A program made the position numbers and the translations under genes. A stretch of 64,000 nucleotides of DNA from Leucosporidium creatinivorum (Eukaryota > Basidiomycota > Microbotryomycetes > Leucosporidiales > Leucosporidiaceae), in contig BCKL01000007.1 in the NCBI GenBank assembly GCA_001600635.1, forward strand, positions 86,303 to 150,302, read 5' to 3'. The notes beneath the pieces were generated by a model. It did no database searches. It was not told the origin of the DNA and saw nothing but the letters and a program-made list of their open reading frames with translations. Below are positions 1 to 64,000 of this stretch, piece after piece. Position 1 is the first letter of the stretch, and each line of letters begins with the position of its first letter.

Positions 1-1531
1 GGAACGGCACTCAGACGTCGAGCGGTCTCTTCCCTTCGGCGACGGACGTCAACTCGACCTCGACTCTCTCCGGCAACGCTACCGAGACGTCGACGAGCCT
101 CTTCCCTTCCTCGTCCGGCCTCAACTCCACCTCGACCGACAGCGGGAACGCCACCGAGACGTCGACAGACCTGCCCAGCTCCTCAGCTCTCGACTCGGCC
201 AGCTCGGCTCTGCCCTCGTCGTCGGCCAACGACACTTCGAGCGCCATCCCTACATCTTCGGGGGCAGTCAACTCGACTAGCTCAGCCCTCCCCTCCTCGG
301 CTCTCCCGTCCTCCACCGGTCTCAACTTGGCTTCGGCCCTGCCTTCTTCGACCGGCGTCAGCTCTACCATGTCGAGCACGAGCAGCACGGTGTCTTCCAA
401 CGCCTCGACTGCTACTTCCAGGTAAGTCTTCGAGTCCTCATACCATCACGCCGCTCGGCTCACCTCCTTGCGCTTGCAGCACCCTCAACGCCTCCCAATC
501 ACGCGCATCGGCCAGTTCAGCCAGTTCAGCCTCGAAGGCGTCGGCCAGCAGCGTCTCGGCAGCAAGCGCATCCTCGTCTCGCGCAGCCGCTAGCTCACAA
601 TCGCTGGCATCAGCGTCAGCATCCAAGGCGAGCGTCTCGGCGGCAAAGGCCAGTTCCAGCTCAGCTTCGCTCGCCAGTGTGAGCTCCGCCTCGGCAGCAA
701 GTGTGGCCAGCGTATCGGCTTCGAAGGCTAGCGTATCGGCTGCGTCGGTTTCGAGTGCCTCGGTAGCTTCAGCGTCGCGAGCTAGGTGAGTCCGAGCTTC
801 TTCTGATTCTCACTCTCCCCTTCGCCGAGCTGACCCTCTTGTTTCTCTTTAGCGTCGCATCCGCTTCTAGTGCCAGCGTCGCAGCCGCCAAGACTACATC
901 CATGGTCACCGTCACCCGCTCCACTTCTCAGGCGAGCCAAACTTCCGCTGGCATGGCCACAGCAGCACCCCAAGCCACTTCGGTCAACATTGCAGCACTC
1001 GGCACCGCGACGGCTTCCTCCTTCCGCGCCTCATCTCCTCCCTCTGGCGTGAACGATGGCAACGTTGGCGGCCTTTCGCTCCTCGGCCTCGGCTCGGCGT
1101 CGCAAGAATGGTCCACCGGTAGCGCCGCAACGCCTGCCTGGGTGCAGATCAACTTTAACCAGCTCGTGAGTTCCTTTGAGACCTCCTTCACTTCGTCTGT
1201 AGCCTGAACTGACCTCGGCTTTCGCCTCTCGCAGTACCTCATGAAGACCGTCTACCTCTACGCCCCCGTCAACACCCTCAACACCATCACTGGAGGTACC
1301 CTCACCCTCTCGGACGGCTCCTCCTTCCCCGTGGGCTCGGTCTCGAGCTCTGGAACCGCCGTCTCCCTCGGCAGCTCGGGCAAGACGATCAGCTGGCTTC
1401 GGTTCACCATCACCAAAACCGGTCTACTCACTTCCGCGATCGGTCTCGCCGAGATCAGAGCCTACAACAACGTCGCCAAGACCTCTTGTAGCCTTCTCGA
1501 CCTCTCGTGTTTGATCAGCGCCGTCTTGTAG
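1..1531 (+). CDS. Ser/Thr/Ala-rich surface protein with C-terminal discoidin-like (DUF7402-type) domain, 5' partial
   Basis: The 5' end lies outside the window; the first complete codon starts at base 3. Exons are 1-421, 480-785, 853-1165 and 1235-1531, each junction with GT-AG ends and matching phase. The visible N-terminal part is a low-complexity stalk: first degenerate repeats around SGNATETST with N-glycosylation sequons (NAT, NST), then a long run of Ala/Ser pairs. The last about 160 residues form a compact domain (GTATASSF, then EWSTGS, WVQINF, VYLYAPVN, LTLSDGSSFPVG and GLAEIRAYN) that resembles the discoidin/F5-8C-like DUF7402 family. Such proteins are usually extracellular or wall-attached and bind glycans; that role is inferred here. 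The stalk is typical of O-mannosylated wall proteins. No GPI signal follows the domain. The family call rests on pattern memory only. Confidence 0.72.
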
Positions 1532-1989
1532 GCAGCTTAGCGCCCTTCTCCGTTCTCCTTTCGCACTTTAGCATCATGTAGCCCCCCTTATTCACTACAT
1601 CGAGTAGAACTGTAGCTTTTTAGAGTCATTCCGCAATTGTCGTTCATTCAGACCTTTTGCGCGAGTGGAGAGGAAGAGAAAGCGGAGAGTTCGGCGATGC
1701 GCTCGGTCGTTTTGTGAGAGCGGCTGAAGGACAGTTGGGCATGTATTATCGAGCTTGCTCTTCCAAAACGTGTTCTCTAATTCATTCTGCGAGGGTCTGG
1801 TGAGCTCTCAGGTCACCTGAAGACGGCGCAACCTCTCCGGAGCCGAGCCCGCCTTTCGGCGAGCGAGTTCGGCTGTGACGAGCATGCAGAGGCGGGAGAA
1901 AGCTTGCTCTCGCTATACATCGTATCACTGCTGCATGAGGACCTTCCCGGGATGCATTGCTGTCTATTTATACGCCTACGCTTCTACCT
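1532..1989. other. Intergenic, convergent gene ends
   Basis: The 458 bp separate two genes that end towards each other and probably hold both 3' UTRs. I see no open frame with coding character, no RNA gene and no clear repeat here. Confidence 0.6.
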
Positions 1990-3756
1990 CTAGTTCGCGA
2001 TTTGAGCGTCCTTGAACATCCTCGTATGTGCGCGCTCATATTGGACCGGTACAGCGACCGACACGCCAAGCTCCTGCGCCCAATCGAAGACGAGGTCGGC
2101 GTTGCGGAGGAACTCGCGAGCGACGCTGATCTGCACAGGAGGAAGGAGAGACGTCAGCGCCGAGCTCGAGCCGAGTCGAGGGACGGAGAACGCACGATAT
2201 CGGCCTTGCCCTCTTGCAAGATCTGCTCAGCCTGCTTGCCGTTGGTGATGAGTCCGACAGCCGAGATGGGGATGCGGTTCTCGTCGGTGAGGGACGCCCT
2301 GAGCTGCTCGGCAAACGGCACCTTCGGAGGGGAAAGGGGGATCAGCTTGCTGTTCTCTTCGAGCTGAGGAAGTAGGAAACTACGCACCTGGTATCCAGGA
2401 CCGAGCTTGATCCTCTGCTTGGGGTCGTTTCCGCTCGACGAGGCGTCGAGAAGGGCGACTCCACGCTTGACCGCTTCGGCCAAATATTGCTTCGATTGCT
2501 CGATGCCCCAGGAGATGTACTCTCCAGCCTCGTTGGTCTCACCGTCGGGAGAGTTGTCGCTGGCTGAGATCCTAACGAACACTGGCTTCGAAGCGGAGAG
2601 GGTCGAACGAGTGATGTCGATAACCTCCATGGCGAGGCGAAGGCGATTCTCGAGGCTGCCGCCGTACTTGTCGGTGCGCTTGTTGGAGATGGGCGAGAGG
2701 AACTCGTGGAGCTGTTCAATGAAATGGGTCAGCATCGGAGGGGGAGAGAAGACAAAGAGAGAAGACGGACGAGGTAGCCGTGCGCCGAGTGAATCTCGAC
2801 GACGTCCACTCCAGCTTCGTCAGCCCTCTTGACCGCGGCCTTCCAGGCTTCCTTGAACTCTTCAATGTCCTCCAGGGTCATAGCCTTCGGACTGGGGAAT
2901 CCGTCGCTGTATGAAAGCGCCGAGGGTCCCCAGACATTGTCGGTCCATCCTCCCTCCTCGCCGTTGGTAGCGATGTGGGTGTTGGCGGGAGGCTTGGTGG
3001 GAGACATGTTGAGCCAGGGAGCTACCGTAGAGGCCTTACGGCCGGCATGCGCCAACTGAATCCCGCAGCGAGCGCCGTTGGCCTTGATAAAGTCGAAGAT
3101 GGGCCTCCAAGCGTCGCGCTGCTCGTCGTTCCAGATTCCAGGGCATTGAGGAGTGATGCGACCGTTCTGTAGTGCAAGATAGATCAGCTCCGGAGCGCCG
3201 AGATGAACGAAAAAGGACTCACGGGAAGGACAGCGGTCGCTTCGGCGATGACGAGGGATGCTCCGCGAGTAGCAAAGCCTCCGAGGTGAACGAAGTGCCA
3301 GGGAGTCGGCTTGCCTTCGTTGGCACTGTACTGGCACATCGGCGCGACTTGAATGCGATTCTTGAAGAGGAGTCCGCCGATTTCGATGGGCTGAAAGAGA
3401 AGGGGGAGCTGCTCGTTGTGGGGGAAGAGCTTGCTGGAGAAGGCTGTACCAGGCGACGGGCTGGTCTCCGGGATGTAGAAGGGTGCATTTGGTACGCCCT
3501 TGTTGACGAGAGCCGGAGGAGGAGAAGCAGGCGAGATGGATCCCATGGTGGAAGCTGTGGAGAAGGTGCGGGTTGGAGTGGTGCCGGAGAGATACAGACG
3601 GTGGGCGAGCTGGGTGCGGAGCAGAGATGGGCTAGAGATGTGCAGACTGCGGGCGAACTGTTCGAGACGAATGGCGGCGATGTGGTAGGAGCGAAGGAGT
3701 CGACCTCGCGGATTCCCTCGCTGAAGTGCTGTGCTGAGTGAGCTGCCGGCAAGCAT
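1990..3756 (-). CDS. NADH:flavin oxidoreductase, Old Yellow Enzyme family (YqjM-like class)
   Basis: An FMN-dependent ene-reductase that would reduce activated C=C bonds with NAD(P)H. Pieces of the OYE barrel lie in order over at least five exons: LFQPIEIGGLLFKNRI and VAPMCQYSA at the start of the barrel, HLGGFATRGASL, IQLAHAGRKAS, then VEIHSAHGYL (the substrate-binding His-x-x-His pair), SNKRTDKYGGSLENR, VFVRISA, and finally ISVAREFLRNADL in the last exon (acceptor just after a CTGAC branch near 2150). The MCQYSA and HAGRK motifs point to the thermophilic-like YqjM class rather than yeast Oye2. The chosen ATG at 3754-3756 adds about 70 residues rich in Arg, Ser and Leu that look like a mitochondrial presequence; a second in-frame ATG at 3546 would remove it. 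Convergent with the surface protein gene on the left; downstream of Mdj1 on the same strand. Confidence 0.9.
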
Positions 3757-3965
3757 CCGAGCTCGGTATATGCACCCTCCGGATGAGACTTAGCGAGCGA
3801 GCAACCGAGGTACCCTTACACCGAAGCAGAACAAGAATAGCGCACAAGTTGGACCGAGCTTCGCGCCTCCTCTTCGCCTCACCTCTGCCGAGGTAGCCTT
3901 GAGAGCGGGGAGCTGTAGCATCAGATTGTGTATTCCGTTCCTCACTACAAGTTCTATGATCAGAA

Positions 3966-6157
3966 TCACTTCTTCTCCTTCTTCATCTCCTCCTCCAGCT
4001 TCTCCTTGGCCTCCTCGACCTTCTCCTCCAACTTGTGCTTGACCTCCTCGACCTTCTCCTTTCCCGCTGCTCGACGAAAGGCCGTCAGCCTCTTTCCTCA
4101 CTTCTTCTTGGGCAGCCAACGACGGATACCTTGCCACAGATCGTCCAGAGTCGAGTGCTTCTCCGCCATGGGCTCGGCCGAGGGCTGCTCCTCGGTTGCT
4201 GAGGCAGTGGGCTCGGGTGATGGTGGAGGAGGAGAGGCGGTCTTGGTCGACTTCTTGGGAGGAGCAGAGTCGGTGGGCTCGGAGGGACGGGTCGAGGTGA
4301 TGTCCTCGTCCATCGTTGACCACCAGGCCGGCTTGCTCGAAGCTGTGAGCGAGACGAAAAAGTCAGCGAGAGCTACAAGAATCGAGGAAAACTACAACGC
4401 ACCCTCGTCCCGTGGAGGAGGCGCCGACTGGGATTCGAAGCCGGGCGACGCTGGTGTTGGTGAAGGAGGAGTCGAGGGAGGAGTGTCGGGCTGACTGGGC
4501 TTCGAGGCGGAAGGAGCGTAGGCCGATGAGCCGGGGAACTCGGTTTCCGAGACGAACTGCTGGAGGATGCGCTTTTGAGCTGGCGAGAGAGCCCTGTATC
4601 AAAGAAGTAGAGTCAGCGCGGAAGAGCGAGCGAGCGAGGAGAAGGACGAACCTCGGGATGGAGATGTTGAAGCGAACGACCAGATCTCCAAACTCCTCCC
4701 GATACAGCTTCTTGATACCGCGACCGCGAAGGACCATCTCCTCGCCGGGCTGGGTACCATTGGGGACCTTGACCTCGACGTCCTTGTCGAGAGTAGCGAC
4801 CCTAGCCCGACCTCCGAGAATGGCGGTGTAGAAGGGCACAGCGACGTCTTGGTAGAGGTTGGTACCCTGCCTCGTGAACGTCTTCGAAGGCGAAACGTTC
4901 ACGCGAACGAAAAGGTCGCCCGTCCTTCCCTTTCCGCCGATGGGAGCGTCGCCTTCCTCGGGGATGCGAATCTTCATGCCCTCATCGACGCCAGGAGGGA
5001 TCTTAACCTCGACCTGCTTGCGCTCCCGCACCTTTCCTACACCATTGCAGGTGCCGCAGTTGCTGCCCTCGGGCGCGACCTCTCCGCTCCCAGCGCAGGC
5101 GTTGCAGGTCGAAGCCATCTGGAAGCCGCTTTGGATGGTGAAGGTGCGAGTGCCGGATCCTCCGCAGGTTCGGCAAGTCGTCTTTTTGGCTCCAGGCTTC
5201 AAGCCACTGCCGGAGCAGGGCTTGCAGTCGACGACGGGCGAGACGTTGACGGTCCTCGTCGTTCCCTTGGCGGCGTCGAGGAAGGGGAGGGTGATGGAGA
5301 CTTCGATGTTGTCGCCAACGTGCTGGCCTTGACCAGGACGAGCGGATCCGCCTCGTGCACGACCGCCAAAGGCGCCAAAGAGGGACTCGAAGATGTCCGA
5401 TCCTTGAGCCGAGCCTGCTCCTCCTCCGCCGAAGAAGTCGCCGAACCCAGCGCCGCCGAACGACGACGAGGCGCGAGCGTAAGCGTCCGAGTCGAAGCCT
5501 TGCTGCTGGGATGCAGCGCCGAAGCGGTCAAAGTCGGCGCGCTTCTTGTCGTCCGAGAGAGTCTGAGGGCGGGAGAGACCGAGTGAGTCGCGGAAAGCGA
5601 AAGCTGCAGAGCTGTGGGACGTACATCGTAGGCCTCCTGAATCTCCACAAACTTCTCCTTTGCTCCTTTATCCTTGTTGGAGTCAGGGTGGAACTTTTTG
5701 GCGAGCTAGAAACGAGAGACGGAACGTGAGGGAACGTCAACAAGGGCGACTTCTAGCTCTGTAGCGAGCTGAGAGCTCACCTGGTAATAGCTCTTCTTGA
5801 TCTCCGAGGTCGAAGCATCCTTGCCTACGCCGAGAACGCCATACGGATCCCTCGCCAGCTGCCGGGGCGTCGAATGGAAGCTTCTCTAAAAAAGGCCGCA
5901 AAGCGGCGACGTCAGTAACGTCCTACAGACCGAGCTGGGGAAGCAAGAGAGCAGCGCACCTCTCCTACACGCTGACTAGACCGCTCAGCCGAGCTGGAAG
6001 CGCCCGAGTTCCAAAGCGACGGAGCCGAGCGACGACGAGGTGAGGGTCGAGACGAAGCGAGAGTGGAAGCTGCACGGGCTAGCGGTGTAGCGGAGCCTGT
6101 AGGCCTACAGAGGCATGTCGGAGATGCCAGCAGCGAGATCAGAGGCGGTCGAGCCAT
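3966..6157 (-). CDS. MDJ1: Mitochondrial type I DnaJ/Hsp40 co-chaperone Mdj1
   Basis: Partner of mitochondrial Hsp70 in matrix protein folding. Exon 1 from ATG 6157 encodes an Arg/Ser-rich presequence (MARPPLISLLASP...). The next exons give the J domain (DPYGVLGVGKDAS, then the HPD loop in KKFHPDSNKDKG), a Gly/Phe-rich stretch near 5350-5480, and four zinc-binding CxxCxGxG repeats (CKPCSGSG, CRTCGGSG, CNACAGSG, CGTCNGVG). The substrate-binding C-terminal domains follow. The gene end is ambiguous. Reading through gives a stop at 4098 after RRWLPKKK. An intron at 4067-4129 (GTATCC donor, CTGAC branch, CAG) instead joins DDLWQ to a Lys/Glu-rich helix of about 30 residues ending at 3966. I prefer the spliced form because the tail has strong coding character. 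An upstream TTG at 6220 is not a credible start. Confidence 0.9.
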
Positions 6158-6389
6158 AGCAAACGAAACGGGCAGGAGGCAACCAGCCGGCCAGCTTCGC
6201 ACCCAAGTCGTCCAGTTCAAGTCGAAGGTCGAACGGCTGATCCTCTCTTATACTCCTGCACTTCACTCGTCGCATCGTCAGCAGCTTCGTGCAACTCTAC
6301 AGAACCGCGCTCTAGCTCCTACTGCACCTCAACAGTCCTACAGCCCTCTCCGCAACAGTCGAACCACCCGCCCCCGCTTCGCTCCTCGA

Positions 6390-7378
6390 ATGGCCGGTTC
6401 TGCACAATCAAAGCAGTTGCAGCAAGCTACGCATCGCTCACCAAAGTGGATCACGGCTTGGTTTGTGCTCTCGTCGATCGTAGTAGCATGGGATACAGGG
6501 TTCATGCTCTCCCGTCCTCACTCGTTCAAGGGAGGCGCGTGGCATTGGATTTGGTGGTGGGTAGCTTCTCCTAGTATATGCCAGCGACGTATCAGCTCAC
6601 CAATCATCTTCGCAGGCCGTACGCGCTTTACGAGAGTGCGTTTCTCCCCTCGACCGGCCATCTCGGCGCCCTTCTCGGCGCCGGCGCTCAGCTCGGCGCT
6701 CACGTTCGCTGACGTGTTGGCCTACAGAGACCGACGTGATCTACTCGCCTGAATACTACGCTTCAGGCGGCGGCTTTGGATCAGCCCAGTCCATCTTGAA
6801 CATCTTCGAAAGCATGCTCAACATTGCGTACGTCTACCTCGCGAGCCGGAGGAGCCCCGTCTCCATCCTGGCTGGCTTTGTTGGGGTGTTGTTCACCTTC
6901 TGGAAGGTGTGTTATTTGAATTCTCGTGCTCCGAGCTGTACTGACTCGCCCTCCGCCTCCCCACCCGCCTTGACCTCGCACTCCGCTTCCCCCTGCCTGC
7001 CTCGATCTCCCGCCCCATCTTGTTGCTGCACCTCGCGCCTCTACCACAGACCGTCCTCTACTGGCTCCAAGATCAGCAATGCGGGTGGTGCTACACGTGA
7101 GCTTGCTTCTCTGAACCCTCCCAATTCCGCCGAGCTCATCCTAAACCCCCTCCACAGCGGCCAGAACTCTCGAGCCAACTGGTGGCTCCTCTTCGCCATC
7201 CCCAACAGCCTGTGGATCATCGTTCCGTGAGTAGTGAAGGTCACTGGAGCAGAGGCTGGAGCGCAAGAACAGCGGCTGACCCTCTCGGCGCTCATTTTGC
7301 AGCGGAATCATCGCCGTCATTTTTGGTCGAGAGCTCGCTACCGGTCTTCGTGCTGGAGCCAAGGCCAAGGTGCTGTAG
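6390..7378 (+). CDS. Multi-pass membrane protein of the EXPERA/emopamil-binding-like type
   Basis: Starts at ATG 6390 and ends at TAG 7376-7378, with exons 6390-6556, 6616-6635 (only 20 nt) and 6728 onward, then further exons to the stop. The protein has about four hydrophobic segments (WITAWFVLSSIVVAWDTG, IFESMLNIAYVYLAS, SILAGFVGVLFTFWK, WWLLFAIPNSLWIIVP). The assembled WIWWPYALYE and TDVIYSPEYY stretches match what I remember of a fungal family related to EXPERA (sterol isomerase/TMEM97-like) domain proteins, where a short first helix is followed by a conserved W-x-PY-x-LY segment. I see no catalytic His/Glu set that would prove sterol isomerase activity, so the biochemical role is unknown. 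It diverges from Mdj1, with which it shares a 230 bp promoter region. Confidence 0.6.
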
Positions 7379-7848
7379 TCGTAACGATATTGCTGGGCTC
7401 AGCAGAAAGAGAGGGAGAGGGAGGGACCTCGGCCGAGGCCTGGGTGGGATCTCGGGCGGCTCTGCAGTCGGGACCGTGGTGGAGGTGGTCCGAGTCTATG
7501 CATCAAGCTTGCTGTAGTAATACCAGCTCTCGGACGGCCAGACATGTCGCTTCAAAAAGGACCAGCGAGCGCAAGGCGAGCGCCGAGATAAAAGGGGCTC
7601 GTCTGCTCAGACTCGCCGCGTGCACCTGCAGAAGAACAAAGCGGCTACAGTGAATAGTCTGCATTGCTGTAGCGTACCCTTCGAGCAATCACTATCACTT
7701 CGAAAGCGACTCACTCGACGCGCAAGCTGCTTCGCGCTCTTCTACCTTCTTCCACTGCCTCGTCTCGCTTTCGACACTACAAACTCGCCTACACCTCTTA
7801 GGACCCCTCTTAGCACCTCACCCAGCACCACAGAACAACCTACAGACA
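7379..7848. other. Intergenic, presumed promoter and 5' UTR of DDI1
   Basis: 470 bp without coding signal. The last 100 bp before ATG 7849 are rich in C and T (tracts around 7740-7770 and 7790-7835), as is common for fungal core promoters and leaders. No clear TATA box. Confidence 0.5.
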
Positions 7849-9687
7849 ATGCGTTTGACCGTAGCCACCGAGGAAGGCTCGACGTTCAACATCGACGTCG
7901 ACCCGGGGATGGAGTTGGAGAATGTGGCAGCGTTGCTCGAGGCAGAGGTATGTACAGAGCTACAGCCGAGTCTGCAGGCTGTTCAGCGGCTCAACGGGCA
8001 CGGGAAGAGCGCTGACGCCTCTCACCTCGCCAGACGGGGATTCCTCCTAACGATCAGCTGCTCTTCGCTTCGGGCAAGCAGCTGACAGGGCATAAGGAGA
8101 CGCTCGCTGTAGGTCGATGCTGCACGGCTCGCTCTGGAACTCGAAAGAGGAAGCTGACTCCGCCTCTCGCTTGCGCCCAGTCTCAAGACGTCAAGGAGGA
8201 TGATGTGCTGCTGCTTCGTCGAGGCTCAGATGCTACTGGATCTAATGTTGCTGGAAGGTGAGCTGCTGCTGTGCCCAGCTGTCGAGGCAAGCTGACCCTA
8301 ACGCTCGCGCCCCGCCGCGCAGGGATGTCGACGCGGAGAGCGAAACTATGCGGCGACAGGTGCTTGGAAACCCTCAGCTGATGGCTCAGCTACGACAGGT
8401 GAGCCTTCAATAACATCCTCTGCTCTTCCAAACTCCCCCTAACCTCCCGACCGCCGCACAGTCCCAACCCGAGCTCGCCGCCGCCGCTCAGAACGACCCC
8501 TCCCGCTTCCGCGAACTCCTCAAGCACCTCTCCGACATGCAACAATCAGCCAAGCTGCAACAGCAACACGAGGCCGAGCTGCTAAATGCCGATCCTTACA
8601 ACATTGAGGCTCAGCGCAAGATCGAGGAGGCTATTCGGCAGGAGGCAGTGCTGGAGAACATGGAGAGCGCGATGGAGAATATGCCGGAAGCGTTTGGGAG
8701 CGTGCATATGCTGTATGTTGATACCGAGGTGAATGGGCAGAAGGTCAAGGCGTTCGTTGATTCCGGAGCTCAGGCCACGATTAGTGAGTTCGGTTCTCTC
8801 CCTTCTTCGCTCTGTCGGTCGATGCTGATCTCGCCTTCTCTCCATAGTGTCACCCGACTGCGCCGAGCGTTGTGGTATCATGCGTCTCCTCGACACTCGC
8901 TTCGCTGGAATGGCCCGCGGAGTCGGAACGGCCAAGATTCTCGGTCGAGTGCACAGCGCTCAGATCAAGATGGGCAAGGATCTCTTCCTTCAGTGCAGCT
9001 TCACCATCATGGAGGTGAGTCTTTGACTTCTCTCGCGAGCTTCTCGCTCGTCTAGTTGTCGAACTTGGCCGCTGACTGCTCTCTTGCCTACTCCTCCTCT
9101 CTTCGCATCTCACAGGGCAAGGATGTCGAGCTGCTTTTCGGTCTCGACATGCTCAAGCGTCATCAAGCTACTATTGACCTCGCCAAGGACGCCCTCATCA
9201 TTCAAGGCCGCGAGATTCGCTTCCTCGCCGAGCATGAGCTGCCGAAGAACTTTAGGGAGGAGGAGATGGAGTTGGACGAGTGAGTGCTGCCTAGTGGCAA
9301 GCCGCGTTGGCTAGCCGATCTGACAATGCTCTCCCGTACAGGCAAGGCAACCCCATCCCACCACCACAAGCTCCCGTCGGCGCCTCCTCGACTCCAGCTC
9401 CAGCAGCCTCCACCAGCGGCTCCAGCTCCAACCCCTTCCCCGGCGCCGGTCACTCCCTTTCTACCTCCACCACCTCTACTGCCCAATCACCATCAACAGC
9501 AGCCTCCTCTTCCACCGCCGCCCCCTCGTCAGCAGCAGCAGCCACCGGCGACTCTCGACACCCCGAAGCGTCGATACTGAATCTCGTTGCTCTCGGAGTG
9601 AACAAGGACGAGGCGCTCAAATTGCTGGACGCGACAGGAGGGAATGTCGAGATGGCGGCGAGCTTGCTCTTCAGCTCGCAGTTCTGA
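7849..9687 (+). CDS. DDI1: DNA damage-inducible protein 1, ubiquitin shuttle with aspartic protease-like domain
   Basis: Ddi1 carries ubiquitylated clients to the proteasome and holds a retropepsin-fold domain. All three expected domains appear in order. An N-terminal ubiquitin-like fold ([18 protein letters not shown], then [12 protein letters not shown]) is spread over the first exons. A helical linker follows ([19 protein letters not shown]). The protease domain has the catalytic FVDSGAQAT motif, then [29 protein letters not shown] and [18 protein letters not shown] Pro/Ser/Thr/Gln-rich spacer leads to a C-terminal UBA domain ([19 protein letters not shown]). ATG 7849 is the first one and gives the canonical start of the UBL. 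The active Asp and the surrounding DSGA are intact, so protease function is plausible. This is an ordinary host gene. Confidence 0.95.
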
Positions 9688-10263
9688 GAGACTGGGAGGC
9701 GGGATGAGGAGCCGCTGAACGAGCTGGATGAGGAGGAGGAGGAGGCGTGACGCGCTTTTGCTTTGGCTTCTGGTGGTAGAATACGATGTAAACCCTGCGA
9801 TCTTTGCCGCAGAACACGAGGTGCAGAAGGGAGAACAATAGCGAGTCGCTTGAGCGAAGCGAATCCGGCGATTGTGCGAAGGGAGGGGATGAAGGTGAAC
9901 AAAGGAGGTTGGAAACGATGGATGACGATCTCTGGTAATTCGATGGCCAAACGGGCTTGCAACTGGGCTTTGCCATGCAGCTTGGTGCATCTCGAACCCA
10001 GCGAAGCTAAGGCCGAGATGCCCGAGTCCCCTCCTCGAACTTTCGCAGCCGAAGCTGCTTTTCCTCCGCCTGATCACTTGCGCTCTTCGATACTCGCCTA
10101 CAACAGACTCCAGCAACACCTAGCGTTCTACAGCAGCACCAGCCTCCAGCTCAGCCAACCCCGCCCCATTGCCTTCTCATCGCCGCGCGCCAGCCACGCC
10201 TCTCTCGCTCTCATCTTGCGGCCAGGCCCCAGGCCAGCTCGTCGCTCGCCTACAGCTACCAAG
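9688..10263. other. Intergenic between DDI1 and the hydrolase-fold gene
   Basis: 576 bp. The first part should be the DDI1 3' UTR; the rest, including C-rich sequence from about 10080 on, is probably the promoter and leader of the next gene. Nothing else seen. Confidence 0.5.
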
Positions 10264-12113
10264 ATGCCGCACGTCTCGCTCCCAGGGTCCGTCCAGCTGT
10301 ACTACGAGCTGTACCGCGGAGGCTCGGATCAAGCTACAACCTCGCGCGCCGGCTCTGCATCCTCGTCTTCGCCAACGACCGCGCTCTCGCTGGAGCATCC
10401 TACGTTGATCCTCCTTTCGCCCTCGTGGCTTGATGTGTCGATGCTGGACTTTACGGCGCTGCGGTCACAGTACAACTGTGTGCTCTTCGACCTGCGTTCT
10501 CACGGCCGAACCAAGAGCGAGGTTGTGCCAGCCTACGATCATTTCATGGGAGCGGCGGATATTGGTGAGCATTTGCACGAAGTGGCCGGCTGTGGTGCAT
10601 AGCGCTGACTGCTTCTATCACTACAGCTTTCGCTATGGTGAGTTTGGAAGCGCAGCGAGTGGAGAAGGTTGGGGCGCCCGCTAGCGCTAAGCTGTAGCTG
10701 AACTTCCGGCGGTCTTTCAGGAAGCACTACACATTCCGCCATCGCATGTCTACGGTACCGGCGCCATCGCCTACCAAGGTAAGTTTGCTCCTCGGCCGCC
10801 CTTCGGACGAGATGCTCGGCGACTGACTCTCTCGATTTACAGTCGCCCTCAAGCTCTGCCTTCTCTTCCCCAACCAAGTCCTCTCTCTTTCTCTCGCCGG
10901 TATCACTGGACTCTTCACCGAGCCGGTCCGGAAAGAGGCCTTCCAGGAGCTCAACCACGCCTGGTGCTTCCCCGACGATGAGGACGACTACTACGAGGCG
11001 ATGGACGCCATGGCCATGCTCTTCCTATCCGGCGAGGCGGATCGAAGCGTGGACTTGACCGACCAGGTCATCGGAGCTCTCGTCAGGGTGAGTCGAAGCC
11101 TTCGAGTAGTCGCCGAGCCTCGACTAACGCGACCTGCTTCCACAGCGATACAGCCCTTACAAGCTTCGACGAACCTACGAGGTCAGCGTCCCAAACCATC
11201 GAGCAGCGGGCGTTACCAAGGAAGCACTCGCCAACATCAAGCAGCCCGTCCTCCTCATTCACGGCACCGACGACATGGCCTTCCCCATCTCCGCCATTGA
11301 GGACGTGCGCGACAACTTCACCGGCGCCGCCGAAGTCGATTGGCACCCCATCGAGGGCGCTCCACACATGCTCGCTCTCACCCACCCCAAGCTCGTTCGA
11401 TCGCTCGTCTCCTCCTTCCTCGCTCGGCACCCCACCTTCTCCTCCACCGTCGTTCCCCTCGACCTCAACTACGCGCTCAACGTGGCCTCCACCCTCGCTC
11501 AGAACCCCAAGATCATTCGGCGTAACCCGAGACAGCAGGAGAGCTACTCAATCTTGACGACCGAGGTCAAGGAGGCGGCGGCGAGGACGCTTGAAGAATG
11601 GAAGAGGAAGGAGGAGAGCTGCAAGCTGTGGTTGCCGGGAGTGAATGAGAAGGAGGAGTGGGAGAAGCACCCTGCTGTGCGCGCGAGGCAGCCTTGGAAG
11701 TGAGTCTTTCTTCGTTTGCTCGCGCTTCCCCTCCCATCCCTCTCCGACTCGCGATTCTCGAGCCTGGCCCTCTTCATCTCGCCAGCTTCGAGCACTCGCT
11801 GAACCCTTCCTTCTCCGTCTCCAGATTCTCCACCCGCAACCAGAACGTCAGCCGACCTCGTTCAACCCGCCAATCGCTCGTCGAATCCATCACCGTCGAA
11901 ACTCAAGCCTCAAAATACGAGGAATCGGCCCTCCCGCCCATTCCCATCCCCGACGACGCTCTCCGGAATCTCCGCCTCAACCAGCAGCGCCGAGAGTCCG
12001 ACTCGACTTCGCCACCGCCCGTCCCGCCCAAGGACGACTCGCCGAGCTGCGGGAGTAGCCAGTGGTTCCCGAGTGTAGGAGGTCAGGCGGGCTTGGGAAC
12101 CAGGTCACATTGA
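10264..12113 (+). CDS. Alpha/beta-hydrolase-fold protein with atypical nucleophile elbow
   Basis: Starts at ATG 10264. The fold is recognisable: strand and oxyanion region LILLSPSWLDVSMLDF, then VLFDLRSHGRTKS, the elbow strand SHVYGTGAIAY followed by KLCLLFPNQVLSLSLAG, the acidic strand VLLIHGTDDMAFP and the His-bearing stretch IEGAPHMLALTHP. In ordinary members the elbow is GxSxG; here the nucleophile position reads Gly (GTGAI), while an Asp and a His are present. It may therefore be catalytically dead or use another residue. An 11-nt micro-exon (10627-10637, CTTTCGCTATG) lies just before the elbow. A final exon adds about 100 residues of Pro/Ser/Glu-rich tail. The substrate is unknown. The gene converges with the first peptide transporter. 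Confidence 0.75.
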
Positions 12114-12598
12114 TTCTTTTTGAAGTAGATTGGCTAGCAGTGATATCAATGTTGTACCCTCGACCCGTTTCAGCCGGAGTTGATTGGCCGCGAGAGCGAG
12201 AGGGTAGGTCGGCGCTTAGAGGCTTGCGACAGGCCAGCGGACGGTGGGCTGTTTGGAGGCGTGTCGAAGCAGCCAGAGTTGTACGGCGACTCTCGAGCAG
12301 CTCTGCGGTGCGAAAAGGATGCACCTCGAGTCCTCGACGAAGTGGACCAGCGCCGAGGGCGAGCAGCGCCGAAGAACACTGTCTCTCGCTCCATTTGCAG
12401 CTCCATCGCAAAAAGCGAGCCATTCGCCATGGTGCACCGAAACGTGTGGAAAGGTTCTTTCCTTATTGATCTAAACAATACAACTGCTACCCAGTGATCC
12501 ACTACTAAGACCCTTGACCGTCCTCTCGCACCCGGGAGGCCGAGTACCATCTCCTACAGACACCAAGAACCAAGAGACTGCATGCCTGACCTAACAAT
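12114..12598. other. Intergenic, convergent gene ends
   Basis: 485 bp between two converging stop codons. Frames in it lack codon bias and Met starts. Presumed 3' UTRs; no other structure seen. Confidence 0.5.
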
Positions 12599-15385
12599 CT
12601 AAGCGTGGCCGGCCTCCTTGTCCTCGACATTGCGGACAGCCAAGTTTTGACCCTCGGCGATCTCGTTGAGGACGAACTCGTCGCGATCGAGTTGTCTGAA
12701 AGACACGTAAAACCCGATGCTAGCGATGAGAGAGATGACGGCGAAGACTCCGTAGTTCCAGACGAGGAGGGGATCGTTGGAGAGGGGAAGGAAAGCCTCG
12801 CCGAGGGCGTTGGAGAGGGCTGGAGAGGAAGAAAGTCAGCCAGCTGATCGACATAGCGGTGCAGTAGATCACTCACCAGTCATGAAGAGGAAGACACTCA
12901 TAACGAGCGAGCGCATCGACTTGGGAGCCTTGGTGAAGGCGTACTCGAGTCCGGTGCTGCGAGAAGAGAGAAAGAGTCAGCGGGCTGTACTCGACACGTT
13001 GATTCGAATCGAGAGAAACTCACATGGAAGCGAAGATCTCGGAGAGGGCGATGAGGACGTAGGAGGGAGTCTGGATCCAGACGCTGAGGGGCGAGTAAGG
13101 AGGGTCGGCCTCGCAGGTGGCAGCGGAGTATCCGCAGGGGTTGGTCTTGTAGGCGTAGTGCTGGACGAGGGCGGCGCAAAGCATGGCGATAGCTCCAGTG
13201 AAGAAACCGGCGCAGACTGCAGGAGGGGAAGGTTAGCGCCGGCCGGTCGAAGCTCGGCGGAGGTGGACTCACTCTTCTTGATGGGCGAGAAGTTGATGCC
13301 GGCGCGACGGAGAGCGGGGTAGATCAAGATATCACAGATGGGGATGAGGATGATAAGAGCGAAGGGGTCGAGGTTACTGTGGTATGAAGAGAGAGCTCGA
13401 AGTCAGCGCCGAGCAGCTGGCCGCGTCTGTGGAGCTGTAGCTCACCTCAGGATATCATTGGGGAGGCCGTGAGTGTCAAGGATAGCAGCCTGCGACACCA
13501 AGTTGTTGTTGATCTGTATGAGGTAGCGAGAATCAGCGATCCGCACCGAGCACCGAGAAGAGGGCGAGACGGCTCACCTGGTTGTAGCAGAGCCACCAGA
13601 GGGGGTACCAAATGAAGACCTTGCAAGCCTTGAGTCCACGCTTGACCTCATCAACAAAGGCATCGTCGTAGGTCATCCATCCGGGGCGAGCAGACGGCTC
13701 AACGTTCGAAGGCTTGACGGGCTCCCAGAAGTCGGGGGCGGCGAGGGCCCTGGGCTTGAGCCACTTGCCCTTTCCGGCAGCCATAGTGAGACGGATCGAC
13801 TTGCCGAGGACGGAACCAGCGGGAGCGGTCTTGACGTAGCGGCTGTTGCCGAGCCAGAGGACGAGGGGGCAAAGGAAGAAGACGAGGGTGGGGAGGAGGT
13901 CTGTAGGGGTTGAGTCAGCGCCTGCGACTCTCAGACAAGGCAGCGTGAAAGCATACATGCGAGCCAGAAACCGACGCGCTGCTCAGCGTAAACCATGCCA
14001 ATTTGACCGATGAGAGCGCCGCTGGAGGGAGGGTTCGGCGTCACTTTCGGCGATTGGGAACAAGTTATGAAACCACTCACACGTTGATCATGAGGTAGAA
14101 CCACATGAAGATCCTCGAGGTAGCTGTAGACGCGAAGAGAAGGGTCAGCTTGGTCCGCAAAGCGCCCGAGACCTCGCTCAGTCGGCGGCGCCGAAATTCA
14201 ATGGTGCTCGCCAACGCACTCATGACGGGGTCAAGGATGACCTGGGAACCATTCTTGAGAGTCTTGACACGAAGGTTTCCCACGTTGGTCTGCTCAGCGA
14301 TGAGAGGAGCGATGTTGGACTTGAATCTGCGAGGTCGGCGCCGAGGAGGGTCAGATTCGGTTCTGCTGGTCATTTTTCAAGCGAAGAGAAGCTCACCCTC
14401 CCGTTCCTACGCCCATCATTACGATGGCAATTACAAAGCATGCGAGAGAGCCGTTGGGGTTGGAGATGACCGAGGGGATGGCCGAGACGGTGAGGAGGAT
14501 GTGGCCGACCATGGCGACCACCACGGCCCAGCAAATGGTCTTGTAGCGACCCCAGTAGGTATCAGCGATGTAGGCACCCTGTAGTAGAGAGAAATGGTCA
14601 GCGAGGTCGCTCGAGCAAGGCGTGAGGCGGTTTTCGGCTGCTCGGCGGAGGGTCGCCGCAGGACAGAGACCGCGCGTTCCGGGACTTACGAAGAGGGGAG
14701 TGACGTAGACCCAGAACGAGTTGAAGGTGGTGAGTCCGGTGGAGGCGCGCTGGCCGAGTCCAAGGGCTCCCGCACGCTGTGTGTCGGTGTTGGTCACGGA
14801 TCCAGTGGTCGAGCCAGCGGGGAGGCCGCGTTGGATAAAGTTGGCTACAGAACCGCGGTAAGTCAGTTCGAAGTCGCCACCAAATAATGAGTGGTCCAGG
14901 AAACTCACTAAAGACGACGGTGGAACCGTAGTAAGAGAAACGCTCGGCGAGCTGTAGGCGCGGGACAAGATCAGCGATGTTCGAGGGACAGCAGCGGGTC
15001 TGAGAGCGCCGCAAAGCTGCCTGCAGTCCCGTAGGTCAAGCTCACCTCGATGAAAGCACTGTAGGAGGGCTCAAAGTCAGCGCGATTCTTGAAGTCCGAA
15101 TCGCCGAAAGGTGGCGTTGGCGCGTCTTTGGCGCGAGTAAAAGTGCCAAACTCACATGAGGTAGGCAGCAACATTCACGGTGTCGGGGACGCGGCGAAGA
15201 GTGGCCTTCTGCTCCTCAGTAGGGTAGTCGGGGCCGAGGTTGCGCTCCTCCGCCTCGTAAGCCGAGTGGTCAGAGTGCGAACGCTTGCGGTCGGCGGCGT
15301 AGTGCTGCTTGTCGGCGACAACGCGGTCGTGCTCAGACTCGCCGAGTCCGGCAAGGATGGCATCGTCGGCTTGAAGTCCAGCCAT
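12599..15385 (-). CDS. PTR2: Proton-coupled oligopeptide transporter, POT/PTR2 family (copy 1)
   Basis: Plasma-membrane importer of di- and tripeptides with protons. Family motifs appear in order: the POT signature ELAERFSYYG in the first helix, QRGLPAGS in the first loop, GAYIADTYWGRYKTI, then VVAMVGHILLTVSAIPSVI, FKSNIAPLIAEQ, a helix with FYLMINVGALIGQIG, the long central cytosolic part (VLGKSIRLTMAAGKGKWLKP), VWYPLWWLCYNQ-like helix and NNNLVSQA, NDILSNLDPFALIILIP. The C-terminus ends EDKEAGHA. About a dozen introns; one exon is only 13 nt (15046-15058) and encodes IAFIE across the junctions. ATG 15385 follows a clear leader. The next gene upstream is a paralogue in the same orientation, so the pair arose by tandem duplication. 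Confidence 0.93.
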
Positions 15386-16550
15386 CTGCGAAGGGGCAAA
15401 AGCTAGCGTGAGTTAAGGAGAGCTCGCGACGAGGTCAGGCGACAACGATGAAAGACTTACGGTGGTGATAAGCGGCGAGGGGTAGTGGCGGAAGGGGGGA
15501 GGCGAGCTAGGCGGAAGCTGGCAGGCGGCTCAAGGGAGCGGCGAAGTCGACCAGGAGACGAGCAAGGGATAAGGGTCTGGGGAAGGAGGTGTAAGGAGGA
15601 AGAGAAGGAGGGGAGCGTGAGGTTTTGTATCTCAATCGCGCCATCAGGGATTCAGGCTTTCAGCTGGGGCCGAGCCCAGCGCGAGCATGCTGCAGACGAC
15701 GTGAACTTCTCCGTCACCGCGTGGTGCAGAAGACGCCCGACTTAGATATCTGTGGGGAGAAACAAGCGCCGAAGACGCCGAGGCGGCTTCCAGGCGCCGA
15801 TTGGTCCCCCGGAAGAGGTTTCGGAGGACGAGACCGAGCTGATGAGCTGAAGGGGCCAAAGCGCTCAGAGGTGCATCGAGGTCGTTCTGTAGGTTGGTGA
15901 GGTGCTGTAGGGGTGTAAAACAATGCTGTAGGTGAGCTCCGAGACCGCTGATCTTACTTTAAACTCACCTGGTGACCTCAACAGATCTCCAACTCGCCAA
16001 AGTGTGCCTTCGCAAGCAGGAAAGTGACCGCGAGGCAAGGCAGCGGCCTCCCGCTGCTTCGACGTGAGAGCCAGCATGGATGTGTATTGATAGGCAGCCG
16101 CCCGCACGGAGAAGCAAGGAGAAATGAGAGATTCCAATCCACCTCCGATGGAACAAACGGACCAACGGGGGGCGCAGGGAGGAGGAAGAGACGGCAGAGG
16201 AAGGGGACCCCTCGTGAACGAGAGGAAGTGGGCGGGGGATGAGCGAGATTAGAGAGCAGGCCGGGGTGAGCAACGACGAGGAAGAAGAGAGAGAAGCAAA
16301 GCTGGTGGGAGATGACAGATCCGAAGCATCGGCGGCCGAGGAGATGCGCCGAGCGCCGAAACCGAAAGAGTCAAGCGCCTGAGCTGTCCTCCCTCGCCGG
16401 ACTCAATGCGCGCTGTGCTACTGGATACTCACAGAAACCCTTGATCCATAGCAATGACCACCCTAAGCCTGCTCAACTAGCCCTGGCCGAGACAAACTGC
16501 TGCTCGGCGCTGATCCGCTGCTCGGAGCTGACCCGCTGCTCGTGGCTCGT
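15386..16550. other. Intergenic between the two PTR2 copies, presumed promoter of copy 1
   Basis: 1165 bp, one of the longest non-coding stretches in the window. It holds the 3' UTR of copy 2 and the upstream control region of copy 1. The AGCGCCGA/TCGGCG type of hexamer recurs (for example near 15765, 16340 and 16350). I see no coding frame with intron logic and no repeat large enough to be a relic gene copy. Confidence 0.5.
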
Positions 16551-19500
16551 CTACTCCTTGTCGAGGCGACCTGCGCGGATGGCATCGAACGTTTCCTGCT
16601 CCTGGTCCAGTTTGCGGAAGCTCAGGTAGAAGAGCGCCGAGGCCACGATGGCGATTGAGCCAATCACGGCGTAGTTTACAACGAGGAGGGGATCGGCTGT
16701 GGGTGAGGAGAAGTTTGGTGGTTAGCCTCTGTCGCTTTGATGTCTCTGAATGAAGCTGCGCATACCCGAGAGAGGAAGGAAGGCCTGTCCGAGAGCCGAA
16801 GAAATGGCGGTCGCGAAGAGGAAGATGGACTGCGAAGCGAGGCAGATCAACTAGCTGTACACGATCAGATTCGTAACTTCGACTCACGGTGACAAGCGAG
16901 CGCATCGACTTGGGTGCCATCCTGTAGGCGTACTCGAGACCAGTCTGGCCGAAAGAAAGGGAAGGAGGAAAGAGCGGGCGTCAGCTTGGCTCGGAGCACA
17001 TCTGAAGGGAAGGGAAGAGCTCACAATACTGGCAAACAGCTCGCTAAGAGCAACGAGGACAAAGATGGGAGTTTGCACGAAGACTGTTGCGCGCAAAGAG
17101 GACACAGCGTAAGCGATCAGGTCGAAGGAGAGCAGCGCGCCGAGCATGAGCTTGCGGCTTACCATTGAGGTCGACGGTGGTCTCGCATTCGGCGGCGTAC
17201 TTTCCACACGCGCTGTGAGTGTAGATGTAGTTCTGAACGACGGCGGCGATGATCATGGAGATTCCTGCGCAGAGGAAGCCGAGGGCGATCTGGTGGGGCA
17301 GGAGAGGTCAGCTCGGCGCTCGACAGACCGCTGTTCTGCGTCGCTGCTCACCTTCTTGATGGGTGAGATGATGATACCAACCTTGCGGAGACCCGGGTAG
17401 ATGGCGAGGTCAAAGAGAGGGATCAGGATGACCAGGGCGATGGGGTTGAGGTTGCTGTCGGCGTCGAAAGGGTTTCAGCTCGGCGAGCGAGAACAGCTGC
17501 AGCTCAGCAGAAGCCTACCTGATCAAATCATTGGGCAGGCCAAGCACGTCAAGCACTGCAGACTGTGAAACCAAGTTGTTGTTGATCTAGGAGGAGAGAG
17601 GGTCAGCTAGCGCCGAGAGCTGAGGGCCGAGCGAAAGAGAAGCTCGGTGGGCGGAGGAGAGAGCGCACCTGGTTGTAGCATAGCCAGACTGTATGAGATA
17701 GAGAGTCAGTACTGCCGAAGAAGTAGACGATCTCGCTCCCTGTTAGAGGCAAGGCCCGAAGTCGACCGAGCGCCGAGTCTAAACTTACAAAGCGGGAACC
17801 ACACGAAGGTCTTGCAGGCTTTGAGACCTCGCTGTACCTCAAGCACGAAAGCATCATCGTAAGTCATCCAGCTCGGGCGCTGGGAGGGCTCGACGTTGGA
17901 TGGCTTGACCGAGTCCCAGAAGTGAGGCGAAGCGAGCTCCTTGGGCTTGAACCACTTGCCCTTGCCGGCGGCCATGGTAAGACGAAAGGACTTCCCGAGA
18001 ACGGAGCCGGTAGGAGGGGTCTTGACGTAGCGACTGTTTCCGGCCCAGAGGACGAGGGGGCAGAGGAGGAAAACGCAGGTCGGGAGGAGGTCTGCGAGGC
18101 ACGGGTCAGCTCTTGCGCTCCGAGAACGAGTTGCAGGTATCACGTACAGGCGAGCCAGAACCCATGATTCTTCTCGGCGTAGACCATCCCGATCTGACCG
18201 GCAAGAGCACCGCTGAAAGTTCGGAGTTCGGCGTCAGCTTCGGCGACTCGGCGAGGGTAGGCCACTCTAGTCAGCCACGAGCGGGGTGCGGCGTCCGAGG
18301 AAGTGATGGCTACTCACACGTTGATCATAAGGTAGAAGTACATAAACACGCGGCTCAAAGTGAGAGCTGGATCGACCATGACCCTTTTACCGTTCGAGCG
18401 AGTTTCGACGCGAAGGTAGGTGTTCTTGGTTTGCTCGGCCACGAGAGGCGAGATGTTACTCTTGAATCTGTGCGACAAACGGAGTCGAGAAGGCGCGTTT
18501 AGGTGGTGGAAAGGTAGGAAGGGGACGGATTTCGGGATCGGCTCGGTCAGCTCCGAGCTGTTCAAAGCAGTATGTAGTGCGAGCTCACCCTCCGGTTCCC
18601 ATGCCCATGATTATGATGCTCACGGCAAATAATCCGAGAGCAGCCTGAGGCTTGGCGATCATGGAGGGAAGCGCCGAACAGGTAAGAAGCACATGTCCGA
18701 CGAGGGCGGTGATAATCGAGTAGCCGATGGTCTTGAAGCGACCGAGGTAGCTGTCGGCAACCTGTAGGCGTGTACACGCGTCAGTAGTGTCGATGGCAGT
18801 GGTCTCCCGCCCCGTCACGAGCGGCGGCGCAGAAAGCTCCGAGACGACGCCGATCGACTCGCAGTGACAAGCTTACGTAGGCTCCGGCAATGGGCATGAG
18901 GTACGACCTTTAGTCGGCAAAGGTATTAGCGACAGCCTCGGAGGTTGAGCCGTCGTCAAAGTTCGGCGCTGATTCGGACTCACCAGAACGAGTTGAAGAG
19001 CACGAGACCCGTCGAAGCTTGCTGTCCCATACCGAGTGCACCGCTTTAGGTTTATTGTAGTCGTTAGCGAGTGGTCAAGAGGCTACACGAAGCCGAATCG
19101 CTCACGAAGTGTCGCCGGCGCGAGACCATCCTGTCGTAGAGTAGGGAGGAAGCTGCGAGGTCTAGAGTTAGCTTTCGGAATAGCTTTGGACGTTGGTCGA
19201 CGAACAGGCTGCTGGATGAAGTTGGCTGTAGAATCGCGCCAAGGTCAGCTCTCGGTCGGAAGTCTGGCGGATCGAAGGGCTCGGGGCTTACTGAAGACAA
19301 CGGTGGAGCCGTAGTAGGAGAAGCGCTCGGCAAGCTGTAGTAGAGTATGTAGTGGTCAGCCATCGCTCGTCCGTGGGGCACAGCACGAAGCGAGAAGGGC
19401 TCTCGTCGGCTTTGGGAGTCGGCGCGACTTACCTCGACGAAGGCGCTGTGAACCAGAGATAGGGTCAGCTTCGCGCACTCGCAGTAAGCGCACCGGAATC

Positions 19501-19825
19501 CTGATCTATCAAGTGATCGCACAACTCACATCAAGTAAGCAGTAAGCTCGAGGCGGTCGGGGACTCGGGGAAGAGTGGCGCGCTCCTCGGCAGTCGGGGA
19601 ATCGTGGTGAAGCTCCTCCTCAAACTCGCCGGTAGCCGAGTAGTCATCCACCGAGTGCTGCTTGGTGACAGGTCCCTCGTGGGAGGTGTAGGCCTTCTCG
19701 GAGGCGATCTTCGAATCATGAGAGCGGTCGAGCTCGGCTTCTGCCAAACCTGCCACAGCGTGGTCGTCGTTCTGCACTGTAGCAGAATCGACGTCAGCTG
19801 AATCGTTCGCTGAGAGGTTAAGCAT
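16551..19825 (-). CDS. PTR2: Proton-coupled oligopeptide transporter, POT/PTR2 family (copy 2)
   Basis: Paralogue of the neighbouring transporter with the same motif order: LAERFSYYGSTVVF, VADSYLGRFKTIGYS, LVGHVLLTCSALPSMI, FKSNISPLVAEQT, YFYLMINVGALAGQIG, VLGKSFRLTMAAGKGKWFKP, NNNLVSQSAV, and the C-terminal helix ending AGRLDKE. The N-terminal tail (about 90 acidic residues before the first helix) is more divergent than the membrane core. Intron positions largely match copy 1, including the 13-nt micro-exon (19433-19445). ATG 19825 gives the longest N-terminus; the first codons contain a CTGAC-TACAG pattern near 19775-19800, so an alternative first exon is possible. Differences in tails and promoters suggest the two copies are regulated differently. 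Confidence 0.92.
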
Positions 19826-20575
19826 TTGACTCGCTTGTTAGTGAGTGTATCCGGGAGGGCGAGAAAGTGGCGAGTGAGAGAGATGAAGGAGGAAGAGGAA
19901 GGCAAGAAGGAAAGCGGGGAGGCAGGAGGCCAAGATACTGAAGCAGAAGCGCTTGGACCAGCACGCGACCTCACGGTCTGCCATCCTTTGATAGCAGGGG
20001 ACCGCGTGCAGCGAGACTTGGGCTCAAGAGACGACCGCGCGAGAGAAGCTCGAAAGCGAAGCAAAAAGATTTGGCCGCCAAGAGGAAGGTCCGCTGAGGG
20101 AACTCCTTGTTGTGAGTTGTGAGGCGGAGGGAGAGCTGAAGAGGTGTAGAGATACATGAGAGTATAGCTCCAGTAGGTGTGAGGCTGGCTTGAGCTTGTC
20201 GAAGGAACCAGCAGTTGAGAGAGCGAGCACCGAAAAAGCAGGCTCGGCGCTCGGCTCAGGGCGATAGAGCACCTTGCGAAGGGCGGAGCTCCTTCGGAAT
20301 CGCTTGGGGAGCCGCTGGGCGACTCGACTGTCATGCGTTAGAGATGCAGCTGCCTCTCGAGCCCGCTCGGCGCGAAGGAGATTGCCAATCGTCCGCAGGG
20401 ATGGCGAGTGGAGCCTCCGCGCTCGGCGGTGCTGTATCGTGTCGCGTGAGAGTCGAAGGAAAGTAGCTGAGAAGTCGCTCGCGGAGTGTGGTCGAAGCCG
20501 AGTTGGGTTTCTATGCTGCGTTCAGCCCATGGTTGCCGGAAAATCACTGCTCTACAAAACTCCCTCCTGCGACGC
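19826..20575. other. Intergenic, presumed promoter of PTR2 copy 2 and 3' UTR of PDB1
   Basis: 750 bp with purine-rich plus strand near 19850-19930 (so C/T-rich on the transporter's coding strand). No coding signal or RNA gene recognised. Confidence 0.5.
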
Positions 20576-22631
20576 CTAAGCCTTGTAAAGGGATCGCCTC
20601 AGGACCTTTACGATGAGGGGAACGTCGGGGAAGGCGAGATCCTCGAGGGCGGTGGCGTACTGTGGAGTAGAAGGCGAAGTCAGCGACGAGGTCCGAGCGA
20701 GGGTCGGAGGGCGGAGGCGGCTCGAGAGAGCGCGAAGGGGAGAGGTAACGCACAGGAGTGGGAAGATCGGCACCGGTGATGCGCTCGACGGGAGCATCGA
20801 GGTAGTCGAAGGCCTCCGACTCGACAATCTGGGCGCAGATCTCGGATCCGACACCGAATGCTGGGAATCCACCCTCGACGGTAACGAGACTGTTGCCAGG
20901 GACAAAGGGTCAGCCGTATGTACTGCGAGAGTAGCTTCATGCTCATCGCGGGCCGAGAGATCGAACGCACCGGTTGGTCTTCTTGACCGACTCCTTAATG
21001 GTCTCGATATCGAGGGGCCTGATACTCCTCATGTTAACAACCTCAACGTTGATGCCCTCCTTGGCGAGAATCTCGGCAGCCTCAAGCGAAAGTCCGACCA
21101 TGCGCGAGTGAGCGACGACGGTAACATCGGTTCCCTCGCGCTCAATCTTGGCCTTGCCGATGGGGAGGATGAAGTCGGTCGACTGGGCCTCCTTGGAGAG
21201 GGCGAAGGATTGTCCGTAGAGGATCTCGTTCTCGAGGAAGACGACGGGGTTGGGGTCACGAATGGCGGCCTGTGGAGGGAGATGATCAGCGATGGGTTCG
21301 ACTTGAGGAGTAACGACGAACTCACCTTGAGGAGACCACGGCAGTCCTCAGCAGAGTAAGGGGAGACAACCTTGAGTCCCGGGATCTGTCCGTACCAGGC
21401 TGCGAGTGAGAAGGTATGGGTCAGCGAGGGCCGCCGAGGTGCTCAAGCCGTGCAGTCGAGCTCACAAGCGTAGTCCTGGGAGTGCTGAGCTCCGACACCG
21501 GCAGCAGCTCCGTTAGGTCCACGGAAGACGACGGGGCAGGGTACGTTTCTGTAGGTGGTTCGGACTCGTCAGCGCCTGCTCGGTCTACATCGCTTTCGAC
21601 CGAGAGCAACTCACCCTCCGGACATGTAGTAAGTCTTTCCAGCCGAGTTGACAATCTGGTCGATGGCCTGTAGGATGATGCAGAATCAGCATCGATGACC
21701 CAGCGGAGGATGGCGGCGCGCGAAGCCGCACCTGCATCGCGAAGTTGAAAGTCATGAACTCGCAGACGGGCCTGAGGCCAGCGAAGGCGGCTCCGACGGC
21801 GATTCCACAGAATCCGGCCTCGGTGATAGCTGTAGAACGCGAGCAGAGTTAGCTACAGAAGTCTAGCGAGCGAAAGCCGCAACGTACGGGTGTCGACGAC
21901 ACGCTTCTCGCCGAACTTGTCCAGGAGACCCTTGGTGATCTGTGAGATGTCGGAGGTTAGCCCGGACGCTCGGCAATGATGTAGGAAAGTGCAGAACTCA
22001 CCTTGTAAGCTCCATTGTACTGGGCTACCTCCTCACCCAGAACGAATACGGTCGAATCGCGAGTCATCTCCTCCTCCATGGCCGAGTTGAGAGCCTCACG
22101 AACGGTCATCTGTGCGAGTCAAATATTCTGTAGGTCAGCTGCAAGCTCTCCGAGACTCTTCCCAGGCATCAAAACAAGCTCGACAAGCGCGAGCGGTCCG
22201 CCCTCCCCCCCAACATCGGTCTTGCCAGCTGGCGGAGCTGTAGCCGCCTGGGAAAGCTGTAGACGACCAGCGACTGATAGCCAGCAGCCCCAGCTCCGGC
22301 ACCGACTGCCTCTGCCGCCGAGATCGACCCTCATCTCTCGCCAACAATTCCCCAACTCGAATCGTGCATTTTCCCAAGTCCTGCAGGGCGATAGCGAGCA
22401 GGGATGAAAGCTCACCTGGATCTCGCCATTGCCAGACTCGGAGCTGGCGTTCCTCTTGCCAACAGCGACGGCGTTGGAGCCTCCGACGGCGAAGAGAGAA
22501 GCGCGACGGTTGGCCTGCTGGAGGGCGAGAGCCGACTTACTCGCTGAGGAGAGGGAGCGGTTGGCGGCGGCGCGAAGGGGGGAAGGGGCAACGCGAGCAG
22601 CGCGCAACAGCTGAGTAGGCCTGATCGACAT
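20576..22631 (-). CDS. PDB1: Pyruvate dehydrogenase E1 component subunit beta, mitochondrial
   Basis: Beta subunit of the thiamine-diphosphate-dependent E1 that converts pyruvate to hydroxyethyl-ThDP in the mitochondrial PDH complex. Exon 1 from ATG 22631 encodes a presequence rich in Arg, Ala and Ser. The mature protein starts in [15 protein letters not shown], followed by [97 protein letters not shown], then the C-terminal transketolase domain with [13 protein letters not shown] and [17 protein letters not shown]. All are near-invariant blocks of the family, and the length (about 400 residues) fits. Eight or more introns. It is followed upstream by a transporter gene with no functional link. 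Confidence 0.96.
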
Positions 22632-23266
22632 GTCGGCAGGAGAAGAGAGACGAGGTGAAGTGGGAAGAAGGAGAACAGCGAAGCGCGTTTCAACGTTGGG
22701 CAGGCGAGCGGCGGAGGCTCTCGCTCTCACTACATCGGCCGCCCTCGGACTTTTCTACTGCTGTACAATTCTCACTGAACTTTGTCGCCCAGCCCGTGCC
22801 CTCAGTACAGCATTTCCGTGGCTCCCTCAGCTGCCACCGAATCGATCCGCGAAGGAGGCGAAGTCGCAGAGACGGGCTGTAGGATGACAAGGATAGCTTG
22901 AAACCAGCTGGATGGACCAAGAAGGACTTTTACCAGCCTTTGCGAGGTGCTAGGACGTCGTCTTCGCCGGGTCTGCCCCTTTCTCGGCGCAGTCATCTCT
23001 GCCTCGCCCAGCTCACTTTGCAAGCGCCTTCGCCAGAGCCTGTAGCGCTCAAGCAGTCGCTTAAGAAACCGTGGAAGGTATACGACCAGCCTCGACTCCG
23101 GGCAGCAGCATCTTAATCCCTTACACGCAACGTCCAGCAGCGAGCGATTTCGCCGAGCTTCAGAATGGCGAGGATGTGATGTGATGTGATGCGAATGAGA
23201 GAGATAATGCTTTGCTAAGAAAAGATGGGCCGCGACTACCGCTACATATGAGCTCCTCCTTCCCTT
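22632..23266. other. Intergenic upstream of PDB1
   Basis: 635 bp holding the PDB1 promoter and the 3' UTR of the transporter gene to the right. Apart from a short GATGT simple repeat at 23173-23191 nothing stands out. Confidence 0.5.
23173..23191. repeat. Short GATGT tandem repeat
   Basis: About 3.8 copies of the pentamer GATGT in tandem, between two genes. A simple-sequence repeat with no obvious function. Confidence 0.7.
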
Positions 23267-25428
23267 CTACCACCTCTCGAAATCCTCGCCCTCGCTTCCC
23301 TCGGCGCTCTCTTCCGCCTCCTCATCGCTCTCCCCAAACCTCTTCTCCACCTCCAGCGGCCTCGTCGCCATCGGCGGCGATGGCCTGGCTCCTTGACTCG
23401 CACTCCCAGCCTCCCTCGACTTCTCCACCAGCGGCCTCGAAGGGAAAGCACTCCCACCACTCGGACCCAGCTTGGGCGAAGGGCTCGGACTAGCTGTCGG
23501 CGACAGCGACCTTCGTCTGTCCATCACTCCCGCACCGGTCGGCCGGCGAGCCGTTTCGGGCGAGAGGGAGAGCGGTCGAGGTTTCCGAGGGCGGGAGAGG
23601 GAGGAAGGTCCGCCTGAGGTGGCTACGGGGAGGAGGGAGGGGTTGGCATAGGAGTGGTAGGCTGAGGGGGAGGTGTGGAGAGCGAGAGAGGAAGGGAGGA
23701 GGGGCACTTGCGACTTGAAGTGCGTGTCTGTAGGAGTCGGGAGGTCAGTTGGTAGCCGGAGGGAAGAGAGCGCGGTCGAGCCGAAGCGTACAGAATATGC
23801 CGCCAAAGACCTGCAGGGGAATCGGGTTAGTGTCTGATAGCTGAACAGAGCCGATGAGCTACGTACGACGAGCAATATGCCGACGAGGCGAGGCAGGGAG
23901 AGGATGTCGGCGAAGAGGTCCACCGAAATCCATGTAAGACTGGCGCCCCGAAGCGAGGTTGATGCCATCTGGATGGGCGCCCTGTGAAATGCAAGAGAGT
24001 CAGCGTTGATCTGGACGTAGATAAGTGTCGACCTACGCTGTGATCTTGATGTTGAAGCTGGAAGCAATCCAAGTCAGGAAGCCGAAGAATCTGTAGGTTG
24101 CGCGCCATCAGCGCTGCACGCTGGTGAGGAAGCAACCAGAAGCTCACGCAGCGACCAATGTTCCCAAAAAGAAGGTCCACAAGTCGGCCTTTGCGCCCTC
24201 ATACGCCGCCGCACTGCCGATGCCCTCGACTTGCGCCTCGTCGATCCAGAGAGGCGAGAGCAGCTCGATAGCATAGGGTCCCTCGCCGACGAAGAGTGAT
24301 AGTAGACCGATGATGAAGGCGGAGATGGTGTACGAGTACCAAACGAGGTCGAGGGCCGTCGCATTGCCGCCTGCGAGAAGGAAGCTCGGTCAGCCTCTCA
24401 TGGCTAGGCGCAGGGCCCGAGGACGACTCACCGAGACTCGTATGTGCTCTTTTGAGGAATACGGGCTGTAGCGCAGTGAGGAAGGAGCCCAGAGCTCCGA
24501 AAAGGATGCTGCCTCCCGAACTAGACGGCTCGGCGAGGGCAGCGAGGAGGAACCCGAGCGCGACGACCAAGGCGCTGGCGGTGACGGCGAAAGGAGGAGA
24601 GGGGAATCCAAGAAAGACCCGCGAGACGAAGCTGCCGAAGGGGAGGGAGAGACCTCGTGCGATTTGCTACGAAGGCCGTCGTTAGCGCCGAGAGCGAAAG
24701 GCCGGGGGAGAGCTCGACGAACGTAGAAGGAGAGATCAAGGCTCTGGAGAGCAATGGTGTTGAAGACGAGTCCGAGCACGGTTACAGCGACCCTGTAGGA
24801 GTGTACATGTGAGCTTAGAGTAGCTCCAAAGTCGCGAAAGCACGCACAAGCCCGAGCAGGATTCCAGTGCGCCTCGTGAGAGCTTGGGGAGAGTGCAGTA
24901 GCCTGCAGGAGCGTGTCAGTTGTGCTACAGGAGCTCAGAGCAGCCAGCACTCACCGCATATCGCCCAGAGCCGAAGAAAGACGAGCTGCAGGATGGATGC
25001 AGCGAGGATGAAGAGGATCGGAGCTGCAGGCGAGATCAAGGTCAGCGAGGCTTCGTAGGGCGGTCGATGGAGAGCTACATACTCTGTACCGAGTTGAGCA
25101 CTGCTTTGCTGGCCACCACCTGAACGACAGCGGCCGTCACGACGAAGACCAGAGCACCCAACTGAGCGTGAGCTGGAAGTAAGAGCTCGGCGCCTTCTCC
25201 CGGCTCTTCGTCTGCAGCAAACATGAGCCTGGTGTCCTCGCGCCATTCCTTGGACTCTTCCTCGCCATCGCCCGCGTCGTCCTCAAAGGCTGGGAGCGTT
25301 GAAAAGACGCCACTGGAAGGGGAAGTTGAACGGGGACTCCGCTGCAGCGTCGAAGGGAAGGAGGGCGAAACGGGCGATCCATCCAGGCGAGGAGACCGAG
25401 TCACGAAGGGTGCTTCGCGAGAAGCCAT
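23267..25428 (-). CDS. Triose-phosphate/nucleotide-sugar transporter family protein (SLC35-like)
   Basis: Drug/metabolite-transporter-type permease, probably Golgi or ER. Ten hydrophobic segments are spread over about nine exons, e.g. APILFILAASILQLVFL, VAVTVLGLVFNTIALQ, SLDLSFYVQIARGLSLPF, ALVVALGFLLAAL, LFGALGSFLTALQPVFLKR, WYSYTISAFIIGLLSLF, FFGFLTWIASSFNIKIT and APIQMASTSLRGASLTW. The LGSFLTALQPVFLKR and IQMASTSLRG blocks resemble the TPT and GDP-fucose (SLC35C) transporters, where a K/R in each half binds the sugar phosphate. The substrate cannot be fixed. The protein has an N-terminal cytosolic tail of about 90 residues and an unusually long, Pro/Ser/Glu-rich C-terminal tail of about 150 residues. 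ATG 25428 follows stops in frame. Confidence 0.75.
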
Positions 25429-26061
25429 TGGCGCCCGAGCGCTGCCGTGGAAGTCGACGCCGAGATGCGGTCGGGAGGCAGGAAGCGCGTTGCTGCGGGC
25501 GAGCTTCTGGAAGGGAGGGGAGCAGCTTTAAGGGTCCTGATGAGCTACATGGCAGGTCACTTGAAGAATTGCTGAAACGCAAGAGCGAGACTAGAAGTGC
25601 TAGAGAGATGCAGGAGAGAAGGGAAAGGGAGAGGAGCCGCGCGTCGGTGGCAGCTCGGCGATTCGGTGAAGGCTCTGTATGCGCGACTGAGCTGCAGCAA
25701 AGCCGCCCAGGCAAAGCAGAATTGTGAGGGAATGTCTTATGGGTCTATACAGACCTACAGGCTCCACCGGGGACCCCGATAACGCGGGTGCAATCTGCCC
25801 GAGACAGAAGTCGCTCCAACGGAAGGGACGCTACTCCGCCGCTAGTCTTGGAGCTAAAGGCGTAGGAGCGAGTTGTACTGTTGAGCTACTTTCGAGCACA
25901 CCACCTAGCGCATGTACAAGAAAGAAAGGACGCGCTGTTTGCCTCTCTCTTTCCTCCCATTCACACCTCTTCGCCGAAGTCTTTCTCCCTCACCTCTTCT
26001 TCTCCTGCACCAGCCAGCCTTTCTCTCCCCACCCCACCGACTCTCTTTACCAGCATCAATA
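25429..26061. other. Divergent intergenic region
   Basis: 633 bp shared by the sugar-transporter gene (-) and the small secreted-protein gene (+). Its right 120 bp form a strong pyrimidine tract listed separately. Confidence 0.55.
25938..26061 (+). promoter_or_regulatory. Pyrimidine-rich core promoter/leader of the small secreted protein
   Basis: About 120 bp made almost entirely of C and T runs (CTCTCTTTCCTCCC, CTTCTTCTCCTGC, CTTTCTCTCCCC) end 10-20 bp before ATG 26062. Such tracts are typical of strongly transcribed fungal genes; strong expression here is an inference. Confidence 0.5.
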
Positions 26062-26718
26062 ATGTTCTCTCGTCTCGCCGTCGCCTTCATTGCCACCCTC
26101 GCCATCTCGGCTTCTGCCGCCCCCTCCAAGGTCTTTGAGGGCGGAAACCACGCGTCCAAGATCGACTACACCCCTCCCATCACCGCACCTGCTGGAGGAG
26201 AGGTCTTCATCGCCGGTCAGACCGCTAGTGTTACTTGGGACAACTCGGTGGTCTACGACCTCTCGAACGTCAGCACCACCGCCGACCTCGTGCTGGGCTA
26301 CATCGAGGAGGGCTCGACCAGTCTCAACCTTGGTGAGTTATACATTACATCTCAAGCTGGACCGGTTGGAAGGCTGGTTGGTTGTGCTTGGAGCCATTGC
26401 TGCTAGCTTGGCGAAGACGGCCTGAGCGCCGAGGACTAGAAACAGCTTGCAGATGTCCAAGGACAGAGCTGACGACCTACCTCCCCCGCTCTAGACTACA
26501 GTCTGAAGCTCGACATCCCTCTCTACGCCCCTGCACCCAACACGGTCGACTTCCAATTCCCCGCCAACCTCACCACCCGCGACACCTACCTCCTCGTCCT
26601 CCTCGGCTCGGCCAACAACGTCTCGGGCAAGTTCACCATCATCAGCAACCCTCTCGGCGCTACCGGCACTGCTAGCAAGGAGCGCAGGTCCATCCCCTTC
26701 GGTAGGCAGCGTATCTGA
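26062..26718 (+). CDS. Small secreted Kre9/Knh1-like protein
   Basis: Two exons, 26062-26332 and 26495-26718, encode about 164 residues. The N-terminus is a clean signal peptide (MFSRLAVAFIATLAISASA, cleavage probably after ASA). The mature part starts with IDYTPPITAPAGGEVF and AGQTASVTWDNS, the pattern of the Kre9/Knh1 N-terminal (Ser-Thr-rich GPI-anchored family) beta-sandwich, followed by LVLGYIEEG, PLYAPAPNTVDF and TYLLVLLGSANNVSGKFTI, which close the domain. Two or three N-glycosylation sequons are present. Unlike the classical members it has no Ser/Thr-rich stalk and no GPI signal; it ends in a basic RRSIPFGRQRI. It is probably a soluble cell-wall or secreted protein. Kre9-type proteins act in beta-1,6-glucan assembly, but single-domain forms are not proven to. 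Confidence 0.8.
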
Positions 26719-27607
26719 GCTGCTCGGCGATCTTCTTCCTCCCCTCCGACGTCGCTGGCGACTTTGAACATATTGTGCATACGCTCCATTTCATTCGTTA
26801 CATCCCCTTCTACATAGACAATGCTTGCCTAGAAGCCTGAAGAGCGCAATCCTAGTGATTGTTGCTGAACTCTGCGCCGAGAGAGAGGGGTCGAGCGAGA
26901 GCAGCGAGCGGGCAGCAGTAGCGAGTTTCAGCACACTCGAGATACCTCGACGACGGTGGCGAGTACAACCTAATATCATACAACCCCCACTTCGGCGCGG
27001 CCGACGAACGACGAGCTCCGAGGGGTCGGCAGAGGTGGGTGGGGGCAACGAAACGCCGAGGCGAGTTCAACTCTTGATCTCTTGCTCGTCCTTCTGCTTG
27101 TTCGATTCGCCGTCTTACCGCCCTACAACAGCTTTGTCGCTACACAACGATGGACAAGACGACAAGCTCGCACACCTCCACCTCGGTCGCCCTGGCCCCC
27201 GCACTTGAGGGCGCTGAGAGTCGTTCGCTCTCGACAGCTGTAATCTGGATACCCAAGGGGCCAGTACAGCCTGCCAGGCCGACGAGGTGCAGCATCACGC
27301 GCCACTACGCCTACCTCTTGCGTCTTCGAGCTCTCGCTGCTCTGCAGCAGCTGCAAGTGAAGGAGGAACCTCGGTCGCCTTCGGGCTTTGCTCGACGACC
27401 TCCACCACCATTCCGACGGCTTCTCGCCGAGTCCGAACGGCGACGAAGTTCGGTACACGCGGTGACCGAACCCATGATGCTGCTCGCTTAGCAATCGTCC
27501 GACAAAATCAATCGGTCCTCGCAGAACAAATCGCGGCAACAGGATCATCAAGTCCTCTCCCTCTCTCCTCCTTCTACCTCTCACTCCACCCACATCTTCA
27601 CCGAAAC
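26719..27607. other. Intergenic upstream of the alcohol dehydrogenase
   Basis: 889 bp. The final 55 bp before ATG 27608 are C/T-rich. A Met-initiated frame of 113 codons at 27150-27491 was considered and not accepted. GT-AG-like pairs in it hint at a spliced 5' leader but are unproven. Confidence 0.45.
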
Positions 27608-29522
27608 ATGTCTTCCATTCCCGAGCAATTCACCGGATACGGCGCCATCGACCTCGAGCACGGCAAGGCCCTTGACCTCGAGCAGTTCTCTTGTGCGTGC
27701 CCTTTTTATATCGTTTCTAAAGAGGTACCGGGTGGCGCGTATGCCGCGGAAGTAGCAGCAAGATGTGTTGCTTGCTGCTGTTATACCCTGGTAGCATGCA
27801 TGTCACACAGGAAGCGGCAGGAAAGCGCGCTCGGCGCTGAACGGTTGTCGGCATATTGCGCGCTCTAGGAAGCTCGAACTGACACCGACACGCTTCCACA
27901 GACACTCCCAAGCAGTGGAACGAGGAGGACGTTGATATCAAGATTTCCTGCTGTGGCATCTGCGGCTCGTGAGTTGCGTTTCGCGGCCCCGGTGCTCGCG
28001 CCGAGCACCTTTTCTGCTCTAACTCGGCGGTTTGCTGACCATTTTCCGCCATCTCTTCGGCAACGAACGGAGAAAAGAGACGTGCATTGCATCACCAGCG
28101 GCTGGAGCCCGTGTTCCTACAGGGCGATGTGAGTTCGCGGTGGCAAGTTCGGCCCAACTTGCAGGCGCTCGCCTGAGCTCCCCTGCGGTCGCAGTGCCCC
28201 GCCATGAGCACAGAAACTGATTCAGGGTTTGGGTCAATTTTCTAACTACAGCGTGGGACATGAGATTGTCGGCACGATTGTGAGGGCGGGCTCGAAGTCT
28301 GGCCACGCCGTCGGCGCCCGTGTTGGTGTAGGAGCTCAGGCCGGCTCCTGTGGCGAGTGCAAAATGTGCCTCAATGAGCGTGAGCAGTACTGTGATAAAG
28401 GCATGACCGGCACGTATCAAGGTGAATCAAGATTGATCTCGTATCTCGGCGCAAAGACTGACCGAGCACTTCCTCTCTACAGGAAAGTGGGAAGACGGCA
28501 GCGTCGCTCAGGGAGGATGTACGTCTTGAATTTCCCTCATCTTCTTCGCATTCCCTCTTCCTCTCCCTCCCGCACGCTCTCGAGATCCAGCTGCTGACCC
28601 CTTCGGCGCTCGCAGACGCCGACTACACTCGTTGCCGCGGACGCTTCGCCATCCCTATCCCCGACGCCCTCGAGGACGAGACTGTCGCTCCCCTCTTGTG
28701 CGCCGGTGTCACCACCTACAGCCCCCTCAAGCGCTTCGGCGCCGGACCTGGCAAGAAGGTCGGAATCATCGGCATTGGAGGACTCGGTCACCTCGCTCTC
28801 CAGATGAGCAACGCTCTCGGAGCCGAGACCTACGCTCTCTCGCACAGTGATTCCAAACTCGCTGATGCTGAGAAGCTCGGTGTCAAGGTGAGCTTTTTCC
28901 AACTGACAGCCCCAGCGCCGATTCGGTCGCTGATCCTCTCCGCTCTTCTCTCCGATCTCTTCACAACCCATCCTCTTACCTCCCTCTTCGTCGTCCTCGC
29001 TCTCTTTACTCGCAGCACGAGAACTTCATCATCACCAAGGACGAGGCCGCCTGCGCCGAGAAGTGGGGACGTCACTTCGATATCCTCCTCTGCACCGCCT
29101 TCCACGACAACCTTCCCATCGAGTCGCTCTTCTTCAAGCTCCTCGCCCCCGAGGGAGCCCTCGTCCTCGTCGGACTTCCCGAGACTGGCCTCAAGTCCAT
29201 GCGCGCTCAGGCTCTCGTCGGAAAGGGAATCACCCTCGCCGGATCGCTCATCGGCGGAACCAAGGAGATCAAGGAGATGCTCGAGCTTGCTGCGTGAGTT
29301 CTCCTTTACAGCTTTCTCGCTTTGAGCTCCGCGCCTCTCGCTCCGCCGTCAGCAGCTTCGCCGAAGCAACCGTCGCTGACCGTTCCCTTCCCTCCTTCTC
29401 CCACCAACAGCGAGAAGGGCATCAAGTCGTGGTCCGAGGTCAGGCCCATGTCCGACGCTGCTCAGGCCATCAAGGACATGCACGCTGGCAAGGCCCGCTA
29501 CCGCTACGTCCTCAAGAACTGA
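27608..29522 (+). CDS. ADH6: NADP-dependent alcohol dehydrogenase (Adh6/cinnamyl-alcohol dehydrogenase type)
   Basis: Zinc-dependent medium-chain reductase that reduces aldehydes with NADPH. In order: KISCCGICGS with the catalytic-zinc Cys; SDVHCITSGW; IVGHEIVGTIVRAGSK (His-Glu zinc ligands); structural zinc Cys in GSCGECKMCLNEREQYC; YADYTRCRGRFAIPIPD; CAGVTTYSPLKRFG; the dinucleotide fold KVGIIGIGGLGHLALQMS; and the C-terminal MSDAAQAIKDMHAGKARYR. These match the Adh6/Adh7 and sinapyl/cinnamyl group. The exon carrying SDVHC ends at 28128 and the next begins at 28252; reading on at 28229 would give a non-homologous insert. At least six introns. ATG 27608 is the first in the family frame. Confidence 0.93.
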
Positions 29523-29802
29523 GCGGTCACTTCTTCGCTGCTGCACATAGACCATAGACTAGACACGTACAAAGCAATAGACACCAAACTATCGTGCCAT
29601 CGTCTTCCGACGTGACCATGAGAGAAAGTCGTTTGTCAGCTTGCAAAGAGGTAGACAGTTGAGGCTCGGCGCAACTTCTCTCTGCTCTTCTCGGCGTTCT
29701 GCTGCGGAAGCTCGCTTTGCTTGCAGCCGATGATGAGGTGAACTTCTTGTGGATTCAATACGGAAACTTCGAGACTAGACAGATGGGTCACTGAGTGGAA
29801 GT

Positions 29803-31482
29803 CTAAACCTTGGTTACCGTGGAGAGGGCCTGCCGAAGTCGAGAGGGTCAGCATCGGGTCTATCGCTTCCTCGCCGTCTTCTCAGCGAGCTCTCCGCGCT
29901 AGCACCGCTCGAGGACGTCGCTCACCTTCTTGGTAGCGACGTAGATCTTCTCCTTGGCCAAGAAGAGCAGCGCGGCCTGCGAAAGATGAAGCTCGTCAGC
30001 GGCGAGCCCTCACCCAATCACCAAACGCATCGCTCACAGTAGCCACGCTCTGAGTGATCTTGGGTCCGATACCGCGGTAGAGACCAGCGACGCCGTCTTG
30101 CTTGACGATCTTGCGAAGGCCGTCGATGGCCGAGGTGTAGGACTTGCCCTCGGCTCCTCCGGCCTGCATGCGAGCCTTGACGGTGAGGTCTGTGATGGCG
30201 AAAGTAGTGGAGGTGGTCGGGCGGATTGCGGCGAGGGTGAGAGAAGAGTGTCAAGGTCAGCTCTCGTTCCGCCGAGCTTGGGAGAGAAGGCTCGGCTTAC
30301 AAGGGTAGGTGATGCTGGTGGCGAACAGCTTGGACACAGCTCCGAGGAGGAAGAAGTCGAGGTCGGTGAGGGGAGGAGCTCCAGCCGCTCCCTTCGACAG
30401 CCGAATCGAGCGGCGAGCGAGAATCATGTTCTTGAGCTGCTCAAACAGCGTGAACTGGAGGATGGGGTTGCTGACGAGGACCAATGCGGGTCCGAGCCCA
30501 TGGAAGAAGGCCCAGAAGCCATCGGTGCGAAGGATGTGCAAGATGGTCTGCAAAACGCCCAGCTTCTTCTCCACGACAGGCTTGTTGGTGCTGGAGGTGG
30601 GGAGGGAAGGGTCGGACTGGACGGTCGAGCGGACGGTCTGACGGGTGTTGACGACCCAGATGGGGTTGGAGAGGACCGAAGTGGCGGCGCCGGCGATGGC
30701 GGAGGCGAGCATCGACTCAAGGGTGGTGAGGGTGCCTCGGCTCGACTTCTTGGACCTCAGAACGACAGCCCGAGCCTCCTCGAAGGCAGCGTAGTAGATT
30801 CTATATTGAAGATGAGTTAGCGAAGCTTTACGAGGGCAGCAAGCTCGACAAACCCATTGGTGATGGCAATCCCGAGCAGCGAGGAAGACAGGCCGTCGTA
30901 AAGACCGACGATGCCATCCTCCTTGATAACCTTGAGGGCGGCGGCGCGAGTGCTCTGTACGATGTGAAGGTCAGCCATGAAGGTCCGGATCCTGATGGCG
31001 AACAGCAAGCGCACTTGACCGTTACCCTTCGCGGCAACTTGGGACCGAGTGGACAAGTTCACGAGAGGATCTGGGAGTGGAGGTGTAAGCGGATAGGCCT
31101 AGCAGATAGAGAGCTCGGGAAACTTACAGGTGATAGCCCTGCAGACCCGCCAGAGAATCTCGGTCAGCGCTACTCCCATTCACACGCGCTTCTACGCGGG
31201 TCGGCTGCGTGGAGGCAAGAACCAGTGCAGGAGCATGTAGAGCTACCGAAGCTGAACACGGTACAGAGCTCGGGGTCTTGCTGGCGACCGGCGCGCCCTC
31301 TGAATCCTCCATCTCCGGCTTGCAAGTCGCGTTGACCCGGCAACCTCGGAGCGGTTCATCTCTAGCGTTTCTGCGTCGAATGCGGGTTCCGTAGGGAGCA
31401 CAGAAACGCAAATAATGACCTACATGGCTGCGACACCGCCACCTGCGCCCGCAAACGCCTGAACAGCTGAATCGGACACCAT
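29803..31482 (-). CDS. ANT1: Peroxisomal adenine nucleotide carrier, mitochondrial-carrier family (PMP47/Ant1 type)
   Basis: Exchanges ATP for AMP/ADP across the peroxisomal membrane to feed fatty-acid activation. Three carrier repeats are visible: the first with ITYPLVNLSTRSQ (PxNxxxTR, the PMP47 form of the carrier signature), the second with NPIWVVNTRQTV, the third with ATSITYP then LTVKARMQ. Linkers include IVGLYDGLSSSLLGIA, FWAFFHGLGPALVLVSNP and VAGLYRGIGPKI. The NPxWVVNTR motif is characteristic of PMP47/Ant1/SLC25A17 rather than mitochondrial ATP/ADP carriers. Start at ATG 31482 in a small first exon (MVSDSAVQAFAGAGGG). At the 3' end an intron with a CTGAC branch (ending near 29831) joins IYVATKK to ALSTVTKV and a stop at 29803; read-through would give a different short tail. 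Confidence 0.92.
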
Positions 31483-32398
31483 TATTGGAAGTTGAGGCGG
31501 GGAAGGCGCGTGAGGTCGAGTAAGGCGGTTAGAAGTTGTAGGAGAGTGGTGCTGAGGGTCGGCGAGGGACTGGGCTTGAGGAAGAGCGAGCTGTATTCGA
31601 GGCGAGAAGAGCGAGTTGAAAGAAGGAGCGAGACAGAGGTCGGCGGTTGCGAAGGGGAGCTCGGCTGCCTATCGAAGTTAGCCCGGAGGGCGATCTCGAG
31701 GCTGACTTGGAGCGGTACAGCGATGTGCAGCAGAGTTGCCAACTGCTACTGCTGCTTTTTGGCCTACCGAAACCCCTGAAGCCGACCTCACCCCTTTGCG
31801 AGAGCTTGCCCTCCTCCGCTTTCGCCAGTACTCGCCTCGAATTGCCTACAGCAACGCCGACAGTCCTGGAGCACCTTCAACACAACCTTGAGATGTCTTG
31901 ATTGCACCACCGCCTCGCTAGACCTACAGAACCGCCGAATTGGCTGCTCAGCTGCACAACTCGCTCGCTTTCTCGGCGCCGAGGACTACTGGAGCGGTTG
32001 CGCTTGGTTCCGACCGCGGAGGATAGCATCCACCAGATCCCATGCACCCCTGTTTGGCCGAGCCGCCAATTGCGATGGACAGTAAGGGGCAAGCAGGCGT
32101 CGAGAAGGGCTCTCTTCCTCCTCGCAAAGGCCGAGCCTACCGCGCTACAATACACGTGCAGCGAAAGCCGAGACCTGCACTCTCTTCGCCCAGCCATCGA
32201 AGCTAGGCCGGCCCCTTCACTCGTGTGCGCATACGCCTCCACCGGCGCTCGGTGCTCCCTTCGGCGTCTGCTCTTCGGCACACTCCCACGAGGGACGCTG
32301 GACCTTGTGGAAGGAAGCGTGGGAGGGATTGATTTGGTGTTGTGTCGATTGCTGAGCTCGTCCGAGAAACGTGTTGCCTCGTCTGTCCCTTCGCCGAG

Positions 32399-32461
32399 GT
32401 GAGTCGCCGCTTCCCATTCTTTTGGCCTAGCAGCGCGGCTGACCCTTGCTCGTCTTCGCAG
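32399..32461 (+). other. Predicted intron outside any recognised coding exon
   Basis: 63 bp with GTGAGT donor, GCTGAC branch about 20 bp before a TTCGCAG acceptor. It is indistinguishable from coding introns in this window, yet the flanking sequence has no Met-initiated frame. Confidence 0.5.
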
Positions 32462-32834
32462 TCTCGATGCACAATGAAGCTTAGTATTGAGCATCTCGCC
32501 ATCGCGCTCAAATGAAGACGACCTCAGCCCTCTGGCTCCAGTCTCTTCGCTCGCCCATCAGCGCCGAGCTTCGAACTCCGATCGCTCGCTTGGGCCTCCG
32601 CTCGCCTACAGACAGGCCTTGAGCCCGCTCGACAGAGGCGGCACGACTCATCAGCTTGGACCTCCACTTCGATTGGCGATCCACCGCCGACGCTTCGTCC
32701 TCGAGCAGACGCTTCGGGCCCTCTGCAGCTCGGTCGCTCACCAGCCACTCGGGGAACGCCACAAAAGCGCGCTCGACCGCCTCTCTTCTTCCTTTCCCAT
32801 CGCTCTCGTGTCTTCGTCTTGCAGCCAACCGGCG

Positions 32835-32905
32835 GTGAGTCCACTGCCTCCAAGAGAATCAGCGCCGAGGGTCGCAAGCTGACCCTTCCGCTCTCCCTTC
32901 ACAGC
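32835..32905 (+). other. Predicted 5'-UTR intron of the Trp-rich/CBM1 gene
   Basis: 71 bp with GTGAGT donor, GCTGAC branch and TTCACAG acceptor, ending 65 bp before ATG 32971. Its place next to the start codon suggests a leader intron. Confidence 0.55.
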
Positions 32906-32940
32906 ACACCCACACTCTTTCGTCTTTCTCCTTTCTCGAC

Positions 32941-32957
32941 AGTAGCTCGTAGCTACT
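32941..32957. promoter_or_regulatory. Perfect inverted repeat just upstream of the start codon
   Basis: AGTAGCT, a 3-bp spacer and AGCTACT form a perfect 7-bp-arm hairpin 13 bp before ATG 32971. In the mRNA it would be a small stem-loop near the start. Function unknown; could be chance. Confidence 0.3.
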
Positions 32958-32970
32958 ACTCCACCTACTG

Positions 32971-35900
32971 ATGGTGCGAGTTTCCCAACCTCTTCCCTTC
33001 CTTCTTCTCGCCGGCGCCGCCCTGGTCATTGCCGACCCTCACCCTCACGCCACCAACAACGCCCTCTCCTCCGCTCACACCCTTCACGAGCGCACGCTCC
33101 TCGGTGGCGTTCTTGGTGGTCTCTTCGGCGGCGGCAACGGCCAGGGCCACAAGGCTCGCTGCCCTTCGACCTTCAAGTGCGATGGTGAGTGCTCTGCGGA
33201 CTCGAGACTCTTGGGTTCGTACATTAGAGCTGACGTCCGCGCTCTTTGTTGCAACAGGCTCCGGCTCTGACGGCTATGTCTACGATAGCTGGGGAAACTC
33301 TTGCCCCGTACGTCACCAGCCTTCGTCATCTCTTCGCCGAGCAGCCTTTCGTCGCCGAGCAGAGTTCCACTCGCTGACCTCACTTCTCCGTACAGTCTCA
33401 CCTCCCCTCGGGATGGCACTACTTCGGTGGCCAAGTAGGCTGGGCTCCTCCCAGGACTTGGAGCTGCGACTCCTCCTGGTCACTTCCTCCCGCCGCCGTC
33501 AGCGGCTGCTCGAAGGCGACCTGGTGGTCCCCAGGCCGCTCCTGGAAAGGCAGGCGCGACTTCACCATCCCTCGCTGGTGGAACATCTACGTGGATAGGA
33601 ACTGGTCTTGTTCCAAGAGCGGTCTCGACGGTCAGATGTGAGCTGCGTCGACTCGGCGCTCGGTCGGCTTACTAACCCGTTTCTTCGCACTCAGCTACGA
33701 CCACAACGGCAACACGCTCCCCAATGGGTACCCCACTGGATGGTTGTGGTTCGGTGGCTCCATTGGCTGGAGCCCGCCCAAGGCTTGGATCCCTGCCAGT
33801 GACTGGATTCCCTCTGCTTCGGCGTCGACGTCGCTTTCGGGCTGCACCTGGTGGGGTGAGTTGCTTCTCTTTGAGCTTCGTCATCTTCGATTCACCCTAC
33901 ATCGCTCGTTGTCGACGCTACGAGACGTCTGACCGGCTTCCGCCATCCTCTCAACTTCGCCGAACTGGCGCTGACTTTCCTTCTCACCCTTCTGACTTTG
34001 CTAGCTCCTCCCGCTTCGTGGACCGTCCCCGCCGGCTTCAACATCCCCTCCTTCTGGGGCTCTCTGGGATGGGTCAACAACGCCTGGCCCTCGAAGAGCT
34101 GGACTTGCAACGGCAAGGGCAACGACGGCTTGACGTGAGTCGGCGCCGAGCAGCTTCCACGAGGTACGAAGCTGACATCTTCTTCTCATACAGCATCGAC
34201 TGGCAAGGAAACACTCGCCCTTCGGTCTACCCCGAGGGGTGGCTCTACTTCGGCGCGTGAGTCTGTGTTCGCTCGCTCATGCTCGGCGCCGATAGCCGAT
34301 CTTCGCTCTCCTCCTACCAGCAACCTCGGCTGGCTTCCTCCTTCCGGATGGTCTTGCGGCAAGAACTGGGTTCCCTCTTCCTCGGCCTCCGTTGGCCTCG
34401 GCGTTGCCACTTGGTGGGGTAAGCCGCTTTCCTCCTTCTCTCGTCTCGCTCGGCGCTCGCTGACCGCTCGCTCGCAGCTCCTCCTTCGACCTGGATCGTG
34501 CCCTCCTCTCTCACAATCTCCATCCCCGACTGGTGGGTGGGTCTCGGATGGACCAACTCGGCCTGGCCTTCCAAGGGCTGGACTTGCAACGGCAACGGAA
34601 ATGACGGTTTGACGTGAGTCGGCGCCGAGCAGCTCTCGGAGAGTTTGCACCTGACGTTCGTTTTCTCTACAGCATCGACTGGCAGGGTAACGGTCGTCCT
34701 TCGGTCTATCCCGAGGGATGGCTCTACTTTGGCGCGTGAGTGTCGTTTCGCTCTTCCTGCTCGTCGGCGCGGAAAGCTAATCTCGCTCGTCTCTCGCAGC
34801 GGTCTCGGCTGGCTTCCTCCTTCCGGATGGACTTGCGGCAAGAACTGGGTTCCCTCTTCCTCGGCCTCCGTTGGCCTCGGCGTTGCCACTTGGTGGGGTA
34901 AGCCGCTTTCCTCCTTCTCTCGTCTCGCTCGGCGCTCGCTGACCGCTCGCTCGCAGCTCCTCCTTCGACCTGGATCGTGCCCTCCTCTCTCACAATCTCC
35001 ATCCCCGACTGGTGGGTGGGTCTCGGGTGGACCAACTCGGCTTGGCCTTCCAAGGGCTGGACTTGCAACGGCAACGGAAATGACGGTTTGACGTGAGTCG
35101 GCGCCGAGCAGCTCTCGGAGAGTTTGCACCTGACGTTCGTTTTCTCTACAGCATCGACTGGCAAGGCAACACTCTTCCCCGTGGCTACCCCGCCGGATGG
35201 CTCTGGTTCGGCGTGTAGGTCGCCTTGCGGGTCCCTGCCATCGCCGAAGCTGACCTTCTTCAACTAACAGTGAGGTCGGATGGGCGCCGTACGTTGGATG
35301 GACCTTCCCCTCGGGCAGTATCTCCTGGGTCCCCAGCGCCTGGATCCCCAAGATCCCCGCCTGCACCTGGTGGAGTGAGTTTCCCTTCGCCTTCTTCTCG
35401 GCCGCTCAATCCTCGCCTCTTCGCTTCGCCACCGCTCACACGCGTCTCTCACAGGTCCTCCCTCTTCTTGGAGACCTCCAGCTTCCATCACCGTCATGCC
35501 CACCTTCTGGAGCTGCTCGCCTCGTTCGACCATCGTCGCCGCGACGACCACGTCTTCCAGTCCCGCTACCACCCCCGCTGCCTCCTGCTCGGGACAGTGG
35601 GCTCAGTGCGGCGGCGTCTCTTTTTCTGGAGCTTCCTGCTGTAAGCTATGTCCCTGCTGTTCCGACTGAGCGCCAGTGCTCTCGGCTCTCAAGCTCGGCG
35701 TCCTCCGTACTCACACTCTGCTCCATCTCACAGGCCCCGCTGGCTTCTCCTGCTCCTACGTCAACCAGTACTACTCTCAGTGCCAGCCGGCTGCCGATGT
35801 CACCACGACCAAGGGTAAGCTTGTGGACTAGATTCATCCGACGAGCTCGGCGCTGATCCACTCCTTTGTTCATAGCTGGCACCACCTCGCAGGCTGGCAC

Positions 35901-37488
35901 CACCTCTAAGGCGGCTACCACGTCCAAGGTCGTCGTAACTACTACCAAGCAGCGTGAGCTCACTTGTGTCAAAGTTTGAAGGCCGAGATCAGCGGCTAAT
36001 CCAATTCCCTATATCAGCAGCTACAACCTCGGTCAAGGCTACCACGACGCAGAAGGCTTCCTCTACATCCCAGAAGCCAGCTACTACCTCGTCCAAGGCC
36101 GTTTCGTCGACCACGAAGAGGGGTGAGTTCGACGAGTCGACTCGGGGACGAAAAGCGACTGACCGCCTTCTTCTCTTCTAGTCACTACTTCTGTCAAGCC
36201 TCCCACCACCGGAAAAGCTTCAACTTCCTCTTCCTGCACGACTTCATCCGTCAAGGATGCTTCGACCAAGGGTGAGCTTCGTCTGGTTCATCGCCGAGTT
36301 TGAGCGATCGGCTGATCCTGCTCCATCCAGTCACAACCTCGGTCAAGGCCACCGGTTCTCCCAAGGGTCCGCTCATTCAGCTTTTCGAGCTCTGCACCCC
36401 GCTGACTTGCTCCTTCCACAGCTTCCGCCACCAAGACTGGCAGCCCCGGCAAAGTCACCATCGCCAAGCCCATCACCAAGACCGTCATCGTCGAGCACAC
36501 CCAAGGCGGAAGCGTCATCACCGTTCGCGAGACTCAGACTGTCACTCAAATCATCTCGGCGCCCGCTGCGACCAGCACTCAGTCCAACAACGGCTGGCCT
36601 TCGAGCGGCTGGACTTGCAACGGCAGCGGAGAGGACGGTGTAGCAGTCGACCATCACGGCCACGAGTGTGGTTCTGAGTACCCCAGTGGGTGGCTCTGGT
36701 TCGGCAGCTCTGTAGGCTGGGCCGCGCCCAAGGGATGGACTCCGTCGTCGAGCAACTGGATTCCGAGCGCTTCGGCGTCGGTGTCGCTTTCAGGCTGCAC
36801 CTGGTGGGGTGAATTGCTTCTCTTTGAACTTCACTTTCTTTATTCCCCCTCCATCGCTCGCTTCCGACTCCACAAGGTGTCGATTCAGCCTCCGCCATCC
36901 TGTCAATGTCGCCGAACTCGCGCTGACTCTTCTTCTCACCCTTCTCAACTCTCTAGCTCCTCCCGCTTCGTGGACCGTCCCTGTCGGCTTCAGAATCCCC
37001 TCGTTCTGGTACTCGCATGGCTGGACCAACAAGCCTTCCCATTCATGGGAGTGCGATGGCTCGGGTCGTGATGGACGGACGTGAGTCGACCGAACTTCCT
37101 TCACCGCCTCCCGTAGAAGCTCGCTGACCTTCTATTTCCCACCTACAGCGTCGACTGGCAAGGCAACTCTCGCCCTCATGGCTTCGGTCCCGAGTTCCTC
37201 TGGTTCGGCGTTAACCGCGGATGGCAAGTCTCGCACGGCTGGATCAACCCTCCTCACTGGAGCCCTCCCTCCTCTTGGAAGTCCCAGCACGCTACCTGGT
37301 GGTGAGTTTACTGCCGTTTTGTGGTCCTGATGTCTTGCTTCAGGCGCTGTCGAGAAGCCAAAGCGCGAGCAGAAGCTGACTTCGCTGCTGTACACAGGTC
37401 GCCCAGCCGTACATGGCACTACAGCGGAAGCTCTCAGAAGTGGTGGAAGACGTCGCACATCCGTGGGAACTGGACTTGGGCGATTTAA
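32971..37488 (+). CDS. Secreted modular protein: tryptophan-rich repeats flanking a CBM1 cellulose-binding domain
   Basis: ATG 32971 starts a signal peptide (MVRVSQPLPFLLLAGAALV). The mature protein is made of about seven Trp-rich modules of roughly 95 residues: IDWQGNxRPSxYPxGWLYFG, xLGWxPPxxW, WVPSSSASVxLxxxTWW, PPxxWxVP, W-x-LGW, SKxWTCNGxGxDGLT. Modules begin near 33258, 33695, 34194, 34673, 35152, 36593 and 37149. Between modules five and six lie a Thr/Ser linker and a typical fungal CBM1 (SGQWAQCGG, then GFSCSYVNQYYSQC; six Cys, conserved aromatic residues) at about 35566-35795, followed by a TTSVKATT-type linker cut by several introns. Exons checked include 32971-33184, 33258-33307, 33396-33638, 33695-33855, 34005-34134, 34194-34256, 34321-34418, 34478-34613. 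The last module ends SHIRGNWTWAI. I do not recognise the Trp module. CBM1 implies binding to cellulose or chitin; no glycosidase domain is seen. Confidence 0.85.
34194..35151 (+). repeat. Tandem 479-bp duplication inside the Trp-rich gene
   Basis: Two units of exactly 479 bp (34194-34672 and 34673-35151), each one complete module with its introns. Most exons and two of three introns are identical or nearly so between units, including the 59-bp introns 34614-34672 and 35093-35151. The intron after the FGA codons has diverged. This is a recent duplication or gene conversion. The third period starts at 35152 with a divergent module. Confidence 0.9.
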
Positions 37489-37858
37489 TTCTTTGTGAGT
37501 GTCTCCGCCGAGGCTACTCGTCGACTTCGGCTGACCTTTGCCCTCCTCCTCAGCTTCTTGGGACATTTGTTTTCTCCTACTCTCTTTTTTACAAGACGTT
37601 TAGTACACTAGGAGGCTTTGCGGAGCTCTTGGACACTTGCTTAAGCTGCAATTCGCCTTTCATTCGCGACCCTCGGCGCTGGGTTCGGCGATAGGAGAGC
37701 TAGTCGAAGCTGGTCGAGCCTAGGAACGACTACCGAGCTCTGCTCTGTCCCGCGCTTCTGTTCTTACAATCTCCTGTGTCCTCGACGATCTACACAGGCA
37801 AGCGACTAGGGGCGCTGACGAGCTCACACCTTCTCTTCTTCCGCTCTACTCGCATCGC
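37489..37858. other. Intergenic between the CBM1 gene and the MoCF-domain gene
   Basis: 370 bp, same orientation on both sides. A possible 3'-UTR intron starts at GTGAGT near 37494 and may end at the CTCAG near 37552. Nothing else seen. Confidence 0.45.
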
Positions 37859-39248
37859 ATGCTCCGCGCTCGACACATCGCTACGAATCGTATTCGATCT
37901 TTAACAGCACAGCTCTCCACCTCTGCAACTCATCTCATGCCAGCCAACACCGACTTTCCAATCTCACCCGTCCCCGCCCTCTCGAGCGATGGGCAGTTCA
38001 CGCGCACAGCTGGCTGCTTAATCATTGGTGACGAAGTGTTGAACGGTAAGCTTCCTTCTGCTGCTCTGCGACCTGTCGAAGTAGCGTAGGCGGCTCGAGG
38101 AGACGGCCCCACAACAAGCGAGCCATCGCCATCGGCAGGCGTTGCACTTGGTCCTGCACGGTCGCATCTGACTCCCTACGCTCCCAACTCGAACAGGCAA
38201 GACTCGCGATAGCAACAGCAACTTCCTCGCCAAGTCGCTCTTCGACCTCGCCATCGAGCTGAAACGAATCGAAGTGATTGCCGACGAGGAGGAGGAGATC
38301 AGCGAGGCGGTTACTCGAATGTCCAAGGCCTACGATCTCGTCATCACCAGCGGTGGAATCGGTGAGACTTCCGCGCATGCTCGGCGAGCCTGTCTCGGCG
38401 TTCCCGCATTCGCTTACTTTGACTTCTCGGTCCAGGACCTACCCACGACGATATCACGTACAGCTCAATTGCCAAGGCATTCGGCAAGGAGCTCGAGTAC
38501 CACGAGGAGACGAAGAGGAGGATGAACTTGCTCGCCAAGAAGCGCCCGAACCCGGCTGAGCAGACCGAGGACCAGAAAACGGCTCGGAACAGGGTGAGTG
38601 GTTCGGTGGATAAGCATGTTACAGCTTCTGATCATCACTCGCTTTGCAGATGGCGCTCTTCCCTACCGACTCGGAGGTACTCTTCGTGCAGGAGGATCTG
38701 TGAGCTGCTTCGGCGCTGAGTTTCAGCTCCGATGAGCCTAACATCTCTCTTTGCAGATGGGTGCCCGTCGTCAAAGTCAACGGCAACGTTTGCATCTTCC
38801 CTGGCGTGCCATCCGTGAGTTGCACCCGATCACAGCTCCAAACCACCGCCGAGATTGACGCTCTCTCGGCCACAGCTCTTCGAACGACTCGTGACGGCCT
38901 TCCTTTCGCGCTGGGTCCCTCTCCCACCATCCACCGAGAAGCCTACTCGAGTGCTCATTCACACCGAGCTGCCGGAGAGCTCGATTGCCCCCTTCTTGAC
39001 GACACTGCAGGAGCGCGTGAAGAAGGAGCTCATTGTTCGTCCTTGACCATGTCGCTCTATCGCCCTGCTCGAGCTGACTCCTTCGACGTCTACAGCGCGT
39101 CGGCTCGTACCCCAAACTATCGGCTGGAGTGGACGTCAGCCTCATCGGCAAAGATGCAGCAAGGCTCGAGGAGCTCGCCGAGGAGGTCGTCAAGGAGCTG
39201 CAGGGGGAGATCATCTTACAAGGCAAGCTCGGCGAGGAGAGCAAGTAG
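37859..39248 (+). CDS. Molybdopterin-binding (MoCF/CinA-type) domain protein, FAD-synthase N-domain-like
   Basis: Seven exons encode about 270-290 residues. A short basic N-terminus (MLRARHIATNRIRSL) could target mitochondria. The MoCF domain is clear: TAGCLIIGDEVLNGKTRDSN, LFDLAIELKRIEVIADEEE, then the hallmark LVITSGGIGPTHDDITY and IAKAFGKELEYH. It continues with ARNRMALFPTDSEVLF, PVVKVNGNVCIFPGVPS and FERLVTAFL, as in eukaryotic FAD synthase (FLAD1) N-domains and bacterial CinA, where it acts as a nucleotide or FAD hydrolase. No PAPS-reductase-like FAD synthase domain follows, so it is a stand-alone MoCF protein as in many fungi. The C-terminus ends in a helical ARLEELAEEVVKELQGEI segment. 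Confidence 0.85.
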
Positions 39249-39729
39249 GGAGGTATTCTATGACTGTATCGCAGGCTGATCTGAGTAGATGAAGGACTAC
39301 GGCCGACTCGGTGGATTCGAGAATGAAGGGTGACTCGCCGAACCTCGGCGATGGCTCGTTCCCGTCGACCGCCTCCCAGGACGGCTCACATGCAGGGAGG
39401 CGTACAAGCACTTCCCCCAGAAGCCGTAGAGCCCGAGTTGTAGACGAACAGCTCGTCCCGTCTTTCTACAGCTCGAGCCCCTAATCAGCGACGAGAAGGG
39501 CCCGAGCGGGAACAGTTCTTGCTCTTCGTCTCGTCGCAGGCGACCGGCCGTCCCTCACTTCGATATTCCCGGGATCAACTCTCTTCGTTCGCCTTCACTG
39601 CAGCACACCTTCCTGAAGCTCGCCTACCCAGCTCTCGCTGTCGTCGAGCACCACATTCGTTTCATCATCGCCGCCTCCCTCGCGACCACAACGGCTCAAC
39701 AGCCCGTTCGAAAGCACCAGTAGAGCCGC
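39249..39729. other. Intergenic upstream of the CSC1-like gene
   Basis: 481 bp, probable 3' UTR and promoter. No coding structure recognised. Confidence 0.5.
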
Positions 39730-42700
39730 ATGCTCCCAGGTCAGCCCCTACAAACAGCGCTGGCGCTACAAGAAGCTGCAGCTCAGACGAGCGGCGCCGG
39801 AGCTGCGCTTCCCACTCAAACGCGCTTGCAAGATGGAGGCGTTGCTTTCTTTGGCAGGTCAGGCTTGGTTTCGACGGGAGCTGGACTGTTGGCAACACTG
39901 GTAGCAGGACTAGCTCTGGCAGCGGGATTGCTTGTGAGTCCTGCAGCAGCTTTCGCGCGCCGGTGGAGGGCGGAGGACGGAGCTGAAGTGGAGACTGACC
40001 GTCTGATGGGGTGCAGATGGTGTATGAGCGAGTATCGAGGAGCTTCCACCGAAGGCGGAGGCCATCTCACCACCCGCACGAGCTCGTCGCGCATCGACTC
40101 CACCAAACGCCGAGCGACCCTGCTCGTCCGGATCCGCTACCTACCTCGAGGCTCGCTTGGATCTTGAGGCCAGCCCTGAAGCTCAGTAGCGTCATTCCAC
40201 GGTACTTCTCGCCGACCGACATCTCCCCGGTCTTCCTCACCGACTCGCAACTCGCCGTCCGAGGTCTCCTCCTTCTCGCCCTCGTCACCGCTCTGTACAC
40301 TATTCCAGCTCTCCTGCTCGCCCTGCCCCTCTTCACCATCGGCATCATCTCCACCACTCGCTACACCTCGGGCAACACCATCCTCCCCGGCCTTCGCGCC
40401 AACGAAACCATCTTCGGCGGCTTCTCCTCGCTCGACAACTTCTCGATCCTCCGCCTTCTCCATGCTCAGAGGCTCGAGGACGCCAGGGTCTCCGGCGCAG
40501 TAAGAGGCGCAGGAGGAGGCGTGCGACTCGCCCTACTCGTCGTCTTTGGGCTCGCGATCCCAGCCTGTTTAGTCGCTTGGATCGTTCGGCGGGAGCTGGC
40601 GAAGGCGAGAGAACATCATCGAGCGGCTGGGGAGAGCGATGGAGGAGGGGCAGGATTTGAGATGGCGTTTCTGCCGGTCAGGGGAGCAGGGTTGCGAGGT
40701 ATGTCGGAGACGAGGCTCAAGGAAGTGCTCGGCGGTTGTGGGCTCGGGTCATCGCGCGCTGGCCACGGAGCAGGCAGTGGGGCTGCTACCGAGGAGCTCG
40801 GAGCAAATGAGATCTCTGTAGAAGAGGTGTTTGCCGTTCAGTAAGTCGGCTCCACACCGTCTTCAGTCCTTCGGCTCGGCGCGAGTAGTGCAGCTGACCT
40901 TTTTGCCTCCACTCCATAGAGATCTCTCCGCCCTCGCACGACTACAAAAGGAGAGGGAAAGCGTCGTCGTTGAGCTCGAGGTCGCCGAGTGCGAGTACAT
41001 GGCTGCTTTTGAGCCGAGCACGCCTCCTGAAGAGCAAGCTGCTCGGCCTTCGCTGTCAACGAGGAACAGTCACGAGGTGAGCAACTTCCCCCACCAAGGC
41101 TCGAATACAGCGCTGACTGTCTCGTTGTGCTACAGTCCTCCAAATCCCGTCGGTCTCTCTCGAAGCGCGACTCGAAGTCGGATGCTCCTCGGCCGAGATC
41201 GTCCATCATTTCACCCTTCGCGCCGCTCGGCCACTTCACCATCACCCCTCGCTCGAACCCAGCAGCCCCGACCCCACTCCTTCCAATGGTAACGCCCTCT
41301 GCCCGCCCTCGCCCGTCTCACACCCTCTCCGAATCGTTTGGCCGACGCGTGACAGGCGCCAACTTCACCGAGGTCGGCTTCGTCGATCGCCCCGACGAGT
41401 TTGAGCTGGGACAAAAGCTTCGCATCAACGAACAGGGAAGGTGGTCGAAGGCGATTCCAACCCCGGGACCGCTTCAAACGACCTTCGGCTTCGACAAGCA
41501 CGACGACTCGAGCGTGACCAGCGAGTCGCCTTCATCGAGCCCGCTCAGCGAGAAGCCGAAGTGGAGAAGGACTACTACCGACGCAGACAACGGTCATAGG
41601 AGCAGCTACATCTCCTTCCCTCCCCCTCGCTCGTCGTCGTTCGGACTCGCGGGATTGGCAACTCTCGCGGAGGGCAGCGAGGAGCCGCTCTCGGAGGGCG
41701 ACCTCTCGGAAAAGATCAGTGGGCGTCGAAGCTTCCCCATACCCGACATGGACGACCTCGCATCGATCGACAGCGACTCGAATGAGCAGCACGGGCGCTC
41801 CCGAGCGACTCGAGTCGACTTCGCGCCGCTACCGGTCGTTCCCGCCATCGTCGTGCGCAAGCCTTCGTCTGCCAGTACCAACAAGCGGTTCAGCCTCTCG
41901 GGATGGCGTCGCAAGAAAAACCCTCCACCACCCCTCGACCTTCCCTCCTCCGACTCTCGGACTGCTTCTCCCCTTCCCGAGGATCCACTTCTTCCCTTGC
42001 TTCCATATGCTCCCAGGCCGGCACCTCAAAGCGTACGACTCCTCTCTCCAACTCTCCAGCACTCTCCCGCCTCCTCGGGCGGGAGCCATCCCTCCCCCTC
42101 CCTCACCAATACCTCCGCGACAGCAGCGGCGCCTCGCTTCGCTCCTCGTCTTCGCACTCTCCCAGCCGTCTCTTCCCTCGAGCTCGCCAACCTGTACACT
42201 ACCCTTCGCTGCAAGCGCTCCGAGCTCAAGAGGAGAAACGCCGACATTGCCGAGTTGCAGGTTGTGGCGAGGGCTGAGATCGCCGAGGGAGGAGGGAAGG
42301 TCGCCGGCTTCGTCCTCATTGGCAGGCGAGTGGGCTCGCTCCCAGGGGTCCAGAAGATCGAAGGGAAGACCAAGGAGGATGTGAGGTGGGAGCTGCTGTA
42401 TCAGGGAGGGAGAAGCGGAGGAGAGATGAAGTTTTGGGGGCAGGTCGGCGCTGTCGCCGTGCTGATGTGCAGTCTCGGTGCGCTTTTCGCTCTTCTTCGT
42501 AGCCTCAGAGCTGGATACTAACTCTTTTTCATCGCCAGCCGTCATTCCATCTACCCTTGCCGTGGCAGACGCGCCAGCCTTTGCTTCAGTCTGGCTCTTC
42601 GCTCGGCCGCTCCTTCGACATGGCGCTCTCGCCGCCGGTTTGGCGACGGTTGTGCTTCCAACGCTCCTTCTTCTTCTCATCCTTACTGCGGTAGTGCTCA

Positions 42701-44129
42701 GCATCGACTGTGAGTGACATAAAACCTCGCCACAGAGCCCCACTGACCTTTACCTTGGCAGACCTCTCGCGCTCGGCGTCCATCTCCATCGCTCGAGGTC
42801 GCGGTCTCGCCCTTCGTGCCTCCATTCTGCTCTCGGTGCGCTTCATCGTCAAAGTTTGACGACCAGAGCTGACATGTCGTGTCCCGACAGGCCCTCCTCG
42901 TCCTCTTCACCATCACGTTCGGCGCCATTGCCTCCGCCTCAGCAAGTCTGCGACAGGGAACACATGTCGTTCGGAGTCTAGCAGACGGAGCAGTGGCTAC
43001 TGCCCCTCTTCTCCTCTCGACGAGCATCGCATCGGCCCTCATCTTTCCCCTGTGGAGTTTGGCTTGCCCGTTCGAGACAGCGAGGAGCAGCCGCCAGCTC
43101 GCAACGAGCAAGACGCCGAGACAGCGCTTTCTGGGTAGGTCTACCGAGCGAGATCAAGCTCTGGAGTATACTGGAGCTCACTCCTACTCTCCCATAGCAC
43201 TGCAACCTACCCACAACTCACCTTCAGCGCTTCTCGCCCTTCCCTTCCTCTCGCTCTCGGCTCTGATCGTGCTTGCGTTGCTCTCGCCGTTATCTGTAAG
43301 AGTTCAAAGCGTACTCCCTCGGCCTACGCTGACCTCTTCTGATCTACAGGCCCTTCCCGTCGCTCCCTTCCTCGTCCTCACCGCCCTCGTCGCTCGCCAC
43401 AACGGCTTCTACCGCTCGCTCCACTCGCAAGAGACGTATGGCACCTACCTCATCACACTCGTTACAACAACAGGCTTTCTCATCGCTCTCCAACCTCTCC
43501 TGCTGGGCTTCATCCTCCTGGCCTACCACTACGTCGGACACGGCGCCGCCTGCCTCGCCCTCTCCTTCCTCCTCGCCTTCCTCCTCGCTTTCGACCAGTT
43601 CCGAGAGGCTCACGCGCAGCGACTCGGGAACGATACCAAAAACGCCCTGGCCGCCTTCCAGCTCAGCATGCGCGATGGCACTACGCCCTCAGCACGAGAA
43701 GGAGGGGCAAGTCGAGCTCCCACTCGCACTTCTCGCTCGCCGGCTCGACCCTCCATGGCTTCCATCTTCGCCCTCCTCGATTCTCGTGGATTCTCCTCTG
43801 TGTCTCTCTCCCACACCTCGCGGCACACCCTCCCTCTCCCCGAACTCGACCTCCTCGACACCTTCGCCAACGCCGAGCTGGCCTCGCGCCTTCATCCTCA
43901 TGCGCCACCTCGACTCGCCTTGAGGTCGACTTCGGCGCAAAAGGGGACGGATGGTGAAGAAGGAAGACGAACGATGTACCCCCCTGCGCTCGTGGGAGGG
44001 CGACCATCGGTTTGGCTCCCGAGGGATGAGCTGTCGGAGGAGCAGGCGAGGGAGCTGAAGGAGTTGTATGGGCTCGAGGCGGTGTGGGAGGACTCGGTGG
44101 AGCTGAGGAGTTTGCAGGGTCTCCTTTGA
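39730..44129 (+). CDS. CSC1/OSCA/TMEM63-like membrane protein (putative stress-gated cation channel)
   Basis: A long multi-exon membrane protein of roughly 1300 residues. Exon 1 (39730-39933) gives a first helix (GLLATLVAGLALAAGLL) and joins at 40017 to VYERVSR. Then come helices LAVRGLLLLALVTALYTI and LALPLFTIGIIS, the conserved-looking SGNTILPGLRANETI and SLDNFSILRLL, and helix LALLVVFGLAIPACLVAWIV. A large cytosolic part follows with a helical ARLQKERESVVVELEVAE and a Pro/Ser-rich insert of over 200 residues (about 41160-42130). The C-terminal block has at least six more hydrophobic segments (near 42430-43600) and a cytosolic tail. This order matches basidiomycete DUF221/RSN1_7TM proteins annotated as calcium-permeable stress-gated channels; the assignment is from memory of the family layout. 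ATG 39730 is the first in frame. Confidence 0.68.
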
Positions 44130-45018
44130 TCTGTATCTCTCTAGGGACAATGTCAGTTATTGAGTCGTCAGCGCGAGCAGAGAGCTCGGCGAAGCTTGAG
44201 ACCGCCTTTCTCGGCAAGTGAACGCCTCAGGTGATTCTATAGTCAGCTTTGCATGTGTATAAGGGTGCTACACTCACCACCAACCCACCTGCTCGACTGC
44301 TCTCCACCGACAGCTGAACAAAAGAGCGAGATCGCCTCGGCCGCCGAGCGAGAGCATGGGGCCTATAGAGGTACAGAGCTTTCCGAATTGAATTCATGTA
44401 GCTTGCTGAACTCTCAGCTACACGACAAGAGCAAGCGAGACGTCAGGGGTAGCGAGCTGGAACGCCTTCCACTCAGCTCTCGAGCAGCTCTCCCTCCTTC
44501 ACTTTCCCCCTCTTCCTCGCCACTCTCACCTCAACTTGACGGCGAATCTCGTATCTTTGATCCACTGCAGGTGAGTAGAGCTACACTGCTACAGCTGGGA
44601 ACGAGCAGACTCGCCTTCTGCCGATGGTTATGAGGCGAGCTAGAGTCGCCTGCTGAACCGCGAGGAGGAAGCAGCGGGACGAGCAGGAAGCAGTACAGTA
44701 CATCTGTACGCTGCTACCTGACGCCCTGCTGCTGTTCTGCAGCCTGCTGAGCTTGCAGTCGCGTTCAGCTGGCGCACACGACGCTGCTCGAGCTGAGGCT
44801 GCTCGAGCTGAGGAACGCGCTCATCCGAATGAGCTCCGCTGCTGGTGGCGGACGGCCGATGAGCTGGCGCCCATCAGCACGACTTCTCGCAGCTGGGCGA
44901 GCTGCTTCTGCACCTCGTTTGAGCCTGAGCGCCTGCGCAGCCCGCCAGCGTTCGTCGTCTCAGCCCCGAGCTCGTCGCTAACGCTCTTCTCCCTCCCACA
45001 GTACACCAACTAGCCGCC
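44130..45018. other. Long upstream region of GRR1
   Basis: 889 bp with no coding gene. A CTAAC branch and CCACAG acceptor at about 44978-45001 lie only 17 bp before the GRR1 start, so the leader is probably spliced. A 15-bp unit GCTGCTCGAGCTGAG is directly repeated near 44781-44812. Confidence 0.5.
44571..45001 (+). other. Possible long 5'-UTR intron of GRR1
   Basis: Donor CAG|GTGAGTAG at 44571 and acceptor CTAAC...CCCACAG ending at 45001 could delimit a 431-bp leader intron. The acceptor is convincing; the donor choice is a guess, other GT sites exist. Confidence 0.4.
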
Positions 45019-47883
45019 ATGTCGGTCAACGGGCTCGTTTCCCACACTCCGCCATCCGCCTCGCGCTCTCCTTCCTTCAGCTCCCAGTCGGGTCAAATCT
45101 CCGACCGCGACGCCTCGATGGACAACGAGGAGGAATCAGCGGACGACTCGGACTTTGAGGCTGACCCAGACGATGCAGGAGCATCCTCGCTATCCCTATC
45201 CATCACCGTACCCGCTCTAGCCACGCCCAAGCTCACGGCGTCGAGCACACCGTGGCCCTTCACCTCCGTGACCCAAACGTCGCCTACCCTCCCCACTTCG
45301 CCCAACTCCTCCGTCGCAGCTCGCCTGAGCATGCCCGTCATTCCCGCCTCCTCCCTACCGCACGAGATCCTCCTCCACATCCTCCGCCTGCTCCCCGCGC
45401 CATCACTCGCGCCAGCGCTGCTCGTCTGCAAGGCATGGTGCCAATGCGGCGTCGAGCTCCTCTGGCACAAGCCGTCCTTCTCGGGGCTCCAACCGCTGGT
45501 ACGGATGCTCGAAGTCATCAACTCGCCCGACCAGACGTTCCCCTACGCCTCCTTCATCCGCCGCCTCAACTTCTCGTCGCTCCACGACCAGCTTATGGTC
45601 TCCGACGAGGTCCTGGAAGCTCTCAGTCCGTGTACACGGCTGGAGAGGCTCACGCTTGCAGGATGCAAGAACCTCGGCAGCGAGGCTCTTGCCGAGCTGT
45701 TGAGCGAGTGCCCGCGTCTCATCGCCCTCGACTTGAGCGATGTACCAGCGGCGGGAGACAACGTCGCCGAGGTCATTGCGAGGTATTGCCCGAGGGTGCA
45801 GGGGCTCAACTTGAGCGGATGCAAGGAGTTGACGGATCGGGGGTTGGAAGCGATTGCTCGAGGCTGTCCCGAGCTGCGAAGGGTGAGTTCGGCGCTGGAG
45901 GAGCGGTGGTGTGGTTCGGCCTAACTGCCCTCCCTTGCCCCACAGATCAAGCTACGCAACGTCGACAAGGTCACCGACACTCCCATCGTCCTCCTCTCTC
46001 TCAATTGCCCCCTCCTCCTTGAAGTCGACCTCGTCTTCTGCGCTCGCGTAACGGACCTCTCCCTCCTCCAGCTGTTCCGCACCTCCCACCACCTCCGCGA
46101 GCTCTCCCTGCAGGCCTGCTCCGACATCACCGACGGAGGATTCCCCAATCACCAGATGATCGCCAAGCTCGCCAGTCGCGATTACAACATGATGGTCGAA
46201 GAGCCGCCCCGAGAGGCCGAAGAGCCTCTCGTCGCCAGCGACGGCAGCCTCGTTCCTCGACCCGTGCCGCTGCACTACGGTCCTCGCCCCAAGTCGTTCG
46301 ACCATCTTCGCTACCTCGACCTCACGAGCCTCGCCAAGATCAACGATGGAGCCATCGCCGGGCTCGTCAAGTACATGCCCAAGATTCGCAACCTCATCCT
46401 CGCCAAGTGCGTGCGCTTGTCGGACGAGGCGGTCTACAGCATCTGCCAGCTCGGCAAGCACTTGCACTACCTCCACTTGGGTCATGTCTCGTCGTGGGTC
46501 TCCACTTTCAGGCGATCCGAGCCATCGCTGACCGGCTTTTCGTCTCAGGATCACCGACCAAGCTGTCACGACGCTCGCGAGGGCTTGCACACGGCTACGC
46601 TACATCGACTTGGCTAGTAAGTAGAGCTGCTCTTCCTCTCGAGACGACTGCTAATCTCCTTCGCCTTCGCAGACTGCCAGCAGCTCACCGACATGTCCGT
46701 CTTCGAGCTCGCGACCAACCTCCCGCGACTCAAGCGTATCGGACTTGTCAGGGTATGTTCCGGGAGCTCTCCAGCAACCTCGCAGCTCCGCTGACCTCTG
46801 GCCTTCGCAGGTCGCCAACATCACCGACGAAGCCATCCACGCCCTGCACGCTCGGACCTCGCTCGAACGCATCCACCTGTCGTATTGCGAGAACCTCAGC
46901 GTCTTGGCGATTCACGAGCTCCTCGCACGTCTACCTCGCCTCACCCACCTCAGTCTCACGGGCGTGCCCGCCTTCCGCCGACCCGACCTGCAGATGTGGT
47001 GCCGACAGCCGCCTCGCGTGAGTGAACTCGATAGCAATGTAGAAGAAGCACGGAGCTGACCTCTCTCGCTAATCTGTAGGACTTCAACTCACACCAACGA
47101 GCGACCTTCTGCGTCTACTCGGGCAAGGGTGTGCACGAGCTGCGCAAGGCTCTTCGCACGATGTTCACCGAGATGACACCTGAGGAAGTCGAAGCTCGCG
47201 ATCCTCGCAACGCCGCCGCTGCCGCCAACGTCGGAGGAGCACAGCCTCGAGCTCACCGCCACGCCCGAGCCCTCGGCGCCCCTCCTCCGCAACTCCCTCC
47301 CGCCAACCCTGCTTTCCAGATCCCTCCACACAACCCTCGTCGCGCTCAAGGCGGCACGGCTCACACTCGCCGAGGCGCACCGAACCCCGCCGCCGCTCCC
47401 ATCACGATTAACCAGCCTCAGCCTCCAACCGCTCCCGGCCGTCACATCCTCCTCCCTCCCGCCGTCACTGGTCGTCACCCTCTCCCACCGACTAGTCAGC
47501 AAGTCCCCATCCAGTACATTCCTCCCTCCCACGCCAACGGCTCTTCCACTCGCGCACCCGCCGGCTCGAGGACTTCGGCTCCACCAGCGCTGCCGAGCGT
47601 GCAAACCGCTGCCGACGGATGGCAGTGGAACCAGAGGACCAACACGGGAAGCTACGCATTGAGGTCGAACGATGCAGCAGCTTCGGGAAGCGCTAGCACC
47701 AGCACTCAGACGCCGAGCTCGGGCATCGTCGCCAGCGGAAGCGGCTCGGGGCCTTCTGTCGCGAGGAGGCCGAGGGGCGCGACGTTGACGAGGGGGAACT
47801 ATAGGGGAGACGAGGATATGAGGGAGAGGAGCGATGGGGAGGAGGACACCTCGTTTGGTGAGGAGGATGTCGAGATGTCGTGA
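45019..47883 (+). CDS. GRR1: F-box and leucine-rich-repeat protein Grr1, SCF ubiquitin ligase subunit
   Basis: Substrate receptor of an SCF E3 ligase; in yeast it degrades G1 cyclins and Mth1/Std1 in glucose signalling. ATG 45019 has a good context (GCCGCC before it). About 105 acidic/Ser-rich residues precede the F-box (LPHEILLHILRLLPAPSL to VCKAWCQCGVELLWHKPSF). Then come about 12 LRRs of the Cys-containing type (LERLTLAGCKNLGSEAL, VQGLNLSGCKELTDRGL, LRELSLQACSDITDGGF, LKRIGLVRVANITDEAI, LERIHLSYCENLSVLAI). A Grr1-typical insertion after repeat six carries MMVEEPPREAEEPL. The post-LRR block DFNSHQRATFCVYSGKGV is also characteristic of Grr1. A Pro/Ala-rich, acidic tail ends the protein (about 860 residues). 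Exon 1 ends at 45882, exon 2 starts at 45946; later introns near 46490, 46620, 46755 and 47020. Confidence 0.94.
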
Positions 47884-48064
47884 TGAGGAGGTTCGGGCGC
47901 AGAGCGACGACGACAGGCGCTCACATACGATGCATTTGCCTCTGAGCTTTACTCGATAACCTGTTCCCCTTTTCTCTTATGCAAGCAAGCAAATTGTCGC
48001 TTCAAATACCCTCCCGAGGTTCGCAAGCGAGTGCCGAGCTGGATTCGACCCAGCCGTGAGTTTC

Positions 48065-49843
48065 TCAACGTCGATACCAATAATGCTGTCCGTGCTCAAA
48101 CCTCACTCGATCCACACCGTCCGACAACCCTTCCACCTTCCACTCGGTTGCTACAACCCGTCGCCAGCCGTTTTCGGGCGCCGACAGCTCTCGCCGAACG
48201 AACTGCCAGCGAAGAGAGTGCTTGTACGGTCGATGGAAGAGACCTTCAGGCAAGATGCGGGTCAGTCAAGCTTGATCGAGCTCGGAAAGTGCGCAAACAG
48301 AGCTCACCTGGCTCGTGGATGACGAGGAGGCCGTCGCCCGAAGTAGGGTACTCGGGGCTGGAGCAGTAGTAGCGCCTAATCCCCCCGAAGTAGCCGTAAA
48401 GGTACACCTCGGCTCCTTCTACGACCACTGTCTTGCTTCCTGCGAGTTGTTGAAGAGCTGCGTCAGTTCTGTGATGGCACAGACCGGCGAAACAGCTTAC
48501 CAAGAGCCAGCACCTTGATCGTCCAGCCAGGCCTGACGACGTGATCGACATCGAAGGTGAGGAGGAATTCTCCGATGTACATCCCTAGCCTCCCGAGCAG
48601 CTCCTTCTTCGAGAAGGCCCGTTTCGGCGGCAGGAGCGAGTGAGCGATCGCCGAGACGAAGCTCACTCCGTCGTCCTCCTCTGGCGGCCTCGACTTCCAC
48701 TGCTGGCTTCTGATCAAGCTCGAGTCATCGTTCAACACTCGAGTCTTGAAGGAAGAGGCTCGAGCGGCGGGTGCGAAGCTCGAGCGAGCGAAGCCGGGTC
48801 CGAGCGACTCGTAGCGAGCAAATCGACGCTGGAGGTGCTCCTTGTAGGGGACGTCGAAGACGAAGTGGATAGGTAGACCGTCGGGGAAGTCGATAGGGTT
48901 GGTCAGCCGCCAGATAGAGGTCTCGCCGTAGTGATGGCCGGTGAGGCTGGAGAAGGGTTGATGCGAGACGGGCTCCCAGGTGTCGGGACCGAAGTCTGTC
49001 CACGGGGTGAGAGCTGGGTATATGAAGTTCAAAAAGGGATGCCTGAACTCGTCGGCGCACTACTCACATCCGTACTTGATCCCGTGTATCTCGATCGATA
49101 CCCTGCCTCGGCCGGTTGGCAGAACTCGGCGCGAGCGAACGATTTTCTCCTTGCCGTCCGAATGCAGAGGAGGGCCTTCGGTCGTCCAGAGACCAGGTCC
49201 TTGAGCTACAACAACCAGAGTAGGCACAATTTTACCAGTTGGGTCTGGAGTTCGGTCTGAGAAGAGAGCACGGTTAGCGGCCACCTTCGGCGATCGCTTG
49301 GAGCCTGCTTCGCAGAGCTCGAGCTACCCCTGTGAGAAGGGCAAAAACAGCTGCGAGTCAATCAATACTCACCGACCACCAGCGTCGTCAGAAAATGGAA
49401 GCCCGCCAAGTTATCGTACTCCGGGTCCAGCGCCGAGACAAAGGCGCCGACTCGCTCATTCATTGCGTTGGCGTTGTAGAGGTCTTTCATGATGCCTTGG
49501 CGTTGTTCATGTTTCGAAGCAGAGCTTCGGACTGTCGGTGGCGATGTCGTCAGCTCTTGTGGCAGCTCGGCGCGTCTCAGCAGAGCTCACCACTGCCGGG
49601 TCCTGCCGCCCCAGAACCTGTATCACTGTAGCCCAAGCTACTGTCGGTATGTACAGACGAGTCTGAGTCTGTGGGTCGGAGGCAGCGTCAGCTCATATCT
49701 GACGGACACCTCTCATCGTACCCTCCGCACTCACCTCGGCGTTGCCTCCCTCGGGCGAGTTCTTGCTCGACGCTGGCAAGCTGCCCGAGATACGCTTCTC
49801 CAGAGCTACCGTTTGGACGACGACCTGGGGGCAGAGGCGACAT
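48065..49843 (-). CDS. Uncharacterised protein with weak arrestin-like features
   Basis: Seven or so exons assembled by phase. ATG 49843 begins MSPLPPGRRPNGSSGEA; then SDSSVHTDSSLGYSDTG, KDLYNANAMNERVGAFV, DPEYDNLAGFHFLTTLVV, DRTPDPTGKIVPTLVVVA, RGRVSIEIHGIKYGYF, GPDTWEPVSHQPFSS, GHHYGETSIWRLTN and PDGLPIHFVFDVPYKEH. Later parts include LGMYIGEFLLTFDVDHVV, KTVVVEGAEVYLYGYFGG and a final exon ending in QHYWYRR. The spacing of a YxETxIW strand and a PxGLxIxFxFxVP strand recalls the arrestin N-domain, and PGWTIKVLALG could be a C-domain strand, but no PPxY motif is seen. I would not name it more precisely. An exon further upstream is possible. Confidence 0.5.
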
Positions 49844-50303
49844 TCGAACGCAGAGCTGCGACGAGCAGAAAGAACAGAAGGATTCGAGCCCTCGTCGGTC
49901 GATATCACCTCCGCGGAGCAGTGCAGTTGCCAAAAGCGTGAGATCATCAAATGGGCGTTGTGGGAGGCGAGACAAAGTTGCATCAGAGTATTGACAGTCG
50001 AAGCTGCAGTCTTACGAGAAGGAAGGGCCTCGCCGAAGCGCCTGAGTGGAGAGCTTGCCTACGCCGAGCGCTCGCATTGCTCTCTGGCAGGCCTAAGACT
50101 CGTACTCGATTATATGAAACAACAGAACAATGCTCCACCAGCCATCCTACATATTATGAGCGCCGTCGTGGGCTAGCCATCTATTCCGCCGCCAATGCCG
50201 AGCCTGCTTAACAGAGCGGGCTCTCGAGTCGGGCTGTGGCTCAGAGCTGATGAGAAGTCTGTAATACATGATAGCTACTTCGAATGCTCACCTGTGGCTC
50301 AGA
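49844..50303. other. Non-coding sequence left of the assembly gap
   Basis: 460 bp with no recognised gene. The last 68 bp hold the start of a 58-bp-period repeat (see separate entry). Confidence 0.5.
50236..50303. repeat. Start of a probable 58-bp-period tandem repeat at the gap edge
   Basis: GTGGCTCAGA at 50236-50245 recurs at 50294-50303, the final bases before the N run. Extended context (CTGTGGCTCAGA) also matches. Only one full period is visible, so an array is an inference. Confidence 0.45.
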
Positions 50304-50603
50304 NNNNNNNNNNNNNNNNNNNNNNNNNNNNNNNNNNNNNNNNNNNNNNNNNNNNNNNNNNNNNNNNNNNNNNNNNNNNNNNNNNNNNNNNNNNNNNNNN
50401 NNNNNNNNNNNNNNNNNNNNNNNNNNNNNNNNNNNNNNNNNNNNNNNNNNNNNNNNNNNNNNNNNNNNNNNNNNNNNNNNNNNNNNNNNNNNNNNNNNNN
50501 NNNNNNNNNNNNNNNNNNNNNNNNNNNNNNNNNNNNNNNNNNNNNNNNNNNNNNNNNNNNNNNNNNNNNNNNNNNNNNNNNNNNNNNNNNNNNNNNNNNN
50601 NNN
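50304..50603. other. Assembly gap of 300 N
   Basis: Exactly 300 N, probably an estimated or placeholder length. Real sequence content is unknown. No frame across it can be trusted. Confidence 0.99.
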
Positions 50604-50924
50604 ATCGAGGGAGAGGATGCTGAGCCGAGCCTGGTCGAGGGAGCGCCGAGCGGAAGGGAGGTCGAGCGAGGGAGACGAGGAATGTCGAGCGAGTGTAGGG
50701 AGGTCGAATGAGGAGGATAATGAGCGTCGAGATAATGTACATGCGATGCTGGTGCAGTAGTGAGATGGGAATGCCTCAGGCTCGGACACTGCTGACCTGC
50801 AGCATGTCGTTTCGGTCTCCCTCCTCATCCCTCTTCTGCCTGGACGCGATTACACCTTTGCTCCTCATTCATCTTCCACCTCCACATCCTCCATCTGACA
50901 CACACCCAGCTCGGCCTTCGCTCA
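50604..50924. other. Sequence right of the gap with degenerate GTCGAG-type repeats
   Basis: Between 50604 and about 50735 the motif GTCGAGSGAG (S = C or G) and relatives occur four to five times at irregular spacing (e.g. near 50633, 50660, 50685, 50701). The rest is C/T-rich and probably the 3' UTR of the small gene at 50925. Confidence 0.45.
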
Positions 50925-51345
50925 TCAAGCCTTCGTACTCGGCTTGGATGGTCGACCCTTCTTGCCATGATTGAGCGACGCTCGACGTTCGATGTCGGCT
51001 CTTGATCGATTCCACATGATGTTGGTCCATTCGGTGATGCTCTCTGTACACGAGTAGAAGCAAACAAAGTCAGCCTTAGCTCAGCCAGCGAAGATGCACT
51101 TCGAGGAAAGGGGAAGGGGTCCGAGCTCCGAGCGGCAGCGCCGAGATGAGTTTCGGAGAGCAAAGGTGAAGGTGCTGACCTGAGTAACGACGCTGAGCAG
51201 CGATGACTTTGGGTGAAGGCGCGTCTTCAGAGTAGTCTGCTAGTGCCGACGTTGAGGGAGACGAGGGCGCGGTCGCCGCTTGCAAAGTGGAGGGAGTCGA
51301 GCTGCCGCTGGAGCTGGTCGAGTCGAAGGAGTTGGCTGGCTGCAT
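50925..51345 (-). CDS. Small uncharacterised protein (about 95 residues)
   Basis: Two exons, 51180-51345 and 50925-51043, separated by an intron with a less common GTCAGC donor and a GCTGAC branch plus TACAG acceptor. The N-terminal half is Ser/Thr/Pro-rich (MQPANSFDSTSSSGSS), then VIAAQRRYSES joins in phase to ITEWTNIMWNRSRADIERR and a basic tail KKGRPSKPSTKA. The aromatic/basic block around the junction resembles short conserved segments in other small fungal proteins, but I recognise no family. No signal peptide or membrane segment. Confidence 0.5.
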
Positions 51346-51843
51346 GGTGGTGGTGCAAGTGCTTTCTTAGGTGCGCGCAGGAGCGGTCAAGTGATAGGGA
51401 AGAGGCCAAGGTTCGAACTTCGGCGCCCCCGACTGGAGCATTTTAGGGCGGTTGATGACATCTGCGGAGAGGCAAGGGCTTCTCCAGCTTCGACAACCCC
51501 GGGGTAGGCGCGTTCTGTAGGGTCTTCTCATGCTTGTGCTCACCCGGAAAGCTACTCTTGTGCAGGGTCTGCGGGTCGCGTAGAGCATCAGGCGGACCCT
51601 GGCTGCCTCCCCTCGGCCTCGGCGCTGGCCTCCGAAGCGAGGCTGACTCTGAACCTACGCTCAGAGCGCCTTACTTTGACATCCGCCGGATGTCTACGGT
51701 GTGTAACGACTTACATGAGCAGCGAGTTGGAAGCGACTCTCGAGCGTACTTCGACCGAGGTCGGGTGTAACTCGGCTTCCTTGCCGAGCTCTCTATCGAG
51801 CAATTGCTTCTATGAAAGGCTGCTGCCACGCGCAATGGTACAT
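51346..51843. other. Intergenic upstream of the small gene
   Basis: 498 bp with the promoter of the small gene and the 3' end of the malic enzyme. A B-box-like GGTTCGAAC at about 51411 was examined for a tRNA and rejected. Confidence 0.5.
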
Positions 51844-54470
51844 CTACTTCTCTACCAAGAACAGGGGGCGATACACCGGGTCCCACATCATCGCTCGAAT
51901 CTCCTCCTCTGTGAAGTCGGTCGTCCTCTTTGCCCTCGAGACGCCCTCAGCCCGTGCTGCGTTGGCTACGGCGGTAGCTACCTTGACCGATACGTTGCGA
52001 AGGTCCTTAAGGTGAGGCAGGAGCGACTCGTGTGGGTCCTCGAGGGCGGGGGCGAGCTTTGCGAGAGCGCCGACACCGGCCGTGATCATTAGGTCGGTGA
52101 GACGGTTGCCCTTAGCAGCAATGATACCGAGCGCGAGCGCCGGGTAGATGAGCGCGTTATTGGATTCGGCGACCTTGTAGAGCTGGCCGTTCTCGTAGTT
52201 CTTGATGGGAGGGAAGGGGCTGCCGGTGGCCATGAGCGCTCGGCCGGAGGTCCACTCGTTGACGTCACCTTGTGGGTGTGTGGGTGAAGGTGAACAAGGG
52301 GGATAATTAGATGGGGAAGCGGAGGAGGAAGAGGAGGAGGGGGAAGAGGTGGCAAAAGGGAAGGACAAGTCAGCGAGATTCCCGGTTCGGCGCTCGCGTC
52401 GGATCGACGACTCACTGGGGTCGGCCTCGGCAAGGCGGGTAGGATTACTGAGAGGGAAGATGACGGGCCTGTCGCAGTGTTTGGACATCTCGCGAACGAT
52501 CTGAGCACAGCGAGTGAGGATCAGCTTCTCGGCCGAGATGGGAGAACGTCGCCAAACTCACCTCCTCGTTGAAGGCGCCGGCCTTGGTGGAACATCCGAT
52601 GAGCACTGTTGGCTTCGCCTTCTTGACAACCTCGAGAAGGGTGATGCCCTGCTCGGGATCGCAGTTCCAGTCGGCGACCTCCTCGTGATCGCGAAGGAAG
52701 TTGGACTGGCCCTCGCGCAGAGTTGCGGGGTTGGCGGCGGTGGTGAGCAGTCCCGGACGGTCGAGTACCCTGGACGTAGTGTTAGAGTCAGCTTTCTTCG
52801 CAGTTCAAGACGGGAGCGACTCACCAGAAGCACTTGCGCGCCTCCTCGCTCGTGAGGCCGCCCTCAATCATGAGCGCGCTGCGAATTCCGTCGGCGATTC
52901 CCTGACCGGCAGTTCCAAATCCGAACACACAGATGCGCTGGTCCTTCAGCTCCGACTTTGTGACCTTGCAGGCACTCATCAGCGCCGAGAGAACGACGGC
53001 GGCGGTTCCCTGCATGTCGTCGTTGAAGCACGACTGCTTCTCGCGGTACTTGGAGAGAATCCTGCCGGCGTTGTCGACGCCGAAGTCCTCGAAGTGAAGG
53101 AAAGCGTCCTTGTAGCACTCGCGAACCGTGTCGCAGAACTTGTCGACGAAGTCGTCGTACTCCTTGCCGCGAATACGGGAGCGACGAAGTCCTAGGTAGA
53201 GGGGATCGTTGAGAAGTGTCATGTTGTCGGTTCCGACGTCGAGAACGATGTTAAGCTGTGAGCAGAAGCGGTCACGGTCAGCGACGAGCGGCTGGGCTCA
53301 AATTGGTGAGGCGACTTGCGATGCGGGAGGGGTCGATACCGGCGCCGAGGGTGTAGCTGGAGAAGGGTAAACTCAAGTCAGCGACGCGGGCGAGCTCATG
53401 TGGGTGAGGCGGACCGACATGTTGCCTGTGAAAGGGAAGACTCGTCAGCTCCGAGATTGACGCTCGAGTCTCGCCATGTCACTCACTCTTTCCGATGGCA
53501 ATGAGAATGCCGCCGACTCCCTGATCTCCAATACCGAGGATGCCCTCACTGTCGGTGACGACAATGAGGTCGACATCCTTGGGCCGCTTGCTCGTGAACA
53601 TGAGCTCGCGCATGCGATCCTTGTCGGTGTAGGTGAGGAAGAGTCCGTCCGGTCGGCGCCATACTTGCGAGTACTTCTGGATCGCCTCGCCGACGGTGGG
53701 CCTGCGCAAGTACGGGTCAGCCTGCGCCTTCGGCAGGACTCGGCGCTCGGCGAATCGGCCAGCAATCAACGTGACTCACGTGTAGATGAGGGGTAGAACC
53801 TCCTTGAGGTGACGAAGGGCGAAGTTGTAGAAAAGCACCTACGCGAAGGGGCCAGAGTGTCGGGGTCAGCCTCAGAGCTTACGCCGAGACGGGTGTACTC
53901 ACCTGGTTCTGGTCGCGAAGGGAAGCCAGGAAGGTGTACTTGGAAAGAGGTGTTCCCCTTTGTTGGAGCTGAAAGTAGGCGCGCTTGCACTGCATTTCGA
54001 GGTCATGCACCTCGTGTCTAAGCGGCAGGTGGCTCAAGTTAGCTCCACCTTTCGTCGGCGCCGAGAGGTGAACAACTCACGGCAGCAGGCCTACAAGACC
54101 GAAAGTATCACGCTCCTCGCGGTTGAAAGCAGCACCCTTATTCAGCGAAGGCTCGTTTAGCAACGCAGTCCCCCTCAGCGCCGTCCATTGTGGCCTCTGC
54201 GAAGCGAAGGAGGGGGTCAGCAAAACGCGTCCGGCCGAGCTTTATCTCGCTCGTCTCAAGAGCTCTGTAGGCTCTTCTAGCAGCTCGGCTATTTGTCCGA
54301 CAATGCTACGAACTCACCTCGTTCTTAGCATGAGCCAAAAAATGCTTGTTGTCGGCCAACTCTTTAGCTTCCGCAGAGTGGGAGGTCGAAATGGCTCGAG
54401 GCGAAGGGACAGCTGCTCCAGCAGGTCGTGTAGACTTGGGCAAAGCTCGTAGAACAGAAGTGCTCCTCAT
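51844..54470 (-). CDS. MAE1: Malic enzyme, mitochondrial (NAD(P)-dependent decarboxylating)
   Basis: Converts malate to pyruvate and CO2 with NAD(P)+. ATG 54470 starts MRSTSVLRALPKSTRPAG, an Arg/Ser-rich presequence, so matrix location is likely. Then in order: LAHAKNERPQWTALRGTA, LLNEPSLNKGAAF, FGLVGLLP, PLIYTPTVGEAIQKYSQ, VVTDSEGILGIGDQG, LYLGLRRSRIRGKEYD, FEDFGVDNAGRIL, the metal-binding FNDDMQGTAAVVLSAL, the dinucleotide fold FGFGTAGQGIAD, IFPLSNPTRLAEADP, DVNEWTSGRALMATGSPF, and NALIYPALALGIIAAKG. About ten introns; one of about 145 bp lies at 52270-52415 between ADPS and DVNEW. The C-terminus ends RPLFLVEK. Coenzyme choice (NAD or NADP) cannot be read off with certainty. SSADH lies just upstream on the same strand. 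Confidence 0.94.
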
Positions 54471-54815
54471 CTTGCTCGTTCAGTACCGCTCGTGCGTGTT
54501 GGCGGCGCCGGAGACGGTCGGAAGGGAGAAGAGAGCAGTTCTTTGCTTCATCGATTCAAGCCTCAATAGGGCCACGGGGAATTGCAGGAATAGACTCTGG
54601 AGAAGCCTGCAAAGGCTGAGGAAATGCATCTGTAGCCTTAGAGGTCCTCTCGCCTTTGAACAGGAATTACTCGAGTACAAGACTTGGCTCTCGCTTGCGC
54701 CGAGTTCATTTCTCGGCGTTCGCAGCGGAGGAGCAAGATGGCCCAATAAAGCGCTGATTGTACAACAAGAAGACGGCGACTACTAGCACGGTGAAGCGTC
54801 GGATCCAGACACTGC
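54471..54815. other. Intergenic, promoter of the malic enzyme
   Basis: 345 bp between the SSADH stop and the malic enzyme start. No distinctive motif recognised. Confidence 0.5.
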
Positions 54816-56928
54816 CTACATACTCGAAGCCACGAGCTTGACGTTCTGGTACTCGGCAAGACCGTACTTCGATCCCTCTCGTCCGAAGCCACTCTGCTGC
54901 ACTCCTCCGAAAGGAATGGACGCCTGGGAGATGAGACCAGTGTTGACTCCGACCATGCCGACCTCGAGGGCGGCCGAGACGCGGTGGATGCGCGAGATGC
55001 TCTCCGAGAAGAAGTAGCCGGCGAGTCCGACGGCGGCCTCGTTGGCGCGCTCAACGACCTCGTCCTCGGTCTTGAACTTGTAGAGGGCGGCGAGAGGGCC
55101 TGTGGCATAGTCGCGGCGTTAGCTAATCTTTACAGGGGTAGGATGGCGCTCGAGAAGCACTCACCGAAAGTCTCGTCCTCGTCGACGGCGCAGCGGGGGA
55201 CGTCGGTGAGGACGGTGGGCTGTAGTGGGGGAAGAAGTCAGTCAAATACAGAGCGAAGTCTGATTCCCACCGCCAACTCACCTGGAAGAAGAATCCGGGA
55301 CCGTCGACCTTGGCGCCTCCGAGAAGGACCTTCGCTCCCTTGGCCTTTGCATCCTCGACGTGGCTCTCGACCTTGTTGACAGCGGCAGCGTGGATGAGGG
55401 GACCGTGGGTGGTTCCCTCGGCGGCTCCGTTACCGACCTTGAAGGCCTTGACGGCGGTGGCGAGCTTCTCGGCGAAGGCATCGTAGATCTTCTCGTGGAC
55501 GAAGATGCGGTTGGCACAGACGCATGTCTGTCCGGAGAGGCTGAGAGTTGTAGCAGTATCGTCAGCAGGCGCTCGAGTCTGTATAGGAGCAGCTCAACTC
55601 ACCGGAACTTGGAGATGATGGTTCCAGCGACGGCCTTCTCGAGGTCGGCGTCGTCAAAGACAATCAGAGGGGCGTTTCCACCGAGCTCCATGCTCATCTT
55701 CTTGAGAGTCGAGCTCGATTGCTCCATGAGGATCTTGCCGACGCGAGTCGATCCAGTGAACGAGATCTTGTGGACCTTGGGCGAAGTGCAGAGCTCGCGG
55801 CCCACCTCCTGGACGTTCTTCTCGGTGAGGACGCAGTTGATGACACCCTTGGGGACTCCGGCACGCTCGGCGAGCTCGACCATGGCGAGAACCGAGTAGG
55901 GAGTCTCGGGAGGAGCCTTAAGCACGACGGTGCAGCCGGCAGCGATGGCGGCTCCGACCTTGCGGGTGACCCTGATGACATTGGGGCACAAGTCAGCTTG
56001 CGCATGGTTCGTGACAGCTCTGAGTACACTTACATGGCGTTGGGGAAGTTCCAGGGGGTGACTAAGGGCGAGGAGGACGACTCAGGTCAGCGGAGGCTCG
56101 GCGTCGAGAAGCTCTACTTCGACTCACTGATACCGCAGACTCCGACGGGCTGCTTCACAACAAGGTTTTGGACTCCCTTGATGGCCGAAGGAATGACATC
56201 TCCGTAGTTGCGAACGGCCTCGGCGGCAAACCAGCTGCAAGGGAGGAAGAAGGGGTCAGCCGAGGGCGGTCGGCGAGCAATCAGCGGCTGTCGTACTCAA
56301 GGAAGCTAGCTATGAACAAGAAGAAGGTAGTCAGCTTGCTGTCCTTGTAATCGGACGGTCCGAGAGAGGCGACCCTCTGCTCGGCCGACTGGACTGACCT
56401 CCGTAGGCAATCTCTCCGCGAGCATCAGCGAGGGGCTTTCCGTTCTCGACAGTGATGATCTGAGCGAGATCCTCGGCGTGCTCCTTCATCAGCCTGCGTA
56501 GGGAGCAAAGGTCAATTGTCCGTCGCAAAGTTGAGGCGCGGAGAGCTCACTTGAAGAGGGTAGTGAGGATGGCAGCGCGCTCGTACTCGGACGTCTTCCT
56601 CCACGACTTGAAGGCCTCCTCGGCGTGCTCAATGGCCTGCTTGGTGTCGGCCAGGGTCATGTCGGGGAGTCCATCGCCCGAAATGATCTCGCCAGTGCCG
56701 GGGTCTGCGCGGATAGGCCGTCAGCCGAGTTGTAGCGGTACAAGGAGCAGGAGGAGGGCGTACTGGTGACGGAGAAGGTGGTAGTAGCAGAGCCCTTGGT
56801 CCAGGCGCCGTTGAGGTAGCCCTCGGTGCGCCACAAGCTGGGATCGTTGAGCTGCGAGAGAACGCGAAGGGTCAGCTTGTTGCTCTGCAGCGTCGCAGCA
56901 GCGGGCTGACTTGGATGGGAGCAGTCAT
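54816..56928 (-). CDS. UGA2: Succinate-semialdehyde dehydrogenase (GABA shunt)
   Basis: Oxidises succinic semialdehyde to succinate with NAD(P)+, the last step of GABA breakdown. ATG 56928 begins MTAPIQ, spliced (GTCAGC donor) to [17 protein letters not shown]. Then [59 protein letters not shown], the nucleotide-binding [10 protein letters not shown] and [31 protein letters not shown], the general base in [17 protein letters not shown], and the catalytic Cys in [17 protein letters not shown]. The end carries [30 protein letters not shown] with GQTCVCANR is typical of SSADH (GabD/Uga2). No mitochondrial presequence, so cytosolic as in yeast. About nine introns. Confidence 0.94.
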
Positions 56929-57423
56929 TCTGTGGTCGAGTTGAGCAGGGGAACGAGGTGGGAGAGAAAGAAGGCGAACGGCCAAAATCGACCTTCCGGA
57001 GCTTCGCTGCCAAATCTCACCGCGAGCCGCGACGGCAAGAAAAGGCAGAGTCAGCAGATTGGGACTCATAGAAGCGGGTCCTCGGTGAAATAGATGGTCG
57101 GGGTGCAGAGAAAGGCGACTCGGACCTGCTCGGCGCCGACTTCGGCTCAGCTGATCAAGCCGAGAGGACAATTGCGGGAACTCGACTGTGCTTAGCTGTA
57201 GAGCACTAGAGCTATCTCAAACAGCTGTTGGGGTCTCCAGGAAGCTGTAGACGACCCTGTGAGACCGCAAACCCTGGCGACGGAGAAACATGATCCTTCG
57301 GCGCTCGTTGCAACGACGCGACTACCTCTCATCTCCCAGCAACGTCTCCTAAAAGCAGTCGCAATCGTCGAGTGGTTCCACACGGTCGTCCTCGTCCTCA
57401 GCTACAATCCCCCACTACCATCT
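56929..57423. other. Intergenic upstream of UGA2
   Basis: 495 bp with the promoter of UGA2 and the 3' UTR of the polyQ membrane protein. No GABA-element-like motif could be singled out by eye. Confidence 0.5.
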
Positions 57424-58666
57424 CTACAAGATTCCCTCGCCCTTCTCCTCACCTTCGGCCTTCGTCTCCTCCTTCTTGTCTCCCGGCAACCAGTTCTTCA
57501 ACGTCCAGGTCCTACTAAGCTCGATGGTCGGAGCTTTATCCGAGTTAACGCTCCCGCTGAAGCTCTTCTCCCTGACGGGGGTGGGAGCGGCGGCGGGAGG
57601 GGGAGCGATGGGAGCGGGAGAGGGGGAGGGAGCCGAAGGAGGGGCTGGGAGGATGAGAGGTCCCTGTAGGTGTGGGCAAGTCAGCGAGCCGAATCGAGAG
57701 AACAACAAGAGGCAGAACGCTATGTACTGTATCGTTCGAGGTGAAGCTGTTGCGATAGCTGTTGGGAGCCGAATCGGCGCCGAGGGTCGTCCACTGCGAA
57801 ATCTATGTGAGGCGAGATCCAGGCGGGTCAACCACAGGCCTATATAGTCGAAGTGCAGCCTCGCCCACCTGACTGTTCTCCCTGGTAGGAGTGGAAGCCG
57901 AGTGCTGCACGACGTCTTGAAGATCCATCCTCGGCGCCGAGACGCGAGGTCCGGCCGGCTGCTGAGGCGGCTGACCAGAGGGGGGAGCAGGTATATGGCG
58001 CATCTGACCGCGAGGACCGCGCTGCTGCTGCTGACCACGAGCAGAAATCGCTTGCTGCTGTTGCTGCTGCTGATACTGACGAGGCATGGGAGGAATCGGC
58101 GGCGGCGCAATCCCTCCTTGACTCATCATCATCGGACCTCCGGCTCCGGCTCTAGGAGGATCGTATAGCTGTCCTTGCCTGGGCTCGTAGTAGCGTCCGA
58201 GGGGCATCCCTTGGCCTCCGTTCGACGAGGCGGCTCGCTCTTCCTCGAGTCGGCGCCAGCCCTTGCCCGAAGCGCGCTTCCGGATTTTACGAGCCGTCTC
58301 CCACAGGAGAGCACAGACGGCGACGAAAACGACGAGGGATATGATGATGGTGGCTACGAAAAGTCCGAGCGGATCGCGACTGTCGGCGGGAGAAACGTGA
58401 TCAGCGAGGTTCGGCCTTGGGAATGGGAGTTGCAGTCGGAGTCCCGCTGCTGTTCCTCATACACATTCCTTGAATAATATCGCCTGTCCCCCTGCTCCAT
58501 CTCAGCTTCAGACTCACCTCTGCACCCACGCCTTCACCTTGTTGCCCGATTCAATGGCGAAGTTCGGGCCGGCGTGCGGCTCCTCCACGGCTCGGCGCAG
58601 GACGGAGTGTCCATGAGCAACGAGCCATTCGTTGGGAGGTGTAGTCGTCCAACGATTGGGCGCCAT
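57424..58666 (-). CDS. Single-pass membrane protein with polyglutamine and proline-rich cytosolic tail
   Basis: ATG 58666 starts MAPNRWTTTPPNEWLVAHG; exon 1 ends at KVKAWVQS and joins exon 2, which opens with one hydrophobic helix (LGLFVATIIISLVVFVAVCA). There is no signal peptide, so a signal-anchor protein with a short N-terminal head is likely. After the helix come basic residues (RKIRKRASGKGWRRLEEER), a Gly/Pro/Gln-rich tract with a run of seven Gln coded by CAG/CAA (about 58030-58075), and further exons giving ENSQISQWTTLGADSA, SNDTGPLILPAPPSAPS and a Lys/Glu tail ending GEEKGEGIL. I know no family with this layout. It shares a divergent promoter of about 290 bp with the SR-type gene. 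Confidence 0.6.
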
Positions 58667-58958
58667 GTCGTTAGCCGTCGAACTTGGGGCGATTTTCCAA
58701 GAGGGAAACCTGCACTCGAGCGTCCGCCTTTCTTACTGTCGCCTCGGAGGAGTCACGCCGCGAGCCGTGCGGGATCGCAGCAGAGAAAGGTTGGAATTGT
58801 AGGCCGATATAGCTCTGAGAAACGGTTGTAGGGGCGCAGAGAGAAGAGCAGCGAAACGAGATCACAGCGGAAGGAGAGAGGAGAAGGAGCGAGCCGAGCT
58901 CAGCGCTTCTTTCCCTCCTCCCCACGACCTCGTCGCCTCGTCTCGTCTCGACCTCACC

Positions 58959-60834
58959 AGTGAGATGCAGCGGTACAGGAAGTAAGCGTACATAGCTGAC
59001 CCTCCTACTCATCTACACAGTGTCCGCCCCCTCCGGTCGCCGCTTATACGTGGGCCATCTCTCGCCCGACATTCAGAAGCAGTCTCTCGAGGACCTCTTC
59101 AGCCCGCTCGGAAGCATTGTCGACATTCGCATCTTGGGAGGCTTCGCTTTCGTCGAGTACGAGTCCCTCAGGGTACGTCCAAAGCGATTGATGAAACGGA
59201 GAGAGCGAGACGAGGTCGATGCGGGCGCGTGGGCGGGGATAAGCAGCGGCTTGTGGCTGATACGGGCTCGTCAAGACTCGGAGCACTCGTTTGCAGAGCG
59301 GGAAGGGTAGCAGCGACTATGAACGGGCGCAAGTAACTCGGGAGGCGACGACGAGCAGTGAGGGGCGGCGCTCGGTGCTGACTGAGAGGTGGGAGCAGCA
59401 GGAGTGCAGCGACAGACGAGGCTATATATTAATCTTGCGCAGTTCCCACGCTGACCGCGAGCCGTCGACTTCACAGTCCGCCGAATCAGCCGTCACCGAC
59501 CTGAACGGCCAATACTTTGAGGGATCCAAGCGAGTGGCTTTCTCAAACCTATCACAATACATCTGCTTACGTTCTATTACTACACCAGCCTCATCGTCGA
59601 GTACGCCAAGCCTCCTCGCTCGCAATTCGGGTCCGTTGCCTCCATCTCCCCCTTCGGCGATGCTCTCACTGACGCTCCAGCCGCCTACAGCGATTCTCGC
59701 GGCGGCTTCGGCAACGACACCGGATACTATGATGGCAGTCGTGGAGGAGATGGAGGATACCGTGGAGGAGGAGGCTACAGCGATCGAGGCTACGGAAACG
59801 GCCGCGGCGGAGGGTACTCGGAGTCCTACAATCGCTCTTCCTACGACTCGAGGGGATGGGGGAGCGGGAACTCCCGTGGATACAAGGTCAAGGTCTCCAA
59901 CCTCCCGCATGGCGTTTCGTGGCAGGTAAGCGTTCGACTCGGCCGAGGACTCGAATGGATCGGTGGCTCGGGAGCACGACACGGCGCTCGGTGGGTCGAC
60001 CGAGCAGACGTAGGCGATCGAGTTCTCTCTCAAAAGTGGCGTAGAGCTCGAAGGACGCCAGCGGACCTCATCGGAGAGGCGTGCACCACTCGAGGCGTTC
60101 CTTCGGCGCCGAGTCGTGAGCAATGGGCGGAGGGTCCTTGCTGTGCAACGTCTTGAGATGGCAAGCTGACCTTTCGACGTTGTCCCCATAGGACCTCAAG
60201 GATCTCGGACGCAAGATTGGCACCGTCACCTTCGCCGACTTGGACCGCCATGATCCCAGTGCGCCGCTTCTCTCGTCCCGCTCTGCTCTCCCCTCGCTGA
60301 ACTTCTGCACCATGCCACAGGTTGCGGGCAAGTCAAGAGGCTATACGAGCCTCTACTCTGCGATAGCTGACCCAGGATCATCCACTCAGATACCTCGAGT
60401 ACTGCTCGCGCACCGCCGCCGACGAAGCTATCGACAGCCTTGATCGCGCCGACTTCCGCGGGAGCAGGATCTACGTGACTGGTGTAAGCCGAGCTCTTCC
60501 CCTCTCCCCCTATTCCTCGCCTTCTCAAGCTTACCCAATCCTATCTACTTCGCAGGGCGTGGACGACCGCTCCTCCTTTCGCCGAGACAGCGGCTACGGG
60601 TCGCGCTCGAACTACGGAGATGACCGCCACGCTCGCAGCAACTACGATAGGGACGATTACACTCGCGATCTCCGTAGGGAGAGGAGCAGGTACGACGACT
60701 CGTCTTCTTACGGAGGCGGAAGGGAGAAAGATAGGTCGAGGAGCCCTGCGCCGAGGAGGGAGAGGAGCAGGAGTCCGGTAAGGAGCAGTGGAGGTGGAGG
60801 TGGAAGTGGAATGGAGGCTGAGGATGGATGGTGA
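58959..60834 (+). CDS. SR-type RNA-binding protein (two RRMs, Gly/Arg/Tyr linker, RS tail)
   Basis: A serine/arginine-type splicing or mRNA-export factor of the SRSF1/Npl3 kind. RRM1 holds RRLYVGHLSP (RNP2) and GGFAFVEYES (RNP1), closing with NLIVEYAKPPR; a Gly/Arg/Tyr/Asp linker follows (GGYRGGGGYSDRGY); RRM2 starts YKVKVSNLPHGVSWQDLK and continues GYLEYCSRTAADEAI; the tail has DRSRSPAPRRERSRSPV. The start codon is split: A at 58959, then intron 58960-59020, then TG at 59021, giving CACC-ATG in the mRNA. Two introns fit only as GC-AG (59530-59588 and 60328-60389), the second flanking a 7-nt exon at 60321-60327. Introns 59173-59476 and 59926-60191 are long for this locus. The plain GTG at 59020 is not the start. 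Confidence 0.88.
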
Positions 60835-61073
60835 TTCGTGATAGTGCTTCGTTTGCTTCCCTGTAGTTTTGAAAGTACCCCGTCAGTGCCAAAGCTGCTC
60901 GGCGAGGTGTGACAAAGCTCGGTCGACTCGTTGGAGATCTCCTTCGCGCGATATTGGCTTGGAAGCTCTTTCGTTCTTCATTCAATATGCAGCGCAAACC
61001 TCGAATGGCAGCTGGACGACTTCGAACCGTTCCGCCCAGCTCGCTTCTCTCGCTCACCCTCATCTCGCCCAAA

Positions 61074-62307
61074 ATGTCTACTTCACAGGACAAGACGATC
61101 AGCTTGAGCTACAACCTTCACGATCGGGACAACAGCTTCCCCTCGTCTACGCAAACCTACACGATCGCCTACAGCGTGCACACGCCAGTGGACGCCCCTT
61201 CGTCATCCTCGCTCCCTATCCTCGTTCTCTGCCATCGTAAGTCCCTCGCCAGAGCAGAAGCAGCAGCTGTTTCTCGATCTGATTGTATTCCCACAGCGTT
61301 TAACAACAGCCGACACTACTGGCAGCCTCAAATCGAAGACGAGCAGCTCTCCTCCTACACCAAGATCGCGATCGACGCTCCCGGATTCGCCCACTCGCGC
61401 ACTCAACCAGCAGGATCAGCCTGGTCATTTGACTTAGCCGCTGCTGGGGTACTCGCTATTTTGGACCAGGAGATTGGCGATGGAGAGCAGCTCGCGGTGC
61501 TCATCGGGGATTCGATGGGAGGCGCGCACACGGGATTGAGAGCGGCGCTGAGAGATGCGGAGAGGAGGAACGACGGAAAGAAGGGAAGGCTCGCGGGTAT
61601 CGTGGCGTGCGGAACTGCGGCCGAGGGAGAGAGCGCAGGTGGGTCCACTCGGCGAGGTGTTGAGGGTCGTCGGAGTCCTTGAAGATCGTTCTGACCCTCA
61701 GATCACTCCGCAGACTTCGTAGCGGATTACACCAAGGACGCCGAAGCCTTCGCCGAGAAGTGCGCCGCTTGCACCTCCCCTGAAGAGGTCTCGGCGCAGA
61801 TCCAAGCCTTCGCCGAGAACATGGCCGCTGCAGGCTACACGGACAGCCCCGAGGAGCCGTTCGCGTCCGCTCGAGCCCATGGGACAAAGGTCATCGCCAA
61901 CTCGCTGAAGCTCTGCCTCGCGAATGAGGACGGCATCTTGGAGGGCAAGAAGGCCGGCGAGTCGATGAAGCTTAACTATGGCATCCTCAACCACCGCAAG
62001 GGATTGATCCCTGAGTTGGCGGTCAGGCCGAGTCCTATCGGAGATATTCAGGTGCTCGTTGTGCATGGAACGGACGACGCAGCGGTGAGTCTTTCCAGCT
62101 CTGAGCCTCTCCTCCTCGGCGCTGATCTCGATCTCGACGCAGTACCCCTTCGAGCGCAAGTACCACGAGCGCACAGTCAGCGCTGTAGGAGAGGACAACG
62201 CCGAGCTCTATGTCGTACAGGACGGCCCGCATTTCGTCACGGCGAGCCACTGGGAGGAGCTGGACAAGAAGATCGTTGAGTGGATCGCGAGGACGGTGCA
62301 GAAGTGA
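61074..62307 (+). CDS. Alpha/beta hydrolase with intact catalytic triad
   Basis: ATG 61074 (AAAATGTCT) is preferred; an in-frame ATG at 60987 would add 29 residues with a basic, possibly targeting, N-terminus. The fold reads YTIAYSVHTP, LPILVLCHAFNNSRHYW (oxyanion loop), YTKIAIDAPGFAHSRT, VLIGDSMGGAHTGLRAAL with the nucleophile Ser in GDSMG, VLVVHGTDDAAYPF with the acid Asp, and VVQDGPHFVTASHWEEL with the His. A cap of about 100 helical residues (DYTKDAEAFAEKCAACTSP) lies between strands six and seven. Four exons. Substrate unknown; the family includes esterases, haloalkane dehalogenases and epoxide hydrolases. It converges with the acidic protein at the right edge. Confidence 0.8.
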
Positions 62308-62502
62308 GAGTACGGCGTAGAGTAGAGCTTGATGCTGCACATAGACTTTGCTCAAGCCCTGACGTCTCTTAAGGAGCCGCTTTTCTCCTTTCGAAGCTCG
62401 GCGCTGCATCCCGAGCAAGAAAGACGAGAGAACGAACGACTAAAATGCATCATCGAACAACGAGCAAACTGCACAATATGAACAAGACCTCCGCCCTCCA
62501 CT

Positions 62503-63939
62503 CTACATGTCCCAACCAGCCCTCAGCATCGCCCCAAGATTGATCCTCGTCGTCGCTCTCGGCTGACCATCCTCCTGGACCAACCCAAACATAGTCGCAC
62601 TAGCCCTCTGCGCTCTCGGCGCTCCTCCTGTTGGCGTACCGGCGGCAGAAGAGGAGGTCGAGGAAGGTAGAGGGGCGATTCGGCGCCGAGCGATGGCGGC
62701 GGCTTCGGCGATGGCGGCCGAGGTGAGAGGTCGGGAGAGGGGACTGAGGTTGAGCGACGCATCGGATGCGGACGAGGTGGTGATGGGAGGGGAGGCAGCA
62801 GCGACGGGCGATTGGGCGAGTGAGGAAGCGGGAGTGTCGTCGGCGGCGGGGTGGAAGAGAGGGGTGTTGGCGGAGGTGGAGGGCGCGGCGCTGGTACCGA
62901 TGGATGCGACGGAAGGCTCCTCGGGATGGTGACGGGCCGCCACCGTCTCGCGCATGGCGTCCAATTGGCGGTCGACCGCGGCTCGTCGACTCTCCCTCAA
63001 GATGCTCGCCTGCACTGCCTCGTAATGCTCGCCCCGCAGGCGCTCATCCATACCCATATCCTCCTCGAGCACCCTTGCCATCTCAACCACCCCCTCAGCT
63101 CCCTGGCTCGGCGCTCCTCCGGCCCCCTCTGCTCGGTCCCTCTCTGCCCGCCTGTGCGCTCTCCGCTCCCTCGCAAACGAAGAGAACTCAAAGTCTTCCC
63201 CTGCTCCCAGTTCCTCCTCCTCCTCATCGTCGGGAAAGTGCTCATGAAAGAGCGAGCTCAAATCCCTCGAGTTGCCCTCCCTTGCTTCTGCCCTCGCTCG
63301 ACTGGCGGGGTTCCTATTCCTCACGACGTTGCCAATGCGAATGGCGATAGTCGGGTCGCGCTCTACCAGCTCGGTGCAGAGTGCGCGAAGGTCGTCCGCG
63401 AGAAGTTGAGTGGTCGAGAAGGGCGAAGCGTTGATGGCTCGAACGAGGTCGGGGAGGGAGGCGATGGAGTCGTGAGGATAAGGAGTATCGTCGAGTAGAA
63501 TTGACCATAGCTCTTGGAAGGTAGGTAGGACGGGAATGGTATGGATGGCGAGGGGGAAGTTGGCGCGATTCGGGCGGAGGGAGGACGGGGTAAAGGTCGG
63601 GCGATTGTCCTCGTAGCCAAAGAGGTCGTCCATCACTCTCGAGCGAGCTGCATCCGAGTCGGCGCGTAGGTAGTCGATGGCTCGGCGCAAGTTGCGCTGC
63701 GAGTTGGCCTCGGAGGTGGAAGCAGCGCCGTTCGGCTCGGCGGAGATGTCCCCTGCTGCTCCTTCTGGTCGCCTCTCTCGCCTCTCCCGCTCCACCTGCA
63801 TCCTCAACAACCTCGACACGGTCGGTTGGTCGTGAGGGTGCTGTTCTCCGTAGCCTGCGCCATCGTCGTTCGTGACCGCCCGATACTCGACGTCGTCCTC
63901 CGAAGATGACTCGCTCGTGGTGTCGGAGAGAGCAAGCAT
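62503..63939 (-). CDS. Acidic, low-complexity uncharacterised protein
   Basis: One uninterrupted frame of 478 codons from ATG 63939; the same frame stays open on through SRSWRLNGRR to the window edge, so the true start may lie further upstream or in another exon. The N-terminus is acidic and Ser-rich (MLALSDTTSESSSEDDVEYR). A middle part of about 150 residues looks folded (VMDDLFGYEDNRPTF, TIPVLPTFQELWSILLDD, LADDLRALCTELVERDP). A Glu/Asp-rich stretch (FPDDEEEEELGAGEDF) and an Arg/Glu helix follow. The last 150 residues are Ala/Ser/Thr/Pro-rich with GAMLRAGWDM at the end. I recognise no domain. No signal peptide or membrane helix; probably nuclear or cytosolic. Confidence 0.72.
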   Translation of the reverse strand: MLALSDTTSESSSEDDVEYRAVTNDDGAGYGEQHPHDQPTVSRLLRMQVERERRERRPEGAAGDISAEPNGAASTSEANSQRNLRRAIDYLRADSDAARSRVMDDLFGYEDNRPTFTPSSLRPNRANFPLAIHTIPVLPTFQELWSILLDDTPYPHDSIASLPDLVRAINASPFSTTQLLADDLRALCTELVERDPTIAIRIGNVVRNRNPASRARAEAREGNSRDLSSLFHEHFPDDEEEEELGAGEDFEFSSFARERRAHRRAERDRAEGAGGAPSQGAEGVVEMARVLEEDMGMDERLRGEHYEAVQASILRESRRAAVDRQLDAMRETVAARHHPEEPSVASIGTSAAPSTSANTPLFHPAADDTPASSLAQSPVAAASPPITTSSASDASLNLSPLSRPLTSAAIAEAAAIARRRIAPLPSSTSSSAAGTPTGGAPRAQRASATMFGLVQEDGQPRATTRINLGAMLRAGWDM

Positions 63940-64000
63940 GCGACGACCGTTCAGTCTCCATGACCTCGAACCGACTCTTGTAGCTCCCTCGGCGTGGTTG

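What the first reader, a model, noticed from the sequence alone, without database searches (positions are those of the whole stretch)
32971..37488. Possible undescribed tryptophan-rich module repeated around a CBM1 domain
Seen: about seven modules of roughly 95 residues, with recurring pairs of Trp, GWLYFG/GWLWFG, TWW and SKxWTCNG motifs, placed on both sides of one CBM1 and Thr-rich linkers behind a signal peptide. Known: CBM1 binds cellulose or chitin and is normally tethered to a catalytic domain. No glycosidase or LPMO motif is visible. Inference: the modules may themselves bind polysaccharide through Trp platforms, making a multivalent scaffold, adhesin or wall-modifying protein. I cannot name the module, so it may be new or restricted to few fungi.
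Basis: partly seen in the sequence, partly recalled or inferred. Interest (0 to 1): 0.82.

Follow-up and report, generated by a model that had tools for sequence, protein, structure and literature searches.

The report
New tryptophan-rich repeat in fungal protein
A yeast probably related to Leucosporidium encodes a secreted-looking protein built from seven copies of an unnamed tryptophan-rich unit around one cellulose- or chitin-binding domain; relatives turned up only in one class of fungi and no solved structure matched, so it is probably an undescribed surface-binding building block.

The parts
32971..37488 (+). whole coding region, 23 exons, 962 aa
   Evidence: hand splice model; spliced alignments to P0008, P0004, P0003
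32971..33033 (+). signal peptide (about aa 1-21), followed by a short propeptide-like stretch ending LHER and a Gly/Leu stretch
   Evidence: by eye; a similar N-terminal layout is seen by eye in most relatives printed
33172..33587 (+). module 1 (aa 68-152)
   Evidence: limits; leave-out HMM 97.1 bits
33603..34096 (+). module 2 (aa 158-253)
   Evidence: limits; 89.7 bits
34100..34575 (+). module 3 (aa 255-352)
   Evidence: limits; 98.3 bits
34579..35054 (+). module 4 (aa 354-451), near copy of module 3
   Evidence: limits; 97.1 bits; the two modules share a 300 nt direct repeat at 98%, 479 nt apart, introns included
35058..35522 (+). module 5 (aa 453-542)
   Evidence: limits; 84.5 bits
35586..35783 (+). 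CBM1 (aa 564-598), split by intron 35641-35733
   Evidence: PF00734 at aa 567-595, E 1.1e-8; intron
35805..36492 (+). Thr/Ser/Lys-rich linker (aa 606-735), interrupted by introns
   Evidence: composition; exons of this part are the least certain
36610..37033 (+). module 6 (aa 775-866)
   Evidence: limits; 91.7 bits
37046..37470 (+). module 7 (aa 871-957), last module, of a type shared across genera
   Evidence: limits; 62.8 bits; inside a clade of last modules, 96/89, on a long branch

Best explanation
A secreted, non-catalytic, multivalent binding protein of the fungal surface or extracellular matrix. Shown by sequence: a signal-peptide-like start, tandem Trp-rich modules, a CBM1 with the known binding residues, and a Thr/Ser linker that separates a five-module arm from a two-module arm. 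Inferred: after secretion and cleavage behind the LHER site, CBM1 docks on cellulose or chitin, the glycosylated linker acts as a spacer, and the modules give repeated contacts to wall or substrate glycans, so that one molecule cross-links or adheres. The number of middle modules changes by tandem duplication while the last module stays fixed. CBM1 was added to an older Microbotryomycetes scaffold in this lineage.
For: Anatomy. CBM1 keeps residues at the places of Y5 (here W), Q7, N29, Y31, Y32 and Q34 of T. reesei CBM1 (positions from passages of PMC3532174; register by eye, counted against a recalled sequence). Pfam gives no catalytic domain in the window protein. One of 31 relatives, P0028, joins three modules to a CPL1-like domain (PF21671, E 2.2e-16), a domain of adhesin-like flocculins in basidiomycete yeasts (abstract of PMC12864254). 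N-terminal modules, Thr linker and two last modules recur in other genera. CBM1 joined to non-catalytic modules is 11% of the fungal domain pairs in one survey (PMC3532174 passage).
Against: No binding, localisation or expression data. CBM1 is seen in none of 31 relatives (precomputed Pfam column; regex; Pfam rescans of 16 of 31), nor in the part of the C8 paralog assembled, so the family's basic work does not need it. No GPI anchor is evident at the C terminus (by eye). Trp may be buried: I had no coordinates to test exposure. The CPL1-like fusion is a single case and could be a gene-prediction fusion.
Confidence: 0.55

Rival explanations
1. A structural wall or matrix protein: the modules are rigid Trp- and Pro-packed spacers that bind no glycan; only CBM1, where present, anchors.
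For: Confident predicted fold with almost no regular secondary structure, which would need a core of large side chains (inference); W45, W72, W73 and W91 (first-row numbering of A1) are Trp in 53, 52, 48 and 51 of 53 rows, as core residues would be.
Against: 10-13 Trp in 85-98 residues is more than a small core seems to need (inference); several Trp positions exchange with Phe or Tyr, which either reading allows.
Confidence: 0.22
2. A secreted effector or antimicrobial precursor, trimmed behind a basic propeptide site and acting on host plants or competing microbes.
For: Secreted-looking, with a propeptide-like N terminus in most relatives printed (by eye); PMC6476726 names some proteins labelled proteophosphoglycan among effector candidates (passage), but that label is used for many genes.
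Against: Large and repetitive, present in many yeasts; no toxin or effector family match in Pfam.
Confidence: 0.13
3. An unrecognised enzyme, with the modules forming catalytic units.
For: Invariant G15-x-D17-G18 and a near-invariant D22 (52 of 53) in the module.
Confidence: 0.04

Closest known systems
Uncharacterised Microbotryomycetes proteins P0001-P0031, some labelled proteophosphoglycan ppg4
   Same: Same modules; most share the N-terminal layout and many the Thr linker and two last modules; E down to 3.1e-158
   Different: No CBM1 seen in any of 31. The label ppg4 looks like an annotation carry-over: PMC6476726 reports 85 ppg4 copies in one genome (passage)
CBEL of Phytophthora parasitica
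   Same: CBM1 joined to non-catalytic domains; implicated in wall integrity and adhesion to cellulosic substrates (abstract of PMC3532174)
   Different: CBEL uses PAN/Apple domains; none found here by Pfam. Oomycete, not fungus. CBEL carries two CBM1 (abstract of PMC4577117)
Basidiomycete CPL1/PriA-type flocculins
   Same: Adhesin-like (abstract of PMC12864254); CPL1-like domain joined to these modules in P0028
   Different: The window protein has no CPL1-like domain
CBM5/12-type chitin-binding modules (recalled, no call)
   Same: A Trp-Trp pair in the module recalls their AKWW motif (recalled)
   Different: No such Pfam match at E up to 10 in the window protein or 53 modules; no structural match

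Membership tests
CBM family 1 (for aa 564-598) | Pfam PF00734 above curated cut-off | tested here: met
   35.3 bits against 20.6, model positions 1-29 of 29
CBM family 1 (for aa 564-598) | two disulphide Cys pairs and the binding face (Y/W5, Q7, N29, Y31, Y32, Q34) | tested here: met
   by eye on the sequence printed, positions from passages of PMC3532174, register counted against a recalled sequence
CBM family 1 (for aa 564-598) | binding to cellulose or chitin | not testable with these tools
   needs protein
CBEL-like proteins | PAN/Apple domains beside CBM1 | tested here: not met
   at E up to 10 Pfam lists only CBM_1 and SSL_N (E 0.081, below its cut-off)
CBEL-like proteins | no catalytic domain beside CBM1 | tested here: met
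   no catalytic Pfam family
CPL1/PriA-type flocculins | CPL1-like domain PF21671 | tested here: not met
   not listed for the window protein; present in P0028
any named CAZy CBM family (for the Trp module) | match to a named family model | tested here: inconclusive
   53 modules against Pfam at E up to 10: seven families, none in more than 3 modules, best E 0.0035 in one module; CAZy/dbCAN models not held
any named CAZy CBM family (for the Trp module) | demonstrated glycan binding | not testable with these tools
   needs protein

The most novel reading that the evidence does not exclude
The module founds a new carbohydrate-binding module family with a new fold: a Trp- and Pro-packed, nearly strand-free unit of about 95 residues, invented in the Microbotryomycetes, copied in tandem and later joined to CBM1 or CPL1-like domains to make surface glues.
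Probability: 0.35. Interest if true: 0.75.

Novelty: new variant of a known kind. Interest (0 to 1): 0.55.

Why it matters
If the modules bind glycans, a class of basidiomycete yeasts carries an undescribed family of surface-binding proteins, partly hidden under a misleading label. A confidently predicted fold with almost no regular secondary structure and no PDB match would interest structural biologists whatever it binds. It also puts CBM1, reported absent from the Pucciniomycotina compared in one study except R. glutinis (PMC4469406 passage), in a non-catalytic setting.

Tried and rejected
Prokaryote genomes: one pattern, 27 stretches matched, none confirmed. Viral contigs: two patterns, 67 stretches, none confirmed. 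Both scans rest on one or two short patterns, so they are weak negatives. Rfam and tRNA on the window: nothing. PDB by sequence: best E 0.053 for a 123 aa piece and 1.2 for the profile, taken as chance. NCBIfam: no match in five relatives (the window protein was not given). Weak Pfam matches of modules (DUF5701 E 0.0035 in 1 of 53, AftA_N in 3 of 53) taken as chance. DUF4794 (E 7.9e-5, 24 bits against cut-off 25, 16 residues) and CCB1 (17 against 25) in P0014, and CIS_TMP (E 0.043) in P0001, rejected as below cut-off. MBOAT in P0017 and RRM in P0019 taken as gene-prediction fusions, not tested. C1:413209 (E 0.11) not accepted. Ten neighbouring ORFs scanned: a mitochondrial carrier, MoCF_biosynth, F-box and weak dehydrogenase matches, nothing that suggests a linked system. 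A Ca2+-loop reading of the DG-D-GN motif was thought of and not tested.

Print: nine searches showed no description of this module in their listings; the library holds open-licence papers only. The ppg4 expression value in R. kratochvilovae (PMC8481953 passage) cannot be tied to this family.

Full report
What is there. The window is 64 kb of a 27.7 Mb genome in 63 contigs; most 2 kb steps of the window are near 60% GC. The finding lies on one gene on the + strand. I built the gene by hand from splice signals: 23 exons, 22 introns that all begin GT and end AG, continuous frame, 962 residues, from ATG 32971 to the stop ending at 37488. For P0004 and P0003 the departures all lie at 35455 or beyond; for P0008 two of three lie at 33524-34004, in modules 1-2, and one spans the CBM1/linker part. 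The linker exons, intron 19 above all with its GTCCGC donor, are the least certain.

The modules. An HMM of 113 segments, cut by a regular expression from the 20 proteins and built without this gene, finds seven modules at aa 68-152, 158-253, 255-351, 354-450, 453-541, 775-866 and 871-956, with 97.1, 89.7, 98.3, 97.1, 84.5, 91.7 and 62.8 bits, besides a one-residue hit of -2.7 bits. In 1000 shuffles of the same protein it reports nothing. In the six frames of the window its matches over 8 bits all fall inside this gene. In 53 aligned modules of relatives Gly15, Asp17, Gly18, Pro29, Gly40 and Trp45 never vary, and Cys11, Asp22, Gly25, Trp72, Trp73 and Trp91 are among the nearly invariant (first-row numbering). 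In 21 of 21 module pairs of the gene dN is below dS, with 0.027 against 0.19 for modules 3 and 4; distant pairs are near saturation. Modules 3 and 4 share a 300 nt repeat at 98%, introns included, 479 nt apart: a recent tandem duplication. In window modules 2-5 introns sit at the same places: phase 2 two residues after DG and phase 1 after TWW; modules 1, 6 and 7 keep this only in part or not at all. In the paralog on C8 the DG intron is phase 2 in 4 of 5 cases and the TWW intron phase 1 in 4 of 4.

CBM1 and linker. PF00734 matches aa 567-595 over its full length (E 1.1e-8). By eye, C571, C582, C588 and C598 fit the two usual disulphides, and W568, Q570, N592, Y594, Y595 and Q597 fit the binding face (positions from passages of PMC3532174; register counted against a recalled sequence). 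The own-genome six-frame scan for PF00734 did not list this CBM1, probably because an intron splits it; so that scan cannot exclude other split copies. The linker aa 606-735 has 37 Thr and 23 Ser. In 13 of 31 relatives a CGC-type Cys cluster is present, by eye near the place where this protein has its CBM1.

Relatives. The first protein search scored 7986 candidates, those sharing most words, and gave 20 proteins. The second, with module-only sequence, scored 3936 and gave 15, of which 11 were new. A search with the single-module alignment gave none of 201. Named sources (28 of 31) are Rhodosporidiobolus, Rhodotorula, Sporobolomyces, Leucosporidium, Phenoliferia, Pseudohyphozyma and two unnamed Microbotryomycetes. 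Of these I looked up three species, all Microbotryomycetes; the place of Rhodosporidiobolus, Rhodotorula and Sporobolomyces in that class is recalled. Module counts over 15 bits run from 1 (P0031, which looks like a broken prediction) to 8. None shows CBM1: the precomputed Pfam column has none in 31, a regex finds only the CPL1-like domain of P0028, and Pfam rescans of 16 of 31 find none.

Own genome. Besides this gene one more clear member lies on C8 at 549291-552261. Its assembled part matches L. creatinivorum P0016 at 484 of 579 aligned positions (split codons not counted as identical) and has no CBM1 motif in the sequence printed. The host is therefore probably a relative of Leucosporidium (inference). 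No ortholog of the window gene from L. creatinivorum was listed, only P0016. A third place on C1 (E 0.11) I do not accept.

History of the repeats. I put 88 modules from 15 proteins (14 of 31 relatives, picked by hand for spread, and this gene) into a tree; with 96 columns many forks are open. The last modules of 10 of 11 full-layout proteins, this one included, form one clade (96/89). Next-to-last modules form a clade for 8 of 11, which also holds one N1 row; the window's is not among them and joins its own modules 2-4 (99/91). The window's first module joins the first modules of three Rhodosporidiobolus proteins (98/85). Middle modules mostly group by species. So the ends look old and the middle renewed by duplication. 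Three rows have long branches, the window's module 7 among them, and their places are unsure.

Function. The anatomy fits a secreted non-catalytic binder. CBEL of Phytophthora shows that CBM1 joined to non-catalytic domains can serve wall integrity and adhesion (abstract of PMC3532174). P0028 joins three modules to a CPL1-like domain, found in adhesin-like flocculins (abstract of PMC12864254). CBM1 was reported absent from the Pucciniomycotina compared in one study except R. glutinis (PMC4469406 passage), while PMC6476726 reports it in two Rhodotorula endophytes (passage), so it is rare but not unique there. Since the relatives seem to do without CBM1, the modules should carry the family's own function. 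I hold glycan binding as most likely, structural packing as the main rival.

Verdict.

Noticed in passing
G000:C20:283.3-285.2 kb, locus L021 about 3300-5200, minus strand: Another protein with several CBM1 copies and Ser/Thr-rich stretches: four of six ORFs scanned match CBM_1, three of them over the cut-off. No Trp module seen by eye.
   Followed up: partly
G000:C8:549291-552261 (locus L020), minus strand: Second member of the family in this genome, close to L. creatinivorum P0016, without CBM1 in the assembled part.
   Followed up: yes
P0028, Pseudohyphozyma bogoriensis: Three Trp modules joined to a CPL1-like domain (PF21671, E 2.2e-16); the window's genome has 18 PF21671 matches, 16 over the cut-off.
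   Followed up: partly
window 32835-32942: A GT...AG stretch just before the ATG looks like an intron in the 5' untranslated region (by eye).
   Followed up: no
window 50001-52000: G+C falls to 0.491 against 0.576-0.625 in the other 2 kb steps.
   Followed up: no
public names of relatives: Several relatives are named proteophosphoglycan ppg4, a label that PMC6476726 counts 85 times in one genome (passage) and that says nothing about this module.
   Followed up: partly
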